In this document: positions 1 to 64,000 of the stretch, one piece after another | Layout of the letters: every line of letters begins with the position of its first letter | Position numbering within the stretch: the first letter of the stretch is position 1 | Made by a program: the position numbers and the translations under genes | Assembly (NCBI RefSeq): GCF_018873765.1 | Contig: NC_057922.1 | Coordinates: 8,445,563 to 8,509,562, forward strand | DNA: 64,000 nucleotides | From: Telopea speciosissima | Lineage: Eukaryota > Streptophyta > Magnoliopsida > Proteales > Proteaceae | Reading direction: 5' to 3' | The notes under the pieces: model-generated | What the model saw: only the letters and a program-made list of their open reading frames with translations | What the model was told of the DNA's origin: nothing | Database searches by the model: none

Positions 1-130
1 CGCCATCACCACCACTGCCACTGCCACCATCACCACCTCCACCACTGCCTCCACCACCACCGCCGCCACCTCCGTTGTCACCTCCACCATCGCCACCACC
101 ACCACTACCGCCACCATCTCCACCTCCACC
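1..130. repeat. CCN trinucleotide minisatellite
   Basis: An imperfect CCA/CCN triplet tract fills the left edge. Read on the minus strand it is open and would encode a Gly-rich run with scattered Ser, Asp and Asn, but no flanking coding signal is visible. It is best treated as a degenerate microsatellite. Confidence 0.8.
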
Positions 131-1257
131 AAATATTTGGGTATTCAATGACATTTTTGAAATTTTCTAGAAGTTCTAGAAACAGAAATGATTGTGCATA
201 ACAAACGCGTTTCTGTTTCATTTCTGGCCTAGAAGTCGAAATTATTATGCGTAACCAAATGAGTTTTTTTGCCCTGAAACAGAAGTGTCATCATGCAGGC
301 CCCAATTGACATGGTTCAGCCACTTATAATGAAGACCATTGAATGTAGATCAAACTAGCAAGGGGAAGGCCAAATGACTTGAAAGACAGAGAGAGGTGAG
401 AAAATAAAAAAGTTCTTGCAAGGTAGCGGAACATATAGCCTAAAACATAATGGAATGAGGAAACAGAATCATGCAGCCAACCTAGTTAATTTTGGAAATG
501 GTTTAATTTAATTGTGCAGTAATTAAAAGGCACAAGCAGAAAACCAAAAAAAATTCAAGTTTTACTTCTTTTATTTACATTTTTTTTGGAAGAGCTAGCT
601 AATTAATGGCAGTTTCTTGAAAAGATGAATATCCTAAATGCATGAAGTAGGAATAGTTGGAGCAGTACGAGAAAATGCAGTTTGTGGGGTGAATAATGTG
701 GTATGGATGTCGCATAAACTCTGAAACCAGACCCTGATTTTTTAACTTAATCATCTGACTCACTGAAGAAATCATCAAGTTCCATAGAAGAGTTGTTCAA
801 AATTAATCACTCACATATCCCGTTAGTTGACATAGCAAAGTTACAAGTCAATCAGCAAGCTTTTGGATGCTCAGCTAATAATGCCCTAACCACATTGACT
901 TACAGAATAGTTGTGTCAAAACCAGAGTTTGACATTCATCCAGTCCCTTTTCTTTTCTCTTCTATTTTTTTTGGGGGGAAGGGAGGATGCAGCCACCAAA
1001 TTTTATACAACTCAGAACTTAATCTTTTCAACTAAGTATACATCAATCCGCAGCTTTTGAAAATTCAGTGTCATATTAATTCATAGCAGGCTTGAGACAA
1101 CAGCTAAAAAGCCATTGGTTACTCATCTACCAGCTCCAGGAGTTTCAAATAAGAAAAAGTTTGTCTCATGTGATTCCATGAAAAGAAGAAGCATGAGAAA
1201 TGCACCTGTGATGCATGCAAGCTCATACATACCACAAGAATGAAAATGAGAAATTAC
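131..1257. other. No exon recognised; probably intron of the SLOG-like gene
   Basis: This stretch follows the donor of the last visible exon of the minus-strand SLOG-like gene, so it is probably intronic. I looked for the family's C-terminal segment on the minus strand and did not find it; the remaining exon or exons should lie beyond base 1. Confidence 0.45.
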
Positions 1258-4200
1258 CTTGGACAGCAATTCCTGGCTTTCAGGAGGTTGCATTTTCAGA
1301 CTTTGGGGTAAGATAACAGTAAGCAGTTCCGGTTTCTCAGCTCTTAAGGCACCTCTAATGACAGCTGCATTCGTCCCTGATGCTCCAGATGTATAAATAT
1401 GGTTTTTCTGTAACATAAATCCAGGTTTTAGAAATCTTGAGACCTTAATTCGGAAAATCTAAGATGTGAGTCCATTAGTGAGCCAGAACACCTGTCACTG
1501 GACAGTGCCTAGGATCTTTCTCTGCTCCATTTCCTGGGCAGGTCCATTTCCCCAAGTTCCTCTAATAGAGGGGGCAGAAATGACCACCCTACCCCTGCCT
1601 GAACACACTGCCCGGGTGGGGTCCACCCCTCCCCCCCCCCTATTAGAGGAACTTGGGGAAATGGAGCAGATAAAAATACACAGTGCCTACCAGGGAAATT
1701 TACAGTTTTCAATAAAATAAACCACTAAGAATGTCCAAGTTAACAGTCAGCAATTCAACATAGTTGTCAAGGCCTCGCCTAGGCAGTCTGAAATGTCCTA
1801 GACATCTGTCACCGTATATGTTTGATCACCCAGACCAGACAAGGAAAAGGGGGACAAGTGGAAGAAGAAGAAAAAACATATCCAGAGTTGGCAAACATAC
1901 TAGGAATAGGCTTAAAAAATGGGGAATTAAGGCGTCTCAAATTGGCTGACTTGACTTGGCTTAGGCCTTGTCTAGGCCACAAGGCTGCTGCCCACCACCT
2001 TGCCTCGGCACCCTGACAACTATGATAGTCAATTCTCTTGATGGATTTTGATTCTAAATCTTAATTGCATTTTCGGTTAAGACCTGGAGCATCACAAACT
2101 TTCTTCCTTCAAAATTCTCACAAAGGTGATGCATGGGAACACAAGTTTGGGTGTGTGTCTGATGAAGGCAAAGTAGGATCTGACTGCTGCAACCACAACT
2201 ATTCTCACACTATTTGAGCTTTTTGAATGTTTGGTACAACCAACAATCAGTAGAACTGATACCTCAGTGAGGCACTGAGATCCACTTATTAGTTACGTTG
2301 TAGGGATAGAAGAGTGGGTGTCAAAATCCAAGATGAACATGATATGTCAAATTTGTTAACACTTACCCTCTCCCCCCCCCCCCCCCCAAAAAAAAAAAAT
2401 TAATAATAATAATTTAAAGACTTGGATATATGAGACTTATATTTAACTAATTAAAACTAATCTTCCATCACAAATAATTCTAAAAGTGTGGTCAAAGAAA
2501 CCAAAATGTGTGTCGATGCATCCAAGTTTTGCAGTTGGATGAACTAGATTTCTTGTGTGATATATAGGGTCATACAGTTATAACCATCGCATAGCTGAGG
2601 ATCTCAATAAGTTCTTGGTGCATAAAACCCATATTCCGCGTTCCAAAGAAGCCAATTGCTCTTGGCCCTTGTTGTTGAATGGCCAACAGCTCCTGCAAAA
2701 ATTAGAACACTGTCAAAAATTAATGATAAAAGTGATTATTATTATTATTACTACTACTATCATCATTATATTAATTCCGCATCCCCTGTACAACTGAAAA
2801 TTGGAAGGGAGAACACAAAGTAAACATTTGCTTTCTCCGGGGAGTCCAGGTTGGGATAAGTTGTGGGTCGTCCAAGAAGACCTCATCAGCCAAAGAAAAA
2901 AAAAAGTGTTCTAACTTTCACAATCCTCACACATTACCAGTACAACACTTTCAAGAGATCTGAATACACATGCCAAATGGTTAACAAATACCCTGCATGT
3001 CAGGTAATAATGTCATGTTCTTCAGCAAAGTGAGGACAAAAAAGACATCCTCTGTCAGACCCTATCCCATTAATACCACAACACTGAACTAAGCATATGG
3101 AAGTAGGACCTTGGCTTCTTCCCTCAATCCCAATATGAACCTCATCAAAGAAGTGAACAAGGAATCAATGATTCACTAATACAAGAAAATGGAACACAAA
3201 GCTAATAATAATAATTTATGAGTTTAAACATGAAGACAATGTACCTGTAGATAGTCAACATCAGTGACAGGCTTGAACTCTGACACAACCATTGACCCTG
3301 AACCTTCAACAAGCGATTGAACTTGGGTTGGAACTTGTGTACCTATCTCTTCATCAGATCCAAACATGCTTCCCCTGTTTTCCCCTTCACTCCTCCAGCT
3401 ACCCATATCTTGATCCTTCATTGAATATCCACAAAACCACTATGATAAACAAAACAAAGCAGCCCCTAATATAAAATTAGCAGTGAAAACCAACAAAACC
3501 ATGAATAGATTCTGCATATAATCCAAAGCAACGCAACTAAGTTTTGGAAATACATAAACGACACAGTAAAATGCTTTTTAATGTCTTGAAAAGGAACCAA
3601 AACAATAAACCAAATGGAAGTGGGACCCATCATTTGATGGATACAATCACATGAAAAGGGATATCTAGAGTAGATAGATCTGATTTAGGGATCTTTATCT
3701 TCAGAATGCGAAAATATTCTAATGGTAAATGAAGTATCATAAATAGTCTCTCAAGATAAAATCCATAGAGTAGACTAAGAGAGGGGGGGGGGGGGAAATG
3801 AGACTTTACCCATTAAGCGTTAATTCACTACACATATGTAAAATATTGTATGAAAAGTAAATAAAATAATCAACCCCTTAATTAGGTTAACAACAAGAAC
3901 CAATTTAAGCATCATAAAACACGAACATAAAACCCTATCCACCAGTATAAATAACGTTAAGGAACATTCAAAATGCCAAAGCCCAACCATAGTTATCAAG
4001 TTGTCGCCATGGCGTCCGGGCTCCTTGGTTGCCTTACTGCCATGTCGTCGCCACCTTGATTTTTTCCTCTCTAAAACTCCGTGGTCACCTTCCCGCCTTG
4101 ATAACTATGAGCCCAACCCAGAATCAGGTCAAATATGGCAACCTGAATCCAGAGGGAAGAAAGTCGAATCTCGACAGTTAAGCTAGTGTGTTGAATGAAT

Positions 4201-5652
4201 TACCTAACTAAGATAGGTAACATTGGGTTCAGGTACATAAAATGTATCTCCAAACATTAAACAGTTCTAATCAGGAGAGTTAAACGAAGTCAAACAAGAA
4301 AAATAGGCAGCTAGAAATTCAAGAATAATTTCTCCTATAAGTGTAGAATTAACTAATATCTACATTACATGGATAAGGGTATGGGTGTTAGAATCCAACA
4401 CAAACAGCAGATGTTAGGCTCCGCAAATCCATAGAAATGGATTCAAGGACTCTGCAGTATAAATTCATATGTTTAAAGATTTCTATATTTGCATATAATT
4501 ATATATCGATATAACTATTATGTTTAGTATTATGGAAGGATCAAATCGTTTACATATACGTTTACATCTGTCAGATTGTCGCAAACTTATTAGTATTCCC
4601 TTTAAGTCTAGTTGAGCATGGTCTAAAATTAATTAGAACTATAAAAAGAAATACAAATTATATATGCCTATTGGTGCGTAGTATATATATACAAATGAGA
4701 ATGCATAAAAGAGGCAAAAGTACCAGGCGTGTCTGTTCTGTTGGTGTCAGAATCTATACGTATCCTACACTGGCAAGGGATCCTATTTTGAACTGCCTGG
4801 GTGACATGGACAGATGGACTAACATAAAATCAGTAAGAACACTCGACTTATCAAACTCTATAGCATAAATTAATTTCCCCATGTGCTCAGCAATAGCACT
4901 TAGGTTGATATAGATGAACTTAAAAAAGGTCGATTCTTCAAAATCGACCTAAACAAATGCTATCAGAAACAAATGGCAAGATAACTTAACAGATTAAAAT
5001 AATTCAATCATTAGGACAATTGAATCGACATTTTTGAACCAACACAATGCGTCCGACGGAACTTGAAGCAGGAAATACGCCAGGCAAGTTTTCCTTGTAA
5101 ATTTGAAATAAAAGCACATATCAGACTGCAGAAAAGGATTTGCAAACCACAAGAAAGGAAATTCTACATATCTAACCGATTCAAAATCATAGAAAAAGAT
5201 ACAGCCCGCTTTTCAATAGATTGTTACTAAAAAGAAGAATATCACGTCAAAAGCGAATAAGTGAATAAAACTAATAGAAAAAAAATCCCTAAACCCAACT
5301 TTCAGAAAGCCATTCTGAATCCAACCCACTGCGACAGTTCCATTGTCTAAACATAAACATTGGGAGGAAAGACAAGTTCAGCATCATCAGAACAAAAAAT
5401 GAGAGAAATCAAGGTAGGAGACATAAGAGGGAAATATACCATCTTCGAGCATCTCAGGTACTGCGGGTATCCCTTTACTCTGACCCATCTAGTGAACAAA
5501 GAAGATGAAGAAATGGGATATAACTTGAAGAGATCAGAGTTTCTGGATGAAAAATTAGAGTTATCGGAGAAGATTTTTGAAGGTTTTGGAGGGAAATCTG
5601 AAGAACAAAGGACGGTATTCAGAGGCAGCAAAAGCTTTAGGGGAGTAGTCAT
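1258..5652 (-). CDS. Plastid-targeted SLOG/DprA-like Rossmann protein, 3' partial
   Basis: Four exons are visible: 5652-5440, 3439-3245, 2692-2576 and 1407-1258, with GT-AG junctions, all phase 0. Exon 1 (71 codons) is Ser/Pro-rich, poor in acidic residues, and looks like a plastid transit peptide. Exon 2 encodes the MKDQDMGSWRSEGENRG segment. Exons 3-4 carry the Rossmann-like motifs GFFGTRNMGF and YTSGASGTNAAVIRGAL, resembling the nucleotide-binding SLOG fold of DprA (recombination mediator A) and LOG proteins. I recognise this as a conserved, uncharacterised plant family; its biochemical role is unknown to me. The C-terminus is off the window. An alternative start is the ATG at 3421, which would make exon 1 a 5'UTR, but exon 1 is open throughout and joins in frame, so I prefer the long form. 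Introns hold two MITEs and C16A12/G13 homopolymers. Confidence 0.7.
1512..1679. mobile_element. MITE, Mutator-like, inside SLOG gene intron
   Basis: A 168-bp element is flanked by a perfect 10-bp direct repeat, acagtgccta (1502-1511 and 1680-1689). Inside it a perfect 26-bp inverted repeat lies at 1543-1568 and 1640-1665. The ends ggatcttt and aaaaatac are weak terminal inverted repeats. The 10-bp target duplication suggests a Mutator-like MITE. A relative lies at 44401-44560. Confidence 0.75.
1759..2024. mobile_element. MITE with catagttgtca terminal repeats
   Basis: A 266-bp element has perfect 11-bp terminal inverted repeats, catagttgtca at 1759-1769 and its complement at 2014-2024. The ends match the hAT-type family of the complete copy at 3988-4109. 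No clear 8-bp target duplication survives. Confidence 0.65.
2372..2399. repeat. C16-A12 homopolymer pair
   Basis: A run of 16 C is followed directly by 12 A. It lies in the last visible intron of the SLOG-like gene, between its exons 3 and 4. Confidence 0.9.
3783..3795. repeat. G13 homopolymer
   Basis: An uninterrupted run of 13 G lies inside the first intron of the SLOG-like gene, one of nine G/C runs of 10 or more in the window. Confidence 0.9.
3988..4109. mobile_element. Complete hAT-type MITE, 122 bp
   Basis: Perfect 13-bp terminal inverted repeats (catagttatcaag, 3988-4000; complement 4097-4109) are flanked by a perfect 8-bp target duplication, agcccaac (3980-3987 and 4110-4117). Eight-bp duplications are the hAT signature. 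The element has no coding capacity and sits in the first intron of the SLOG-like gene. Confidence 0.85.
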
Positions 5653-6253
5653 TCTTCTCTCTCCTTGGTTTTTGGGCAGCTTTTCTCCTATTTCTTAAAA
5701 AAGCTTTTTTTTTTTTTATATTAATTTTCAGAAAATAGGATTTGACACAGACGCAGTCACACACTCACTCACACACTATCAACGCAGACAAGACCACCAG
5801 AAGGCAATATTTTAAGATGACCGTGAAAGAGAGGAAGAAAGGCCATCCTCTTTTTTTGTTTTATTTTTTTGTGCCTGGGTAAAGTAAGGGTGTCAATTTT
5901 GAATCAGAATCAAAATCGGATCGAAATCGAATCGCTTGGAATCATAATCAGCCCACCAAATATAGCATATTGGTCCGGTTCAGGATCTACCAATTAATAA
6001 TCGAAATAAATTCACATCCTAACCCTACAATTATATAAAGGCAAGAGATCTCTACTTGGTCACTTGGCCTCTCTATACAAGCGTCTAAGTTAATGGGGGA
6101 GCACACCAACCCATAAGTCTTAAGATTCAAGGTCATGACAGCTAAGGTCAAACCCATAATGAGGGGAATGTGGGGTGGGATTATTGGGAAGATGGAACCC
6201 ACATGTTGGTGGGGATATAGAAATGTTGAAGTAAAGTTGGATTCGACTCCTCT

Positions 6254-6391
6254 CCAGGGAGCTCAGTGCTTAGGGAGTGTTCAAGGGCATCCAAGGGTTG
6301 GGTTGTGCTGCACACATCTCGATGCATGCTTAGGGATGTGTGTGGCACAACCCAACAGCTAAATGCTCCCTGGGCATGCTGGGCTCCCTGG
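6254..6391. mobile_element. Fold-back (palindromic) element
   Basis: The ends are ccagggagc (6254-6262) and gctccctgg (6383-6391). The centre is a strong hairpin formed by gggttgggttgtgc and its near-complement gcacaacccaac. The 138-bp unit looks like a fold-back MITE; no target duplication was established. Confidence 0.6.
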
Positions 6392-7014
6392 AACAATAAC
6401 CAAAGTTCTGTCAATTGGGGGGACTTTGGATAACAAAGGAGTGGAATTTTGAAGTACCACATCAATAGATAAAGCAATTAATCATGTCCCCTGTGTAAAT
6501 TCACCACCCCAAATTAACCAAATTTTGAAATATCACATCAACATTTTCCCACCCCAATTCTCTCACCCCACCTAAGTCCCCTCTAAACAAATGGGGCCTA
6601 AAGGATACTTAGTTCCTACACTCTCGTGGTAGAAATCTTTCACATACACCCACATTAATGCCAACAACTGCCATGTGATAAATCAAATAAGACCCCAAAA
6701 ATAATTGGACATGTAAACTCCTAACTCCCTTAGCTCATATGTCAAGTTTCAGTGCCATCGAAGTTTGTCACAGTCAAAACACGACTTCAAAAATCTAGGG
6801 TGATTGGTGAGTGCACAATAATTATTGAAAAACCATAGGCATGAATGGATATACATGGGATGCATGTCATTCCACAACCGTTATTTGATTGAATTATACG
6901 GTTAATCCAAAACCTTGACCTCTCAATCCAACCATTCAAAAAGGCACATTAGCTAATAGCTATAATTGTGGCTGGTCTAATCAAAATTAAAAATAACAGG
7001 CACATCTCAATTCA

Positions 7015-7195
7015 CTAGAGATGTAATATATTGAATAAGAATTGGATATAGCACTATCCGCATTCGCATTTGATTAGTTTTTGAATGGATTTGGATAGTT
7101 TCTAGAAACTGATTTTTCAAATATGGATTCCCCTAAATGGATACAGACACAAATTGGATATGGATTTTCAACTATCCATTTACATCCCTAATTGT
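7015..7195. mobile_element. hAT-like MITE
   Basis: The left end tagagatgtaat and the right end tttacatcccta are near-perfect inverted repeats of the agggatgtaaa type common in plant hAT MITEs. A fragment with the same interior (cggattctcctaaac...tcaactatcc) recurs at about 7480-7560. Confidence 0.55.
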
Positions 7196-7906
7196 CTAGG
7201 TTGAATAGATGAGAACCGAAGAAAATGAAAACCCAACTAAGGTTGGTGTTAAAAGGTTGAAGCCCCTACCCACTAGGGTTAATATTGAAGTGTCATACTT
7301 AAAATTACATAGACGTCCTCATGAATCTTTTTCTTTTATCTAATTCCATGTAAATGTAATATGTTGTGAACTAGTAAGAATATTGTAGTATTATAAAATA
7401 TTATTTATAAACTTTTTATTCAAGTATATTTTCATAATTGGATAGGATAATATAGCTTACTATCAGAATAAGATGGTTTTCTAAAGCCGTTTTTAAAATA
7501 CGGATTCTCCTAAACAGATATGAACACTAATCGAATACAAATTTTCAACTATCCATACCGGAGAAAGTTTTCCTACATGGTGGATGAACGAAAAGTATAC
7601 CTATCTATGGTCATAAATCTTTTATCCTTATAATATGAAGTTGATAATACCCCCTCTATTATTCGTTGATACCCACTACACACCATCCAAACACCTCAGT
7701 CAAGGGATTCTCCTTCAACTAAAATCCCTCAACCGTGGGTGAAGGAAAACTACCTCCATCCACTTACTTACAATTCATCTGGGACAGCTGAAGAGTAGAG
7801 ATTAGAGAAGACCAATTGATGGACCAAATGGATTTGGTCTTCTATAGATTAGAGACCTAATCTGTCTAATCAAGATCACAATCCAGGAGGAAAGAAGTTA
7901 TAGAAA

Positions 7907-10900
7907 CTACGAGACAATTGGAGCCGTACTGCTACTGTTGTTATCACCCACATCCTTCTCCACATGACCGTAGAATTTCTCATCAAAACCTGCAACAAAT
8001 TCCTCCAAGGACTCCCTATACCCTTCCATCCCCTGCACGTGCCGACTCAGCTCCAACCCAATCTTAATCCATCTCCGCGCAACTGCAATCTGTCCCAGAC
8101 GCACCGGCATGGCCGCTCGATTCCACGCCGTTGTGGCAAGCCACTTCCCCTCTTCTGTCGGATACTCCCCTTCCTTCAGGCCCACCATGATCCTGTATGC
8201 CTGTTTATACGCGCTGTATACTTCATCATCAGTATCACCCTTATAAAAGCCTGCTAGCATGATTAGCTTCCTAATGATAAGGGCAATGTTTTTGTAGTCT
8301 GGAGAAGGGGAGGCAAGGAGAGATGAGAGGGAAGCGTTGAGGGCGAAGTTGGCTGCTTCTGGGTTGGTCCGTGGGCTTTGTGAGGCGCTGAGCCCAATCT
8401 GAAGAAGATACTCAGGTGTGCAAGCCTTTGAAGACGCGAAGCTCTTGACCAGTTGGAGCTGTTGGGTTCCACCACTCTCAAGCCTTCCTCGTAGATCATA
8501 AGCGTTGAACGTGTAGATGAAAACGATCCTGGGTTCAATGGCAGCTCCATCGTTAACCATTTGAAGTCCAGATGATATCTCTGTTAGTATCTGCAGTAGT
8601 GAAGAGAGAACTTAAACTGTTAATTTTTTCTGCTCTGCTCATCGGGGTTGAAACTATTAGAACCTAATAAGCGTACCTTTCCGGCTCTATCGAGCAATTC
8701 GATGGCTCTTTTAACATCAGATTCCGGCATCGGAGAATTGCTTGACTTTTCTGCGGCAATGGCGGCAGATACACTTAAGATCAGTGATTTGCAAACCATG
8801 GTGCTCTCTTCTACTACACCGTCGATTGAAGCAGCATAGAACTCCGCAGCCGACTCGAAGAACTCGGCACACAAGTCGTATTTCTTATCTTTCCCCGTTC
8901 TTGTTCCAATATTCCATGAGTTCAATGCAAACCAGTTCTTTTCACGTCTCCCGACTTCTCCTTTCCCAAAGAAGGCCTCGGAACCAAGCTCGGACATCCG
9001 CTTCTTAGCCAGTTTTGTGAATTTTAAGATTTCGTTCTCGTTGGTGGTCTCTCGAGAGAGGATTGTGACTAGTGTTCTGAGCACAACTACTTCTGGTGTG
9101 GGCATTGGTTTTCCAGGTGAGTAGAAGTTTAGGAGATTTTTCAGGGACTCAATAGCCACAGGGAGGGCTTGGCAAGCTATGGCTTCGTGGATCGATAGAG
9201 ATAGGAACTCCGGGGTGAAGTCATGGCAGTTAGCCATTGATTGCATCTGTTTGATGGCTCCATTTTCTTCCTCCTTTTGAAGGCAGATCTTAAACTGCAA
9301 GCAAGCACAGTACCACACACACACAAACACAAAATAAAAATAAATAATAATAATTAACAACATTGGGTTCGATTACAAAAGCACAAGGGAAGATCTTGGC
9401 AGGTTAGGAGGAGTCGAACAGAGAGGGAAAGAGATGGAAGTACCTTAAGGAAAGCGCAGGTTATATTGGGTTCGAGCTGTGAAAATTCCATCAGAAGTTA
9501 AAGTTAAAACCACAATTTGATTAAATTCAATATCAACGTTAGTTATTAATTGAGATAGTTGGGTAGACTACCTTCTCAGCCTCGTCGATGAATTCTTGAG
9601 CTTGATCGAGCAGAGAGAGGCCAAGATGGCAGAGACACAGAACTCTGAATCCTTTCGCTCGAAGGATTCTACCCTCTATGTTGTAGGGGATGTAAAGCAT
9701 CGATTTTTCGAACATCTCCACGCTCGTTTCGTAATTTTTCGAACCAAAATGATCCGCTCCGCTGTGAAGTGTGAATTACAGAAAGAAATTAAATAAAAAG
9801 CTTTTACTTATTAAAGAAATTGTGCTAATTAGAGTCATGAACTCACCAGTTCCAGAGAAGGGCATGCAATGTGGTTCTCTCCTTCGCTGCTTCTTCACTG
9901 TTAAACAATGCCATGACCCTGTCGTCGGAGACCAGCTCCGCCACCACCTTTGCCCTCACAAGCGACCCATCTTTGCCGCTGCCGCCGCTCCCAATGAGTC
10001 TGTGGACCACCGTAACCGCCACTCCGGCGCTGATGTGGCACCTCCCCAATAATCCTAGGAATACTCCTTTCACCGTCTCTGCACCCGCCACGCCGGCAGC
10101 TTGAAAGTAAGATTCTATCGCTGATAACCAAATACCCTCCGGAATCTCCTTATTTACCACCATACCCCTAAGCTCCTTCTCTGCTTCTCTATGCCTTCCC
10201 AAGCCCAACCAAGCCTTCATGGCTAGCACCGATGACGCTGGGTGCTGGTCTCCACCGCCTTCTCGCAAGACCTTAATGCACTTGAGAACGCTCTCGAACT
10301 CTCCGCCTTGCAAATGCGCGGCTGCGATGAAGCGAAGAGACTTCGATCTCAGCGTCTTCAATGGCAGTGATTCATCTGACCTTCTAACGATCCTTAAACC
10401 CTTCTCGCACAGATCCAAAGCTTCGTTCATCAGCTTCAGAGCATCTTTAATGGCGGATTCCAGGTTTTTCGACAACATGAGTTTGCCAAATAACAAAAAC
10501 TGGTTTGCCAGTGCTCTGTAGCTCTCAGGAGATCCAAACAAAAGGGCTTTGGAGCGATTCAGTAAGGTAAAAGCGAGATTTCGCTCCGATACCTCCCAGG
10601 CGGTACGCGATCTCGCGAGGTTCAGATCCAAGAGGAGTTTCTGTTCTCCTGTGTCGGAAATCTCATCAACATCGATCTTCGCTGTCAGATCAGTGGCTCG
10701 CTCGAAGCAACTCGCTGCGAGATCGAACTTCTTCAGATCGTGCCATATCAATCCAGTTTTGTAGAAGAAAGAAGCGGATTTCAAAGACGGAGACGGAATA
10801 CCGGTAACATCGCCTGCTAAAAAGAGCAGATCAGCGGAGATCTGGCGGAGATTTGCCTGTTGTTCATCGATCTTCGCACCATTGCTCGATGAACGAATTC

Positions 10901-11168
10901 CAGTAGCGTTTGAGAGATCGACGCAAGCATTCCACAGACGATAACTGAGCTTCCATATCTGAAGCTTCTCGGATTTGGACAACGGACAAGCAGAGTTCAA
11001 TCTAGAGAGGCTCTTCTGGATCTTAGAGCAGAGCTTATCCAGAGCAGATGAGTTTTCCGGCAAGAGACGTTCGGCTTCGGTTACCGAATCTTCAATTTCT
11101 ACGATTATCTTAGAACTTGATCCATGGTGGCTTGATCGGAGTTCCGGCGAGATTTCTAAGATTTTCAT
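7907..11168 (-). CDS. ZIP4: ZIP4/SPO22-type TPR protein, meiotic crossover factor
   Basis: Five exons: 11168-9847, 9761-9572, 9476-9444, 9294-8677 and 8590-7907; 2847 nt, 948 aa, in line with the 930-960 aa usual for plant ZIP4. I chose the ATG at 11168 because it starts the conserved MKILEIS block; upstream in-frame codons are not family-like. The family-typical [20 protein letters not shown] block is followed by repeated TPR-like helical pairs (SPO22 domain) through most of the protein. The 33-bp exon 3 encodes [11 protein letters not shown] and is bounded by good GT-AG sites. In plants and yeast ZIP4 acts in the nucleus at prophase I with the ZMM group to make class I crossovers. All junctions hold frame, so the gene looks intact. 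No meiotic promoter element was identified. Confidence 0.95.
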
Positions 11169-11539
11169 CTGTGCTATTGGCGGGGAAATCCAAAGGGAAA
11201 AAACTAGGAACTGAATTTTGATTAAGCGTAGAATGGAGTCTGCAGCTTTTGGAGGGAAAAAATCGAACCAACTAACCAACTAACGGTAATTACTCTGGAT
11301 TCTGGAAGGAAGTCTTGTATGCAAATATCAGTGGACTTGCAATAGTCATTTGATTTTCTGAAATGACTAACAAGTCCATAATCTTTAAATGACCAAAATA
11401 AACCCCCCTCCCATGACGCAACTTACAAGTTCTCTTGTTGGGCCGGGTGATGGCACCAAGACCCACTTGGGCTAGACTGAGGAGCATGTGATTTGGGCCC
11501 GTGACACATAAAAATTAGATATGTCTGAAGCTTGTGATA

Positions 11540-11900
11540 GGTATGTCTGATGCCTATGATAGAATTGATTACGTTCCCTCAGGGCAATCACATAATTTCT
11601 TGGTTTCAATCCTTTTAAATTGAAGGTTAATGGGTCAGCCTTTGATTACATCACACCTAGTAGGGGACTCCTGTGATGATTTGCCGATGATTTTAAAATT
11701 ATCCATCTCCTTTTTGCCGATGATATCTTTTTGTTCCTAACAACCCATCCCTCAAATATAATAGGTATAAAAAACGGTACCAAGCTAGTTTGACGAGATG
11801 TTTGGGCAGTGCATTAACACCAATTCTACTGTTTCAAGAGCCTTAGGAATAAAAGCTATGGGTGGTATTATTTGTATGTCTATCCCAAGATCAATGGGAA
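11540..11900 (+). mobile_element. Degenerate L1-type LINE fragment (reverse transcriptase)
   Basis: Plus-strand frames give pieces of an L1 reverse transcriptase in correct order: AYDRID near 11550, an FADDIFLF-like active-site segment near 11715-11740, and QCINTN near 11808. The frame is broken several times and both ends are lost. It lies just upstream of ZIP4 in the opposite orientation. Confidence 0.65.
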
Positions 11901-11998
11901 GGTTTGGATTTGGATCAAATTCGGACCACAACACAAACTTTAATCTAAACCACTTTAATCTTAACCTAACCCTAAGAAATTCGGACCATAACACAACT

Positions 11999-13617
11999 TT
12001 AATCAATCTACTACATCAGACCCCAGTTGAGCTCAGGTCCCTTACTAGTTGGAGAAGGCTGAATCACAGAGACCATTGATTAATTCACATATCTACTGTT
12101 GAGATAAGAAGTCTACCAGCTCCTGATCAAAGTCTACATCTTCTGAAGGTGCTTAAGTCCAGTTTCTTGATAAAACATCTCCTTCTGTACGTTCCAGTCC
12201 TTTGCGATATTATCCACCACATCTCCAATCAGTTTGTTATTTTCCACCAGCTTGCGATCCTCTTCTACAACAAACCATTAAAGAGAAAAGAGAACTAGTG
12301 GGGGGAGATGAAAAAGTTGTAGCCTTGCCCAAGTAATACACATAGGTAGGTATACATGTTATAACCTCAAAGATCTACCACAAATGATACAACAACCAGA
12401 TAATCATAAATAATCTTAGTGAATTTGATGGTGTTATTTTTTGCCCCTGCATATTCTGTTGACATTTTGTTGAGCACTTTCAGGTCAAGTTCCATCCCCT
12501 GACAAATGACGAATTTGAAAACTCAGGTACACATGCTATAATGTAAGGACTATGCCATGCAGATAAACACAAACTCTTGTGAGGAAATATCTTGAGAGGA
12601 AACCTAGAAAGTGCTGTAAATTTTAAGTACATTTTACTGGCATGTCAAAGATAGATGACAGCATGGCAAAATTTGAATTTCATCATAAGAACAACAAAGA
12701 CAATAGCATGCCAAAAATGGACCACTTGATTTATCATCACAGTCATCAAAGTTCCTTACTATGCCAAAGAAAAGCATATGGTAAACACTCTAAAATGCCA
12801 ATGTGTCTGATACTTAAAGATCATCTAATTAATTTTTCATCGCTAGAGAGATTGAAAGTGAGTTCAGTTAAGAAGGGTTCGAAACCTTTCTATTTCCATT
12901 GTGTATATCATAATGTGGTAGGCACTTTTCCAACCATGCTGTGGGGGGGGGGTGTAACTAAAGTTTCTTTTTCAAAGTTGTCCATATAAAGTGTCATGTT
13001 ACTTACCAAGTCCATGTGAAGGAAATGATCAATCCGAGTATTTGCAAACAACCTACATGCCAGGGAGTGGCAATGAGAAAGTTAAGAGCTTATAACTGAC
13101 TAAAGCATAAAGCAAGAATTGAAGAGATGAACCTAGGTGTCACAAGTTACTTCTCATATGCTATTCGCATCTGGGCATTCTGTAGTTTATTTATCTCATT
13201 AACTCTATCTGTTGCAGAGGCTTCATTTATGTCCACGAAGCCAAATAGGAACATGTTCTTTTCTAGCATTATCTGTTGCAGAGGCTTCATTTATGTCCAC
13301 AAAGCCAAATAGGAACATGTTCTTTTCTAGCATCCTTTTGACCAAAGCAGGTACTACTTTTAAGCTCTCCTTCTTCACATCAACAGGGCCTTTAAGTTTC
13401 TTCAACTCTCCTGTTGGGATTAGAGAGGTGAAAAATTTTCAGTCAGAATATAGGCTATCTTTCTACCAGGCTGTCGTTTCATTAACTAAGCAAATTATTC
13501 AAAAAACAAAATAGAATAGCCAAAAATAGAATAATTTCTTAATCAAACTCTTAATAAAAATTATTTGTGTACATCTCATATGGAATGAGTAAACTTTAAA
13601 AACACAAATTTAATTGC
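11999..13617 (-). pseudogene. Partial duplicate of SNAPC1 (3' half, exons 4-7 with introns)
   Basis: The segment matches 21293-22716 over most of its length, including introns and 3' flank, in the same orientation about 9 kb away, so it arose by DNA duplication and not by reverse transcription. It has counterparts of SNAPC1 exon 4 (about 13206-13412), exon 5 (about 13020-13060), exon 6 (about 12480-12500) and exon 7 (about 12110-12270). The exon 7 copy has lost internal bases in two places, and the exon 4 copy carries a 64-bp tandem duplication (13206-13269 and from 13270). Exons 1-3 are absent. It cannot encode the protein. Confidence 0.85.
13206..13333. repeat. 64-bp tandem duplication in SNAPC1 pseudogene exon 4
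   Basis: The block starting tatctgttgcagagg at 13206 recurs at 13270 with one or two differences. The parent exon at 22344-22412 has it once, so the duplication arose after the segmental copy. Confidence 0.85.
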
Positions 13618-15066
13618 CAGTAGGTTGTTTTCCCACATTATCTTTGGCTAAAACATTTGTTCAGTCAAGTCAGTAGGTTGTTTTTCTCACTACCTTGATC
13701 CACATTCTTTTCATCCGCATTCCTCTAAAGCCTTAACTACACCATGTTATCCAATCTGCCATGCAGTGATGCAGGACCTATCAAAGGAAATGCAGTTAAA
13801 ATATCTACCTGAATCGGAAATCTTAATTGAGAACTAGAGATTGATAATTAATATCTGAATTTTAAGAAAAAAAAGTTCAAACTTCTTGATTCACGGTAAG
13901 GGTTTAAAGGAATTGGTAATAATAAGATCATTGGAAAAATAGGGATTCTATGGTTTGAAAGGTAACAAGGAACTGATACGCAGATTAGGGCTAGCCTATT
14001 CAATTTGCAGCTAAAAGACATAACAGATGGTTGATGGGACATTGCATATAGGCTATTGGTTGAAGGTAAAGAATGAGGGTTAAGATGATTAAGGCTCACT
14101 ATTGTTGCATTGCGAGTATAAGATTTTGAGGTGGTCTCAAGCAATGCACAAAAAGATTCCACTTCCACCTGATCAAAGCTAACCCAAAAAGAGAAGAAGA
14201 GGGGGATGGGGGGGTGGAGTTCTATCATGCTTGCTTCCACAAGGTTTTCCATCACACCCAGGATTATTCGCACATGGCAGCTCAGGTGGGCCCCAAATTT
14301 GATGGACCTGTTGTCCACACCAGCATCTGTTCATATGATACGAAAATTTCTAAGGCCAATCAAAGTGTCTCCAAAACAAACTAATTCTTGTAGCCATAAG
14401 GCCAATCAAAGTGTCTCCGAAATCAACTAATGCTTGTAGCTAAATCATCTTTGATACTACAATTCTAAACCCCTTAAATAGTGCAAAATTCAGCCTTGTG
14501 CATGGAGCAATAAGTTTTTTTCAAACATAATTACCCTCTCAAGTTGATCCAGATTAGTATCCGATGAAATTGCCAACGTCATCTCTGATTGATCCTCCCA
14601 CACATGACAACAGGCTTCAGTTCCTGCAAAGCATCCATCAAAGTTAAGCTTGAGATACCCACCCAAGGGGGGACTAGACCTGTATCTCAGGGGTGTTGTG
14701 TTGACGACAACCGTCCAGTCCCTGAAAAGATGGTGGACTGATCACTACAGAATCAATAGAAGAAAAGAAAGCATTTTCATTCCCCTTCTAACAAATGCCC
14801 CAGCAAATGGCAAGATAGGACAATATCAGATAGGAATATACTACCTTAAGGGTAACCAACTGGAACAGCATTAGAAAGTGGATGCAGAACTTTCTAATAT
14901 ATTAGACAAAAAAAATGATTAAGAGATTCCCCATCTTCATGCACATTACGCAGACATGGCTAGACAAGCATCTACTAATGTAGAAGAAGTTCAACTAAGA
15001 ACCACTCTACAGTAGGATCAATGATAGGCCAACAGTACGTTCCAACAACAATGATCTCTAGTTGAA
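13618..15066. other. Intergenic, no gene recognised
   Basis: AT-rich sequence lies between the SNAPC1 copy and the LTR-like fragment. ORFs here (for example the 156-codon one at 13848-14318 on the minus strand) have no recognisable domain and no exon-like context. Repeated phrases such as aggccaatcaaagtgtctcc (14353 and 14399) suggest local duplication. Confidence 0.5.
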
Positions 15067-15718
15067 TGATGAACAAATCAGTAGTATTTTCCAGATAATA
15101 GATCTTCTAACCAGCAGCAAAATTGAAGCTTAGATTGTATCTTAGATGAAGATTAACACAAAGCACAATATAATAGAAAATAAGAATAAAACAGAAAAAT
15201 AGAGAAGGGGAAAGAAGGGATAAAAGGATAGAAGGAGGGGGTTGGGGATAGATGGCTATCTCAGCCTTGGGCCTCTCACCCATAGCTATCTCAGCTTTTG
15301 AAACAAAGATCTCTCTCAGATCTCAAGCAAGCAAATTGCAACTTCATTGATTAAAGCTGTTGAATATTACAACTGATGGCCCCTTTATATAGATTAGCCA
15401 GGCTTCTAAAAAATAAAAAGTTGAAATGTAGAAACTTACAACCAAAAAGGAAAGAACACAAAATTAGAAAGTACTCAAAATAAGCTAAAACTAGAACTAA
15501 TAAAATAAAAAATAAGCTAAAACTAAAACCAATAAATAACATGCGCAGGACATATGCCACTGCATGTGGGGTCCACCGGCTGTACTCTAGCATTATGTTA
15601 GTCCTGGAACTCATCATCAATCGATTCACTCCACATAGAAGCAGTGGATAGCTGAAATCTGCGACGCCTCCTCTGGTAAACTCTGAATCAATGATCAGTT
15701 GGTGTGATGTCCTCATCA
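15067..15718 (-). mobile_element. LTR-like relic abutting PPR pseudogene
   Basis: On the minus strand it starts TGATGAGGAC at 15718 and has a TATATAAAG box near 15393, followed by a leader that resembles the leader of the solo LTR at 23661-24797 (shared segments around tgagatagcca). The left end is uncertain; TGATGA at 15067 would pair with TCATCA at 15713-15718, but no target duplication was found. It is a fossil LTR of the same broad family with no internal coding region. Confidence 0.45.
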
Positions 15719-18199
15719 CATTTCATAGCATTCATGATCTTTCCCACACACCGCAATCAAATCACTTATCATAGATGCAATTTTTGAATCTGCCAAAAAT
15801 CTGTCTTCAGCAATTTCATTAAGTTGGATTACCGTAAGTATCTCATTGCTTTTTAGTAGTCCTTCAACCATAATATTGTAGGTGACACCATCTGGATGAC
15901 AACCATTTCCTTTCATTTACAAGAAAAAGTCTTGAGCTTCACCCAACAAATGCTCCTTACAAAGGCTATCAATGATTATATTGTATGCTTTAACATCAGG
16001 TTCCAGCTCTCTTACCAATGATAGCATTAAAAAGTTCTATTGCATCTTTTAGTCTTTGCACTCTACAACATCCGTCAAGAAGGATTGATGAAAATTGAAA
16101 TAGCTAGAACAAGTCTATCGCATTCTGCTTCTTCAAATAACTTCATTGCTTCATCAACGTACTTGTCTATGCATAGCTCACTGATCAAAATAGATTAGGT
16201 GCAGAGATCAGGCTTTTGTCCTTAAACCTGCATTTCATTGAAGAGCTTTTGTGCAAACCCAGCTCAGCCCACCTGCACACTCCACCTATAGGAGTGCTGT
16301 AAGTAATATTGTTAGGCATCAATTGCTTGCAACGCATCTCCCTAAAAGGAAATATAGCTTCATCAATCCTCCTACTCTTTCCGAAACCACTAATCAATGC
16401 AGTGTACGTAATAACATCTGGCTCATGGCCTTGGTTCTGCATGTTGGCAAAGACTTCTATGGTCTCAACGATTTGACCTAATACACAGAGTCCAATTACC
16501 AAAGCATCATATGCATAAAGTATTTAGGTTCAATGCCTCTTTCAACCAAAAGATCTAACAGCTCATGAAAGTATATCATCATTTGTTATTTGTAAAAAGA
16601 ATCCACCAACATAGTGAAGGTAAGTACATCATGTGAGATTCCTTAATCCAACAATTCATTCAACATTTTAGTGATTTCTTTCCATGGGCCAGAATTTCCC
16701 ACGCCAAAAACCAAAATACTTAAGGTCACAATATCAGGAGAGATTCCTAGTCCTAATATTTTGTTTAGCAATCTAGTGGCTTCTTCTGATTGGCCAGAAT
16801 TGCATAGGCCATGAATCAAAGAGTTGAAAGTGACAACATCAGGCTTTAGTCCTCTTTGAAGTATCAATTCAAACAACTTGTGTGCTTCAACAGTCCTTCC
16901 GTCTTTGCAAAGACCATCTATCAGAATGTTGAAAGTCATGACATTGGGAGAGACTCCAAGTCCCAACATTTTATTTAGCAATCCAGTAACATCTTCCCAT
17001 TGGCCAGAATTGCATAGGCCATGAATCAAAGAGCTGAAAGTGACAACATCAGGTTTCAGTCCTCTTTGAAACATCAATTCAAACAACTTGTATGCTTCAA
17101 CGGTCCTTCCTTCTTTGCAAAGACTATCTATCAGAATGTTGAAAGTCACGGCATTAGGAGAGAGTCCTAGTCCCAACATTTTATTTAGCAATCCAGTGAC
17201 ATCTTCCCATTGGCCAGAATTGCACAGGCCACAAATCAAAGAGCTGAAAGTTATAACATCAGGTTTTTGTCCTCTTTGAAACATCAATTCAAACAACTTG
17301 TATGCTTCAACAGTCTTTCCATCTTTGCAAAGACCATCTATCAGAATGCTGAAAGTCACGACATTAGGGGAGACTCCTAGTCCGAACATTTTATTTAGCA
17401 ATCCAGTGGCTTCTTCCCATTGGCAAGAATTGGATAGGCCATGAATCAAAGAATTGAAAGTGACAACATTAGGCTTCAGGGCCTCATTTATCATTCCTTC
17501 TTTGCAAAGGCCATCAATGATTGCACTATATATGGTCACATTAGGCTTACATTTACCCTTGAGTTCCATCTCCTTAAGCATTCAAGAGCCTCACAAGTGT
17601 TTCCCGTCTTGCAGAGCCCATTGATTATGGTTTCATACGTGATTTCATTACAAGGGTACCCTTCTTCGAGTATCCTGTAGAACAACTCTTTGGCCTCTGC
17701 AATTTTATCCACCATGCAAAGTCCCTTAAGTAGGGTAGTCAATGTGACAATATTTGGATCAAAACCACGTTTCATGATAACCTCCAAAACAGAGAATCCC
17801 AAATCTGGCCTTTTCAACCCACAAAACAGTTGAGTAAGATGCTTAGCGTAGCGATATCGGTCTGTATTTGCAAGGAATTCATGTGTCTACTCAGAGAAAT
17901 TACAGTAAAATAGTGTTTGTAGGTCGCAAGTGTCCCAAATAGTTGATTGAAGCAAAAAATTTTGGAAAGGGTTGTGAATGAACCAATAGATGGTATCGGC
18001 GGAACGCTTCCTCAACACTGATGGAGTTGCCTGTGCTACTTGACTTGCATCCATCATCATCTTCTGCAGAATTCTTGAATAATTCAATAGTACTCGCTCG
18101 CGGATGTGATTGTGTAACTTTAGAAGAACAAGAAGAAGAAAGATATGAAAGAAGCAGACGTAACGGAAGAGTAGGGCTACGAGAAGACCACCAACCCAT
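15716..18199 (-). pseudogene. Rf-like (RFL) PPR pseudogene
   Basis: A P-class pentatricopeptide repeat protein of the restorer-of-fertility-like type, broken into at least five frames: ATG 18199-17900, 17817-17536, 17581-16643, 16502-16185 and 15916-15716. The N-terminus looks like an organelle targeting peptide (MGWWSSRSPTLPLRLLLSYL). Repeats match the RFL consensus (VVTFNSLIHGLCNSGQWEEA). Codons 17581-16643 contain about three and a half copies of a 70-residue unit made of two PPRs. Near 17480 two PPRs have collapsed (MINEALKPNVVTF). Stops also occur between 16643 and 16503 and between 16184 and 15917. The frame ends exactly where the LTR-like relic begins, so the last residues are lost. 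Intact RFL proteins bind organelle RNA; this copy should not. Confidence 0.88.
16662..17440 (-). repeat. 210-bp tandem repeat (two-PPR unit)
   Basis: The phrase aaacaacttg recurs at 16871, 17081 and 17291, exactly 210 bp apart, and the flanking sequence repeats with it. Each unit encodes one PPR of the LIHGLCNSGQWED type and one of the LIDGLCKDGRTVEA type. The high identity points to recent unequal crossing-over or gene conversion. Confidence 0.9.
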
Positions 18200-18854
18200 T
18201 TGAATTGAATTCGATTTTGTGATTTAATGAGAATCCACAGCTCTCCACATCCCTTCCACTTCGTCTCCTCACTGTGTCCCTACTACTAAACATCTGTTTT
18301 TAACTACAATTAAAGGCTTTCACGAAAGGCGTTCTCCATGTGCAGAGAGAAACTCATTTCTTATCCTTATTATTTGTGGTCAATGGCCAGAGAGATTAGA
18401 TTATGACTTTATGTATTAAAATAAATTTTCTTGTTTTGTTATTTCTCTTCTTTGTATTTCACCTTAAATTTATTTGTTATGAGTTAGTGTTTGTTGTTCG
18501 GTTAAGATTTGCGACGAGTTAGTTGGTTTATGCTATTGGAGCAAAGATCCAAATGTTGGTTTTTACGTTTAGTAATTTTTTTTTTTTTATGAAAAGAAAA
18601 TTTATATTAAGATAAATTATACTGTTACCCCCTGAAGTTTGTATTAAATACAGAGTCATCTCCTATGTTTTTAAATTATACAACCACACCCCTGAGTGGA
18701 TGATATTAAATAATACATTTTAAATATCAATTTTACCTTTTTCTAATATCCTGTTAATACTTAATGGGAAATTTCAACTTTACCCTTTTACCCTTATGTA
18801 CAAAACCCTCTTTCTTCTCCAGAAATTCCACTGTCTTCTCCGGTGATCTGCAAG

Positions 18855-19559
18855 GGAGGAATTTCTGTTACGGGAAGAGGGGACTCAGTCAGAGAGAGCC
18901 TCTGACTGGTCGGGGTTTTTGGCAGACGGCGACACGGCGTACGTTAGTAAGAAATGCAAATCTGGTCGATCTAAGGAAGTTGACCAAAGGGATGACATGG
19001 TCTTCCAAGCTGCAATCCAAAATGCTCGGGTCCCTGCAGAGGATATTTGCAAGATTAGGGCCTGAAATCCCCATGTTAGAGAAAAAATTTAATTTGGGTT
19101 GTAAGGTATTGTCAGGATCAACAAAGAGCAATGATGGGTACATGGTAATGAGCTTTGAGATTTGGGGTTTGGGCATTTCGTAGGTGTCAAAAAGTGCAAG
19201 GACTGTCTCAGATCTGTTGGTGCTGTTGGTTCTGAAAAAAAACCTTTTGACAGGGTACGAGAGATAAATCTGAGGACAATCCGGAAGGTTGGATTTTAGC
19301 ATTTGAGATGGACCTTAGAGATGGGTCTTGAAGAATAGGGATGATGAATCTGGATAAGAGCTGTGTCGCCGTCTGCATTTCTTACCTCACTAAACCAGAA
19401 GAGACAACAAACTTTTTCAATTTTCCCTTTCCTTTTTAGGGCAAATCTTCTTGATCAAATAAAATTTGTGAAATCGCAGAGTACATCAAACCAGCAGACC
19501 CTTCACGTCTCCGTTAGGAATTTCTGCTACGGGAAGAGGGGACTCAGTTAGAGAGAGTC
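18855..19559. repeat. 49-bp direct repeat inside the Pack-MULE
   Basis: Segments at about 18855-18903 and 19511-19559 share aggaatttctg, tacgggaagaggggactcag and agagagag with only about four differences. They bracket the captured mTERF piece, so the captured DNA was rearranged or duplicated inside the element. Confidence 0.8.
18940..19378 (-). pseudogene. mTERF gene fragment captured by Mutator-like element
   Basis: The minus strand encodes part of a plant mitochondrial/plastid transcription termination factor family protein. An ATG at 19378 begins MQTATQLLSRFIIPILQ, a targeting-peptide-like N-terminus. After a frame change the stretch 19220-18945 reads ETVLALFDTYEMPKPQ, KLITMYPSLLFVDP, PKLNFFSNMGISGPNL and DPSILDCSLEDHVIPLVNFL, the typical helix pairs of mTERF repeats. 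Only about two repeats remain; intact proteins have six or more. The similarity ends near 18945, where the sequence turns into non-mTERF DNA. It is a dead gene piece. Confidence 0.8.
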
Positions 19560-19639
19560 TCTGATTCGTTAAAGACGAGAAACTCTGAATTTGAGAGGGC
19601 CGGAGAGTTGTAGACGAGGAAGGAACAAAGGGAGAGGGA

Positions 19640-19800
19640 TGGGAGGGTAGGGTAGGGTGGGGTGGGGTGGGATGGGGTGGTGGTGGTGGTGTTAGGTTGC
19701 AGGGGGTAGGGGCAGGTGGGTTGGGTTGCAGCAGGTGCTGGGACGAGTGGGGTTGCAGAAGAGAAGAAGAAGAAGAAGAAGAAGGAGGAGAAGGAGGGAT
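19640..19800 (+). repeat. G-rich tract with quadruplex potential, then GAA repeat
   Basis: Plus-strand DNA has many GGG runs spaced by one to three bases (gggtagggtaggg, ggggtggggtggg) followed by GGT triplets and a gaagaagaaga microsatellite. It lies in the right half of the Pack-MULE. Confidence 0.75.
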
Positions 19801-20053
19801 GGTGATGGGGTGGGTCCCATTAAGTCTATTTCAAGGGTAAAATTTTACAAAAAAAAATTAAGCAGTTAGAAGTATATTAATCATTTTAAATCATGAATTA
19901 TCAACCGTACCATTTAATGAAAATGATATAACAGAGTAGGGCTGTCTGTACCAACTAACCAAATCTCAGAGGATGTGACTGTATATTTTAGAAACAAAAG
20001 GTCGCTTTATATTTAATACAAGAAATGACAGTGTAATTTTCCCTTTATATTAA

Positions 20054-21292
20054 AAAGAAGATGAATTTACAGTGTCCTTTGAGAACTACAAATATTTACG
20101 ACCTTGGATTACCTGCCGCGGAAGCATACTTAACCAAAAAAATAAGGAGTTATTCTGGGTTAGCAAAATATATATCATCCTGAACAAAAGAGCTACTTTC
20201 AAGAAACATTGGGAGTAAAGTCCACGGCCAAGCATCCTGAGTAGGCTGACTGGCTGAGGGACATATTGTAGTATTCCTTTGTTAAATAATGTTGTAAAGA
20301 TTTGTGTCAATTAGAAAATATAGTCTTTAACCAGCACTGGTTGATAGTGGATGGCACCGATGACGCTTCAGACGATGCACATCCGATGCCAACAAGGCCG
20401 CATCAATGCCAGATAGAGAGTGTAAGACCCAGAATTGTCCCCGACGGATGTCAATTCAAGAAAAGCTCACCACAACCCGGCCTCGTACATGTGTCTGAAA
20501 AACACCCCAGATCAACCCCGCACATGTGGGAAGTGAGAAACTTCTCTTCAAGAAATTCTACCCATGTAATTCTCATTTTTATATATTAACATCTCATTCA
20601 TCTCATCCACTTCCAATGTAGAAGGCAACTTCCAAGAGAGCAAAAAAGCCAAACACTGTGGGAGAGAAAACACCAAAAACAAATTTTGAAATAATCAAGG
20701 AGGTATTTAAAAACTTCCATATAAAATACATTTTCCAACAATTATTTTGGTACCTGTGGAAATGGAACTATTTCTGGATATAGTTTGACATATGTATATG
20801 TTTGGTAAAAATTATGGAAACAATGAAAAGTATCAATGGAATTTCTGAGAATGATAAAATAATACAAATATGCAAACCTAGGAGGCATACAAGAACAACA
20901 ACCGTTTGCTACAACAGTTTATGGAAGTCAATACCTAGTGACATATGCAGTTTTGCATTTGAGACAGGTTAGGTTCAACCTCTACATAAATAATATCGGC
21001 CTTTACAACCATTGGTATATATAGGGTAAGAGATCTTTGAATGATCGCGTGACCCCTGCACCAGCGTGGGGGCCAATAAGAACATGCATAGGCATCAACA
21101 TGGAGGCAATTTTTTATTTCATGGGGGCAGGATGATAATTTCATGTACAAAGTTGCAATTCTTTCACCTGTGGAGATAAGAATTTATATATCTCATCTCA
21201 CTTGGAGAGTAGAATCATATGGACTCGACAATTGTTAACAAAAAAAATATACAATTCATACAAGGAGATGCTTCTGGTTAAACAAGGTAGCT
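20054..21292. other. Intergenic; dispersed-repeat fragment
   Basis: No gene is recognised. A stretch at about 21029-21140 (ggtaagagatct...gcgtgacccctgcaccagcg) belongs to a dispersed family also seen near 6042 and 39880. The region ends where the SNAPC1 duplication begins (21293). Confidence 0.45.
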
Positions 21293-21387
21293 AATCAATC
21301 TACTACATCTGACCCCAGTTGAGGTCAGGTCCCTTGCCAGTTGGAGAAGGCTGAATCGAAGAGACCGTTGATTAATTCATGCATCTA

Positions 21388-24300
21388 CTATTGAGATAAG
21401 AAGTCTACTAGCTCCTGATCAAAATCTACATCATTGTTCTCTTCTTGTACCTTCTGATAGTGATTTAGTCCAGTTTGTTGATAGAACATCTCCTTCTGTA
21501 CGTTCCAGTCCTTTGCGATCTTATTCACAACATCTCCAATCAGTTTGTTATTTTCCACAATATGCTTTATGTTTTGGATATCCAGCAACTTGCCAGCCTC
21601 TTTTACAACAAACAATTGAAGAGAAAAGAGAATTAGCAGCGGGGAAATGAAAAGGTAATAGGTATACATGTTATAACCCCAAAGATCTACCACCAATGAT
21701 ACAGCCAGAAAATAAAAAATAATATCAGTGAATGTACTGTTGTTTTAATTTAATAGCAATGGGTGGGGAGCATTACCATTGATGGCTAGTTCTTTTGCCC
21801 TTGAATATTCTGTAGACATTTTGTTGAGCACTTTCAGGTTAAGTTCCATCCCCTGACAAATGAGGAATTTGAAAATTCACTATCATCAAAATTCTTTCTA
21901 TGCCAAGGAAAAGCATATGGAAAACACTCTAAAATGCCAATGTATCTGATACTTAAAGATCATCTAATTAATTTTTCATCACTAGAGAGATTCAAAATGA
22001 GTTCAGTTAAGAAGGGTTCCAAACCCTTCTATATATCTATTGTGTATATCATAGTGTGGCAGGCACTTTTCCAACCATGCTGAGGGGGTACCTAAAGTTT
22101 CCTTTTCAAAGTTGTTCATATAAAGTGTCATGTTACTTACCAAGTCCATGTGAAGGAAATGATCAATCCGAGTATTTGCAAACAACCTACATGCCAAGGA
22201 GTGGCAATGAGAAAGTTAAGAGCTTATAACCGACTAAAATGTAAAGCAAGAATTGATGAGATGAAACTATAGGTGTCACAAGTTACTTCTTATATGCTAT
22301 TCGCATCCGGGCATCCTGTAGTTTATTTATTTCATTAACCCTATCTGTTGCAGAGGCTTCATTTATATCCACAAAGCCAAACAGGAACATGTTCTTTTCT
22401 AGCATCCTTTTGACCAAAGCAGGTACTACTTTTAAGCTCTCCTTCTTCACATCAACAACAAGGCTTTTAAGTTTCTTCAGCTGTCCTGTTGGGATTAGAG
22501 AGGTGAAAATCAAATAGAAAGACAATGATGTCAGTCAGAATATAGGCTATCTTTCTACCAGGCTGTCATTTCATTCACTAAGCAAATTATTCAAAAAACA
22601 AAATAGAATAGCCTAAAATAAAATGGGTATCATTTTTTAAACAAATTCTTAATCAAATTTATTTGTGTATATCTCATATGGAATGAAAACTTTATAAACA
22701 CAAATTTTTAATTCAGTAAATGTTAAAAACTAAGATTGAATACACAGGTAAATTTTGTCAGCAAGGGTCTATGTGTGCACATTTCAGATGGAGAACAGGA
22801 ACTTAACTCAGGTTACAAGATACCTATTTCACTCGATGATTATCTATATTGATAAGCCAATAGGTGTATTCTACTTTTATTAAAATAAACTCTATCATGT
22901 CTTTATGTTATAGTATGAAACTTACATTCTCCTTTTCCAAGAAATATACCCTCAATCTCAATGAAAATGGACTAGAAACAAGGTTGGAGAGTCAGAAATT
23001 TAAATCATACCATTGGAAAGGAAATCTGATAAATGAAAATTACATGAAACATTAATTATTCATGAATTGAAAGTTCATCTTACTAGTGATGTCATGTAAA
23101 CCACATAAAATAATGGAGGTTTCTTGAGTGCTCATTATGGTGTTGCTTAACAAGCCTGATCCCAGCTATTTGCATTACCAACATAAACCATGTTCACTCA
23201 TTCCATCAAGCACAGCCTAAATTTGGTTGGTTCTAATTAATTCTAATTCCTTTTCTTTTCTCCTTAATATTCCCTATCAATTTTCTGTTATAGTATTTTA
23301 CATTGAAACTGTAGTTATTCTATCATCGAGTTGGCTGCCTATAACTATGTTTACGTTTACTTAGCCTTATTGTTATAGGATTCTTGAATTCTCCGGCATA
23401 TTAATATTTGACTGAGTGATGCCTAATTCCCACCCCCTATAGCAAGCACCTTATCAAATATTACAAAGCTGAATGTATGTAGATTAGGACTTCTATTGTT
23501 CATTGTTACTATTATCAGTGTTCTAACATGTATTTGTGTCAAGTATGCTGCTGCCTTCACCCAACTAGACAGCTTAGGTGTGATTGTAGTCTCCCGTAGG
23601 TTAGTCCTGCTCTCCTGTTAGTTAAACTTAATTTTCTAGGTTTAGTCCTACATCACTGCATGATGTAAGACCAAGTCGCAGTGACCTAGCCCTAAGCAGG
23701 ATCTCAATAATTATACCCAACAGGTTCGAAGTTCAGACTTACAGTCAATAATAGAAACCAGAATCAGATCTGTAAACAGTAGGTTTAACTCAGGGAAAAC
23801 AGTAGGTATTCAAACCCTAAATAATGGTCACTACATGGGGTTTAATCACCAACCGAAAGTAGACCTCTAAGGGCTGATCATACCCTGGAAGTCTCAGACC
23901 AAAGGGGTTACAAACTGCTAAGATATTGCAAACTAATGAAATTAGAAACTAGGTTCAGAATTAGAAGGTTAAGGGATAGGACTCAAACCAGCTAGCAGAT
24001 CTAACCCAAATTGGGATCGAATGGAGGGGATATTGATAGAAGTTTGTCCTCCACATATTACTGGAAAACAATGGTAGGATCTCAAGTTCCACAGGCTTGA
24101 AGTTGCAGCAGGAAAATAGAAACAAAGCCCAGCCGCAGGTGTGAATTGACTGTCAGATGAGCAAGTTTGATAGCAGCACTTGGGGACTTAAATATAGACT
24201 TCAATAGATGATCTCAGCAGCACTTCTGGGAATCAGATGATGTCAGTTGTGCACAGGAAATCAACTAAGAGTAGGGATCAGAAATCGATGGAGAACATAA

Positions 24301-27300
24301 AAGAATGGGGATAGGGATAGGCGGGGTTGGCTATCTCAGCCTCTCAGGACAATGCATTGCAAACAGCAATATGACTTAATTCATTAAATCGTGGCTCTCA
24401 AGAGCTGATTACAATGTTTATATAGCCCAATGGCTGAGACAAACAGCATAGAAACTACACTCTAACTAGGATTCCCAACAAAATAGAAACTGGAATCTAA
24501 CTTGGATTCCCAATTAGAATTACAATTCATAAGGCGACTAGGAATTAAAAATCTTTATAAAAAAAAAACCAGGAACTAAAAATAGAAACAAATCAGCCTT
24601 CTAGAAGCTGTAGTTGATCTCCCTTCCTTGCTGCTGACTTGGTTTCTAAATAAGACAAGATAGGGGGCAGATTTGGTCTTCAACTTGGGTCTTCTAGAAG
24701 GATTCCCACCAAGGCAATATGGCTGTGACACTGTTCACGTAAACAGTAACGTGAACAGTGTTTTGGTTTTTTCTTCTTCATGTTTCGATCTACATCACTG
24801 CAATTCCAGTTTCTGTTTGTTTCTGCTTCTGAAACCTAACCATTAGGTGACCTAGAACCACATTAATTATTTCATATAGCATTAATATTTTCTTTCAAGT
24901 ATCATCTCTTCGTCAATTTATCTCTCAATACGACCAACTTTTCTTTGAAATCCACCATCTAGTTCTAGGGCACATTATCTCTCTTTTCTTATCTTCCATC
25001 AATTGAGAGAATCTTGCAGCATGTACATAATCATTTTGTTTGTAATAATTGTTGTTCAATGCATAGTGAATTAGCACAAGTATCTTTTGAAATTGAGATG
25101 TAGGGGAGTTAGCCATAAGCATTTGGTATTATGGCGCAAGTAGATAGAAATGTTTATAAATTGAACAAAGGAAATTTGTAAACAACAAAGATAATAAATA
25201 TCAATACTAGGTCCATTGGACAGTTAGTTTTACGAGGAGGAGATGCATCATACCAAGGGACAAATATATTTTGAAAGGAGGCTTAAATGGCTGAGTCTCA
25301 TAAAGACAATACAGGCAATAGAGCCCCCCTAGTCTACGTGATAAAGAATCTTCTGAAACCATATGGCCTGCATATAACTGATAGTCAGTCCACATTGAAG
25401 TAATAAAAGTGCATATTCATTATAAACAAATAAAAAAATTCAAGCAACTAAATCCTCTGTTCATTATTGCACTACAGAAATATTGTAATTCATGTGCTAT
25501 TGTGAAAATCAGTTATGGAAAAGGGCCATCCTAAAGATGCAAATGGAAGGCCAGAATAACAGCCAATAATGGTGTAGCATTTAAACAATCTAATTTTATC
25601 CTGAACAATATTTAGCAATGATTTAAAAAAAAAAGAAGAAAAAGAGCCAATAAGAAATATACCTCCTAGACTATGGAGCTACCAGAAAAATGAGAAATGG
25701 AATCTATCTTATGTAATCTTTCTGACCTTATAAAATCTAGCAGGTTCAGTAGATCATTATACCTCCAACCAAGAAAATCTGGCAAAAGTTAAAAAGAAGA
25801 AAACTGAAAGCAAGTAATACCTAACAAATTCTAGTCTAAAAAAGATATATAAGAATAAAGGAAGAACAGAAACAGAGAAATAATATGAATTGAAAGCACT
25901 TGTGATCCTACAAATATGAAATTTCATGAAATGAGGAGACAAATCCCCAGAAATTCTGGTCATTGCTCTCCCCATCTAATTCATCATGGAAAACCCCGCC
26001 AGCAAAATAGCAAAAGTCAAATTAAGATGAAAACATTCCATATGTTATGTCCTCTCAAACAAGATTTAAAAAACTATCATGATGCAGCACTAAAGTCTAG
26101 GAATATTCACTAATTAGAAATGTTAAATACTAATCCCTGACCCACCATATGCAGTCAGCATCAAGTTGAATATGTCCTACGAAATCAAAAAATGAATAAA
26201 CAGTTCTCTAGCACCAACATAAAGCACATATGTTTTACGGGTTGAAGGGGGGGGGGGGGACCCAAGGTTTGAATTGTGTAAATTGCCATTGGATTCCCTC
26301 AATGAGGATAGAATACTGGCTTGAATTGTTTAGCATAGTTGAAATCCCAAGAAAACATTCATTGAAAATATCAATATCAATATGGTTTATAAAGGAGGGC
26401 GGACCTCAACGCAATGGTAAGGTTGCTCTATTGCGACCTAATGGTAGCGGGTTTGAGTCGGGAAACAGCCTCTCCACAAAGTGGGGCTAAGGCTGCGTAC
26501 ATTATGACCCTCCTTAGACCCCGCAGTGGCGGGAGCCTCGTTGATGCAGAATGACCACCAAATAGGGCTTATTTCTTTAGAAATAGGCCTAGGGTTGGGT
26601 TATATCCATGTTGGGCCTTTGTTCCCAAGGGTTTTTATGTAATAGACCACTTTAATGAGCCTAAACTAGGGGTACTTAGGTTGCATACGGGATTAGCCCA
26701 ATACTTAGTTATTTTTATGTTTTTAGATTGAACCGGTTTAAATTTGGTTGCATCCAAGTGGTTCAATGGGTCTAATTTAAGTAAAGTGTTCCTATTGGTT
26801 AATAGGTTCTTATATCCTATTGGCTAGTATGGAATCTTCACTTAAGTTAATTGTTCTAAGTTAGATTCTTTTATTTTTAAGTTAGTAGGGGTAGTTAAGT
26901 CATTACACAGTTTTAAGTAATTAATTAGACTTAAACCTCTCCCTTCCAAGTTTTTGTGAAGGAGAGGTATTTAATTTGTAGTAGAAATTGGCCTATGGCC
27001 TTATTATAAATATAAGAGATCGTGGGAGACTCCCCCACAATTGAAATTTGAAAAAAAACCCTGTTTTCTGCTGTTGGCCGACTGCTGCTGCTGCTCCTTG
27101 CTCTTCAAGAGTGTTTGCATCCTTGTGGGTACATCAAGGTGGAAGGGTGGGTGGAATCCTGCGACTCCTTACGCCGCAACGGCTGACGGCTGGGAGGGTC
27201 TCTCATTCGAAGGTGGCTTCGTGGCTTCATCCTTCTTCAATCAAGCTGCTGCCAGTGGAATCTAGTAGTAAGTTTGCTCTTTAATTTCTGTTTTTCCATT

Positions 27301-28838
27301 CATTCCCCCTCCCTATCGATTTCCCTTAAACCCTAGATCATCTAGGTTATTTTTAATACTCATCACCCATCTGAATTCAATCAGATTCAGACCAAAGCTC
27401 CATCACACCCCTGCCTATACTCGATCTCAGTTGCTGCCTCTTTCCATCACTCTAAACCCTAACTCCCCATTAATCACTATAAACCTAAGAAACCCTAATT
27501 TCAGTCCAGACCTATTCAGCCATCAGAAAACCTTTCTGCTGCAGCCAAACCTTCCCCCTAGTCCCTCTAACACTCGACCTTAATCCCTGCCCCTGAATCC
27601 TACTGTAAACCCTAGTTTTGGCTATTTTCCTAATTTTACAAACCCGAAACCCTAACCCTAAATCTGCAGAATTTTGAAACCTAACCAAATCTAGATATTT
27701 TTATATCATAATGATCCTCTAAACCTGCACATTGAAACCCTATAAACCCCATTCCCAAATTCCCATCCCAAACCCTAATTTTGCCCTAAAACTGCCCCTA
27801 ATCAGCCCTAAACAGCAGGCTTAACCAGAGCTTGATTCGACCTGGCTCCTAGTAGGATTATTTCCTATTCTAGGACTACATTACTCGTGCACTGGGTACA
27901 CCCTTTTCTGGTTTATAAAGACTCAACAATCTCTATGTAATCATTTCATCGAGAGTCAATTACCATGACACAAACTAGATCTTTTGTGACACAAAGTAGA
28001 AAGAGGCAGCTTTCATCTGACATAAGACCCAGAATATAATCCTGCAGAGCATGCATTTAAACCACCCCCACCCCAATAAAACACCACTAAAAGGAAAGGG
28101 CATATATACTAGGTTTTGGTGACATGTTCACAAGAATAAAAATAAAGACATCTATATTCACCAGTGGTCCCAAGAAGGAAGATCCACCTGGATGTTGCTC
28201 CCCCACCTCCCAGTGGTTTGCTACTGCCCCAAAAAGGCATAGAAAGACATCAAGCAAGACTAGGATTGTGAAATTAGATCTCCACAAAGAGTGTAGCCAT
28301 GAATGCCTTTTCTTGTCTTTCGAATGCATTAACAAAACATGAGCAGGAAAATGACACTAGCAGAGGATCCTTTCTCTCCCAAGAGTGGGCAGTCGCCTTC
28401 GACATTTAAATCAATCTCCAAGTCACTAATGTGAATTACTATGACCAATGCAACAAATTAATTACAAAATAATGATTACAAACATGTCAAAGTCAGACAC
28501 AAAAATACCAATTGAATGGGCATACAGTGATTGCATAAAGAAGCCAAGGTTTGCAGTAGGCTTAGCCTCAAAAATGTAGGAGAACTTCCGAGATAGCCAT
28601 ATCTTCTTCATATCATCCAAGGTTGTTGAATTACTCTGTAGTTTAAATAAGTATAAAACAATCAGAAGCATGCTACAAGAACCAACACCTTCAGTCCCTG
28701 CCAAAAAAATTACATATTCTGAAGAAAAAAGAGCGTAAATAGAGTAAAAATGAAAAACAAATACTGAAACCAAAATTGTACCTCAGAGAAATCATTTATA
28801 AGCTCATCAATATCTAGCTTGAAAGGAGTGAGATCCAT
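21388..28838 (-). CDS. SNAPC1: snRNA-activating protein complex subunit, SNAP43/SNAPC1 type
   Basis: Seven exons: 28838-28782, 28635-28509, 25367-25254, 22485-22287, 22186-22141, 21852-21777 and 21599-21388; 831 nt, 276 aa. The protein starts MDLTPFKLDIDELINDFSE, then FSYIFEAKPTANLGFFMQSL, GGLYCLYCLYETQPFKPPFK and VVPALVKRMLEKNMFLFGFV, matching the SNAPc SNAP43 domain (acidic N-terminus, then the LYCLYxLY helix). The complex binds the proximal element of snRNA promoters and supports Pol II and Pol III transcription in the nucleus. Exon 4 ends at a GTAACT donor inside codon AAG. A 5'UTR exon at about 30077-30260 probably splices to just before the ATG (acceptor near 28843). Introns 2 (3.1 kb) and 3 (2.8 kb) are filled with SINE and solo LTR sequence. 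The 3' half is duplicated at 11999-13617. Confidence 0.9.
23661..24797 (-). mobile_element. Solo LTR (1137 bp) in SNAPC1 intron 3
   Basis: It begins TGATGTA and ends TACATCA, perfect 7-bp inverted ends, and is flanked by the 5-bp duplication ctgca (23656-23660 and 24798-24802). Read on the minus strand it has a TATATAAAC box near 24420, so its own promoter would point the same way as SNAPC1. No internal retrotransposon region is present; it is the remnant of an LTR element that recombined out. Confidence 0.82.
26395..27908 (+). mobile_element. Au-type SINE, split by a solo LTR
   Basis: A tRNA-derived SINE (5' part 26395-26541 with box-B-like gggtttgagtcgg and the Au signature aacagcctctcc; 3' part 27889-27908) is flanked by a perfect 12-bp target duplication, tggtttataaag (26383-26394 and 27909-27920). 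Without the insert it is about 167 bp, close to the usual Au length. The insertion lies at its ctcgt near the 3' end. It sits in SNAPC1 intron 2, opposite to the gene. Confidence 0.88.
26542..27883 (+). mobile_element. Solo LTR (1342 bp) nested in the SINE
   Basis: It starts TGATGCAG and ends CTACATTA, with 5-bp duplications ctcgt on both sides (26537-26541 and 27884-27888). A TATAAATA box near 27005 precedes a leader region. The 3' half (27328-27777) is studded with seven copies of aaaccctA, the telobox. No gag or pol is present, so it is a solo LTR fossil. It is younger than the SINE it interrupts. Confidence 0.85.
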
Positions 28839-30300
28839 TGTACCTTCAATTCCTCAAGAAAAACAGAAGATGCAATGCTTTGCTTTCTTTTCACATTAAA
28901 ACAAAACAAACATTAGACATCTAATTTGGATTAGTAGCAACAATGCTAAACCTCACCCCAACCACCACCCACCACACTACTACGATTCTGAATAATTCAG
29001 CTCTAGAACCTCTAAAGTGCAGAATAAGTATACCAACCATCCTTTTTTGACTTATTGCCTATGTTTGTTGTTATCACCAATCGTCAAGCTCTATATCTTT
29101 GTCATTCAGTTTGGTAAGATGAATAGCCAAGTAGCAATCTTCTGGTTGTTTTCCAACATTGCTTATCAGAATCTCAAAAATCATGTCCATGTGCTTATCT
29201 CTTGAAAGTTACGACCAATGATGTAGGGGAAAATGCTGATTGAAAACTGTGTTGGTGTGCTATGTTTGGCCTATTTATTTAGCTTACATCACAACCCTTA
29301 ATAGTGAAGGTCATAGATTTATGCATACTGATCAGTCTTAGGGCATTTGCCGTATTGATTAAGCTCATAGAAATTAGTAGTAGAGCTACCATCATATTTT
29401 GGTCAAGCAATGGAGGGGGCACATATGGAGAGGCCACTTGGATACCAATGTGGAACTCCAGCACTGACAGCAACAGGGCGTGGTAGTCAGGTGGAATGTA
29501 ACAAAACCAACTATTCAGAGGCCTTGCTTGGCCCACTTTTCCTCCATTTACCTTGTTATGCCACTAGGGAAAACTTACAAGAGGATCAACATTTAGGCAC
29601 AGGTGTTCAGGTGAAGTATGGTAAAGTATCATTCAGTAAGCTAGATAAATGAACTGCCAAGGAAAGGATCCATCAACCAGACTTTAACAAAAAGAGAAAT
29701 GTTGTAGTTGACACAGAGATAAAGAGAAAGACGAAACAAAGATCTAAAATCATATCTGCTTCAAATATAGAGGTGGTGTTATGCTACATGAATAATAAGG
29801 ACTAGCGTCTGCATACAAGGAAACAATGAATGAAAGACTACTACTACTTACTACTAAGCTTTTGATTTCACACTAATCCCACGCCTAGTATGGCAGACGT
29901 CACTCCTACCACCATAAGAAAACCCTAATTTTTTATCTTTAGCGGTAGAATGAACTACCAGCCCTTACTATTTAGCCAGCAAGATAGAAAAATCCACAAA
30001 CAAAACAGTACCGAAGCTGTACTTCAAAACCAAAACCACACAACACAAAGAGAGAGAGAGAGAGAGAAGAACGAACCTGCAAATGCAATGGTCTGGGACG
30101 AAGAGAGGAGGTGGATTGGCCGAAATCGATATGGGCAGCGGAGAAGGGAGGAGTTGGGGGTGACTGTGCTCTGTCGATAGTCGTGAGGAGGAAGGAGGTG
30201 GGTGACCCGGGTTGGGGGGCGGGAATTCTCTCTAACTTTCAGTTCGGAGCCCAGCAAGTGCCGACCTCTGAATCTGACAGACTCTCATATCAATAATAAA
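28839..30300 (-). promoter_or_regulatory. SNAPC1 5' leader, leader intron and promoter side
   Basis: A likely non-coding first exon lies at about 30077-30260 on the minus strand, ending GCATTTGCAG before a GTTCGT donor, with a leader intron down to about 28843, just before the ATG. An (AG)n run of 18 bases at 30048-30065 begins the intron. ORFs between 29279 and 29652 have no recognisable domain. This is inferred from splice-like signals only. Confidence 0.5.
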
Positions 30301-30459
30301 TTCAGAAACCCGTCGGATGTTTAAATTGCCAAGTGTCGACATCTCTAGTTAGCACGGTCGCACTACACAGCTTAATGAATTGGAGAAGATTAGAATTCAA
30401 TTCCATGATTCCAATGCCCAATCAAAACAAACTTTTATAGATAAGGCTAATAAATGTAA

Positions 30460-30510
30460 AAAATTTAAAAAATTTAAAAAATTTAAAAAATTTAAAAATT
30501 TTTTAACAGA
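30460..30510. repeat. Short AT minisatellite
   Basis: Five near-copies of aaaatttaaa, about 10 bp each. The resulting KKFKKF reading frame is an artefact of the repeat. Confidence 0.8.
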
Positions 30511-30756
30511 GTTTTCCTTAAACCACAGTGAAAGGAAATCCTTTGACCACAGCTTTCAGATGACCGAGAGGCTACCCCACAATAGTGGGGAAGTTATGTT
30601 TGACCATTCGTTGATAGGGAGGGATCTTTTAGGACGTCAAGATGGTGATTGAACCCTTTTCCCAAGGTGTAAAAAAATTTTCTCCTATTAGTACGCTATT
30701 GTCTAAAAACTCTTTCCAATTATCTTCAGAAACATTTATTGTATATTAAAAAAAAA

Positions 30757-30857
30757 GGAGAATGTTCTCTATGTGGACGTAATGACTATTCTGCCAGTTG
30801 AGTGGTAGGTCCATGTGTCTAGGCACAGACTACGCTGCGACATAGAGAACATTCTCC
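30757..30857. mobile_element. Complete fold-back MITE, 101 bp
   Basis: Perfect 18-bp terminal inverted repeats, ggagaatgttctctatgt at 30757-30774 and its complement at 30840-30857, enclose 65 bp of unique DNA. The preceding A-run hides any target duplication. Confidence 0.8.
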
Positions 30858-32061
30858 CTTTGTAAATTATGTTGTAGCTAAAGTGCACAAGGATCCCTTT
30901 TTTCTTTTTTTTGTCAAAATTCAAAGGACCTGTTTTCTTATCACTGCCTATAAATGAATCATTTTGTTCATGTTCAAGAACTTTCAAAAAAACCCACATG
31001 GCAGTACATGTGTGGATCCATGTGACATAGGACCATGCATCCATCTCGTTAATAAATGTTTGCCTCAAATGTAAAAGAAAGATGACTCTTGGTGTTGTAC
31101 GATGAAACGTAGACTTCAGAATTTTTATGGTCAGAAGATTTTTATTGTCAGATGGGGGACAAAAAAGACTTGATTTGCTCACAATGCTCCCCTCCCCAAG
31201 GGGGAAAGTGGGAATCCACTTCCCTTAATATGGTAGTTTAGATTAAACTACTCCAGAAATACATACACAAAAGTTGTCATAAGCCCTTAAGTTCAATAAA
31301 CAGATTCAATCAGGATGTATAGGAGGGAAAGAAATAGAAAAGATTGCAGTGAATCTGGCAAAAGGTATCTCAAATTTGAAGGGGTGTCTCCAAATTTAGA
31401 GGGATTTTAAGCAGTTATAGGCAATGACCAGAGAATGAAATGATCTTCCCCTACAAAATTGAGGTCTGAATTCTCCTACAGATGACCTTCACCCAGATGC
31501 AAATGAGAAGCTAATCAATCACACCACAGTTTACCGAATGAAGCAAAAGTTTTGGTGATCCATGACTACACTTGAGTTCTAAAACAAGTTCTACAGGCAT
31601 GGCACCAACCAACTGCGCTAGCAGTTGTCTTCAATTGTGCAAGTTTCAGTTCTAGTTATTGTGATCCGATGACAGAAACATTGCATATATAATAAAGATT
31701 CAAAATTCTACTATAAAGGGTAAATACCAGAAGCAATTTATAACTCGAGGGATTTACACTTGCAAGCTTGAATTGATTTCCATAGGTATCTCTAATAATA
31801 TGACTATGATTTTACAGTCAAAACTCGAGGACCCCTCCTCCCTTAAAGGAGAAACAAAACCCAGGATACAAAAAGATGAAGAAAATTGAGGGGTTCAGTG
31901 GAACAAACAACATCATAAATGATACAATGCGTGAAGGGATTTGAGGGGAATTACAATTATCAAAAAACTGAAGTTACGAACAAACAACACTAACAAAGAA
32001 TATCTAATCCCGGCAACCTGGTCCCTTGGAATGTTTTGAGGGAAAGTTAGCCGTGCAATGT

Positions 32062-35000
32062 TTAAGCAATAGCCGACATGATTGTCTCCACCTCTGTTGG
32101 CCGCCAGAAAGATTTCTGGACACAAAGCAAGCCTTCCTTGTCCTTAGAGTAAGTCAAACGGATCTCCCAGTGCATGGACTTAACCATGTTCTCGACCTCA
32201 CCGATGATCTCAATATTGTCACGAACAATCAGTTTCCCTTCAGGCCTGAGTATCCGATCAACCTCAGCTATCACAGCTACTAAGTTACACCTGCAGATCA
32301 CAGAGCATACAAAGATGAAACTTATATGATTATGGAATTCCCTTCAGCAGACACTCTTAATTGTCAATAACACATAAAGGAGAAGATTTCAGACCTCTTT
32401 TTGAGCTTAGAAAAGAGATGATCTGCATGGAGAAGGTCATAAGATCTTGGATAGGTGCTGAACGATTCACACCAGTCATGATACATCCCAAATAGACCCC
32501 TCTCATATATGATGGGAAGTGTATCAGGAGAATCAACAGGAACCACATTCATGACCCACACTTTCATATCTCGAAGAGCCGCAGCAAAACTGGACGGCAA
32601 TTCAAAAGCATAATTAAGTCATGAGAAACAGTACTTCAACTGGCAAGAGCTGATGTCACAGGAACCTACCTTTCTTTTCTTTTTCTTTTTCTTTTTTTTT
32701 GGGGGGGGGGGGGAGTGGGTGGTGGGAGTTGGGGGGAGTGTTTCATGTTGTTTCAGAGAAAGAGAAATAAGTGCTACCCAGAGTATTACGAAAAAAAATT
32801 TTGCTTACCCTCCATAAACGGCTCTCATATCCATGACATTCCTCACTGATGACCAGCTGATTCCCATCCCATTCAGATATGATTTGTTTACAACATGTTT
32901 CCAATGATCATAGTCTGTGGTGAAATCTTCTGGAGCTGCTTTACCATAAACTCCAACCTGAGAACTCTTCAACCAGTATGGTGGTTTCTCCAGCCTTGGA
33001 GGCCATTGCTCTGGCCATTGAGACCCACGCTCTAATGGATCTACAGGGACTTGGTGCATGCATGCCTGCAATGGCACATTCCTGCACACACCGATGGACA
33101 AAGGTAAAAACCATTATAAAGGGAAGTTTAAAATCGAAGAGAAGTAATTTAATTAGTTGAGATGAATTTAATCCTTCTATAAAAAGAATAAGCTACCAAG
33201 CTGCATTTGGGTCATCAGAGGTTTGACAAAGTGGAGGATCATTTTGTGCTCTTTTCTCATAGCACTCATTTGAACTAGGTTTCTGATATATTGCTGCACC
33301 AACTTGGTTAATTTTATCCTTTTTAATTGTAATCAGCTGCCAGCACATTGACTTTGTTAACGTCTTCATGGCTGTCATAAATATCCACACAAAAAATATT
33401 AGGATCAAAATGACCACTTCTCTCACAAAGCAAATCACAGAACAGTTAAAGACATAATCAACCTTCCCAAATTTCCACATCTTCAGGGAGTTTTTGGTAC
33501 ACTGGAGTAGCAGACCACACGAAGTAACCACCAGGTCGCAAAACACGATTTAGCTCCAAAAGAAGCTTACCCCCTGCATTATTACCTCAGTCATTGACCC
33601 AGAGCAAAACAGCATGCTTGACATCACATATTCACGCACACACATGCACCCGGGGGGTGAGGTTTGAAGTAGGAAATACCTTCAATATGCCAAGGTACCC
33701 TACAGCGTGCACAATGGACAACATCAAACACCCTACCAGGGAAGGGTAGTCTCAGGGTTCCCATCACAGCTGAAATTGCAGGGATTCCCCGTTCAAGCGC
33801 AAATTGCACTTGCGCTTCATGTTCATCCTTGGGAGCAAGAGACATGGTAAGAACATCTCTGTCGAAGAGAAATCCCCCAAAGCTGGCCACCCCACATCCA
33901 ACATCCAATATAACACGGGAGCGTTTTCCCCATGCTATGTCAGGTACAGACTGCAGTGATGATTATAGATATACATGTTACACAGATTTTTGTAAGACAA
34001 GATTGAATAGAAATCATTGAATCAAATCAGTTATCATGGTCCATAGTAGGTAGCAGCAAGCACATTGGGAAAAAAACTCCATCAAAGAAAAACTAGTGAA
34101 AGTGGGTGACCAGGGTACCAAAGATTTGTACGACGGTATTCTCACATCGAAGAAATCTGGGAGACCAATAAGAAAATATGTGGATGCAATGAGTAATTGA
34201 AATGAGGATGCTGCTGCAATGAATGTACAGCACAAATGGGAAAGACAGCCAAAATTAAGTGGATTGGAATGTAACAAAATATAAGGTGATAATTAGCCGG
34301 CCCCATTTAGTTGGGGGATAAGATTATGTTGTCATTGTTGTACAAAGCCAGAAATAAGTGGATTGGAATGCAACAAAATCAAAGGTGATAAAATAACTTA
34401 AGCCAAATGAAATGGCTTTAAGAATGTATATAGAAAAATTTGACTTGCCAGTGGTAAGGAAAAACTGACTGGCATGGTTTGAATGGTCCAGAAGGAGATG
34501 CACAAAGCCAAAACTTACATGGATTGAAGCAGGGAAAAAATTCAAGGCAAACACAAGACTCAACATAAAATAAATCCCAGTATTGTCCTATATAACAACA
34601 AATGACTCAGAATAATAGCTAGGTACTACTAGAAATTCTTGGTTTGCTTTAGCCTTCCTCACAGAAACTAGAAATTCTTGGTTCATTTAAAGCTTCCTCC
34701 CCCCCCCCCCCCCACAACCCCTCAGCTTTTTATGTCATAACAGCAAAAATGGCCACCCTTGTTCTTGAATGCATGTATGCAACCACATGTATGCTGAAAC
34801 CGTAAAACAGCCTCTCCTTGTAACCAATGAAGTGATTACCAAAAGAGAATAAAGCTATGCCAACAAAAAAAAGAGTCACTAAACAAGTATGGAGAATAAA
34901 GCAATAAAGTGTCATTTCAAGTGTTTAACACAAACAATATGCTGATTGCCGAATGAGAATGGGACGAAAAAACAGTTCAAGAGTATAGAGGAATAAGTGC

Positions 35001-36482
35001 TTACGTCCTGAATGAAATCTATGTAATGAAGAGCGCCATGCTTAAATTGAGTTCCACCACCTGGAAAAGTAAGATACTCTCCTGTAAGTTTCACCCAATT
35101 CTGATGCCCCTTCACCTCTGCAAGCTTGACATGGGGAACATTGTAGTACCATATCTGCCAGAAATGCACAAGAACATCGTTATCCTATCTAAAGAAAACA
35201 CTGACAGAAATACTTTCATGCATAAATAACAAAGGTAATGTACCTTTTCCCTGCTTGTAGGCCACTGAATTGAACGCTTGTATCCCTGAGGTAGAGGAAC
35301 AACGCAAGTGGGGGCTTCCTCAGGGCAGTGCCTTTCTCGATGTTCATAGTGCTTAGTAGTCCGAAGATGCTTAATAGCTTCCCAATTGTCTAAGCAAGGA
35401 ATGTAATCTGGGCCAGCAGTGACATTACAGACTTTCCAGCTGTATCCACCTTGTTCTTTTTGGTCCTTAGGTGAAGAAGATTGCTGAGCTTCCTTCTCAT
35501 TCTTTGACTCAACAGCTTGAGTTGAGAACGCACCATTTTGAGTGGTAGTCTCCTTTAGGATCTCTGACTGCGCCCCATCAGGAAATACTTCATTCGAGGC
35601 CTGGTTCTTTGCCTGGTCATCTGACTTGTTCTCATCAGAGCTTTGATCTGATACTTTGTCTTGATTGGTTTGCTCTGATACTTTGTCTTCATTGTTTTGC
35701 TCTGAAACTTTGTCTTGATTGGTCTCAGATTTCTCGTTCTCATTAGAGCTTTGCTCAGATCCCTTACCTTGATTTGTCTCAGTTTTCTCCTCTATCTTAT
35801 CGTTCACCGTATCCTCCTGCTTAGTTTCACCTGAGCTCTCGTTTGTTTCTGGTTTATTCTCATTCTCAGTGGAGTCCACTTTTTTCTCTTCTGAGCTCTC
35901 CTTTGATTCTTCCTGTCCATCAGTCTTCGATTCACCACCTTCTGTTTTTGTTTCTCCTCCTTCAGGATTTGACTCTCCATCACCTTGCTTTGATTCTCCA
36001 CTTTCATTTTTTCCATCCCCACCATTTTCAGACTTAGTTTTGGATGCTTCTTCTGATTCATATTTTTTCTTATCACTTTCGTCAGTTTTCTCTTCTTGGT
36101 TTTCCTTGACATTATTCCCTGTCGTCTGGTCAGATTGGCTCGTGTTCTCTTTAACATCCGAGGTGCTTTCATCTTGGGCAGTGTGGGTGTCACTGTCTCC
36201 TTTCGTTGCATCCTCAGGTAAATCACCGGGATTATCTTCAAATTGTCGAGCATTCTCAGTCACTTGTTGTTTTACATCACTTTTTGTGTCTTCAATTTTT
36301 ATGTCTTCGCTTTTGCTCTCCTGATTAGACAAGTCCACATTTTGAGCAGGAACTACGGAAGAGGATGTCATCATCCAAACTCCAACCAGGCAAAGAGCAA
36401 CAAACACGACAAGAGTAACTGTTGAACAGTAGGAAGTGGATGACCTCCGGCCATCCACTCTACTATATTTTCCAAATGCCAT
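32062..36482 (-). CDS. PMT24-27 type probable pectin methyltransferase
   Basis: Eight coding exons: 36482-35244, 35154-35005, 33950-33680, 33573-33463, 33371-33197, 33081-32809, 32589-32395 and 32290-32062; 2643 nt, 880 aa, within the family's 770-895. It is a type II Golgi membrane protein: a short cytosolic tail ([15 protein letters not shown]), a membrane anchor at residues 20-38 ([18 protein letters not shown]), a very acidic Glu/Ser/Lys-rich stem from about 45 to 340, and the DUF248/Methyltransf_29 domain from about 350 ([18 protein letters not shown]) to the end. The SAM-binding motif I is [12 protein letters not shown] at 478-489. Members are thought to methylate wall polysaccharide (homogalacturonan). 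A leader intron spans 36517-37469. Intron 2 has a LINE-tail fragment and intron 6 a G13 run. All junctions hold frame. Confidence 0.95.
34285..34350 (+). mobile_element. RTE-type LINE 3' tail fragment
   Basis: The sequence ggccccatttagttggggga followed by a taagattatgttgtcattgt-like tail is the short 3' end carried by plant RTE LINEs (compare the complementary form at 53505-53560). It lies in PMT intron 2. Confidence 0.5.
35500..36360 (-). repeat. Low-complexity acidic stem coding repeats
   Basis: Inside PMT exon 1 degenerate repeats encode runs such as NQDKVSEQ and SDENKSDDQ. They generate long spurious open frames on both strands (for example 151 codons at 35869-36324, plus). Confidence 0.85.
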
Positions 36483-37690
36483 CTTTTACATATAAATGTC
36501 CCTCAAATTGATACACCTAAGGCAGGCAAAAACAGAAAAATCAGGGTTGACCACGAAAACCATCCTCCATGCCCACTGAATTCCCAATTCAGCGGATCTA
36601 ACAAAAAAGATGCACTAGGTAACCATCCATAAAAGAATGCATTCCTGTGCAGCACTTTAATAATTGAGCAAGAAACTAGAGTATTTCAAAATACTAAAGC
36701 CGACAGAGATCCATGACAAGCATTAAAAGATCTGAGATCTCCAACAGAGGATCTCATGAACATATCTAAATCAGCATTCTGAAACAAGAGCATCATGAAC
36801 CCAAACAGAAAAAGGCATAAAAATATTGGATCTAAACAGTAAAGAGCTAAAACAGATCAATTGCACCAATAACAAAGAGAATAACCAGGATCCAACTAAT
36901 GCAAGAAAAACAGAGAATACTATATTACATCTGAAATATCAAAAATCAGAGCGTAAAATTTAAAGAAGGTTAAACCAACCAGATCAATGTCAATAACCGT
37001 ATGTTTATTACACGGAGATATTAATACATAAAAACAAATAGTTCATTTACATTGTGGATCACAGCATGAATTTTTAAGAAAGAAACAAAAGATTCAGTAT
37101 CATAAACCACCTCAACAACCTTGGATCAGTCCAGATCTACATTAAATCCCACAATAATACTCATTTATCAAGCCGAAAAATCCAAATCAACAACAATTCA
37201 TCATACGAAAGAGTTATTTAAATACAACTTCCCGTTAAAAATAATAAATACCGACAGAAATTTAGAAGGAAAGCGAATTTAAGACCTCAAAACTACTGGA
37301 TCTGCGGCATCTGCCTCAAACTCCGACAAACCAAAAACACCTCCACCAACATTTCATCCAAAAACCAAGGAGACAAACGAATAGGCTCATCCATTGAGCT
37401 CAAAATCAAAACAACAAAAAAAAAACACATTAAAGAGACTGTCAAAACCAGAGCTGAATGAGGATATACCTGGAGAAAGATCAATGAGATGGCATTGCTT
37501 GGAAAGAATTAAGCTTGGGAACCGATAGAAATCACCCAAGTGCCACAAAATCGCCTAAGATTTGCAGAGGAAGAACGCAAAGCTTCGTCGTGTTCTTTGC
37601 TTCTTCTATGCGTAAAGATAGCCGCTGAGAAGAGAAGGAGAGGAGGAGATATAGCAGAGGAAGCTCACTTTTAATTAGTATTTTATTAAT
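36483..37690 (-). promoter_or_regulatory. PMT 5' leader with intron
   Basis: A non-coding exon at about 37470-37670 ends CTCCAG before a GTATAT donor (37469); a 953-bp intron ends at a CCTTAG acceptor (36517), leaving about 34 bases of leader before the ATG at 36482. A 5'UTR intron is common in this family. The transcription start near 37670 is inferred from position only. Confidence 0.6.
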
Positions 37691-40600
37691 TAACTAATTA
37701 ATGAATATGATTATGTTAATAGAGGAGAGAGAGGGGGAAACAACCGGACAACCACAAGCAGGCCGTGATTTAAGTAGAGAAGAAGAGAGAGACTATGAAT
37801 AGGTGGATTTAGTAATACCACGTGACCTCCGTAAAGGGCACTACAGTAGGTGTCATTTGGTTGCCTTACGTCTCATTCTAAAGGGGTCAAGCTCACCGCT
37901 TAAAGAGGCCCACCTCCCATGTTGCTATACAATAATTGAAAATGATATGTTCAAGGGATAAAGATCTCTACTTGTGCTGTTTCCTACGCCTTTTCATAGG
38001 GATCCTGAAATGATGCTTCTGCCTCCTGGGTAGATGTCCAGATGTACTTTTTCCATTGGCGTAGATGCCTGTGTAAAGATCATACAACCAAGTGGAACAA
38101 AGACAAGGAGCTGTTTTGCACGATCATGTAGGAAGAGTTCCGCTGTTCATGGTATTAAGTATGATATCGTATCTATGAATATATATTGGTATTGTGGATA
38201 ACAAGATATCGATATTGATATTATACCAACGGTTTAATTTGAAGGTATTTTGGTTTAAAAAAATCCACTTTTTATCCAAATTTAAAGGTAAAAATGGTCC
38301 GATGTGACTTAATATTGTTACTAATAACATGATTTAAATTGCTATTCCTCATTGGATGGGGGTAGGACATGGTTAATATGAAAGTATCATTAAATACTCT
38401 ATACTCTTTGTCAAGGTTTTAAAACTCAAAATTGGGCATTAAGATTAGTGTTAACTAATTTCGATCCAATCAGGATTTAAAAGCACAATCGATTAAGATC
38501 GAAATCAGGTGAATTAGCCTAGATCACCCTAGAATTGGTGTTGTAAAGTCTTCTAGAGTTTTTTCGTACAATATTAAATGAGCTAGAACCAACCAAAATT
38601 AGGATCGACTGACTCCGATTCTTGAAACCTTGGATCCAATTCTAACTTAAGTTGATCAAAAATTGATCAAGACTTCATCGGACTAGTAGGGTATGTACGC
38701 GAGAGAGGGATAGACACACCGCCTACATGTGACAAGCTAATGTACGATAGGAAGACACTCAGAGTGCCCTCTACAGTCACATGGTTGTAGATCCAAGACA
38801 CTCGCAATATGCTTTGAAACAATTATTTATTACTAGTAATACGCTCGTTACGGTTTATTGTCAACTTAATACAGCAACCTATTAATATAAATTATTAAAC
38901 AATTGAATAAATTAAAGTTGAATTTTTTTTCCCATTTTTTTTGTATGAGTTAAACCTTTGGTTTGCTTGTCACGAAAATTGAACCTCTTAGTTATACATG
39001 AAAACCTAGCCTTCGTGGGTGGTTAGAAAACCATAGCTCAATCTCTTAAGTTCCATGGCCTTCAACTGTACTGATCTCTGCTACAAATCTGTTTGGTCTA
39101 TTTCTATTTTTCGAGCTGAAATTGACCCTCTTAAACAGGGTGCACTTCTGATTATCTTCTGTGATTAAAATCTAATATCTCCAACCGTGAGCAAACCAAT
39201 TGGTTGGATTTAGACAACCCTGGTTTTCTGATGAACCCATTCCGGTTTGACTCATTCCATAATCGGGTCAGCCTTTTCAACCTTTGTTCTATAAGACATT
39301 AGGTTCAACCACTTGAGCTGATCATTGGGCTGTAAGACAGGTCGCATGAAGGGTGAATGGGGGACTAAAGAAGCATTTGAAAGGACATTTTAATCAATTT
39401 TTTTAAGAACTATTTAAAAAAAAAAAATTGGTAAACAACTATTCAAATTTCTTATATATTAAAGTTATGTTTAATATGCATTTTCAGGGTAGATTATGAG
39501 TCTAGAACACATTCTGAAGTGTTATTATAGAGAACAATCGAGTTTTAGAATGTGTTATAAACCCAAGATCTATTCTTAATTCATTAATATGCTTATATAA
39601 GATGTACCTTTAGAACTTGACAAAGTCAGAGGACGCAATTCTTTAACAGAAGGAGCTGGACTTTGATCCTCAAAAGATATAAAGTGCAGTTCCTAAGTTG
39701 GCATGACACTGCAAATTAAAGGCCCAAATCTAGGAGACTACACGAATGGCTGAGTGGCTACATAGACTTTCGATGCAAGAAGAATGAATCATACCAAACA
39801 CAACCTAAATTTCAAGCTACGTCTCAATTTTATGGTTCACCACGTGTATTACATTTTGTTACTCGTGCAATTAGTTAGAAGGATAGGTGAACACTAATCG
39901 GTTGTGTAACCCCTGCAATAGCATGGTAGCCAATGAAACTACGCATAAAGGCATTGGTTTGGATGTAATTCTCAATTTCATTGGGGACTGGACAGTCTTT
40001 TCACAGATAAAGGCATTAGTTTATCTAGATGCAGGAACCACACTAATCAAGCGACCAGTTAACGTTCTTTATCCTTAATTAGAATTAGCAAATGAAACAA
40101 TTCTAGTTTTTAAGCAAACAATACTCAATTTAGTTTTAAAATTAACACTTAATTAGAGAACAGTGGGGCCGACCTATGCCAAAATTTAGGCGCCACTTGA
40201 CTTTCTTGATGTCAATTATAGAGATTGATACAAGAATTTCAAGGTTTAGAGTAACGCAAAGGACCCTAACCCTACCAAATACCACTTTGGTGGAGGATTG
40301 GTGGCCAGGGAGCGACAAGATGAGTGATTCCTTGAACCGATACGACACAGATGGTTTGTTCCGAAAACGAATACGTTGTAGTAGTAGGACCCATTTTTAA
40401 CCCAATCAGAGATATTTTAACCTAATATGCTAATCATCATCATAGACGAAAGCAACCTTTCTCCTACCAAATCAATTCTATGGTGACGTTTGGTTTTGAT
40501 GCAATTGCAACTTTTCACTTGTCAAGGCCAATAACTGGAGTCGGGCGTGGAGTAGGGGAAAAAGAACGTAAACGACAGTCGGTGGTGGAAAAATACCTTT

Positions 40601-42600
40601 CATTCAAAGTACGCGTTTTACACTTTCACTTGTTTGCATTATGAGAACCAGCGACAAGGTCAATCCATCGGTCTCGATCTCCTCACTTCCATGTTAAAAA
40701 TAAAAAATAAAAATTCCATTAGTTGATTGATTAATTAAGAAGTTTGACTTTTGAAAGAGTCTGAATGAAGTAAGATCTTGGAGGTTTGTGTGGTGAGATG
40801 TGGTGGGCCCTATTCTTCTCATTTTCGTCATCACTGTTGATTCTACGGTGATTTATGGGAGATATCTGATCCATTGAATCTTTATGCGGTGCGGTACAGC
40901 GGATCATGGTAATGGGGAAAGGTGCTTGGCAGCTTGGGCACGTTCATTTACAGCTAAGGCATTAAAATACTTTAATCCTGCGTCCATTTTATGAAAGTAA
41001 TTTAGCAATTAAAGCATATCGAAAGATCCCGAGGTGCCTAGGTACTCTGCAACATGTATTCGAACCCGGATCACCTCCATGACCCAAGCGGTTTCAAAAA
41101 CGGGTTTGGATCATCCGACGACCCGATATGTATTTAACTCTGTCAGCTACTGGTCCGACGTGTACCACCGACATCAGCCGATACTCTTATATCAGTGGCT
41201 TTCGATCCAATATTCATTAGGGCGAGAGAACGCTGCTGGGCCTCTAGAGGCTGTACGTGCACATTAGCGAATGGGAGTGTGCATACAACCATCGTTCTGG
41301 ATGGGATTTTCTCATTTTTATGAGGTAGTATGGTACTTTCATGTATTTTTGTGTCTATACATAAGAGTAATATGAACCATGTGATCAAATAGAGTTCTTT
41401 TTTATATTAATGATTGTTAAAAATTTTGGAATGACGTTGGATAAAAACTGACTATGGATAGTGAATAACAGCCTCCAAAACATTTTTTCCAACAATTTGC
41501 AAGGACTTTTGAATAAATTATGTATTTCTGTATAATAAAGGCTATGCTATGCTAATGAGCTTGTAGATTTTAATTCCTTAATCAATTTAGAATCAACTAA
41601 ATTATTATGGACAAAGTTTTTCTTCACTGCATGGGAAAGTTCACCACACCATCCTAGGGTTCATAAACTCCTACAAAGTTTTAGTATTTTCCCCGAAATA
41701 CTTTTGTGATATCCACTCGTATCCGTTTAAAGTCAATGCGGTCGATCAATTTTTATTCTTGGCCTATAATTACGATGGGCGTAAGAAAACTTGGTCCATT
41801 TTTTATAGTAGCATAAACATGGGGACCAACAACATGCTAGGACTTTTAATAATGGGGGTTAATTCCTGTCACTCTCCTATACTTGCTCCATAATATGCAA
41901 ACTCTCCTACTCATAATTTTTTTTCCTGTTTATTTATTGTAGTAAAATAAAACAACAAATGAAGATTTGAGAGACTAGTATAATAATATGATCTTAAATA
42001 ATAAAACTCAATGATGATGGTAGTACTCCACTTGAAAAACACTTAAACTTGAACCCTAACTATGTCTTATTGCAACTTGCTTCAAATGAACCTCTACGTG
42101 AAGATGGGGCTGAGTCGTGCCACCAGTGACTATCCTTGAAATTGTATTCACCATCTATAGTGCAAGAGTGTTCTTGGGAATCAATCCCCCAAGATGAAAC
42201 AACCCCTCAAGCCCTCCAATAGTTTTTGCACTCACTTGTTGGGCCACTTCGAGGCACTCTCACACTATGATCAATTAACCAACAGAATAAGGAAGACAAG
42301 ACTCTCAAAAACCAGTAAATGGAACCAAAAGCTGTGAGAGAGAGAGAAAGGGAGCTAGGACTACTTAAATGATCATTGGAAAAGCCAAAAATGTCTCTTG
42401 TTTATGGAGGAAAGAAGCTCTTCGAAGTGCTTGTCCAAGGAAGTCCCAAAGTGGGTGTCTCTATAAGACAAGATACAAACAAACAGCCGTTATCGGCACC
42501 GGATGCACGCTAACTGACACTCAGGAGGAGTTGTTGATGTCGATTGCAAGTCAGTCAACATCGACCATTTAAAAGAGAAAGGGAGGTTCTGAGAGACCCG
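37691..42600. other. Long intergenic region with MITE fragments
   Basis: No gene is recognised. A MITE-like unit lies at about 38412-38634 (caaggttttaaaac against ttgaaaccttgg). Copies of the dispersed 'agagatct...acccctgca' family occur near 37955 and 39880-40010. The short ORFs at 39887-41388 have no domains. The sequence at about 42000-42260 could be non-coding flank of the copia relic, but I could not define an LTR. Confidence 0.5.
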
Positions 42601-42618
42601 ATGCCATTTTCTCTTTAT

Positions 42619-44345
42619 CTAGCATTTGATGCACCAAGACCGACGTTGGTAGCGCCTAATCCAACTTGGATGAGCTAGATCTGGCACCGATATTTGTCTG
42701 GTGAACACAAGAAAGGATTTATCAAGAGATCCTTCCGGTCTAAACTTGTTCCTAAAAATCCACTTGTATCCAACACTTTGGCACCAGGTGGAAGATTTGC
42801 CACTTTCCAAGTGTGGTTTTCTACAATGGAATCCAACTCATTTTTTATTGCCTTTTTCCAAAATATAACATCAGATGATATTTCCATTTCTTGATAAGTT
42901 AAAGGGTCCTTATCAACAAAGTAGATTGGCAAATCATTTTATCTCTTACTCCTTCTAGGTTAGACATCACTACTAATCAAAGCGTCTATTGATGTAAATC
43001 CATTATTCTTGGAAGATGAACTATCACCCACATAGAGATCCTTCCTCATAAGGAACACAATATCAAAGAATTCAGTATGTCTAGATTCAAGAATTGTGTT
43101 TGCATCAAACAAGTTTTCTAAAGTCTTTACCACAAAAAAACTATTGGCGGCACTATGTTGTGCTTACCCAATAAATATAGAATCACAAGTTTTCGGTTCT
43201 ATTTTCCTATTTTTAGGTTCAAGTATACCAATCTTTTCTAGGCATCCTCAAGGCCCAAACTTTTCACCCCAAAAAGTTAATGGTAAACCTAAACTCAATA
43301 ACATAGAATTCATCATTTTCTACCTCATCATTGGTCCTAATAAGATAAACTTTAGTATCCCTAGAATAGACATCAATATAGGTTATAAAGTACATTTTTC
43401 CACTTCTTTTTGTTTTGTTTTTTTTTTTTTTTTTGGTAAAACCTTTTTCCACTTTTTGACTCATGGGACTTAAATTTACCAAGGTCACTATGAACTAAGT
43501 CTTATAGGCCAATTTGTCGTCTTTCAATCGATTTATGAGGCTTCTTAATGAATTTAGATTCCACACATGTAGGGCACTTGTGTAAGGTCGATTCAAACTT
43601 ACCTTCTATAAGTCTTAAATTAAATAGGCTTTTAATATATGGTGCACTACGGTGTCCTAATCTACATGACATAAATCATAAGACTTAAACAAATAAGAAG
43701 AAGATGGAATTCCAATTCATAATATTGGCAACACTTTACACAAATAATCCATTTGATACATATTCAAAATACATCTCCCTTCAAGATTATGGTCTTAGTA
43801 GCCTCAAAGGTCAATTTCAGTCATGACTTATTGAGGAAAGAGCCCGACATCAAATCCCAACAAATTTCAAGAACATGTAGCACATCCTTCAACATGAGGG
43901 TCTTTCTCGAATAAAAACTTTATAGTAAGTTGTGACATTTGAAAATTTCCCATATAAACTAGGTCACCAGAGTCAACCGTTGAATACTTGACAAAGAGTT
44001 ACAATCTGTACAGATATGCTTGGTAGCATCTGTGTCTATGACCGATTCTTTTGGTTTTTCAACAAAATTTACCTTTGCAAACAATTACTCCTCTATGAGA
44101 TTCACTATGGGCTTAAAGTGTCCCTTCTTTCTTGAGTTTACAACACTCTTTCTTGAAGTGTCCAAGCTTGCCACAACAAACTAGTTTCCCTTTTTCTTCC
44201 TGAACTTCATCTCCTTCTTGGCATGGAGAAACTTCTTGGATTGCTCACCTTTATTGGATTCAACAAGATTGGCATTAGACTTGAATTCCTTTGCTCTTTC
44301 CACCTTGTCCTTTTCCTGACTCTTGAATTGCTCACCTTTGCCAGA
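42619..44345 (-). mobile_element. Ty1-copia retrotransposon relic (gag-pol part)
   Basis: On the minus strand from right to left: a gag zinc-knuckle region (about 44150-44345), a GAG-pre-integrase and integrase stretch (about 43100-43650, TYIDVYSRDTKVYLIRTND), and the start of the reverse transcriptase (about 42619-42930, WKKAIKNELDSIVENHTW). The order is that of Ty1-copia. It is clearly broken, with many interruptions; no LTRs were defined. It looks old. Confidence 0.8.
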
Positions 44346-44400
44346 CTCAATAAAGAGTAATTACACTGGAAGTAAATCTAGAATATGACACATCATAACC

Positions 44401-44560
44401 GGATCTTTATCCCCTCCAGTTCTTTGTCTGGTCCAATTCCCCAATGCCTTTAATAGGGGGTGCAATGATCACCCTACCCCTATCCGAACACTTTGCCTGG
44501 GTGAGGTTCACAACCCCTTATTACAGGCACTGGGGAGGAAAGTAGAGGAGATAATTTTCC
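44401..44560. mobile_element. MITE, same family as 1512-1679
   Basis: It starts ggatctttatc and ends gataattttcc, and shares the interior ccaccctacccctgcc-like block with the copy at 1512-1679. Imperfect 10-bp flanks (catcataacc and tgttataacc) are a plausible decayed target duplication. It lies at the edge of the copia relic. Confidence 0.65.
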
Positions 44561-44698
44561 TGTTATAACCTAAAAATCTGCTACCTATTCTCCCTTCTTT
44601 CTCTCTCTGGTCCATAATTCCATTAGCATTATCTATTTATTATTTTTAATCACAGAGGTGGGACTCACATATTGTTTCTTCTTCAGAGGGAAGAACAC

Positions 44699-45003
44699 CT
44701 AGGGGTGTCAATTCCAGGCCATACCCGGCCCGGTTAGGGTCTAGGATAGGGGTGTCAATTCCAGGCTCGACCCGTCATACCCTAGTGAGCCCGACCTGTC
44801 CCATGTACTAAACGTATTGGGCTTAAAACCCATTTAGATTTAAACAGACCCATAAACCGGTTCTGCACCGTTTAAGGCCCAATTATAGCCCGAGCCCATC
44901 CTGGCCCAGCCTGATTATATAAATGGACGGTCACAGTGCAGACTTTAAACACCATGAGGGCCGGCTAGGCCCAACCAAGCCCGAACAGTTGACATCCCTA
45001 CCT
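44699..45003. mobile_element. hAT-like MITE with duplicated left end
   Basis: The left end taggggtgtcaattccaggc occurs twice, at 44699 and 44748, and the right end ttgacatcccta at about 44990-45001 is its inverted match (11 of 12). The interior has GGCCC-rich words. It may be a nested or partly duplicated hAT-type MITE upstream of PRORP. Confidence 0.6.
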
Positions 45004-45480
45004 CCCTTGCCCTGCACCACAATCCAACGGTCCAACCCCACCCCATCTGCAACCTCACCCTGTCATAATTTGGATTTACTTAAGAGAGTAATTACCTTAT
45101 ATGTACGTCTAGAGGATCCGGCCTCTAATGGGGCCTTGCGGTTTCATCTGTGACTCTGCACAATTCTTGAGTAATAGATTCATAAAGGGCACAAAAAGCA
45201 GTCCATTTAGATTTCTAGAATCTTGATTTCACATTTCACCTTGAAGGATGGGGTCAGTCATCGTTGCAGATGTGTCTTAATAAGTTTCTGAGTTGGCTCG
45301 GGTTGGAATGTATTATCCTCGGATGAGTTGCTGCAGATAAAATGGGCGGGTAAGGGTTGGAAGGTAGAACTTGAAGAAGGAAGAAGCAGCAATAACGTTC
45401 CATGTTCAAATCTTACAGGACTAGGCTTGGATCAGCTGAAATTGAATATTGTTTTCTCAACCAGAGGAAAACCAGCAGCA

Positions 45481-48400
45481 ATGCTCTTCGCAAGCTCTAT
45501 CGCTGTCACGCCTTCACTGACTAGGAACCACTTCCTTTTCACCTTCTTGACCAAGATTCCATCACTCTTATTCGGTTACAGCAGTAATGTCCATCGTCAT
45601 CTTCTCCATTACCCCTCTCTCAAACACCTCAACAGAGACAGCAATAGGTTCTCCATGAACAAATCAACACGTCTCTGCTCAACAGCGCTCTCTGCAATAG
45701 CCCCCATTCATGAATCCTCAACAACAACCAAGGCTGAAGTTTCCAACAAATCAAAGCGGAAAGCCTATCGAGAATCTCCCGAAGGTATGCTTCGACACAA
45801 GCTCGATATGTGTTCGAAGCACGGTGACCTCGCCGAAGCCCTTTGGCTCTATGATGATGCTCGGAGTAAAGGTATCCCACTTAAGCAACACCATTACAAC
45901 GTTCTGCTCTACCTTTGCTCTTCTTCTTCTCAATCTAAGCTTGAATCGGAGAGTGGCGGAAAAAATGAGAACAGCTTGAATTTGGGTTTAAGAAGGGGTT
46001 TGGAGATTTTTCAGCAAATGGGTATCGATAAAATTGCTCCAAATGAGGCTACGTTTACTAGTGTAGCGAGATTGGCTGTGGCTATGGAAGACCCAGATAT
46101 GGCTTTTGATATGGTGAAGAGGATGATGAGTTGTGAAATCCCACCGAGGTTGAGGTCATATGGGCCGGCATTATTTGGGTTCTGTGAGAAGGGAGAGGCA
46201 GATAAGGCTTATGAGGTTGATGCTCACATGGCATCGTCTGGGGTGTCACCAGAGGAGCCAGAGCTTGCTGCGTTGCTAGGGCTTAGTTCAGATGTAGCCA
46301 GAGGGGATAGGGTTTATGAGATGTTGCACAGACTGAGAACCACAGTGAGGCAAGTGTCAGAATCGACGGCTGAAACTGTTGAGAGGTGGTTTAATTCTGA
46401 TGCGGCTGCAGATGTAGGGAAGGAGAATTGGGAGGTGAACAAGGTGAAAGAAGCAATTACGAAGGGTGGAGGAGGGTGGCATGGGCAGGGGTGGTTGGGG
46501 AAAGGGAAATGGAAAGTTGAGAGAACTGAGATGGATGAGACTGGTGTGTGTCGTATTTGTGGAGAGCAGTTGGTTTGTATAGATATTGATCCATTGGAGA
46601 CACAGAATTTTGCCACCTCATTATCCAGCTTAGCTTGCAAGAGGGAGGTTAAGGCTGATTTCAATGGCTTTCAGGTACAACTCTGTTGCTTTTATTTTCC
46701 TTTATCGATATCATACCTAATCTGTTGAATGGAACGCAAATTGCTTTCTCGATACTGTAATCCAGGTTTTATGGATTGAAAATCATTTTAGTTCTTTCTG
46801 CTTCTTGTAATCATATAGCGGACTACATTTCTACAGCTTGAGATTTAGAAGAATGATCATTATTCTTTCTGCGTACGTGGTTTATGATTTTGAATGTTGA
46901 ATAATGTAAATTCCAGTTTAATGTCGTTCTAGAAATTGTTTTGGGTGGATTTGAATTCGCAGGCAAGTTTACAGGATGGGGAGTTTTTCTTATCATTTGA
47001 CTTGTGGTATTGTGATACTTGAAGCATCTCGCATCTTTATACTTTTATCCTCACTTTAAGTTTGATATGCCAATCTTTATAAATTTTCTTTATCTCAAGC
47101 TTTTGTGAAAGGTTCCAATATGAAATAATGTAATGTCAGTTGTGAAGAGTTAATTTGAACAAACCAGAGAAACGTGCTAAATTCCCTATTTCAGGGATGA
47201 GTAAAAGGCAGAAGAAAAGTGTTTTCCTTTTGTTTTTTGTGACTTTATTCTGTCTTGGATTTTTTCCTTTTTATATTTTCCCACCCTCTAGCGAAGTGCA
47301 GAAAACTTAAGAGGTTCTGATGGAAATGCTTAGTCTTTCGCTAATGTGACTAGGCTTGAAATCTGAAACCTTGATTATTAAATAGTTATCTGGTTTTCAG
47401 GTGAGGTGTTTGCTCGTCCCCTTCAAGATAAAGTTATATGGTGACTTGGTCATGTTAACTAGCTGTTAATGCATATATGGATATACTTTGTATAGTTGTA
47501 GAACTTTTCTTTCCTTAATCAGTATGAAGGCTCAACTATTATAGGCACCAAAACATATTTTTTGTGTTTAGTGTTGAGGTTCCTATTTACTACAAAAGAG
47601 TTGACCTCCTAGACAACTGCAGGGCCAGCTGGGAAAATTCATGAGCCATCTAAATTATCTGCTTTCTATTGCCAAGAAAAGCTTGAGATGTCACATAAAT
47701 ATGACCAGTGCAAATATCGAAGATCACTTTTATCTCTTCTCTGTTTGCTCACTTTGAAAATTTTTTAAGTTTGGAAATGTGTATGCTTGTTTAGGTGAAG
47801 TTAAGCATGCTTGTTTTTTTGGAATGAACCATACCACAGAAGCATCAAAGAGTTTCTGTTCATGAGCATCTAAATGCATAGTAACAGTTATAAGTCTTTA
47901 TGAGGCGAATCGGCTACTTTTGCATTTGATTTTTAGTTCTTTCTTGCTTGCCATTCCTGAAGATGGTAAACCTTTTCAGAGGACGTCTTGTGCTGAAGTG
48001 GTTATCCAACTGTTTCTCTTGCTTCTAATTTACTGATGTTATTGTTAACTAATGTTCTCTATCTTCTTCAACTGTTTGGACCGACAAAATATGGTCATCA
48101 AATCGGACACGAGTGGCATGTCCCTTTAGACGAGTAGCAGCAAGCACCTTGTTTCAGTTTGAACAGGCACATCAAGCTGAATGCTGTGCTATTTTACCAT
48201 TTTCATTTCCACTCCTCAATTCTCATTCATTTGTTCTTGTTGAGGGTTTAAGATGCAATTTTTTGCCTGGGTTGGGACCAGGGAAAAATGAATTCCTTGA
48301 TGAAGTTAAAAACATGAACAGTAAATACAGAGCCGTCTTAGGAAGAAATTATCTTTCTAAGATGGTGCATCTAGCTTTTTTGTGAAGTTATACAGTTTGT

Positions 48401-51400
48401 GCAAACCAACTCTGAAATAAGGTATATTCCCTCTGTTTTTGGGGTCCCTTTGGGACTGTTTTGTGTCAGCCTGTCTGACAACCACTGGATTGAATTTTTA
48501 TAGAGAGGGAGTATGCTTGACATCCTCTCCTGTGACCAACTCCAAACCTGATTAGGCACTGAACTAGGAAGGAAGTTTCTGAACCAGTAAAAGAAGAAAA
48601 TATTGGTTCTTATTTCTGATAATAAATTTGGTACTTCATCCCTAAGTTGAATCTTCTGGTTGTCCTTTGCAAATGATTAGATCAACGGTTACCTGGATGA
48701 TATTCTATGCCTTTTTATGCACTGAGCCCATTTCGTGTCAGTCATCAGTTAATTTTGTCATAAAATTGAAATGAATGTACTCAACTTACAAAATTTATTG
48801 TCAAAATGTTTTTCACTCGCACAGTTGATGGCCATTGCTTGGTCCTTGTCTATGCCTCAGGCAAATACTACATAATACATATACGGACCGTCATTCACAT
48901 CTTGACTGATATAAAAAAATCAACTCAATACAGGAGTGGCTTCGCCGGCATGATCCATATGATGCTGTCATAGATGGTGCCAATGTGGGACTTATCAATC
49001 AGCACGATTTCAGCTTTTTTCAGGTGAAAGATTGCACAGATGCTGCCATAGAAACCTGTGTTTTTGCTAAATTTTCTTTCCTTGCTTCCCCCCTCCTGCG
49101 TGCAGGAACCCTTGCAGATAAGATTCATATTTGCTACTTCATCCTGAGATGAGATGCTGAAGGTGTTCATTTTTGTGGCAGCTGAATTCTATTGTAAATG
49201 AAATGCGTGAAATGAGTCCATCAAAAAGGCTACCTCTTATTGTTTTGCATCATCGTCGTGTGCATGGTGGTTCTGCCGAGAACCCAAGAAATAAGAAGCT
49301 GATACAAAGCTGGAAAAAGTCTGGTGCACTCTATGCGACACCTGCTGGTTCAAATGATGATTGGTAAGATCTCATTTTCTGTGAAGGAAATTCTTTATCT
49401 ACTGTTATACTGTTTCTTTTCCTCTTTTAGGCTCTTACTCAGTAGTGATTATGCTAACTATGCTTCATGGAGTTCCTTAATTGAATCCCAAAGTGCTGTG
49501 TGTCTAATATCCTTATTTGTTTATATATGAACATCCTATGTTCTGTTTACTGATGCTGCATTATTGTCGAGCTATATTCTGCATCCTATTTAACCAAAAT
49601 GAATACTTTAAGGATTACTTTGTTGAGTAATAATTATGGTAATATTAAGCATATTGTGTATCGCTAGTGCTATTGAACCCAGTTTAACTGGCCAGGTCAA
49701 TGTATTCAACCTGTAACCCTGTGCCTATTCTGGTCTGGTCGATATATTGACCCATTTTGCACTAAAGTGTAATTAACATGAAACTTCCATTTACCTGTTT
49801 ATGTAGGATGCTTGATTCGTTTGACTCAGATCGGTTGTTGAATCATTCAACTCTGATTGGTTGAGCCAATCACTTTATTATTAATGTTAGCAGAAATAAT
49901 ATTATAATGCCAACTTAAGCAGATTAACATGTGAATGAGTTCCTTCCATGGTTGATGAATGAGAGTATGAGATGGCTTTTGAGCGCTGCTTTCTGTAACT
50001 GAACAATGAGATGGATCCTGAGCATTCTTTGTATAATTAAATACTATTACTAAGGGACTTGCTTAGAATCTCATTTTGTGTATGGTTCTTGTAGGCTTGT
50101 ATTATAATTGATGTTGCATTATATGTGAAACATTTCTTGAAATGGTTTCTGTTTGTTTCTAAGTTAATGATGTGAAGCATAACTAAAGCTGAAAAAGAAA
50201 TTCTTTAGTAGGGATGATGTGGTTCCTTTCCTCAACAATTAGATCTTGCCACGTGGCCTAAGCTTAGGAGGTAGTTGTGGGCCCTTACTGATGATTTGAA
50301 TGTCCCCTGAGGCTGTGGAGCTGAGGTGGGCAAGTGTGGAACCACCTCCTAGTATCAAGAACTTGAGCAACACACCTCTCTTGGTGAAAGGAGCTGCAAA
50401 TGTCTCAGGGAACTTGCTCTGCATTTCCAAGTTCATACAAATCCACTTGGTCTAACTAAGTAATGCATGAAGATGCTGTTCTAGATTGTACCCTTCCAAT
50501 AGGTGTAAATCAGATCAGCATAAGGTGCACGCGAAACTCAATTTACTCATCTAAGAAGTAAAATTTTTTACATGGGCTTCACATTCTTGTGTTGACAAGT
50601 ATTAAAAAGTCTAGACTCTAAATGCCCAATTCTTCAACTGTAGGTTTGTCCTCCATCTTCCAACTCAGAAGCATTTTCAGGAAATTAAGGGTTTCTGTGA
50701 CAGTGTCTTTGCCTGGGATCTTGGTCTAACCATTCAGATTCATACTCCTGTTTCGGAAGATTTCAACTACCACCATGGAGATAGAGTTTCAAGAGAGAAA
50801 TTGATTGATTCATCAGATACTAGGTTGGGACTTACGGGTCTCAAGCCCACTGTTTCCGCCTTGGCAGAGCGGTCTCTAACCGATTGAACTACAATCACTT
50901 AAAAATTTTCAATTGCTTTCAAAACATTTTCTTTTTAATGCCATCAAATCTTGAAGTTGTCTAGAAAAGTCTTTCTAGAGTTCTAATTATGTCCTGATTA
51001 TCATCAATTTATTAGACTTATCTTCGAATGTCCAACAATAGTTGTTGTTTATAGTCCTTTCTCTGTCGTGTGAACAAGTTTTGATGTTACTACAGGTACT
51101 CTAGTGTGAGCACCGTAAAAAATGATATACATATGGCAGATAAATTGCTAATGTGAACTGTCTTGGAAGGGAAATCTTACTGAAATTTAGTACAAATTTA
51201 TTGTAGTAATGAAATTTTATTGTGCTGCTGTAGACGTTTGCCCTTTACCATTTAACTAGCATGTGCTGATGAAAAAAATAAAAATTAACAATTTTGATGT
51301 TACTTCAGGTACTGGTTGTATGCCGCTGTGAGTTGTAAGTGTCTGCTGGTTACAAATGATGAGATGAGGGACCATTTGTTCCAACTGCTAGGGACTAGCT

Positions 51401-54400
51401 TCTTCCCAAGATGGAAAGAAAAGCACCAGGTTTGTTTATTGCTTATCCTTCTGGTACCAGCAGCTTACAGAATTTCAGTTTCAGACATATTTTCTATCCC
51501 TGAGAATCATTGTTTTAATTTCTTAAACATTAAATGTATCTGAAATACTGGCTCCATGATGTGACAACTTAGAGCATATAAACTGACTGTGTAAAAGTTT
51601 TCGATGGTAATGAATATATTTTGCAAATATGGGGCATTTTTGGAACATCATGTAAATGTGGGAACTTTATTTTAATTACTCTCCTAGAGTATTTAAACTT
51701 ATAGAGAATTTAAATTCATTGGAATATATACGTAAAATGTAGCTAAGTTCAGGAGGTTGAGATAGAAGCATGGAGGACTTGCAAGGATAGAATTAAAATG
51801 AGTGCATCTGAGGGGCTGATGCAGTTAAGATTGTCCAATTGAGTCAATTGGGTCTCAGAACACATTATTGGCCTATGGTTGGGTTCTATGGACCTTGGGT
51901 TTTCTATTTTTGGGTTTATTGATGTAATGAGCCTAGTTTTTAAGTCCATAAAGTGGGGATAATATTAGTATACAGGGTTAGTAGTTGAGTGTTTGAGTTA
52001 GATTAGGAACCTTAATGTGTTTTTGAGTTTATTTACTTTATTGGGTGTATTACAGATGATTTGAGTAAAGAATATGAGTTTTTTTTTTAGGACTTTTGGT
52101 GCTGTTGAGCAATGCAACGGGATTGTTATCCCAAATCTGACTCTTCTCTTCTTCCTCCAAAGAAGATCGATCTCATCTATCTTCCCTCTCCTTCCATTGA
52201 TCTGATTTCTTCCCTTAACAATGCAGTTGTTTCCTTTTATCTCAGATCTGACCACAGATTTGATAATTGGGCTTGCTTGCATCTGAGATCCATAATCTGG
52301 ATTTCAGATTGCATCAAGGGGACTTAGCAACACCAACTGGTGTCTGGATGCCAGAATGTCAATTTGAATGATTAGGCGATGACCAGTGAAGACCAACAGA
52401 TGTGCCAGACTGATATGGTGACAATTTTTTCTTCTTGTGTGATGAAGACCAATAAAAGCGCCAGTTAGTAGCAACGTAATGAAACTTGAAGGTGGGGGCA
52501 GAAATGTCTCTGGTTAAAAGGGGGAGAAAGTGCATGTGATTTAAGAGCACCTATGGCCTTGTTCCCTTGAAAAGGGTGTACCTAATGCACGAGGCTCCAG
52601 CCACTGTGGGGTCTGGAGAGGGTCATAACGTATGCAGCCTTACCCCCGCTTCTAGGAGAGGCTGTTTCCCGACTCAAACCCGGAACCACTAGGTCACAAT
52701 GGAGCAACCTTACCGTTGTGCCGAGGTAAGGAACTGACTTACCTATATTCAAGGCCTTGTTCCCTTGAATAGTGTGGAATAGCTGTCCAGGACTCATATG
52801 GCACTGCACTGGAGCTGACTTAAATAGCTTGGATAAGGCTAAGTGGATTTTATTATTATTAAAAAATTATTACTCATATGGCATTGCACTGGGGCTGACT
52901 TGGCGCAGCGGTTAAGTGGCATTATTGCAACCTGTTGGTTGCGGGTTCAAAACTTAACAACAGATTCTCCTGCAAAGCAGGGAGTAAGGCTGCATATATA
53001 ATTATGATAACAACAACCATAAATGGTTGGAAGACTTCAGGAAAGACTGCACAAACGGGAGTGGACCCAAATACAAAACATCTCCAGAAACCCCAGACTT
53101 TCTGACTCATCAGTTACAGTGTTAGCTGATTTAATCTCCAAACAGAACTGAAATCACTGTTGGAGTTGAGAGCTCTAGCTTTTCTGATAAAATGCATGTA
53201 TTGCCAAGGACCATCTGACTGAGCTTGCAGTCATCCAATCATTAGCTTTGAATCCCCTTCTATGATCGAATGAAGCCCCACACACATGGGTGGCAATCAA
53301 GGTTATAAAACCCAGAATTTGGATCCGAATCAGGTCCAGCTGATTCCGATCCGATCTGAATTGGCGACTACCCCCAAATTGATCCATTTTTTGGAATCGG
53401 TTGTGGAATCAGCAATATAATATTTAAAAAAAAATAAAAAACAAAAAACAAAATGTCCCTTTTCCCCTCCTTCTCTGGCTCCCCTCTGATGAGGTATGGA
53501 CGTATACAACAACAACAAACTCAGCCTTATCCTAACTTAATGGGGTCGGCTATATGGATCCAAACAAACAAAGTATGGAAAACACAGTTTTAACCAAAAA
53601 AGAAAAGATGGTAGAGGAGAGATGGGGAAAGAGATGAGGGGTCAAAAAGGAAAAAGGACAAAAGAAAGATGGGAAATAAATAGAAAAATGAACAATGAAA
53701 AATGAAAGATAGTAAGAGGAAAGAGGCATTGCCCAACTTGTTGGGAGAATCTCAGCTAAATGGGGTTTGCGACATGGATCCTTGACCACCAGTAGGCTCT
53801 GTCCAAGGTCATACTTGGAACAAGCCCTAGCCTATGCATGTCCTTCCTCACCACTTCTCCTATGATCATTTGAGGTCTGCCCCTAGCTCTTTTAGCCCCT
53901 TCAATCAGAATCATATCACTCCTCCTTATTGGGGCGTTGCTAGGCCTCCGTTGAATATGATTGACCATACCACCTTAAACGACTCTCTTGTAGTTTGTCA
54001 TTGATCGGGGCTACTCCCAAGTTCGATCTAATATGTTCATTATGTACTTGATCCTTTCTTGCTTTTCCACATATCCATCTTAACATCCTCATCTCTGCTA
54101 CACAAAGCTTATCAGTATGACACTTCTTAACTGCCCAACATTCTGCTCCATACATCATGGTCGGTCGAACAACAGTCCTATAGAAAATTTCCTTTAAGCT
54201 TTAAAGAAATACTCCGGTCACACAACACTCTGGACGCACCTCTCCACTTCATCCATCCCACTTTAATTCTCTGAGAAACATCATCCTCTATGTCACCTTC
54301 TTTATTTATGATAGACCCCAGATATCTAAAATATTCACTTTGCGGTATCTCTCTTTCCTCAATTCGCACCATATCAGACTTATCAGTATCCGTCGTAGTG

Positions 54401-56013
54401 TGGCTAAAATTACACATCATATATTTCGTCTTTGTTCTACTAATCTTAAGGCCTCTTGTTTCCAAGGTAGATCTCCAAAGCTCTAACCTAGCTTTAATTC
54501 CTTCTGTTGTCTCATCTACTAAAAAGATATCATCGGCAAAGAGCATACACCACGGGACCTCGTCTTGAATGCTCTTGGTTAGTTCATCCATGATAAACGC
54601 AAAAAGATACGGGCTTAAGGCGGATCCCTGATGTAACCCAATCGTAATTGGGAATTCCTTGCCTTGCCCTCCCACTGATCTTACAGAAACAGAATCGCAG
54701 TAATCCAAAACACAACAGAAACTTTGACTAAATAGAACTCTAAAACGATGAACCTGATGAAGGTACAATTTACATATCCTAGAGAACCTGTGGGGGGGGT
54801 GCTTAAGTGGTAAAAATATTAAAGGAAGTTAATGGTTGGATGATGAGAAACTGACATGGACAGAAATTAGTGAGTCACAAAAACAGCAAAACAGTATGTA
54901 GAGAAAGGGTCAATGGTTTTTGCCCTTTCTCACGGGGGTGAGGTGGTCATTTCGCCCTTCCTGGGTCTGGGCGCAGGCGCCACACAGCCTGGCAGCCTTC
55001 TTTTTCCCATAAATAAATAATAGTTTTTGCAAGGGGCCAATGGACCTAGCTCTTAGGCTGTAATTTCTATGTGGCGTTGGCCATAAGCCCTGGAGCTGTC
55101 CCATACTAACCCTAATTAAATAACAAATTCATCTATAAGTTATTAAAGAAACAATAACAATTGTACCAACTGCATATGTACGTAATGTACTATGAAGTTG
55201 GGGATTGAACAATTCTGCATATATCAACCGTACAGTCAAACCCAGTATCTGTCTTCTCCATTTGACCTTTTCATTGCTTCAATAATTTCTTCGCCATATT
55301 CAATAGGTCCAGATATTGAATTTTGAGAATATATGGTGAGTACATATACAATATTAAGTGGGATTTCTCCTGTTGGACTTTCCATAATCATTGTAAACCT
55401 TTTATTTTATCAATGAACTGCTTTGAAATAAAGAACATTTTTAAAAAAAAAAAATTTAGATACACTGCATACAAAAACTGTGTCACTTTAATGTGACATT
55501 TATTCGCTTCTATTACCATTCTGCAATCCATTTTTCGGTTATTTGTTATTGGTTCAATAAATCATATACATGCTTGAGATGTCTGTTGAATTTAATGTTT
55601 TATTGTTTTGGGAATTGTTTTTTGAGAGCAACCAATTATCATTTGAATTTGAATGTACAAGGCGTATTACCTGGGTCTTAATTCTATCACTTTTGTGCTA
55701 CCAATTATCATGTATGATTTCTGTTGATCTTGGCAGGTTCGTCTTACGGTGTCCAGACGTGGACCCACACTTCACATGCCCCCACCATATTCAATTGTTA
55801 TACAGGTGACTGACTCTCCTACGATCATCTTTTCCCTCTACGAATTGAGATTGTATTTTGTGCCCCATCTTTCACTTTCTGACTAGAATGAAACTGCAGG
55901 AATCAGAGAGGGGCAGTTGGCATGTACCAACGGTCACTGGTGATGATATTGAAACCCCAAGGAAGTGGGTGTGTGCCACCAGGGCACCATCAAACACTCT
56001 CTCATCGCAATGA
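45481..56013 (+). CDS. PRORP1: Proteinaceous RNase P (PRORP), organelle-type
   Basis: Six exons: 45481-46674, 48934-49023, 49182-49363, 51309-51429, 55737-55805 and 55900-56013; 1770 nt, 589 aa (Arabidopsis PRORP1: 572). The ATG at 45481 starts a basic, Ser/Leu-rich organelle transit peptide; the in-frame ATG at 45328 gives a non-targeting-like extension and is probably leader. A PPR domain covers about residues 100-310. The zinc site is complete: C357 and C360 (CRIC), H560 (SWHVP) and C577 (WVCATR). The NYN nuclease metal-binding Asp residues are present: D412 in IDGAN, D487/D488 in NDDWYW and D506 in TNDEMRDH. The enzyme removes 5' leaders from pre-tRNAs without an RNA subunit. The C-terminus diverges (APSNTLSSQ). 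Introns 1, 3 and 4 are 2.3, 1.9 and 4.3 kb and TE-laden. Confidence 0.96.
50823..50897 (-). tRNA. Decayed tRNA-Asp-like gene (organellar trnD type) in PRORP intron 3
   Basis: The minus strand aligns end to end with plastid trnD-GUC: GATTGTAGTTCAATCGGTTA, then GACCGCTCTGCCAAGGCGGA, then a T-arm GTGGGCTTGAGACCCGT. The anticodon position reads GCC where trnD has GTC. One base is missing next to the D stem, the T loop has lost TTCGA (now CTTGA), and the acceptor stem has mismatches. It is an organelle-derived insertion relic, not a working tRNA gene. I could not tell plastid from mitochondrial origin; the flanks look nuclear. Confidence 0.75.
51817..52316 (+). mobile_element. Solo LTR (500 bp) in PRORP intron 4
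   Basis: Perfect 7-bp inverted ends TGATGCA and TGCATCA are flanked by agggg (51811-51815, one base off the left end, and 52317-52321). The 5' part shares words with the LTR at 26542 (ggttgggtt, atgtaatgagccta). No internal region remains. Confidence 0.72.
52572..52752 (-). mobile_element. Au-type SINE in PRORP intron 4
   Basis: The minus strand carries the Au signature (ggcacaacggtaaggttgct, gggtttgagtcggg, aacagcctctcc, ctcgtgcattaggtac). A perfect 17-bp target duplication, ggccttgttcccttgaa, flanks it (52555-52571 and 52753-52769). Confidence 0.9.
52792..52900. repeat. 29-bp direct repeat, 80 bp apart
   Basis: actcatatggca/t tgcactgga/gg ctgact occurs at 52792-52820 and 52872-52900 (27 of 29 identical). 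The second copy runs into the next SINE, so it may be a long target duplication or a local duplication. Confidence 0.75.
52898..53010 (+). mobile_element. Truncated Au-like SINE variant
   Basis: The tRNA-related head ggcgcagcggttaagtggc and box-B-like gcgggttcaaaac are followed by agtaaggctgc. The CTC-rich middle differs from the Au copies (cagattctcctgcaaagcag), so this is a diverged subfamily, lacking the usual 3' end. Confidence 0.7.
53505..53560 (-). mobile_element. LINE 3' end with TTG tail
   Basis: On the minus strand the sequence gccgaccccattaagttagg is followed by ataaggctgag and (TTG)n, the standard plant RTE LINE 3' terminus. It is separated from the pol body by about 180 bp of A/G-rich filler. 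Confidence 0.6.
53735..54790 (-). mobile_element. RTE-type LINE, 5'-truncated reverse transcriptase
   Basis: Minus-strand frames 54768-54178, 54158-53940 and 53968-53756 encode the C-terminal half of a LINE reverse transcriptase: [20 protein letters not shown], the active-site [30 protein letters not shown], then [10 protein letters not shown] and [14 protein letters not shown]. Two frameshifts (near 54170 and 53950) break it. The 5' half of the ORF is missing, as in most LINE insertions. The motif set matches the RTE clade seen across plants. It lies in PRORP intron 4, antisense. Confidence 0.85.
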
Positions 56014-57955
56014 CATGCCTTGGAAAATGTTAGATTGCTCTTGGTCAAACAAAAAGAATTGTGTAATTTGGTTGTGTGAGAACTGTAAATTGAATGTGGG
56101 GTAGGGAAGCTCGGTGGTTATTTGAGTTCAGATCTGATTTCTTTTTAATGGTATATTCAGCTTAGGAGAAATGACAGGACATTCAAGGAAAATTGGTGGA
56201 TGGAAGAGTAGATTCTGATTCATACTTCCCCATGGGGGGTAGTGATCTGCAATGCTACTGTGTACCTTTTCTAACAGGCTTGTGGGATTTTAGACCCAAA
56301 TGCTCATTTTAGCCTCCTCTATTTTTCTTCATTTTTTTTTTCTGTTGCTCCCGGGGGAAAACTGTTGTAGTTCTACTATTTTCATTGTTCATTGCAATGG
56401 GAGTGATTTCAACATGAATAAAAGACTCTAATTTTTTTTTAACTGTCCTCTCTTGCATGTCTTCTGTCTTAACTCTTAAGACCTGGGATTTATGTAAGAT
56501 ACTTGATTTTATGGCTATGAATATCCAATCCACTTTTTTTGCTTCTTCTTGGAAACGATGCCGAACAGGTTTGATGTGTTGAGAAAATAAAATAGCCGAA
56601 AATCGCAAGGCCACCATGAGTTATTTTTGCACTTGTTGCTTTAACTGGAAGCTGAAAGAAATTGTATGTCCATAATCAGATCAGCATTAGAAGTCCTAAA
56701 GATTGTATTTTGCCCAAGTTCTATTCAAATATTTGCTTGACACTTAAAGTTCAAATGTCTGCCAGTTTTACTCTTTTATCTTATCCATGGATCAACCAAG
56801 GCACCTTGAATGCACTAATCTGAAAAGGAATTCATGCATGTAAACATGCTCTTGGTAATCCAAAAGCACATTGTGGGTTTTTCAAAGCTTTAAGCTTGGA
56901 TATCAGTTGGACCCAAATACTACACTAGATTGTAGGCTTTCAAGTTGCAACAACATTCTAATTCCTCTAAGCCACCCCCCACCAGAACCCTTCTGGTGCT
57001 TAACAAGTTGATTGATAATGTCGTAGACCTACTAGATTGGATTGTTATTTTCATAGGCAATTCTCCTGTGAGTCTCTTCCAAAAGCCATTTGATTGGAAT
57101 TAGTTGTGGGACCCACAACCTTACTCTCTGACTTGTTCGGTTACTCCATTTCTGAAGTAATAATCCACTTCCTAGGCATAGAGATTAGTTTTTGATGAAT
57201 CCTTGCTTCATGTTCAGTTCACCATGTTACATAAGAGGGGATAGGGTTTTAAAGGAATGCACCAATGAGATGCGACAAACGGTTTCATACATAAGAGGAT
57301 AGTATGGTCATTTTATATTTTTATGTGAGAAGGGGAGAGAAGGTATGCTCCCCTAGCGGCTTAGAGAACCTTTTCCAATATAAGAGATGGAGAGTGCAAA
57401 AGAAGGGGAGGAAAAACGAAATTCATTATGGGTGGGCCCCATAAAGTCCACCAAATCACGAATTGAATGGCCCAGATTGATTGGGGGGATTGGGGGAATG
57501 AAGTTGTGTGAACCTTTCTCTGGTTGAGCATGGTTTGATTTTGTGGCCACCTCAGCAATTTTCGTCATCAACATTATCCTCACAAAGCCCATCAAAATGA
57601 GAGCAAATGTTGTGACGTGCCCCAACGTATACCTCCAAAGTTTTTAAATTCAACTCAGAGAGAGAGAAGCCAGGGGGGAATGTGGATAGGAGAAGAGTAC
57701 TTTACCCCCCAAAAAAAAGAAAAGATAGGAGAACAGTACAAAATACTTTGCTCTTATGGACTCAAATTCTCAGGCTCCACCAGTGACCAAGCTACGAGAT
57801 CTCTTCACTTTCCACAAACACACCCCATTGCTGGTTCTCTCTCCAGAAAGAAAGATTGGAAGAAAGAGAGATAATGGAAAAATGGAAGGGCAGGAGAGTT
57901 CTGGTTGTAATGAAGAAATGTGAAATATGAGGAGTGAGTCTTGTGTTATGTTTCC
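56014..57955. other. Intergenic: PRORP 3' flank and SGRL upstream
   Basis: Both neighbours are on the plus strand. An AATAAA lies near 56417, a possible PRORP polyadenylation signal. ORFs at 57353-58130 on the minus strand are shadows of SGRL exon 1 and its leader. No other gene is recognised. Confidence 0.55.
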
Positions 57956-60900
57956 ATGGCCTGCCATACCGCAACTCTATCTTCTTCCCCCAGGAGGAAT
58001 GTGTTCTCCTTCGAAAAGAAGCCAATCTCTTCCCAGATTTCCTTTTACAAGAGACCCATCCCTGCATTGATTTCTTCTCTAAACAGGAGAGCCTCTTACA
58101 AGTACAATCCCCTTGTTTTCCAGGTTTCATTCTCTTCCTTTCTGTCTTACCACACTTTTGACATCTTTTCCTAAGCTTTCTTCCTCACTGCTATTTTACT
58201 TTCTTGGTCCTGTTTGCATGCTACATTGTGCTACTCTGGTTAAATAAATAATTCTTGTTTACCCATTCCTTCTATGCTTGCTTCTTAGTTTTATTCAATT
58301 TTCCATTTACTGTTAAGTATTACAAATGTGGGTACGATAATGTATTTTCTCGATTTAAGGTACAGCATTGTAGTTTTGCATTTGATGCATTATCACCAAA
58401 TGCAAAATGTATTTGATTGAGAGTTTTAGGCAAATTATGCAAATATAGTGCATCCAAACAAGCTGTTATTGTGGTAGTATTATTTGAATTAACTAGTAAG
58501 GAATGGTACTAAATGGCTCAAGTGCATTCCTTTTCAAACACAAAGTTGTGGCAGAATAAAATCAGAAAAAAATTTATAGCTTTATTTGGACAATCATGGT
58601 TAGGAGGACTCTCCTCATTGAATAATATAGATTATTGAAGCCCCTGTAACCTTTATGCATATTTGGTTCATGTAGAACAGTAAAGATTACAAAATCAGAC
58701 CATAAATTTGCGTTGATGATTTGAAGGTCTGATTTAGAGTGATCTGCTAATAGAAATTACGTGAAGTTGTTTCGGTGTTTGCAATTAAAACCATCCATAC
58801 TTATCTGCTGATTTAGAGACTATATGCCTTTCCTATTGTTCATCATGTGAGTGTGTTCAGTTTTATTGTTACCCTTTTTCTTGGCCCTCAATTTGAAACT
58901 TTAGAATTTATGTTGATTAAGAAAGAAAATAATTTTATTATACCAGATTGTATCTCATATGATGCATGTTTATTGATAGGCTGCTAGGCTTTTGGGGCCT
59001 CCTGCAAGATTTGAAGCTTCAAAGCTGAAGGTGGTTTTCATGGCAGAGGCGATTGAAAATTATACTGAAATTGTCCCAAGAACATACATTCTCTCTCATT
59101 GCGATATGACAGCCAATTTAACCTTAGCCATCTCCAATTCCATCAGCCTTGATCAGGTGTTCACTCTTATTACATGTCCCTTTTCTTTTATGTCATTCAA
59201 CATGTGAAAGAACCACAACAGATATGCACTATCTAGATTCTCTATCGATATCCTGCGCAACACATGATTTTGTAACAGTGCAAAAAAAGGTTGGAAAGCA
59301 GTCATCCCCGAGGTCCAAGATTGAATCCCACCTGGTGTTGATAAGAAAATGTAACTGCAACCTATTGGATGTTGCATAGAAAGAATGGCTATTTAAATGT
59401 GTTCTATCAGATGGTATTAAACACTGAAACAGGGTAGTAGAATGTAGAGTTTCATAATAAAATGGTGTAAACATTTTGTGGCAATGGTATAAAGATTATC
59501 AAGGAAGGTTCTCTGTACAAGCCCTCCGACACCAGAACTCCCCAGGGGAATTGATATTTTGCACTGGATTATTCCCTTCCTGCTTTTTAGCATTCTAACT
59601 GGTCCCATGATTGGGATTCTGGTTTGGTTATTTTGCAGTTGAAAAGAGAGGACTGCACTTTCCATTACTTTGACAAATACATACTATAAAGACTAAACCA
59701 CAACATCTAGAGAGAACTTGATTATGTGATCTTAAAGTGTTTGTAAAGTGTGAACCATGTCTTTCTTAATTAAGAGAACTTTAGTGTTTTTCTTGGTTGA
59801 TTGATTCATTATGTTCCCTTCGAAGTTGAAAGGATGGTACAACAAAGATGATGTGGTGGCTGAATGGAGGAAGGTTAAGGATGAACTTTTTCTGCACATT
59901 CACTGCCATGTGAGTGGTCCCAATGACTTGCTAGACATAGCTGCTGAGTTCAGATACCATATCTTCACCAAGGAGTTGCCTTTGGTAAGTTATGACAAAT
60001 CCAGTCTTGATCATTAAAATTGTCATTCTAATCACCATCTATCTAGTGAACCATTTACCATATCCCTTCTTTTCTTGATCATCAGAAGCAGACCTAGTGT
60101 TAGAAAAGATTGTTTCTCGGATGAATATGTCCATACAGAGAGTAGGGAGATGGTATCCTTCAGTATCAACCATACTAGTATTGGATATGTAGTTAGAACT
60201 GTGTTCACCCTTGCTTCCAACAACAGATTGATGAATTGGGGATTTCGCTATTGGCTAATCTAAAACTTGCACTGATGTTGAACAATTGATCATCAAAACA
60301 TTGATGAATGGTTTCAGGATGAATTCTACTCTGATTTTCCGGATAGATGTGTACTTGTCTTGAAATTATAAGGATGACGATTGTGACAATGCAATAATAT
60401 CTCTAACTGTAGCGGTGATGCATGCTAGGTACTGAAGGCAATGCTACATGGAGATTCTAACCTTTTCAAAGAGCATCCAGAGCTAATGGAGACTCCGGTT
60501 TGGGTGTATTTCCATTCTAGTTCAAAGAAGTACAATTGTGTAGAATTTTGGGGGGCCCTCAAGGATGCTGCAGAGGTAAATATAAAATTACACATGCAGG
60601 CGATCATAAATGGAACACATTTGCATATTCACTCATTTAGTGTTAGTTTGCAATGGTTTTATACAAGCTTGCCCATTGACTACAGGCTTTTTACTTTTCC
60701 CCCTCCTAAAAGAATTTTGTGTAAGACTTTCAAGTCAGCAATGTCTTTTTTAAGTCAGAATCGCAAGCAAAGCTTGCTTAAATTCGTATTAAATTTGAAA
60801 TGTAAACTGCATAGAATGGGTGAGTGATTGTTTTTACTGGTAACTATGGTGTGGTTTCTTTTCTTTTTTTATTTTATTGATTCCTTTCCTTTTCAGAGAA

Positions 60901-61019
60901 CGGAAGAGCATCAACTGCAGAGGTTATTAAGTTCAGGTCAGGAAGTTTATCATCCTTCTCGAGAGAAGAGGGGAAGCCCAAAATCCATCCTACAAGCTCT
61001 CGTGTTATTCCTCCTTTAA
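57956..61019 (+). CDS. SGRL: STAY-GREEN family Mg-dechelatase, SGRL-like
   Basis: Five exons: 57956-58123, 58980-59156, 59826-59984, 60429-60575 and 60897-61019; 774 nt, 257 aa, near the usual 255-270. The ATG at 57956 starts a plastid transit peptide (MACHTATLSSSPRRNVFSFE). The mature protein carries the family blocks LGPPARFEASKLKVVF, LKGWYNKDDVVAEWRKVKDE, AAEFRYHIFTKELPLVLKA and VWVYFHSSSKKYN. SGR proteins remove Mg from chlorophyll a at the thylakoid; SGRL prefers chlorophyllide a. The C-terminus (GSPKSILQALVLFLL) lacks the Cys-rich motif of SGR/NYE1, so I call SGRL, although the catalytic core is unusually SGR-like. All junctions hold frame. Family assignment is firm; subfamily is less so. 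Confidence 0.92.
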
Positions 61020-62340
61020 GTCAGACTGCATAGCCAACATCATATCAAAGATACAATCCATCACCACCAATCCGAACCAATGGAAACTGTAAGTAATGAA
61101 ATCTAGAGGTTGATGGACTGGCAAATTACTCCTTCAAGATGATGCTCTTGGGACTATAATAATGGCAGCTATCGCCTTGCATAAAATGTAGATGAGAAGC
61201 AAGTGAATTTCAAACTCCCCCCCCCCCCCCCACTCTCACTATACACATTTCTTCTTACTCAGCTCATGTTTACCAGGGCGGCCATTTGATTCATTTGTTG
61301 ATTGATGGAAAATATATGTTGTATTTCCTTTAATCCTTGTGTTCAAGTTTCGCTCTCCCTATGCCATGTTGTGCTTTCTCTTCAATGGTTCTTCTTTCCT
61401 TGTGAAAACAGTTCTGACATGAAACTCAATTTTTTCTTAAACTTTTGCATAACTATCTCTCCTTATGGTTTCATGCTGTCAAGACCCACTCTATTTGGTA
61501 TTTTTCTTTGTAATTATGGTTTGTTGTTGTTTTTCCTGAAGGCTATGCTATGATTTTGCAAAGTTCTGCATTACCTGTAACAGCAAGTGTAGAGGACAGG
61601 AAAAGGCATCTCGGTGTGTTTAAAAAATTGAAACAATACCGAATACAGAAAACCAGTGCTAACAATGTAGAAGAAGTGAGGGAAAAAAGGAGAGAAGAGA
61701 ATGCCACAAGAAAGAGTAACAGTCAATACCCTGCGGCAGTCCACTCTCCACATTATCTTAGGATGAACAATTACAATACCACAAGGACAAGGACACCGGT
61801 AGTAGAAGACTAATTAGTGTAACCAATAAAGACTAAAACCAAACAATTACAATACCACAAGGACAAGGACACCGGTAGTAGAAGACTAATTAGTGTAACC
61901 AATAAAGACTAAAACCAACTAAAACAATTACAATACCACAAGGACAAGGACACCAGTAATAGAAGACTAATTAGTGTAACCAATAAAGACTAAAACCAAC
62001 TAAAACTGATTACCGCAGGGTCTGACAGTAATACCCCTGTGGTACCATATACCTAACAAAAATGAACTAGGGCCACTGTAAATGGTTAAAACAGCCAGTG
62101 TTCTTAGTAAATATCTCCAAGACTCTTTTTTCACTCTACTATCCTCTTCCCCGCCCCCCCCCCCCTTTGTTCCTGCTCTGCATTTGCATATTTATAATCT
62201 ACTTGTTCTGACTTAAGATTTCGTTCTTTGATACATATATTTGGAAGTTTTTTGTTCCTTATTGTGTCTGAGGTTTCAGAATTTGCTTACCTAAAGCCAA
62301 AAAACTGAAAAAGGGCTTAAAGCAAACCAAAAAGAAAAGA
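61020..62340. other. SGRL 3' flank
   Basis: The flank contains a C15 run (61217-61231), a tandem repeat (61766-62006) and a C12 run (62154-62165). An 88-codon ORF at 61550-61813 (Lys/Arg-rich) runs into the tandem repeat, has no recognisable domain and is not called as a gene. Confidence 0.5.
61766..62006. repeat. Three-copy tandem repeat, 76-81 bp
   Basis: Units start with aacaattacaataccacaag at 61766, 61842 and 61923. Units 2 and 3 carry an extra ctaaa, so the period rises from 76 to 81. Copies are almost identical (ccggtagtag against ccagtaatag). Confidence 0.92.
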
Positions 62341-62342
62341 TT

Positions 62343-62560
62343 TAGAGAGATCCACACCGGTGCCAATGCAGATTCAGTTGCTGGATTAAACCAAGGCGTC
62401 CAACGAAAGAAACGAACCCATTAATGACCCAGATCTCCTTCGTCCAAGCCCTGACAAAATCTTCCTTGGAGGAAAATCTGATCATAACGTGCCTAGGGTC
62501 CATCAACCCCACTTGCACTGCTGTTGTGAAAGCTCTTTCACAGTTTCAATCATTCTTGAG
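62343..62560 (-). mobile_element. LINE ORF1-like DUF4283 fragment
   Basis: The minus strand reads GLMDPRHVMIRFSSKEDFVR then AWTKEIWVINGFVSF, the DUF4283 pattern typical of ORF1 proteins of plant L1 LINEs. It is short and truncated at both ends. Confidence 0.6.
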
Positions 62561-63469
62561 GAGAAAGAAGTAATAAGTTAGGAATCATTAAACTTTGTCA
62601 TACAGAAAGGCTAAGGCAAATGTTTGTGCAACATCAAGGCAATTTTATTTTCTTGAGTGACAGCAGATGACCTAGCGTAAATAGTAAACTGGTGCCAGTA
62701 AATACTCATCAGAAGTATTAATCTTCATTTGAGGGTGGCAGGTTCATCCGACTCCAACCACTCCATCATTCAAGGTGTACTGTTTGTTTTTGTCAAGTTT
62801 AAAGTAGCATCTTTCTTGAACCTCCCAATCTTCATGTTATTCAACTTCTGCTTTGAATCATTAATATTTGAGAGGAGTAATGAATCCCCAGCAGGACAAC
62901 AGCAATTAGACATATCTCAAATTTTAAATTCTACTCTGAAGCATTACCTGTAAACCTAAGGATGAGTCTTAGATTAATCTGAACTGCTGATATGAAAAGA
63001 TTTAAGTAGTAGGGGAGGTTTCAAATCAATGATTTCATGCAAGAAAAGTTGAGAATAAAAAGCAACAAAAAGGAAAGGATATTACAAAGGCTACTTTCTG
63101 ATGTTGCAGGAAATCTGAGGGATTATTGTCCTTTAAAAAAACTAAATAATCCCTTTTTCAGATTTTGACTGCACTAAGAAACAAAATTTCCTTAGAGATA
63201 TAAGTTCCAAATTGTCCTTTAGACTTACATGACCAAGAAATATCTCAGTTCACAGACCTTCAAAGAATTTACTTTTTGATTTGTGATGGATATATTTAGT
63301 ACCTGCTCAAGAAGCATCACATATTCACATGTTGTGACAGCTTTTTTTATCCCAAGAAAGATGCATTGCAGCAAATACAGTCTAAAAAACAGAAGAAATG
63401 TCTTACACAATGCAGTCAGAATTACAAAGTAGAAGGAATAAAAAATTAATGTAATGCAATTTACTATAT

Positions 63470-63625
63470 GAGCGTGCTGGTGCATGGGGCTCCCGCTACT
63501 GCAGGGTTTGAGAGGGACAAATGTAGGCAGCCTTACCCCTCTGCGGAGAGGCTGTTTCCATGTTTCGAACTCGCAACTCTGATGATTGCAATAACACAAC
63601 TTAACCGTTGTGCCAAGGGCCACGC
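63470..63625 (-). mobile_element. Au-type SINE
   Basis: The minus strand shows ttggcacaacggttaagttg, the aacagcctctcc block, aaggctgcctac and ctgcagtagcggga, in Au order. It is more diverged than the copies at 26395 and 52572. No target duplication was found. Confidence 0.8.
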
Positions 63626-64000
63626 ACTACCAAAATTGCCCTTTACTTTACTTATTGTTCCTCAAAAGTCCTTTTTAAAACTCAATATTGGGGATGGGAT
63701 CACAAAAAAGGGTGTCAAACGTCCAAATATCTGGCTGTATTATTAGCAAAGTATGAAACTAATCTGTGTTTGTCAATCTTCTTGATCCGATCTTGTTACC
63801 GGGTGCCTTGGTTTTAAATTTTTTTTTTTAAGCTTCAAGCCGCGCTAATGGAAAATAAAAATATTGAGAGTTCTTTTTCTCTATTTCTTGGGAATTATTT
63901 TTATTTTATCTCTTTTTTTTTTTAGCATATCTATATTTTTGAAAATATTTTTTTTACCTCTAATAAAAAAAAAAAAATGGGAATAAAATAAGGGGCAATT
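63626..64000. other. Right edge, AT-rich, no gene seen
   Basis: Low-complexity T and A runs; nothing recognisable. Confidence 0.6.

Follow-up and report, generated by a model that had tools for sequence, protein, structure and literature searches.

The unit at positions 18610 to 20043 (1434 bp) of the window, that is, the whole 64,000-nucleotide stretch of Telopea speciosissima DNA analysed here, is in all probability a Pack-MULE, a Mutator-like element of the non-autonomous type, with a stepwise-assembled interior. The Pack-MULE reading, already put forward in an earlier note on this DNA, is supported by the sequence of the ends, the target duplication, the further copies and the captured gene. 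The element combines pieces derived from four or more other genomic places, the mTERF gene fragment being one layer among several.

Ends, insertion site and copies of the element

The left terminal inverted repeat (18611-18696, plus strand, about 86 bp) lies within a left terminal arm extending to about 18849, and the right one (19965-20043, minus strand) within a right arm that begins at about 19821. Pairwise alignment of the outer 200 bases of each end as inverted repeats gave a local score of 81, above every control (maximum of 63 both for 1000 random window pairs and for 500 shuffles), in agreement with the earlier description of a 1.43-kb unit whose inverted ends measure about 85 bp. The 10-bp sequence TTTATATTAA is identical at 18601-18610 and 20044-20053, and an equally good duplicate was obtained in 0.7% of 300 random placements at the same locus with a freedom of 4 bases per end. 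The perfect 10-bp duplication announced by the earlier note is exact over its length, but it is probably made of 9 bp plus one chance base match, because all eight perfect sibling duplications have 9 bp (8/8) and because most sibling tips start with GG. The target site duplications TTTATATTA would then occupy 18601-18609 and 20044-20052, base 18610 being probably the first base of the element and base 20053 matching too. With a 9-bp duplication, the left tip of the element is AGA, and the left tip AGATAAATT then aligns with GGGAAAATT of the right end.

A 29-base end motif was detected with at most 2 mismatches at 499 sites of the 823-Mb genome (242 forward and 257 reverse), and its reversed control at none (0 and 0). 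For the target-duplication test, 18 family copies were considered and two without one end were left out. A perfect duplication of 9-10 bp was present in nine of the 16 copies tested, one of low complexity, and AAAAAAAAG in copy L073 is counted among the nine; the remaining copies had 9 of 10 bases (one), 8-base homopolymers alone (two) or no duplication (four). Among the copies carrying the mTERF fragment, three of seven have perfect and differing duplications; that of L014 matches at 9 of 10 bases, that of L015 is a homopolymer, and L012 and L013 are without a convincing one.

The element is inserted in a dispersed repeat whose left part (18576-18600) and right part (20053-20283) were delimited by a joined-flank search and alignment. 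The query, 600 bases of joined flanks with a single target copy, returned 21 rows, two of them being the locus itself. Ten of the 19 non-self rows (identity 68-86%) reach more than 20 bases beyond the junction in both directions; three others cross it by just 5-9 bases on the right. None of the six aligned junction-crossing rows has an insert, and a single TTATATT target is seen in four of these empty sites (L083, L085, L086 and L087), L082 and L084 being more diverged at the target position. Related empty sites were therefore found, which favours the insertion proposed earlier; given an identity of 68-86%, they are related copies of the target repeat as opposed to the orthologous site. The T-run with which the target repeat starts may be the poly-A end of a retroelement. 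On the left of the element, ORFs matching PPR occur in two frames of the minus strand (16643-17886) and may correspond to a disrupted gene, to a gene with an intron or to an error of the assembly. They start at 17886, about 720 bp from the element, and an ORF with its ATG at 18199 (about 410 bp from the element), for which no Pfam match was obtained, lies between them and the element; an insertion within the PPR promoter was dropped for these reasons.

The Pfam scan of six ORFs of the element gave one match, to mTERF, and no transposase was present among them, as the earlier note had stated. MULE domains are numerous in the genome (at least 150 matches), yet the end-motif and MULE-domain matches listed, together with two long intervals, revealed no element that has these ends and bears a transposase. 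When the listed matches were compared by eye (100 motifs against 150 domains), no end motif lay within 40 kb of a MULE domain, the closest being at about 49 kb. The first interval, L080 (C5:8112040-8118140), extends over 6 kb between perfect end motifs; its one long ORF, of 614 codons, encodes a retrotransposon gag (Retrotrans_gag, E 8.4e-18), and it was rejected as an autonomous partner. A retroelement may here have inserted into a member of the family. The second, L081 (C7:23669400-23677520), with 8 kb between perfect end motifs, was also rejected: nine of its 11 ORFs of at least 110 amino acids were scanned without detection of a transposase, one weakly resembling a B-box (E 0.012, which does not pass the cut-off) and the other eight giving no match. 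The end motifs of this interval could delimit a single large element or have nothing to do with each other.

Captured layers and their proposed order

The minus-strand ORF 18889-19314 matches Pfam mTERF (E 4.8e-12, profile positions 1-79 of 314), which confirms the antisense N-terminal mTERF region noticed earlier. The captured fragment itself covers 18972-19350 on the minus strand (379 bp) and corresponds, in antisense, to codons 17-145 of the parent counted from the first ATG, as measured on the sibling L014. It is bounded by junctions within the element, without continuity with the flanks, and its parent lies on another contig; these results are not compatible with a piece of a larger gene running into the flanking DNA. 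At least seven mTERF carriers were found, 40 of 1073 candidates being scored: this element and copies at C7:60265814, C2:16975713, C3:30957766, C7:17545220, C8:11554213 and C10:3734279. The copy at C7:60265814, on the same contig but 52 Mb away, is 91% identical over nearly the whole length and has its own 9-bp duplication, and the copy at C2:16975713 is 84% identical. Both mTERF junctions are common to all seven carriers, on contigs C2, C3, C7, C8 and C10; together with the differing duplications of three carriers, this shows that the element has moved as one unit since the mTERF capture.

The search for the parental gene highlighted two candidate mTERF genes on C8 (53.90 and 57.62 Mb), which are 99.2% identical to each other over 3370 bp and both open over more than 400 codons, stop to stop. 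The single one scanned matched Pfam mTERF in two stretches (E 4.7e-36), and the mTERF pieces of the carriers are 91-95% identical to these genes, one of which is the parent. The two C8 loci are so alike that they may have arisen by duplication not long ago or represent one locus assembled twice. Genes of the mTERF family are numerous in this genome (182 Pfam matches), with big clusters at C5:65.5-65.8 Mb, C8:4.9-5.2 Mb and C8:57.6-57.7 Mb.

The mTERF fragment interrupts a sequence matching a locus at C7:2.91 Mb (L076), the left remainder of which occupies 18910-18964 and the right remainder 19386-19492, both on the plus strand. No element arms were found over about 11 kb of this C7 locus (L076, L078 and L079; L076 entered both arm comparisons, L078 and L079 one of the two). 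Between the left remainder and the mTERF fragment is a filler of 7 nt (18965-18971). The right filler (19351-19385), delimited by inverted repeats and comparison with siblings, starts with about 9-11 nt of unassigned sequence and continues with two stretches of the element itself, 18922-18938 and 18947-18958, copied in inverted orientation; its final bases overlap native sequence. The comparison with L065, L066 and L073, all without mTERF, indicates that in the seven carriers mTERF replaces 111-124 bp of the C7 piece. The left side of the mTERF junction is most complete in L014, and L012, L013 and L015 are without most of the sequence to the left of it.

To the right of the C7 piece, 24 nt (19489-19512, minus strand) are what is left of an LRR gene fragment from an older capture, which is longer in the family members L088 and L089. 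The LRR fragment of L088 matches Pfam LRR_1 (E 1.4e-15), the ORF of L014 had no Pfam match, and C4:3261694-3262073 (85% identity) is a candidate parent. Besides LRR, L089 contains at 389-1237 (C562:5188-6036) a fragment of FAE1/CUT1 type (Pfam E 2.4e-26) and likewise combines pieces of several genes. L065 and L066 lack about 55 bp of the LRR fragment and have, at this place, about 290-300 bp matching C7:2.91 Mb. Microhomology is seen at both junctions of the C7 piece, with ATAAG at the left one and AACC at the right one; the latter is retained in the mTERF carriers and mutated in L065 and L066.

The next fragment (19516-19585, plus strand) matches the armless locus C5:14358305-14358472 with 95.7% identity over 70 bp; no arm match was found within the 2.3 kb examined of this C5:14.36 Mb locus. 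A C5-matching fragment of at most 170 bp is present to the right of the LRR remnant in 7/7 carriers and is shorter in three. It includes the right copy (19516-19564) of a 49-bp direct repeat, the left copy of which lies at 18857-18905 on the plus strand (93.9% identity). The repeat is as real as the earlier note had it, but it does not bracket the capture: the stretch is doubled on the left only in this element (L009), L010 and L011, and the four other mTERF carriers have older-type sequence at this place. The left copy is for this reason a separate change, probably later than the mTERF capture, and its reading as a scar of that capture was rejected. It may have been copied from the right copy or, a second time, from the C5 locus.

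These data suggest the following succession, the order of events being itself conjectural. The older-type members of the family would have carried the LRR gene fragment, of which about 55 bp would then have been replaced by about 290-300 bp from the C7 locus; subsequently, 111-124 bp of the C7 piece would have given way to antisense mTERF sequence from C8 (379 bp), joined by filler on either side. The C5-locus fragment would also have been gained and, in one sub-lineage, its 49-bp stretch doubled. Junction deletions, microhomology and partly self-copied inverted filler are what break repair with template switching would leave behind, and the C7 and mTERF replacements probably result from repair of internal breaks by copying other loci in this way; the same process is proposed with less confidence for the C5 fragment and the 49-bp doubling. 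That the C7 and C5 pieces entered the element from these two loci is suggested by the absent arms and differing flanks of the loci, although an old element that has lost its arms could look alike. Copies are present at seven sites, this one within a dispersed repeat, and their movement would have relied on a transposase supplied in trans.

Decay of the terminal arms and probable exchange between members

The captured body shows far fewer C-to-T changes than the arms of the same copies. When the ancestral base was taken from family copies without mTERF and C-to-T or G-to-A changes were counted in the carriers, the C-to-T frequency was 127/547 (0.232; seven carriers, 15 other copies) in the left arm and 95/416 (0.228; five carriers, 21 other copies) in the right arm, as against 7/245 (0.029; seven carriers, 10 other copies) in the C7 piece. 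In the left arm, right arm and C7 piece, respectively, the reverse change reached 0.013, 0.012 and 0.026, and transversions 0.0093, 0.0111 and 0.0090. For the mTERF piece, polarised by the parent gene, the C-to-T (0.054), reverse (0.032) and transversion (0.022) frequencies also include the changes on the branch of the parent. The contrast was also observed in the carriers with the majority base over all copies (130/601 and 95/417 in the arms; 20/1075 in mTERF and 9/341 in the neighbouring piece) and with the majority of the seven carriers alone (164/889 in the six outer 60-base bins; 33/1558 in nine body bins). In all these counts the changes are not independent, as related copies inherit them. 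The zones contrasted were 18610-18849 and 19870-20043 for the arms and 18972-19492 for the captured body, the high C-to-T zone having its left limit near 18790-18850 and its right onset near 19870; the bins from 18850 to 18970, a mixture of non-homologous sequence, were left out.

Changes private to one of the seven carriers were about three times denser in the arms for C-to-T (50/164 vs 20/196, p 1.9e-6), and private T-to-C changes were denser there too (17/270 vs 6/291, p 0.017). This test reveals more transitions in the arms but does not by itself give their direction, because the majority of seven copies poorly marks the ancestral base at much-hit sites; the direction is given by the non-carrier polarisation. 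By context, the arm rates were 0.18-0.19 for CG, 0.14-0.16 for CHG and 0.12-0.13 for CHH (22 left-arm and 26 right-arm copies), and those of the mTERF and C7 pieces 0.06-0.07, 0.03-0.05 and 0.013-0.020. Such a weak context dependence in the arms is unlike ordinary CG-biased decay. The likeliest origin of the arm decay would be small-RNA-directed methylation of the ends, the terminal arms being methylated and decayed by C-to-T and the captured body spared. More tentatively, and as a possibility that we would not call probable, the terminal 180-240 bp of the whole family may undergo a near context-independent C-to-T process stopping before the captured body, either because small-RNA-directed methylation of the ends is dense enough to make every context decay to a similar extent, or through another cytosine-deaminating process at the ends. 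Mobility would thereby be eroded and the gene pieces preserved, the interior acting as a repeated break-repair site that collects fragments. The contrast between arms and body constitutes a sequence-only record of a differing host treatment of the two parts.

The arms diverge more than the interiors, as swapped interiors could also produce, and the mosaic might come mainly from recombination or conversion between members with different interiors and not from repeated repair-copying of host loci. Blocks common to members with different interiors (19 matches to 19377-19515) are compatible with such an origin. So is L092 (C3:65788900-65790900), which contains LRR and C5-type sequence in two places and no C7 or mTERF match. 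This copy speaks against one simple capture order, lowering the odds of stepwise capture and raising those of exchange: C5-type sequence either entered the family on several occasions or passed from one member to another, and because L092 has it without the C7 and mTERF pieces, the sequences do not fix the order of the C5 capture. The transversion density polarised by non-carriers is, however, 0.009-0.011 in the arms vs 0.009 in the C7 piece; the arms are therefore not simply older. Moreover, the C7 and C5 pieces are contained in armless loci with differing flanks, the mTERF source is an open gene and the inverted self-copied filler is unexpected from simple exchange. Exchange as the main origin of the mosaic is unlikely in our opinion, and some exchange between family members, in addition to stepwise capture, is likely.

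Role of the mTERF piece and relation to known elements

Selection on the mTERF piece was gauged solely through indels and codon positions. As a frameshifting indel relative to the parent is present in 7/7 carriers, a protein function of the piece was rejected, and the element as a whole would have none. The mTERF differences of the seven carriers fall 47, 50 and 76 times in first, second and third codon positions, and this third-position excess may reflect just constraint on the parent. A regulatory role, in which antisense or small RNA from the copies would control the parental mTERF genes, could be imagined with seven copies at 91-95% identity to the parents, and the part of PMC13317346 available to us describes captured sequences of maize as siRNA reservoirs able to silence donor genes; the 5-9% divergence nevertheless limits guide matching, and such a role is rather improbable. 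That a chance pair of similar ends flanks a non-mobile mTERF pseudogene, of which some are expected in a family of 182 matches, is hardly tenable and already refuted by the near-full-length C7 copy with its own duplication, the C2 copy and the related empty sites.

The stepwise-assembled element is of a known kind, and its assembly record is unusually well preserved. Pack-MULEs of rice were reportedly described by Jiang in 2004. The earlier note held that they are less often described outside grasses, which does not agree with the 220 Pack-MULEs of tomato and 46 of Arabidopsis counted in the accessible part of PMC3310237, nor with the statement on non-grass Pack-MULEs in the introduction of PMC8903248. 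A literature search for Pack-MULE together with mTERF found no paper in the collection searched.

In the accessible part of PMC4858842, the ends and interiors of rice MULEs have different methylation histories, and the ends and captured interior of the present element apparently resemble the genic MULEs of Oryza in this respect. The basis differs, being here mutational decay read from sequence rather than a methylation measurement; the main text of that paper gave no match for 'deamination', 'C to T' or 'transition'. Animal Pack-TIRs, according to the available part of PMC8277862, are formed by gap filling and share with this element an internal break filled from another locus, a microhomology of few bases and short junction insertions. 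Unlike them, the present case concerns a plant and MULE-type ends, with several rounds per lineage and a filler that is partly an inverted self-copy.

The closest likeness is to the Pack-MULEs of rice, tomato and Arabidopsis as presented in the accessible part of PMC3310237: non-autonomous, with long terminal inverted repeats and a 9-11 bp duplication, a host gene fragment inside, several copies and a size near 1-1.5 kb. The repeat of about 85 bp is shorter than the 100-bp minimum of the tomato library and exceeds the threshold of 50 bp applied in other parts of the paper. Unlike those elements, as far as the same source goes, this family still has apparent donor loci alongside members that do not contain the later pieces. 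The way in which Pack-MULEs acquire host sequence is still argued, and with members from before and after several replacements, plus apparent donor loci, the repair-copying model can be checked junction by junction.
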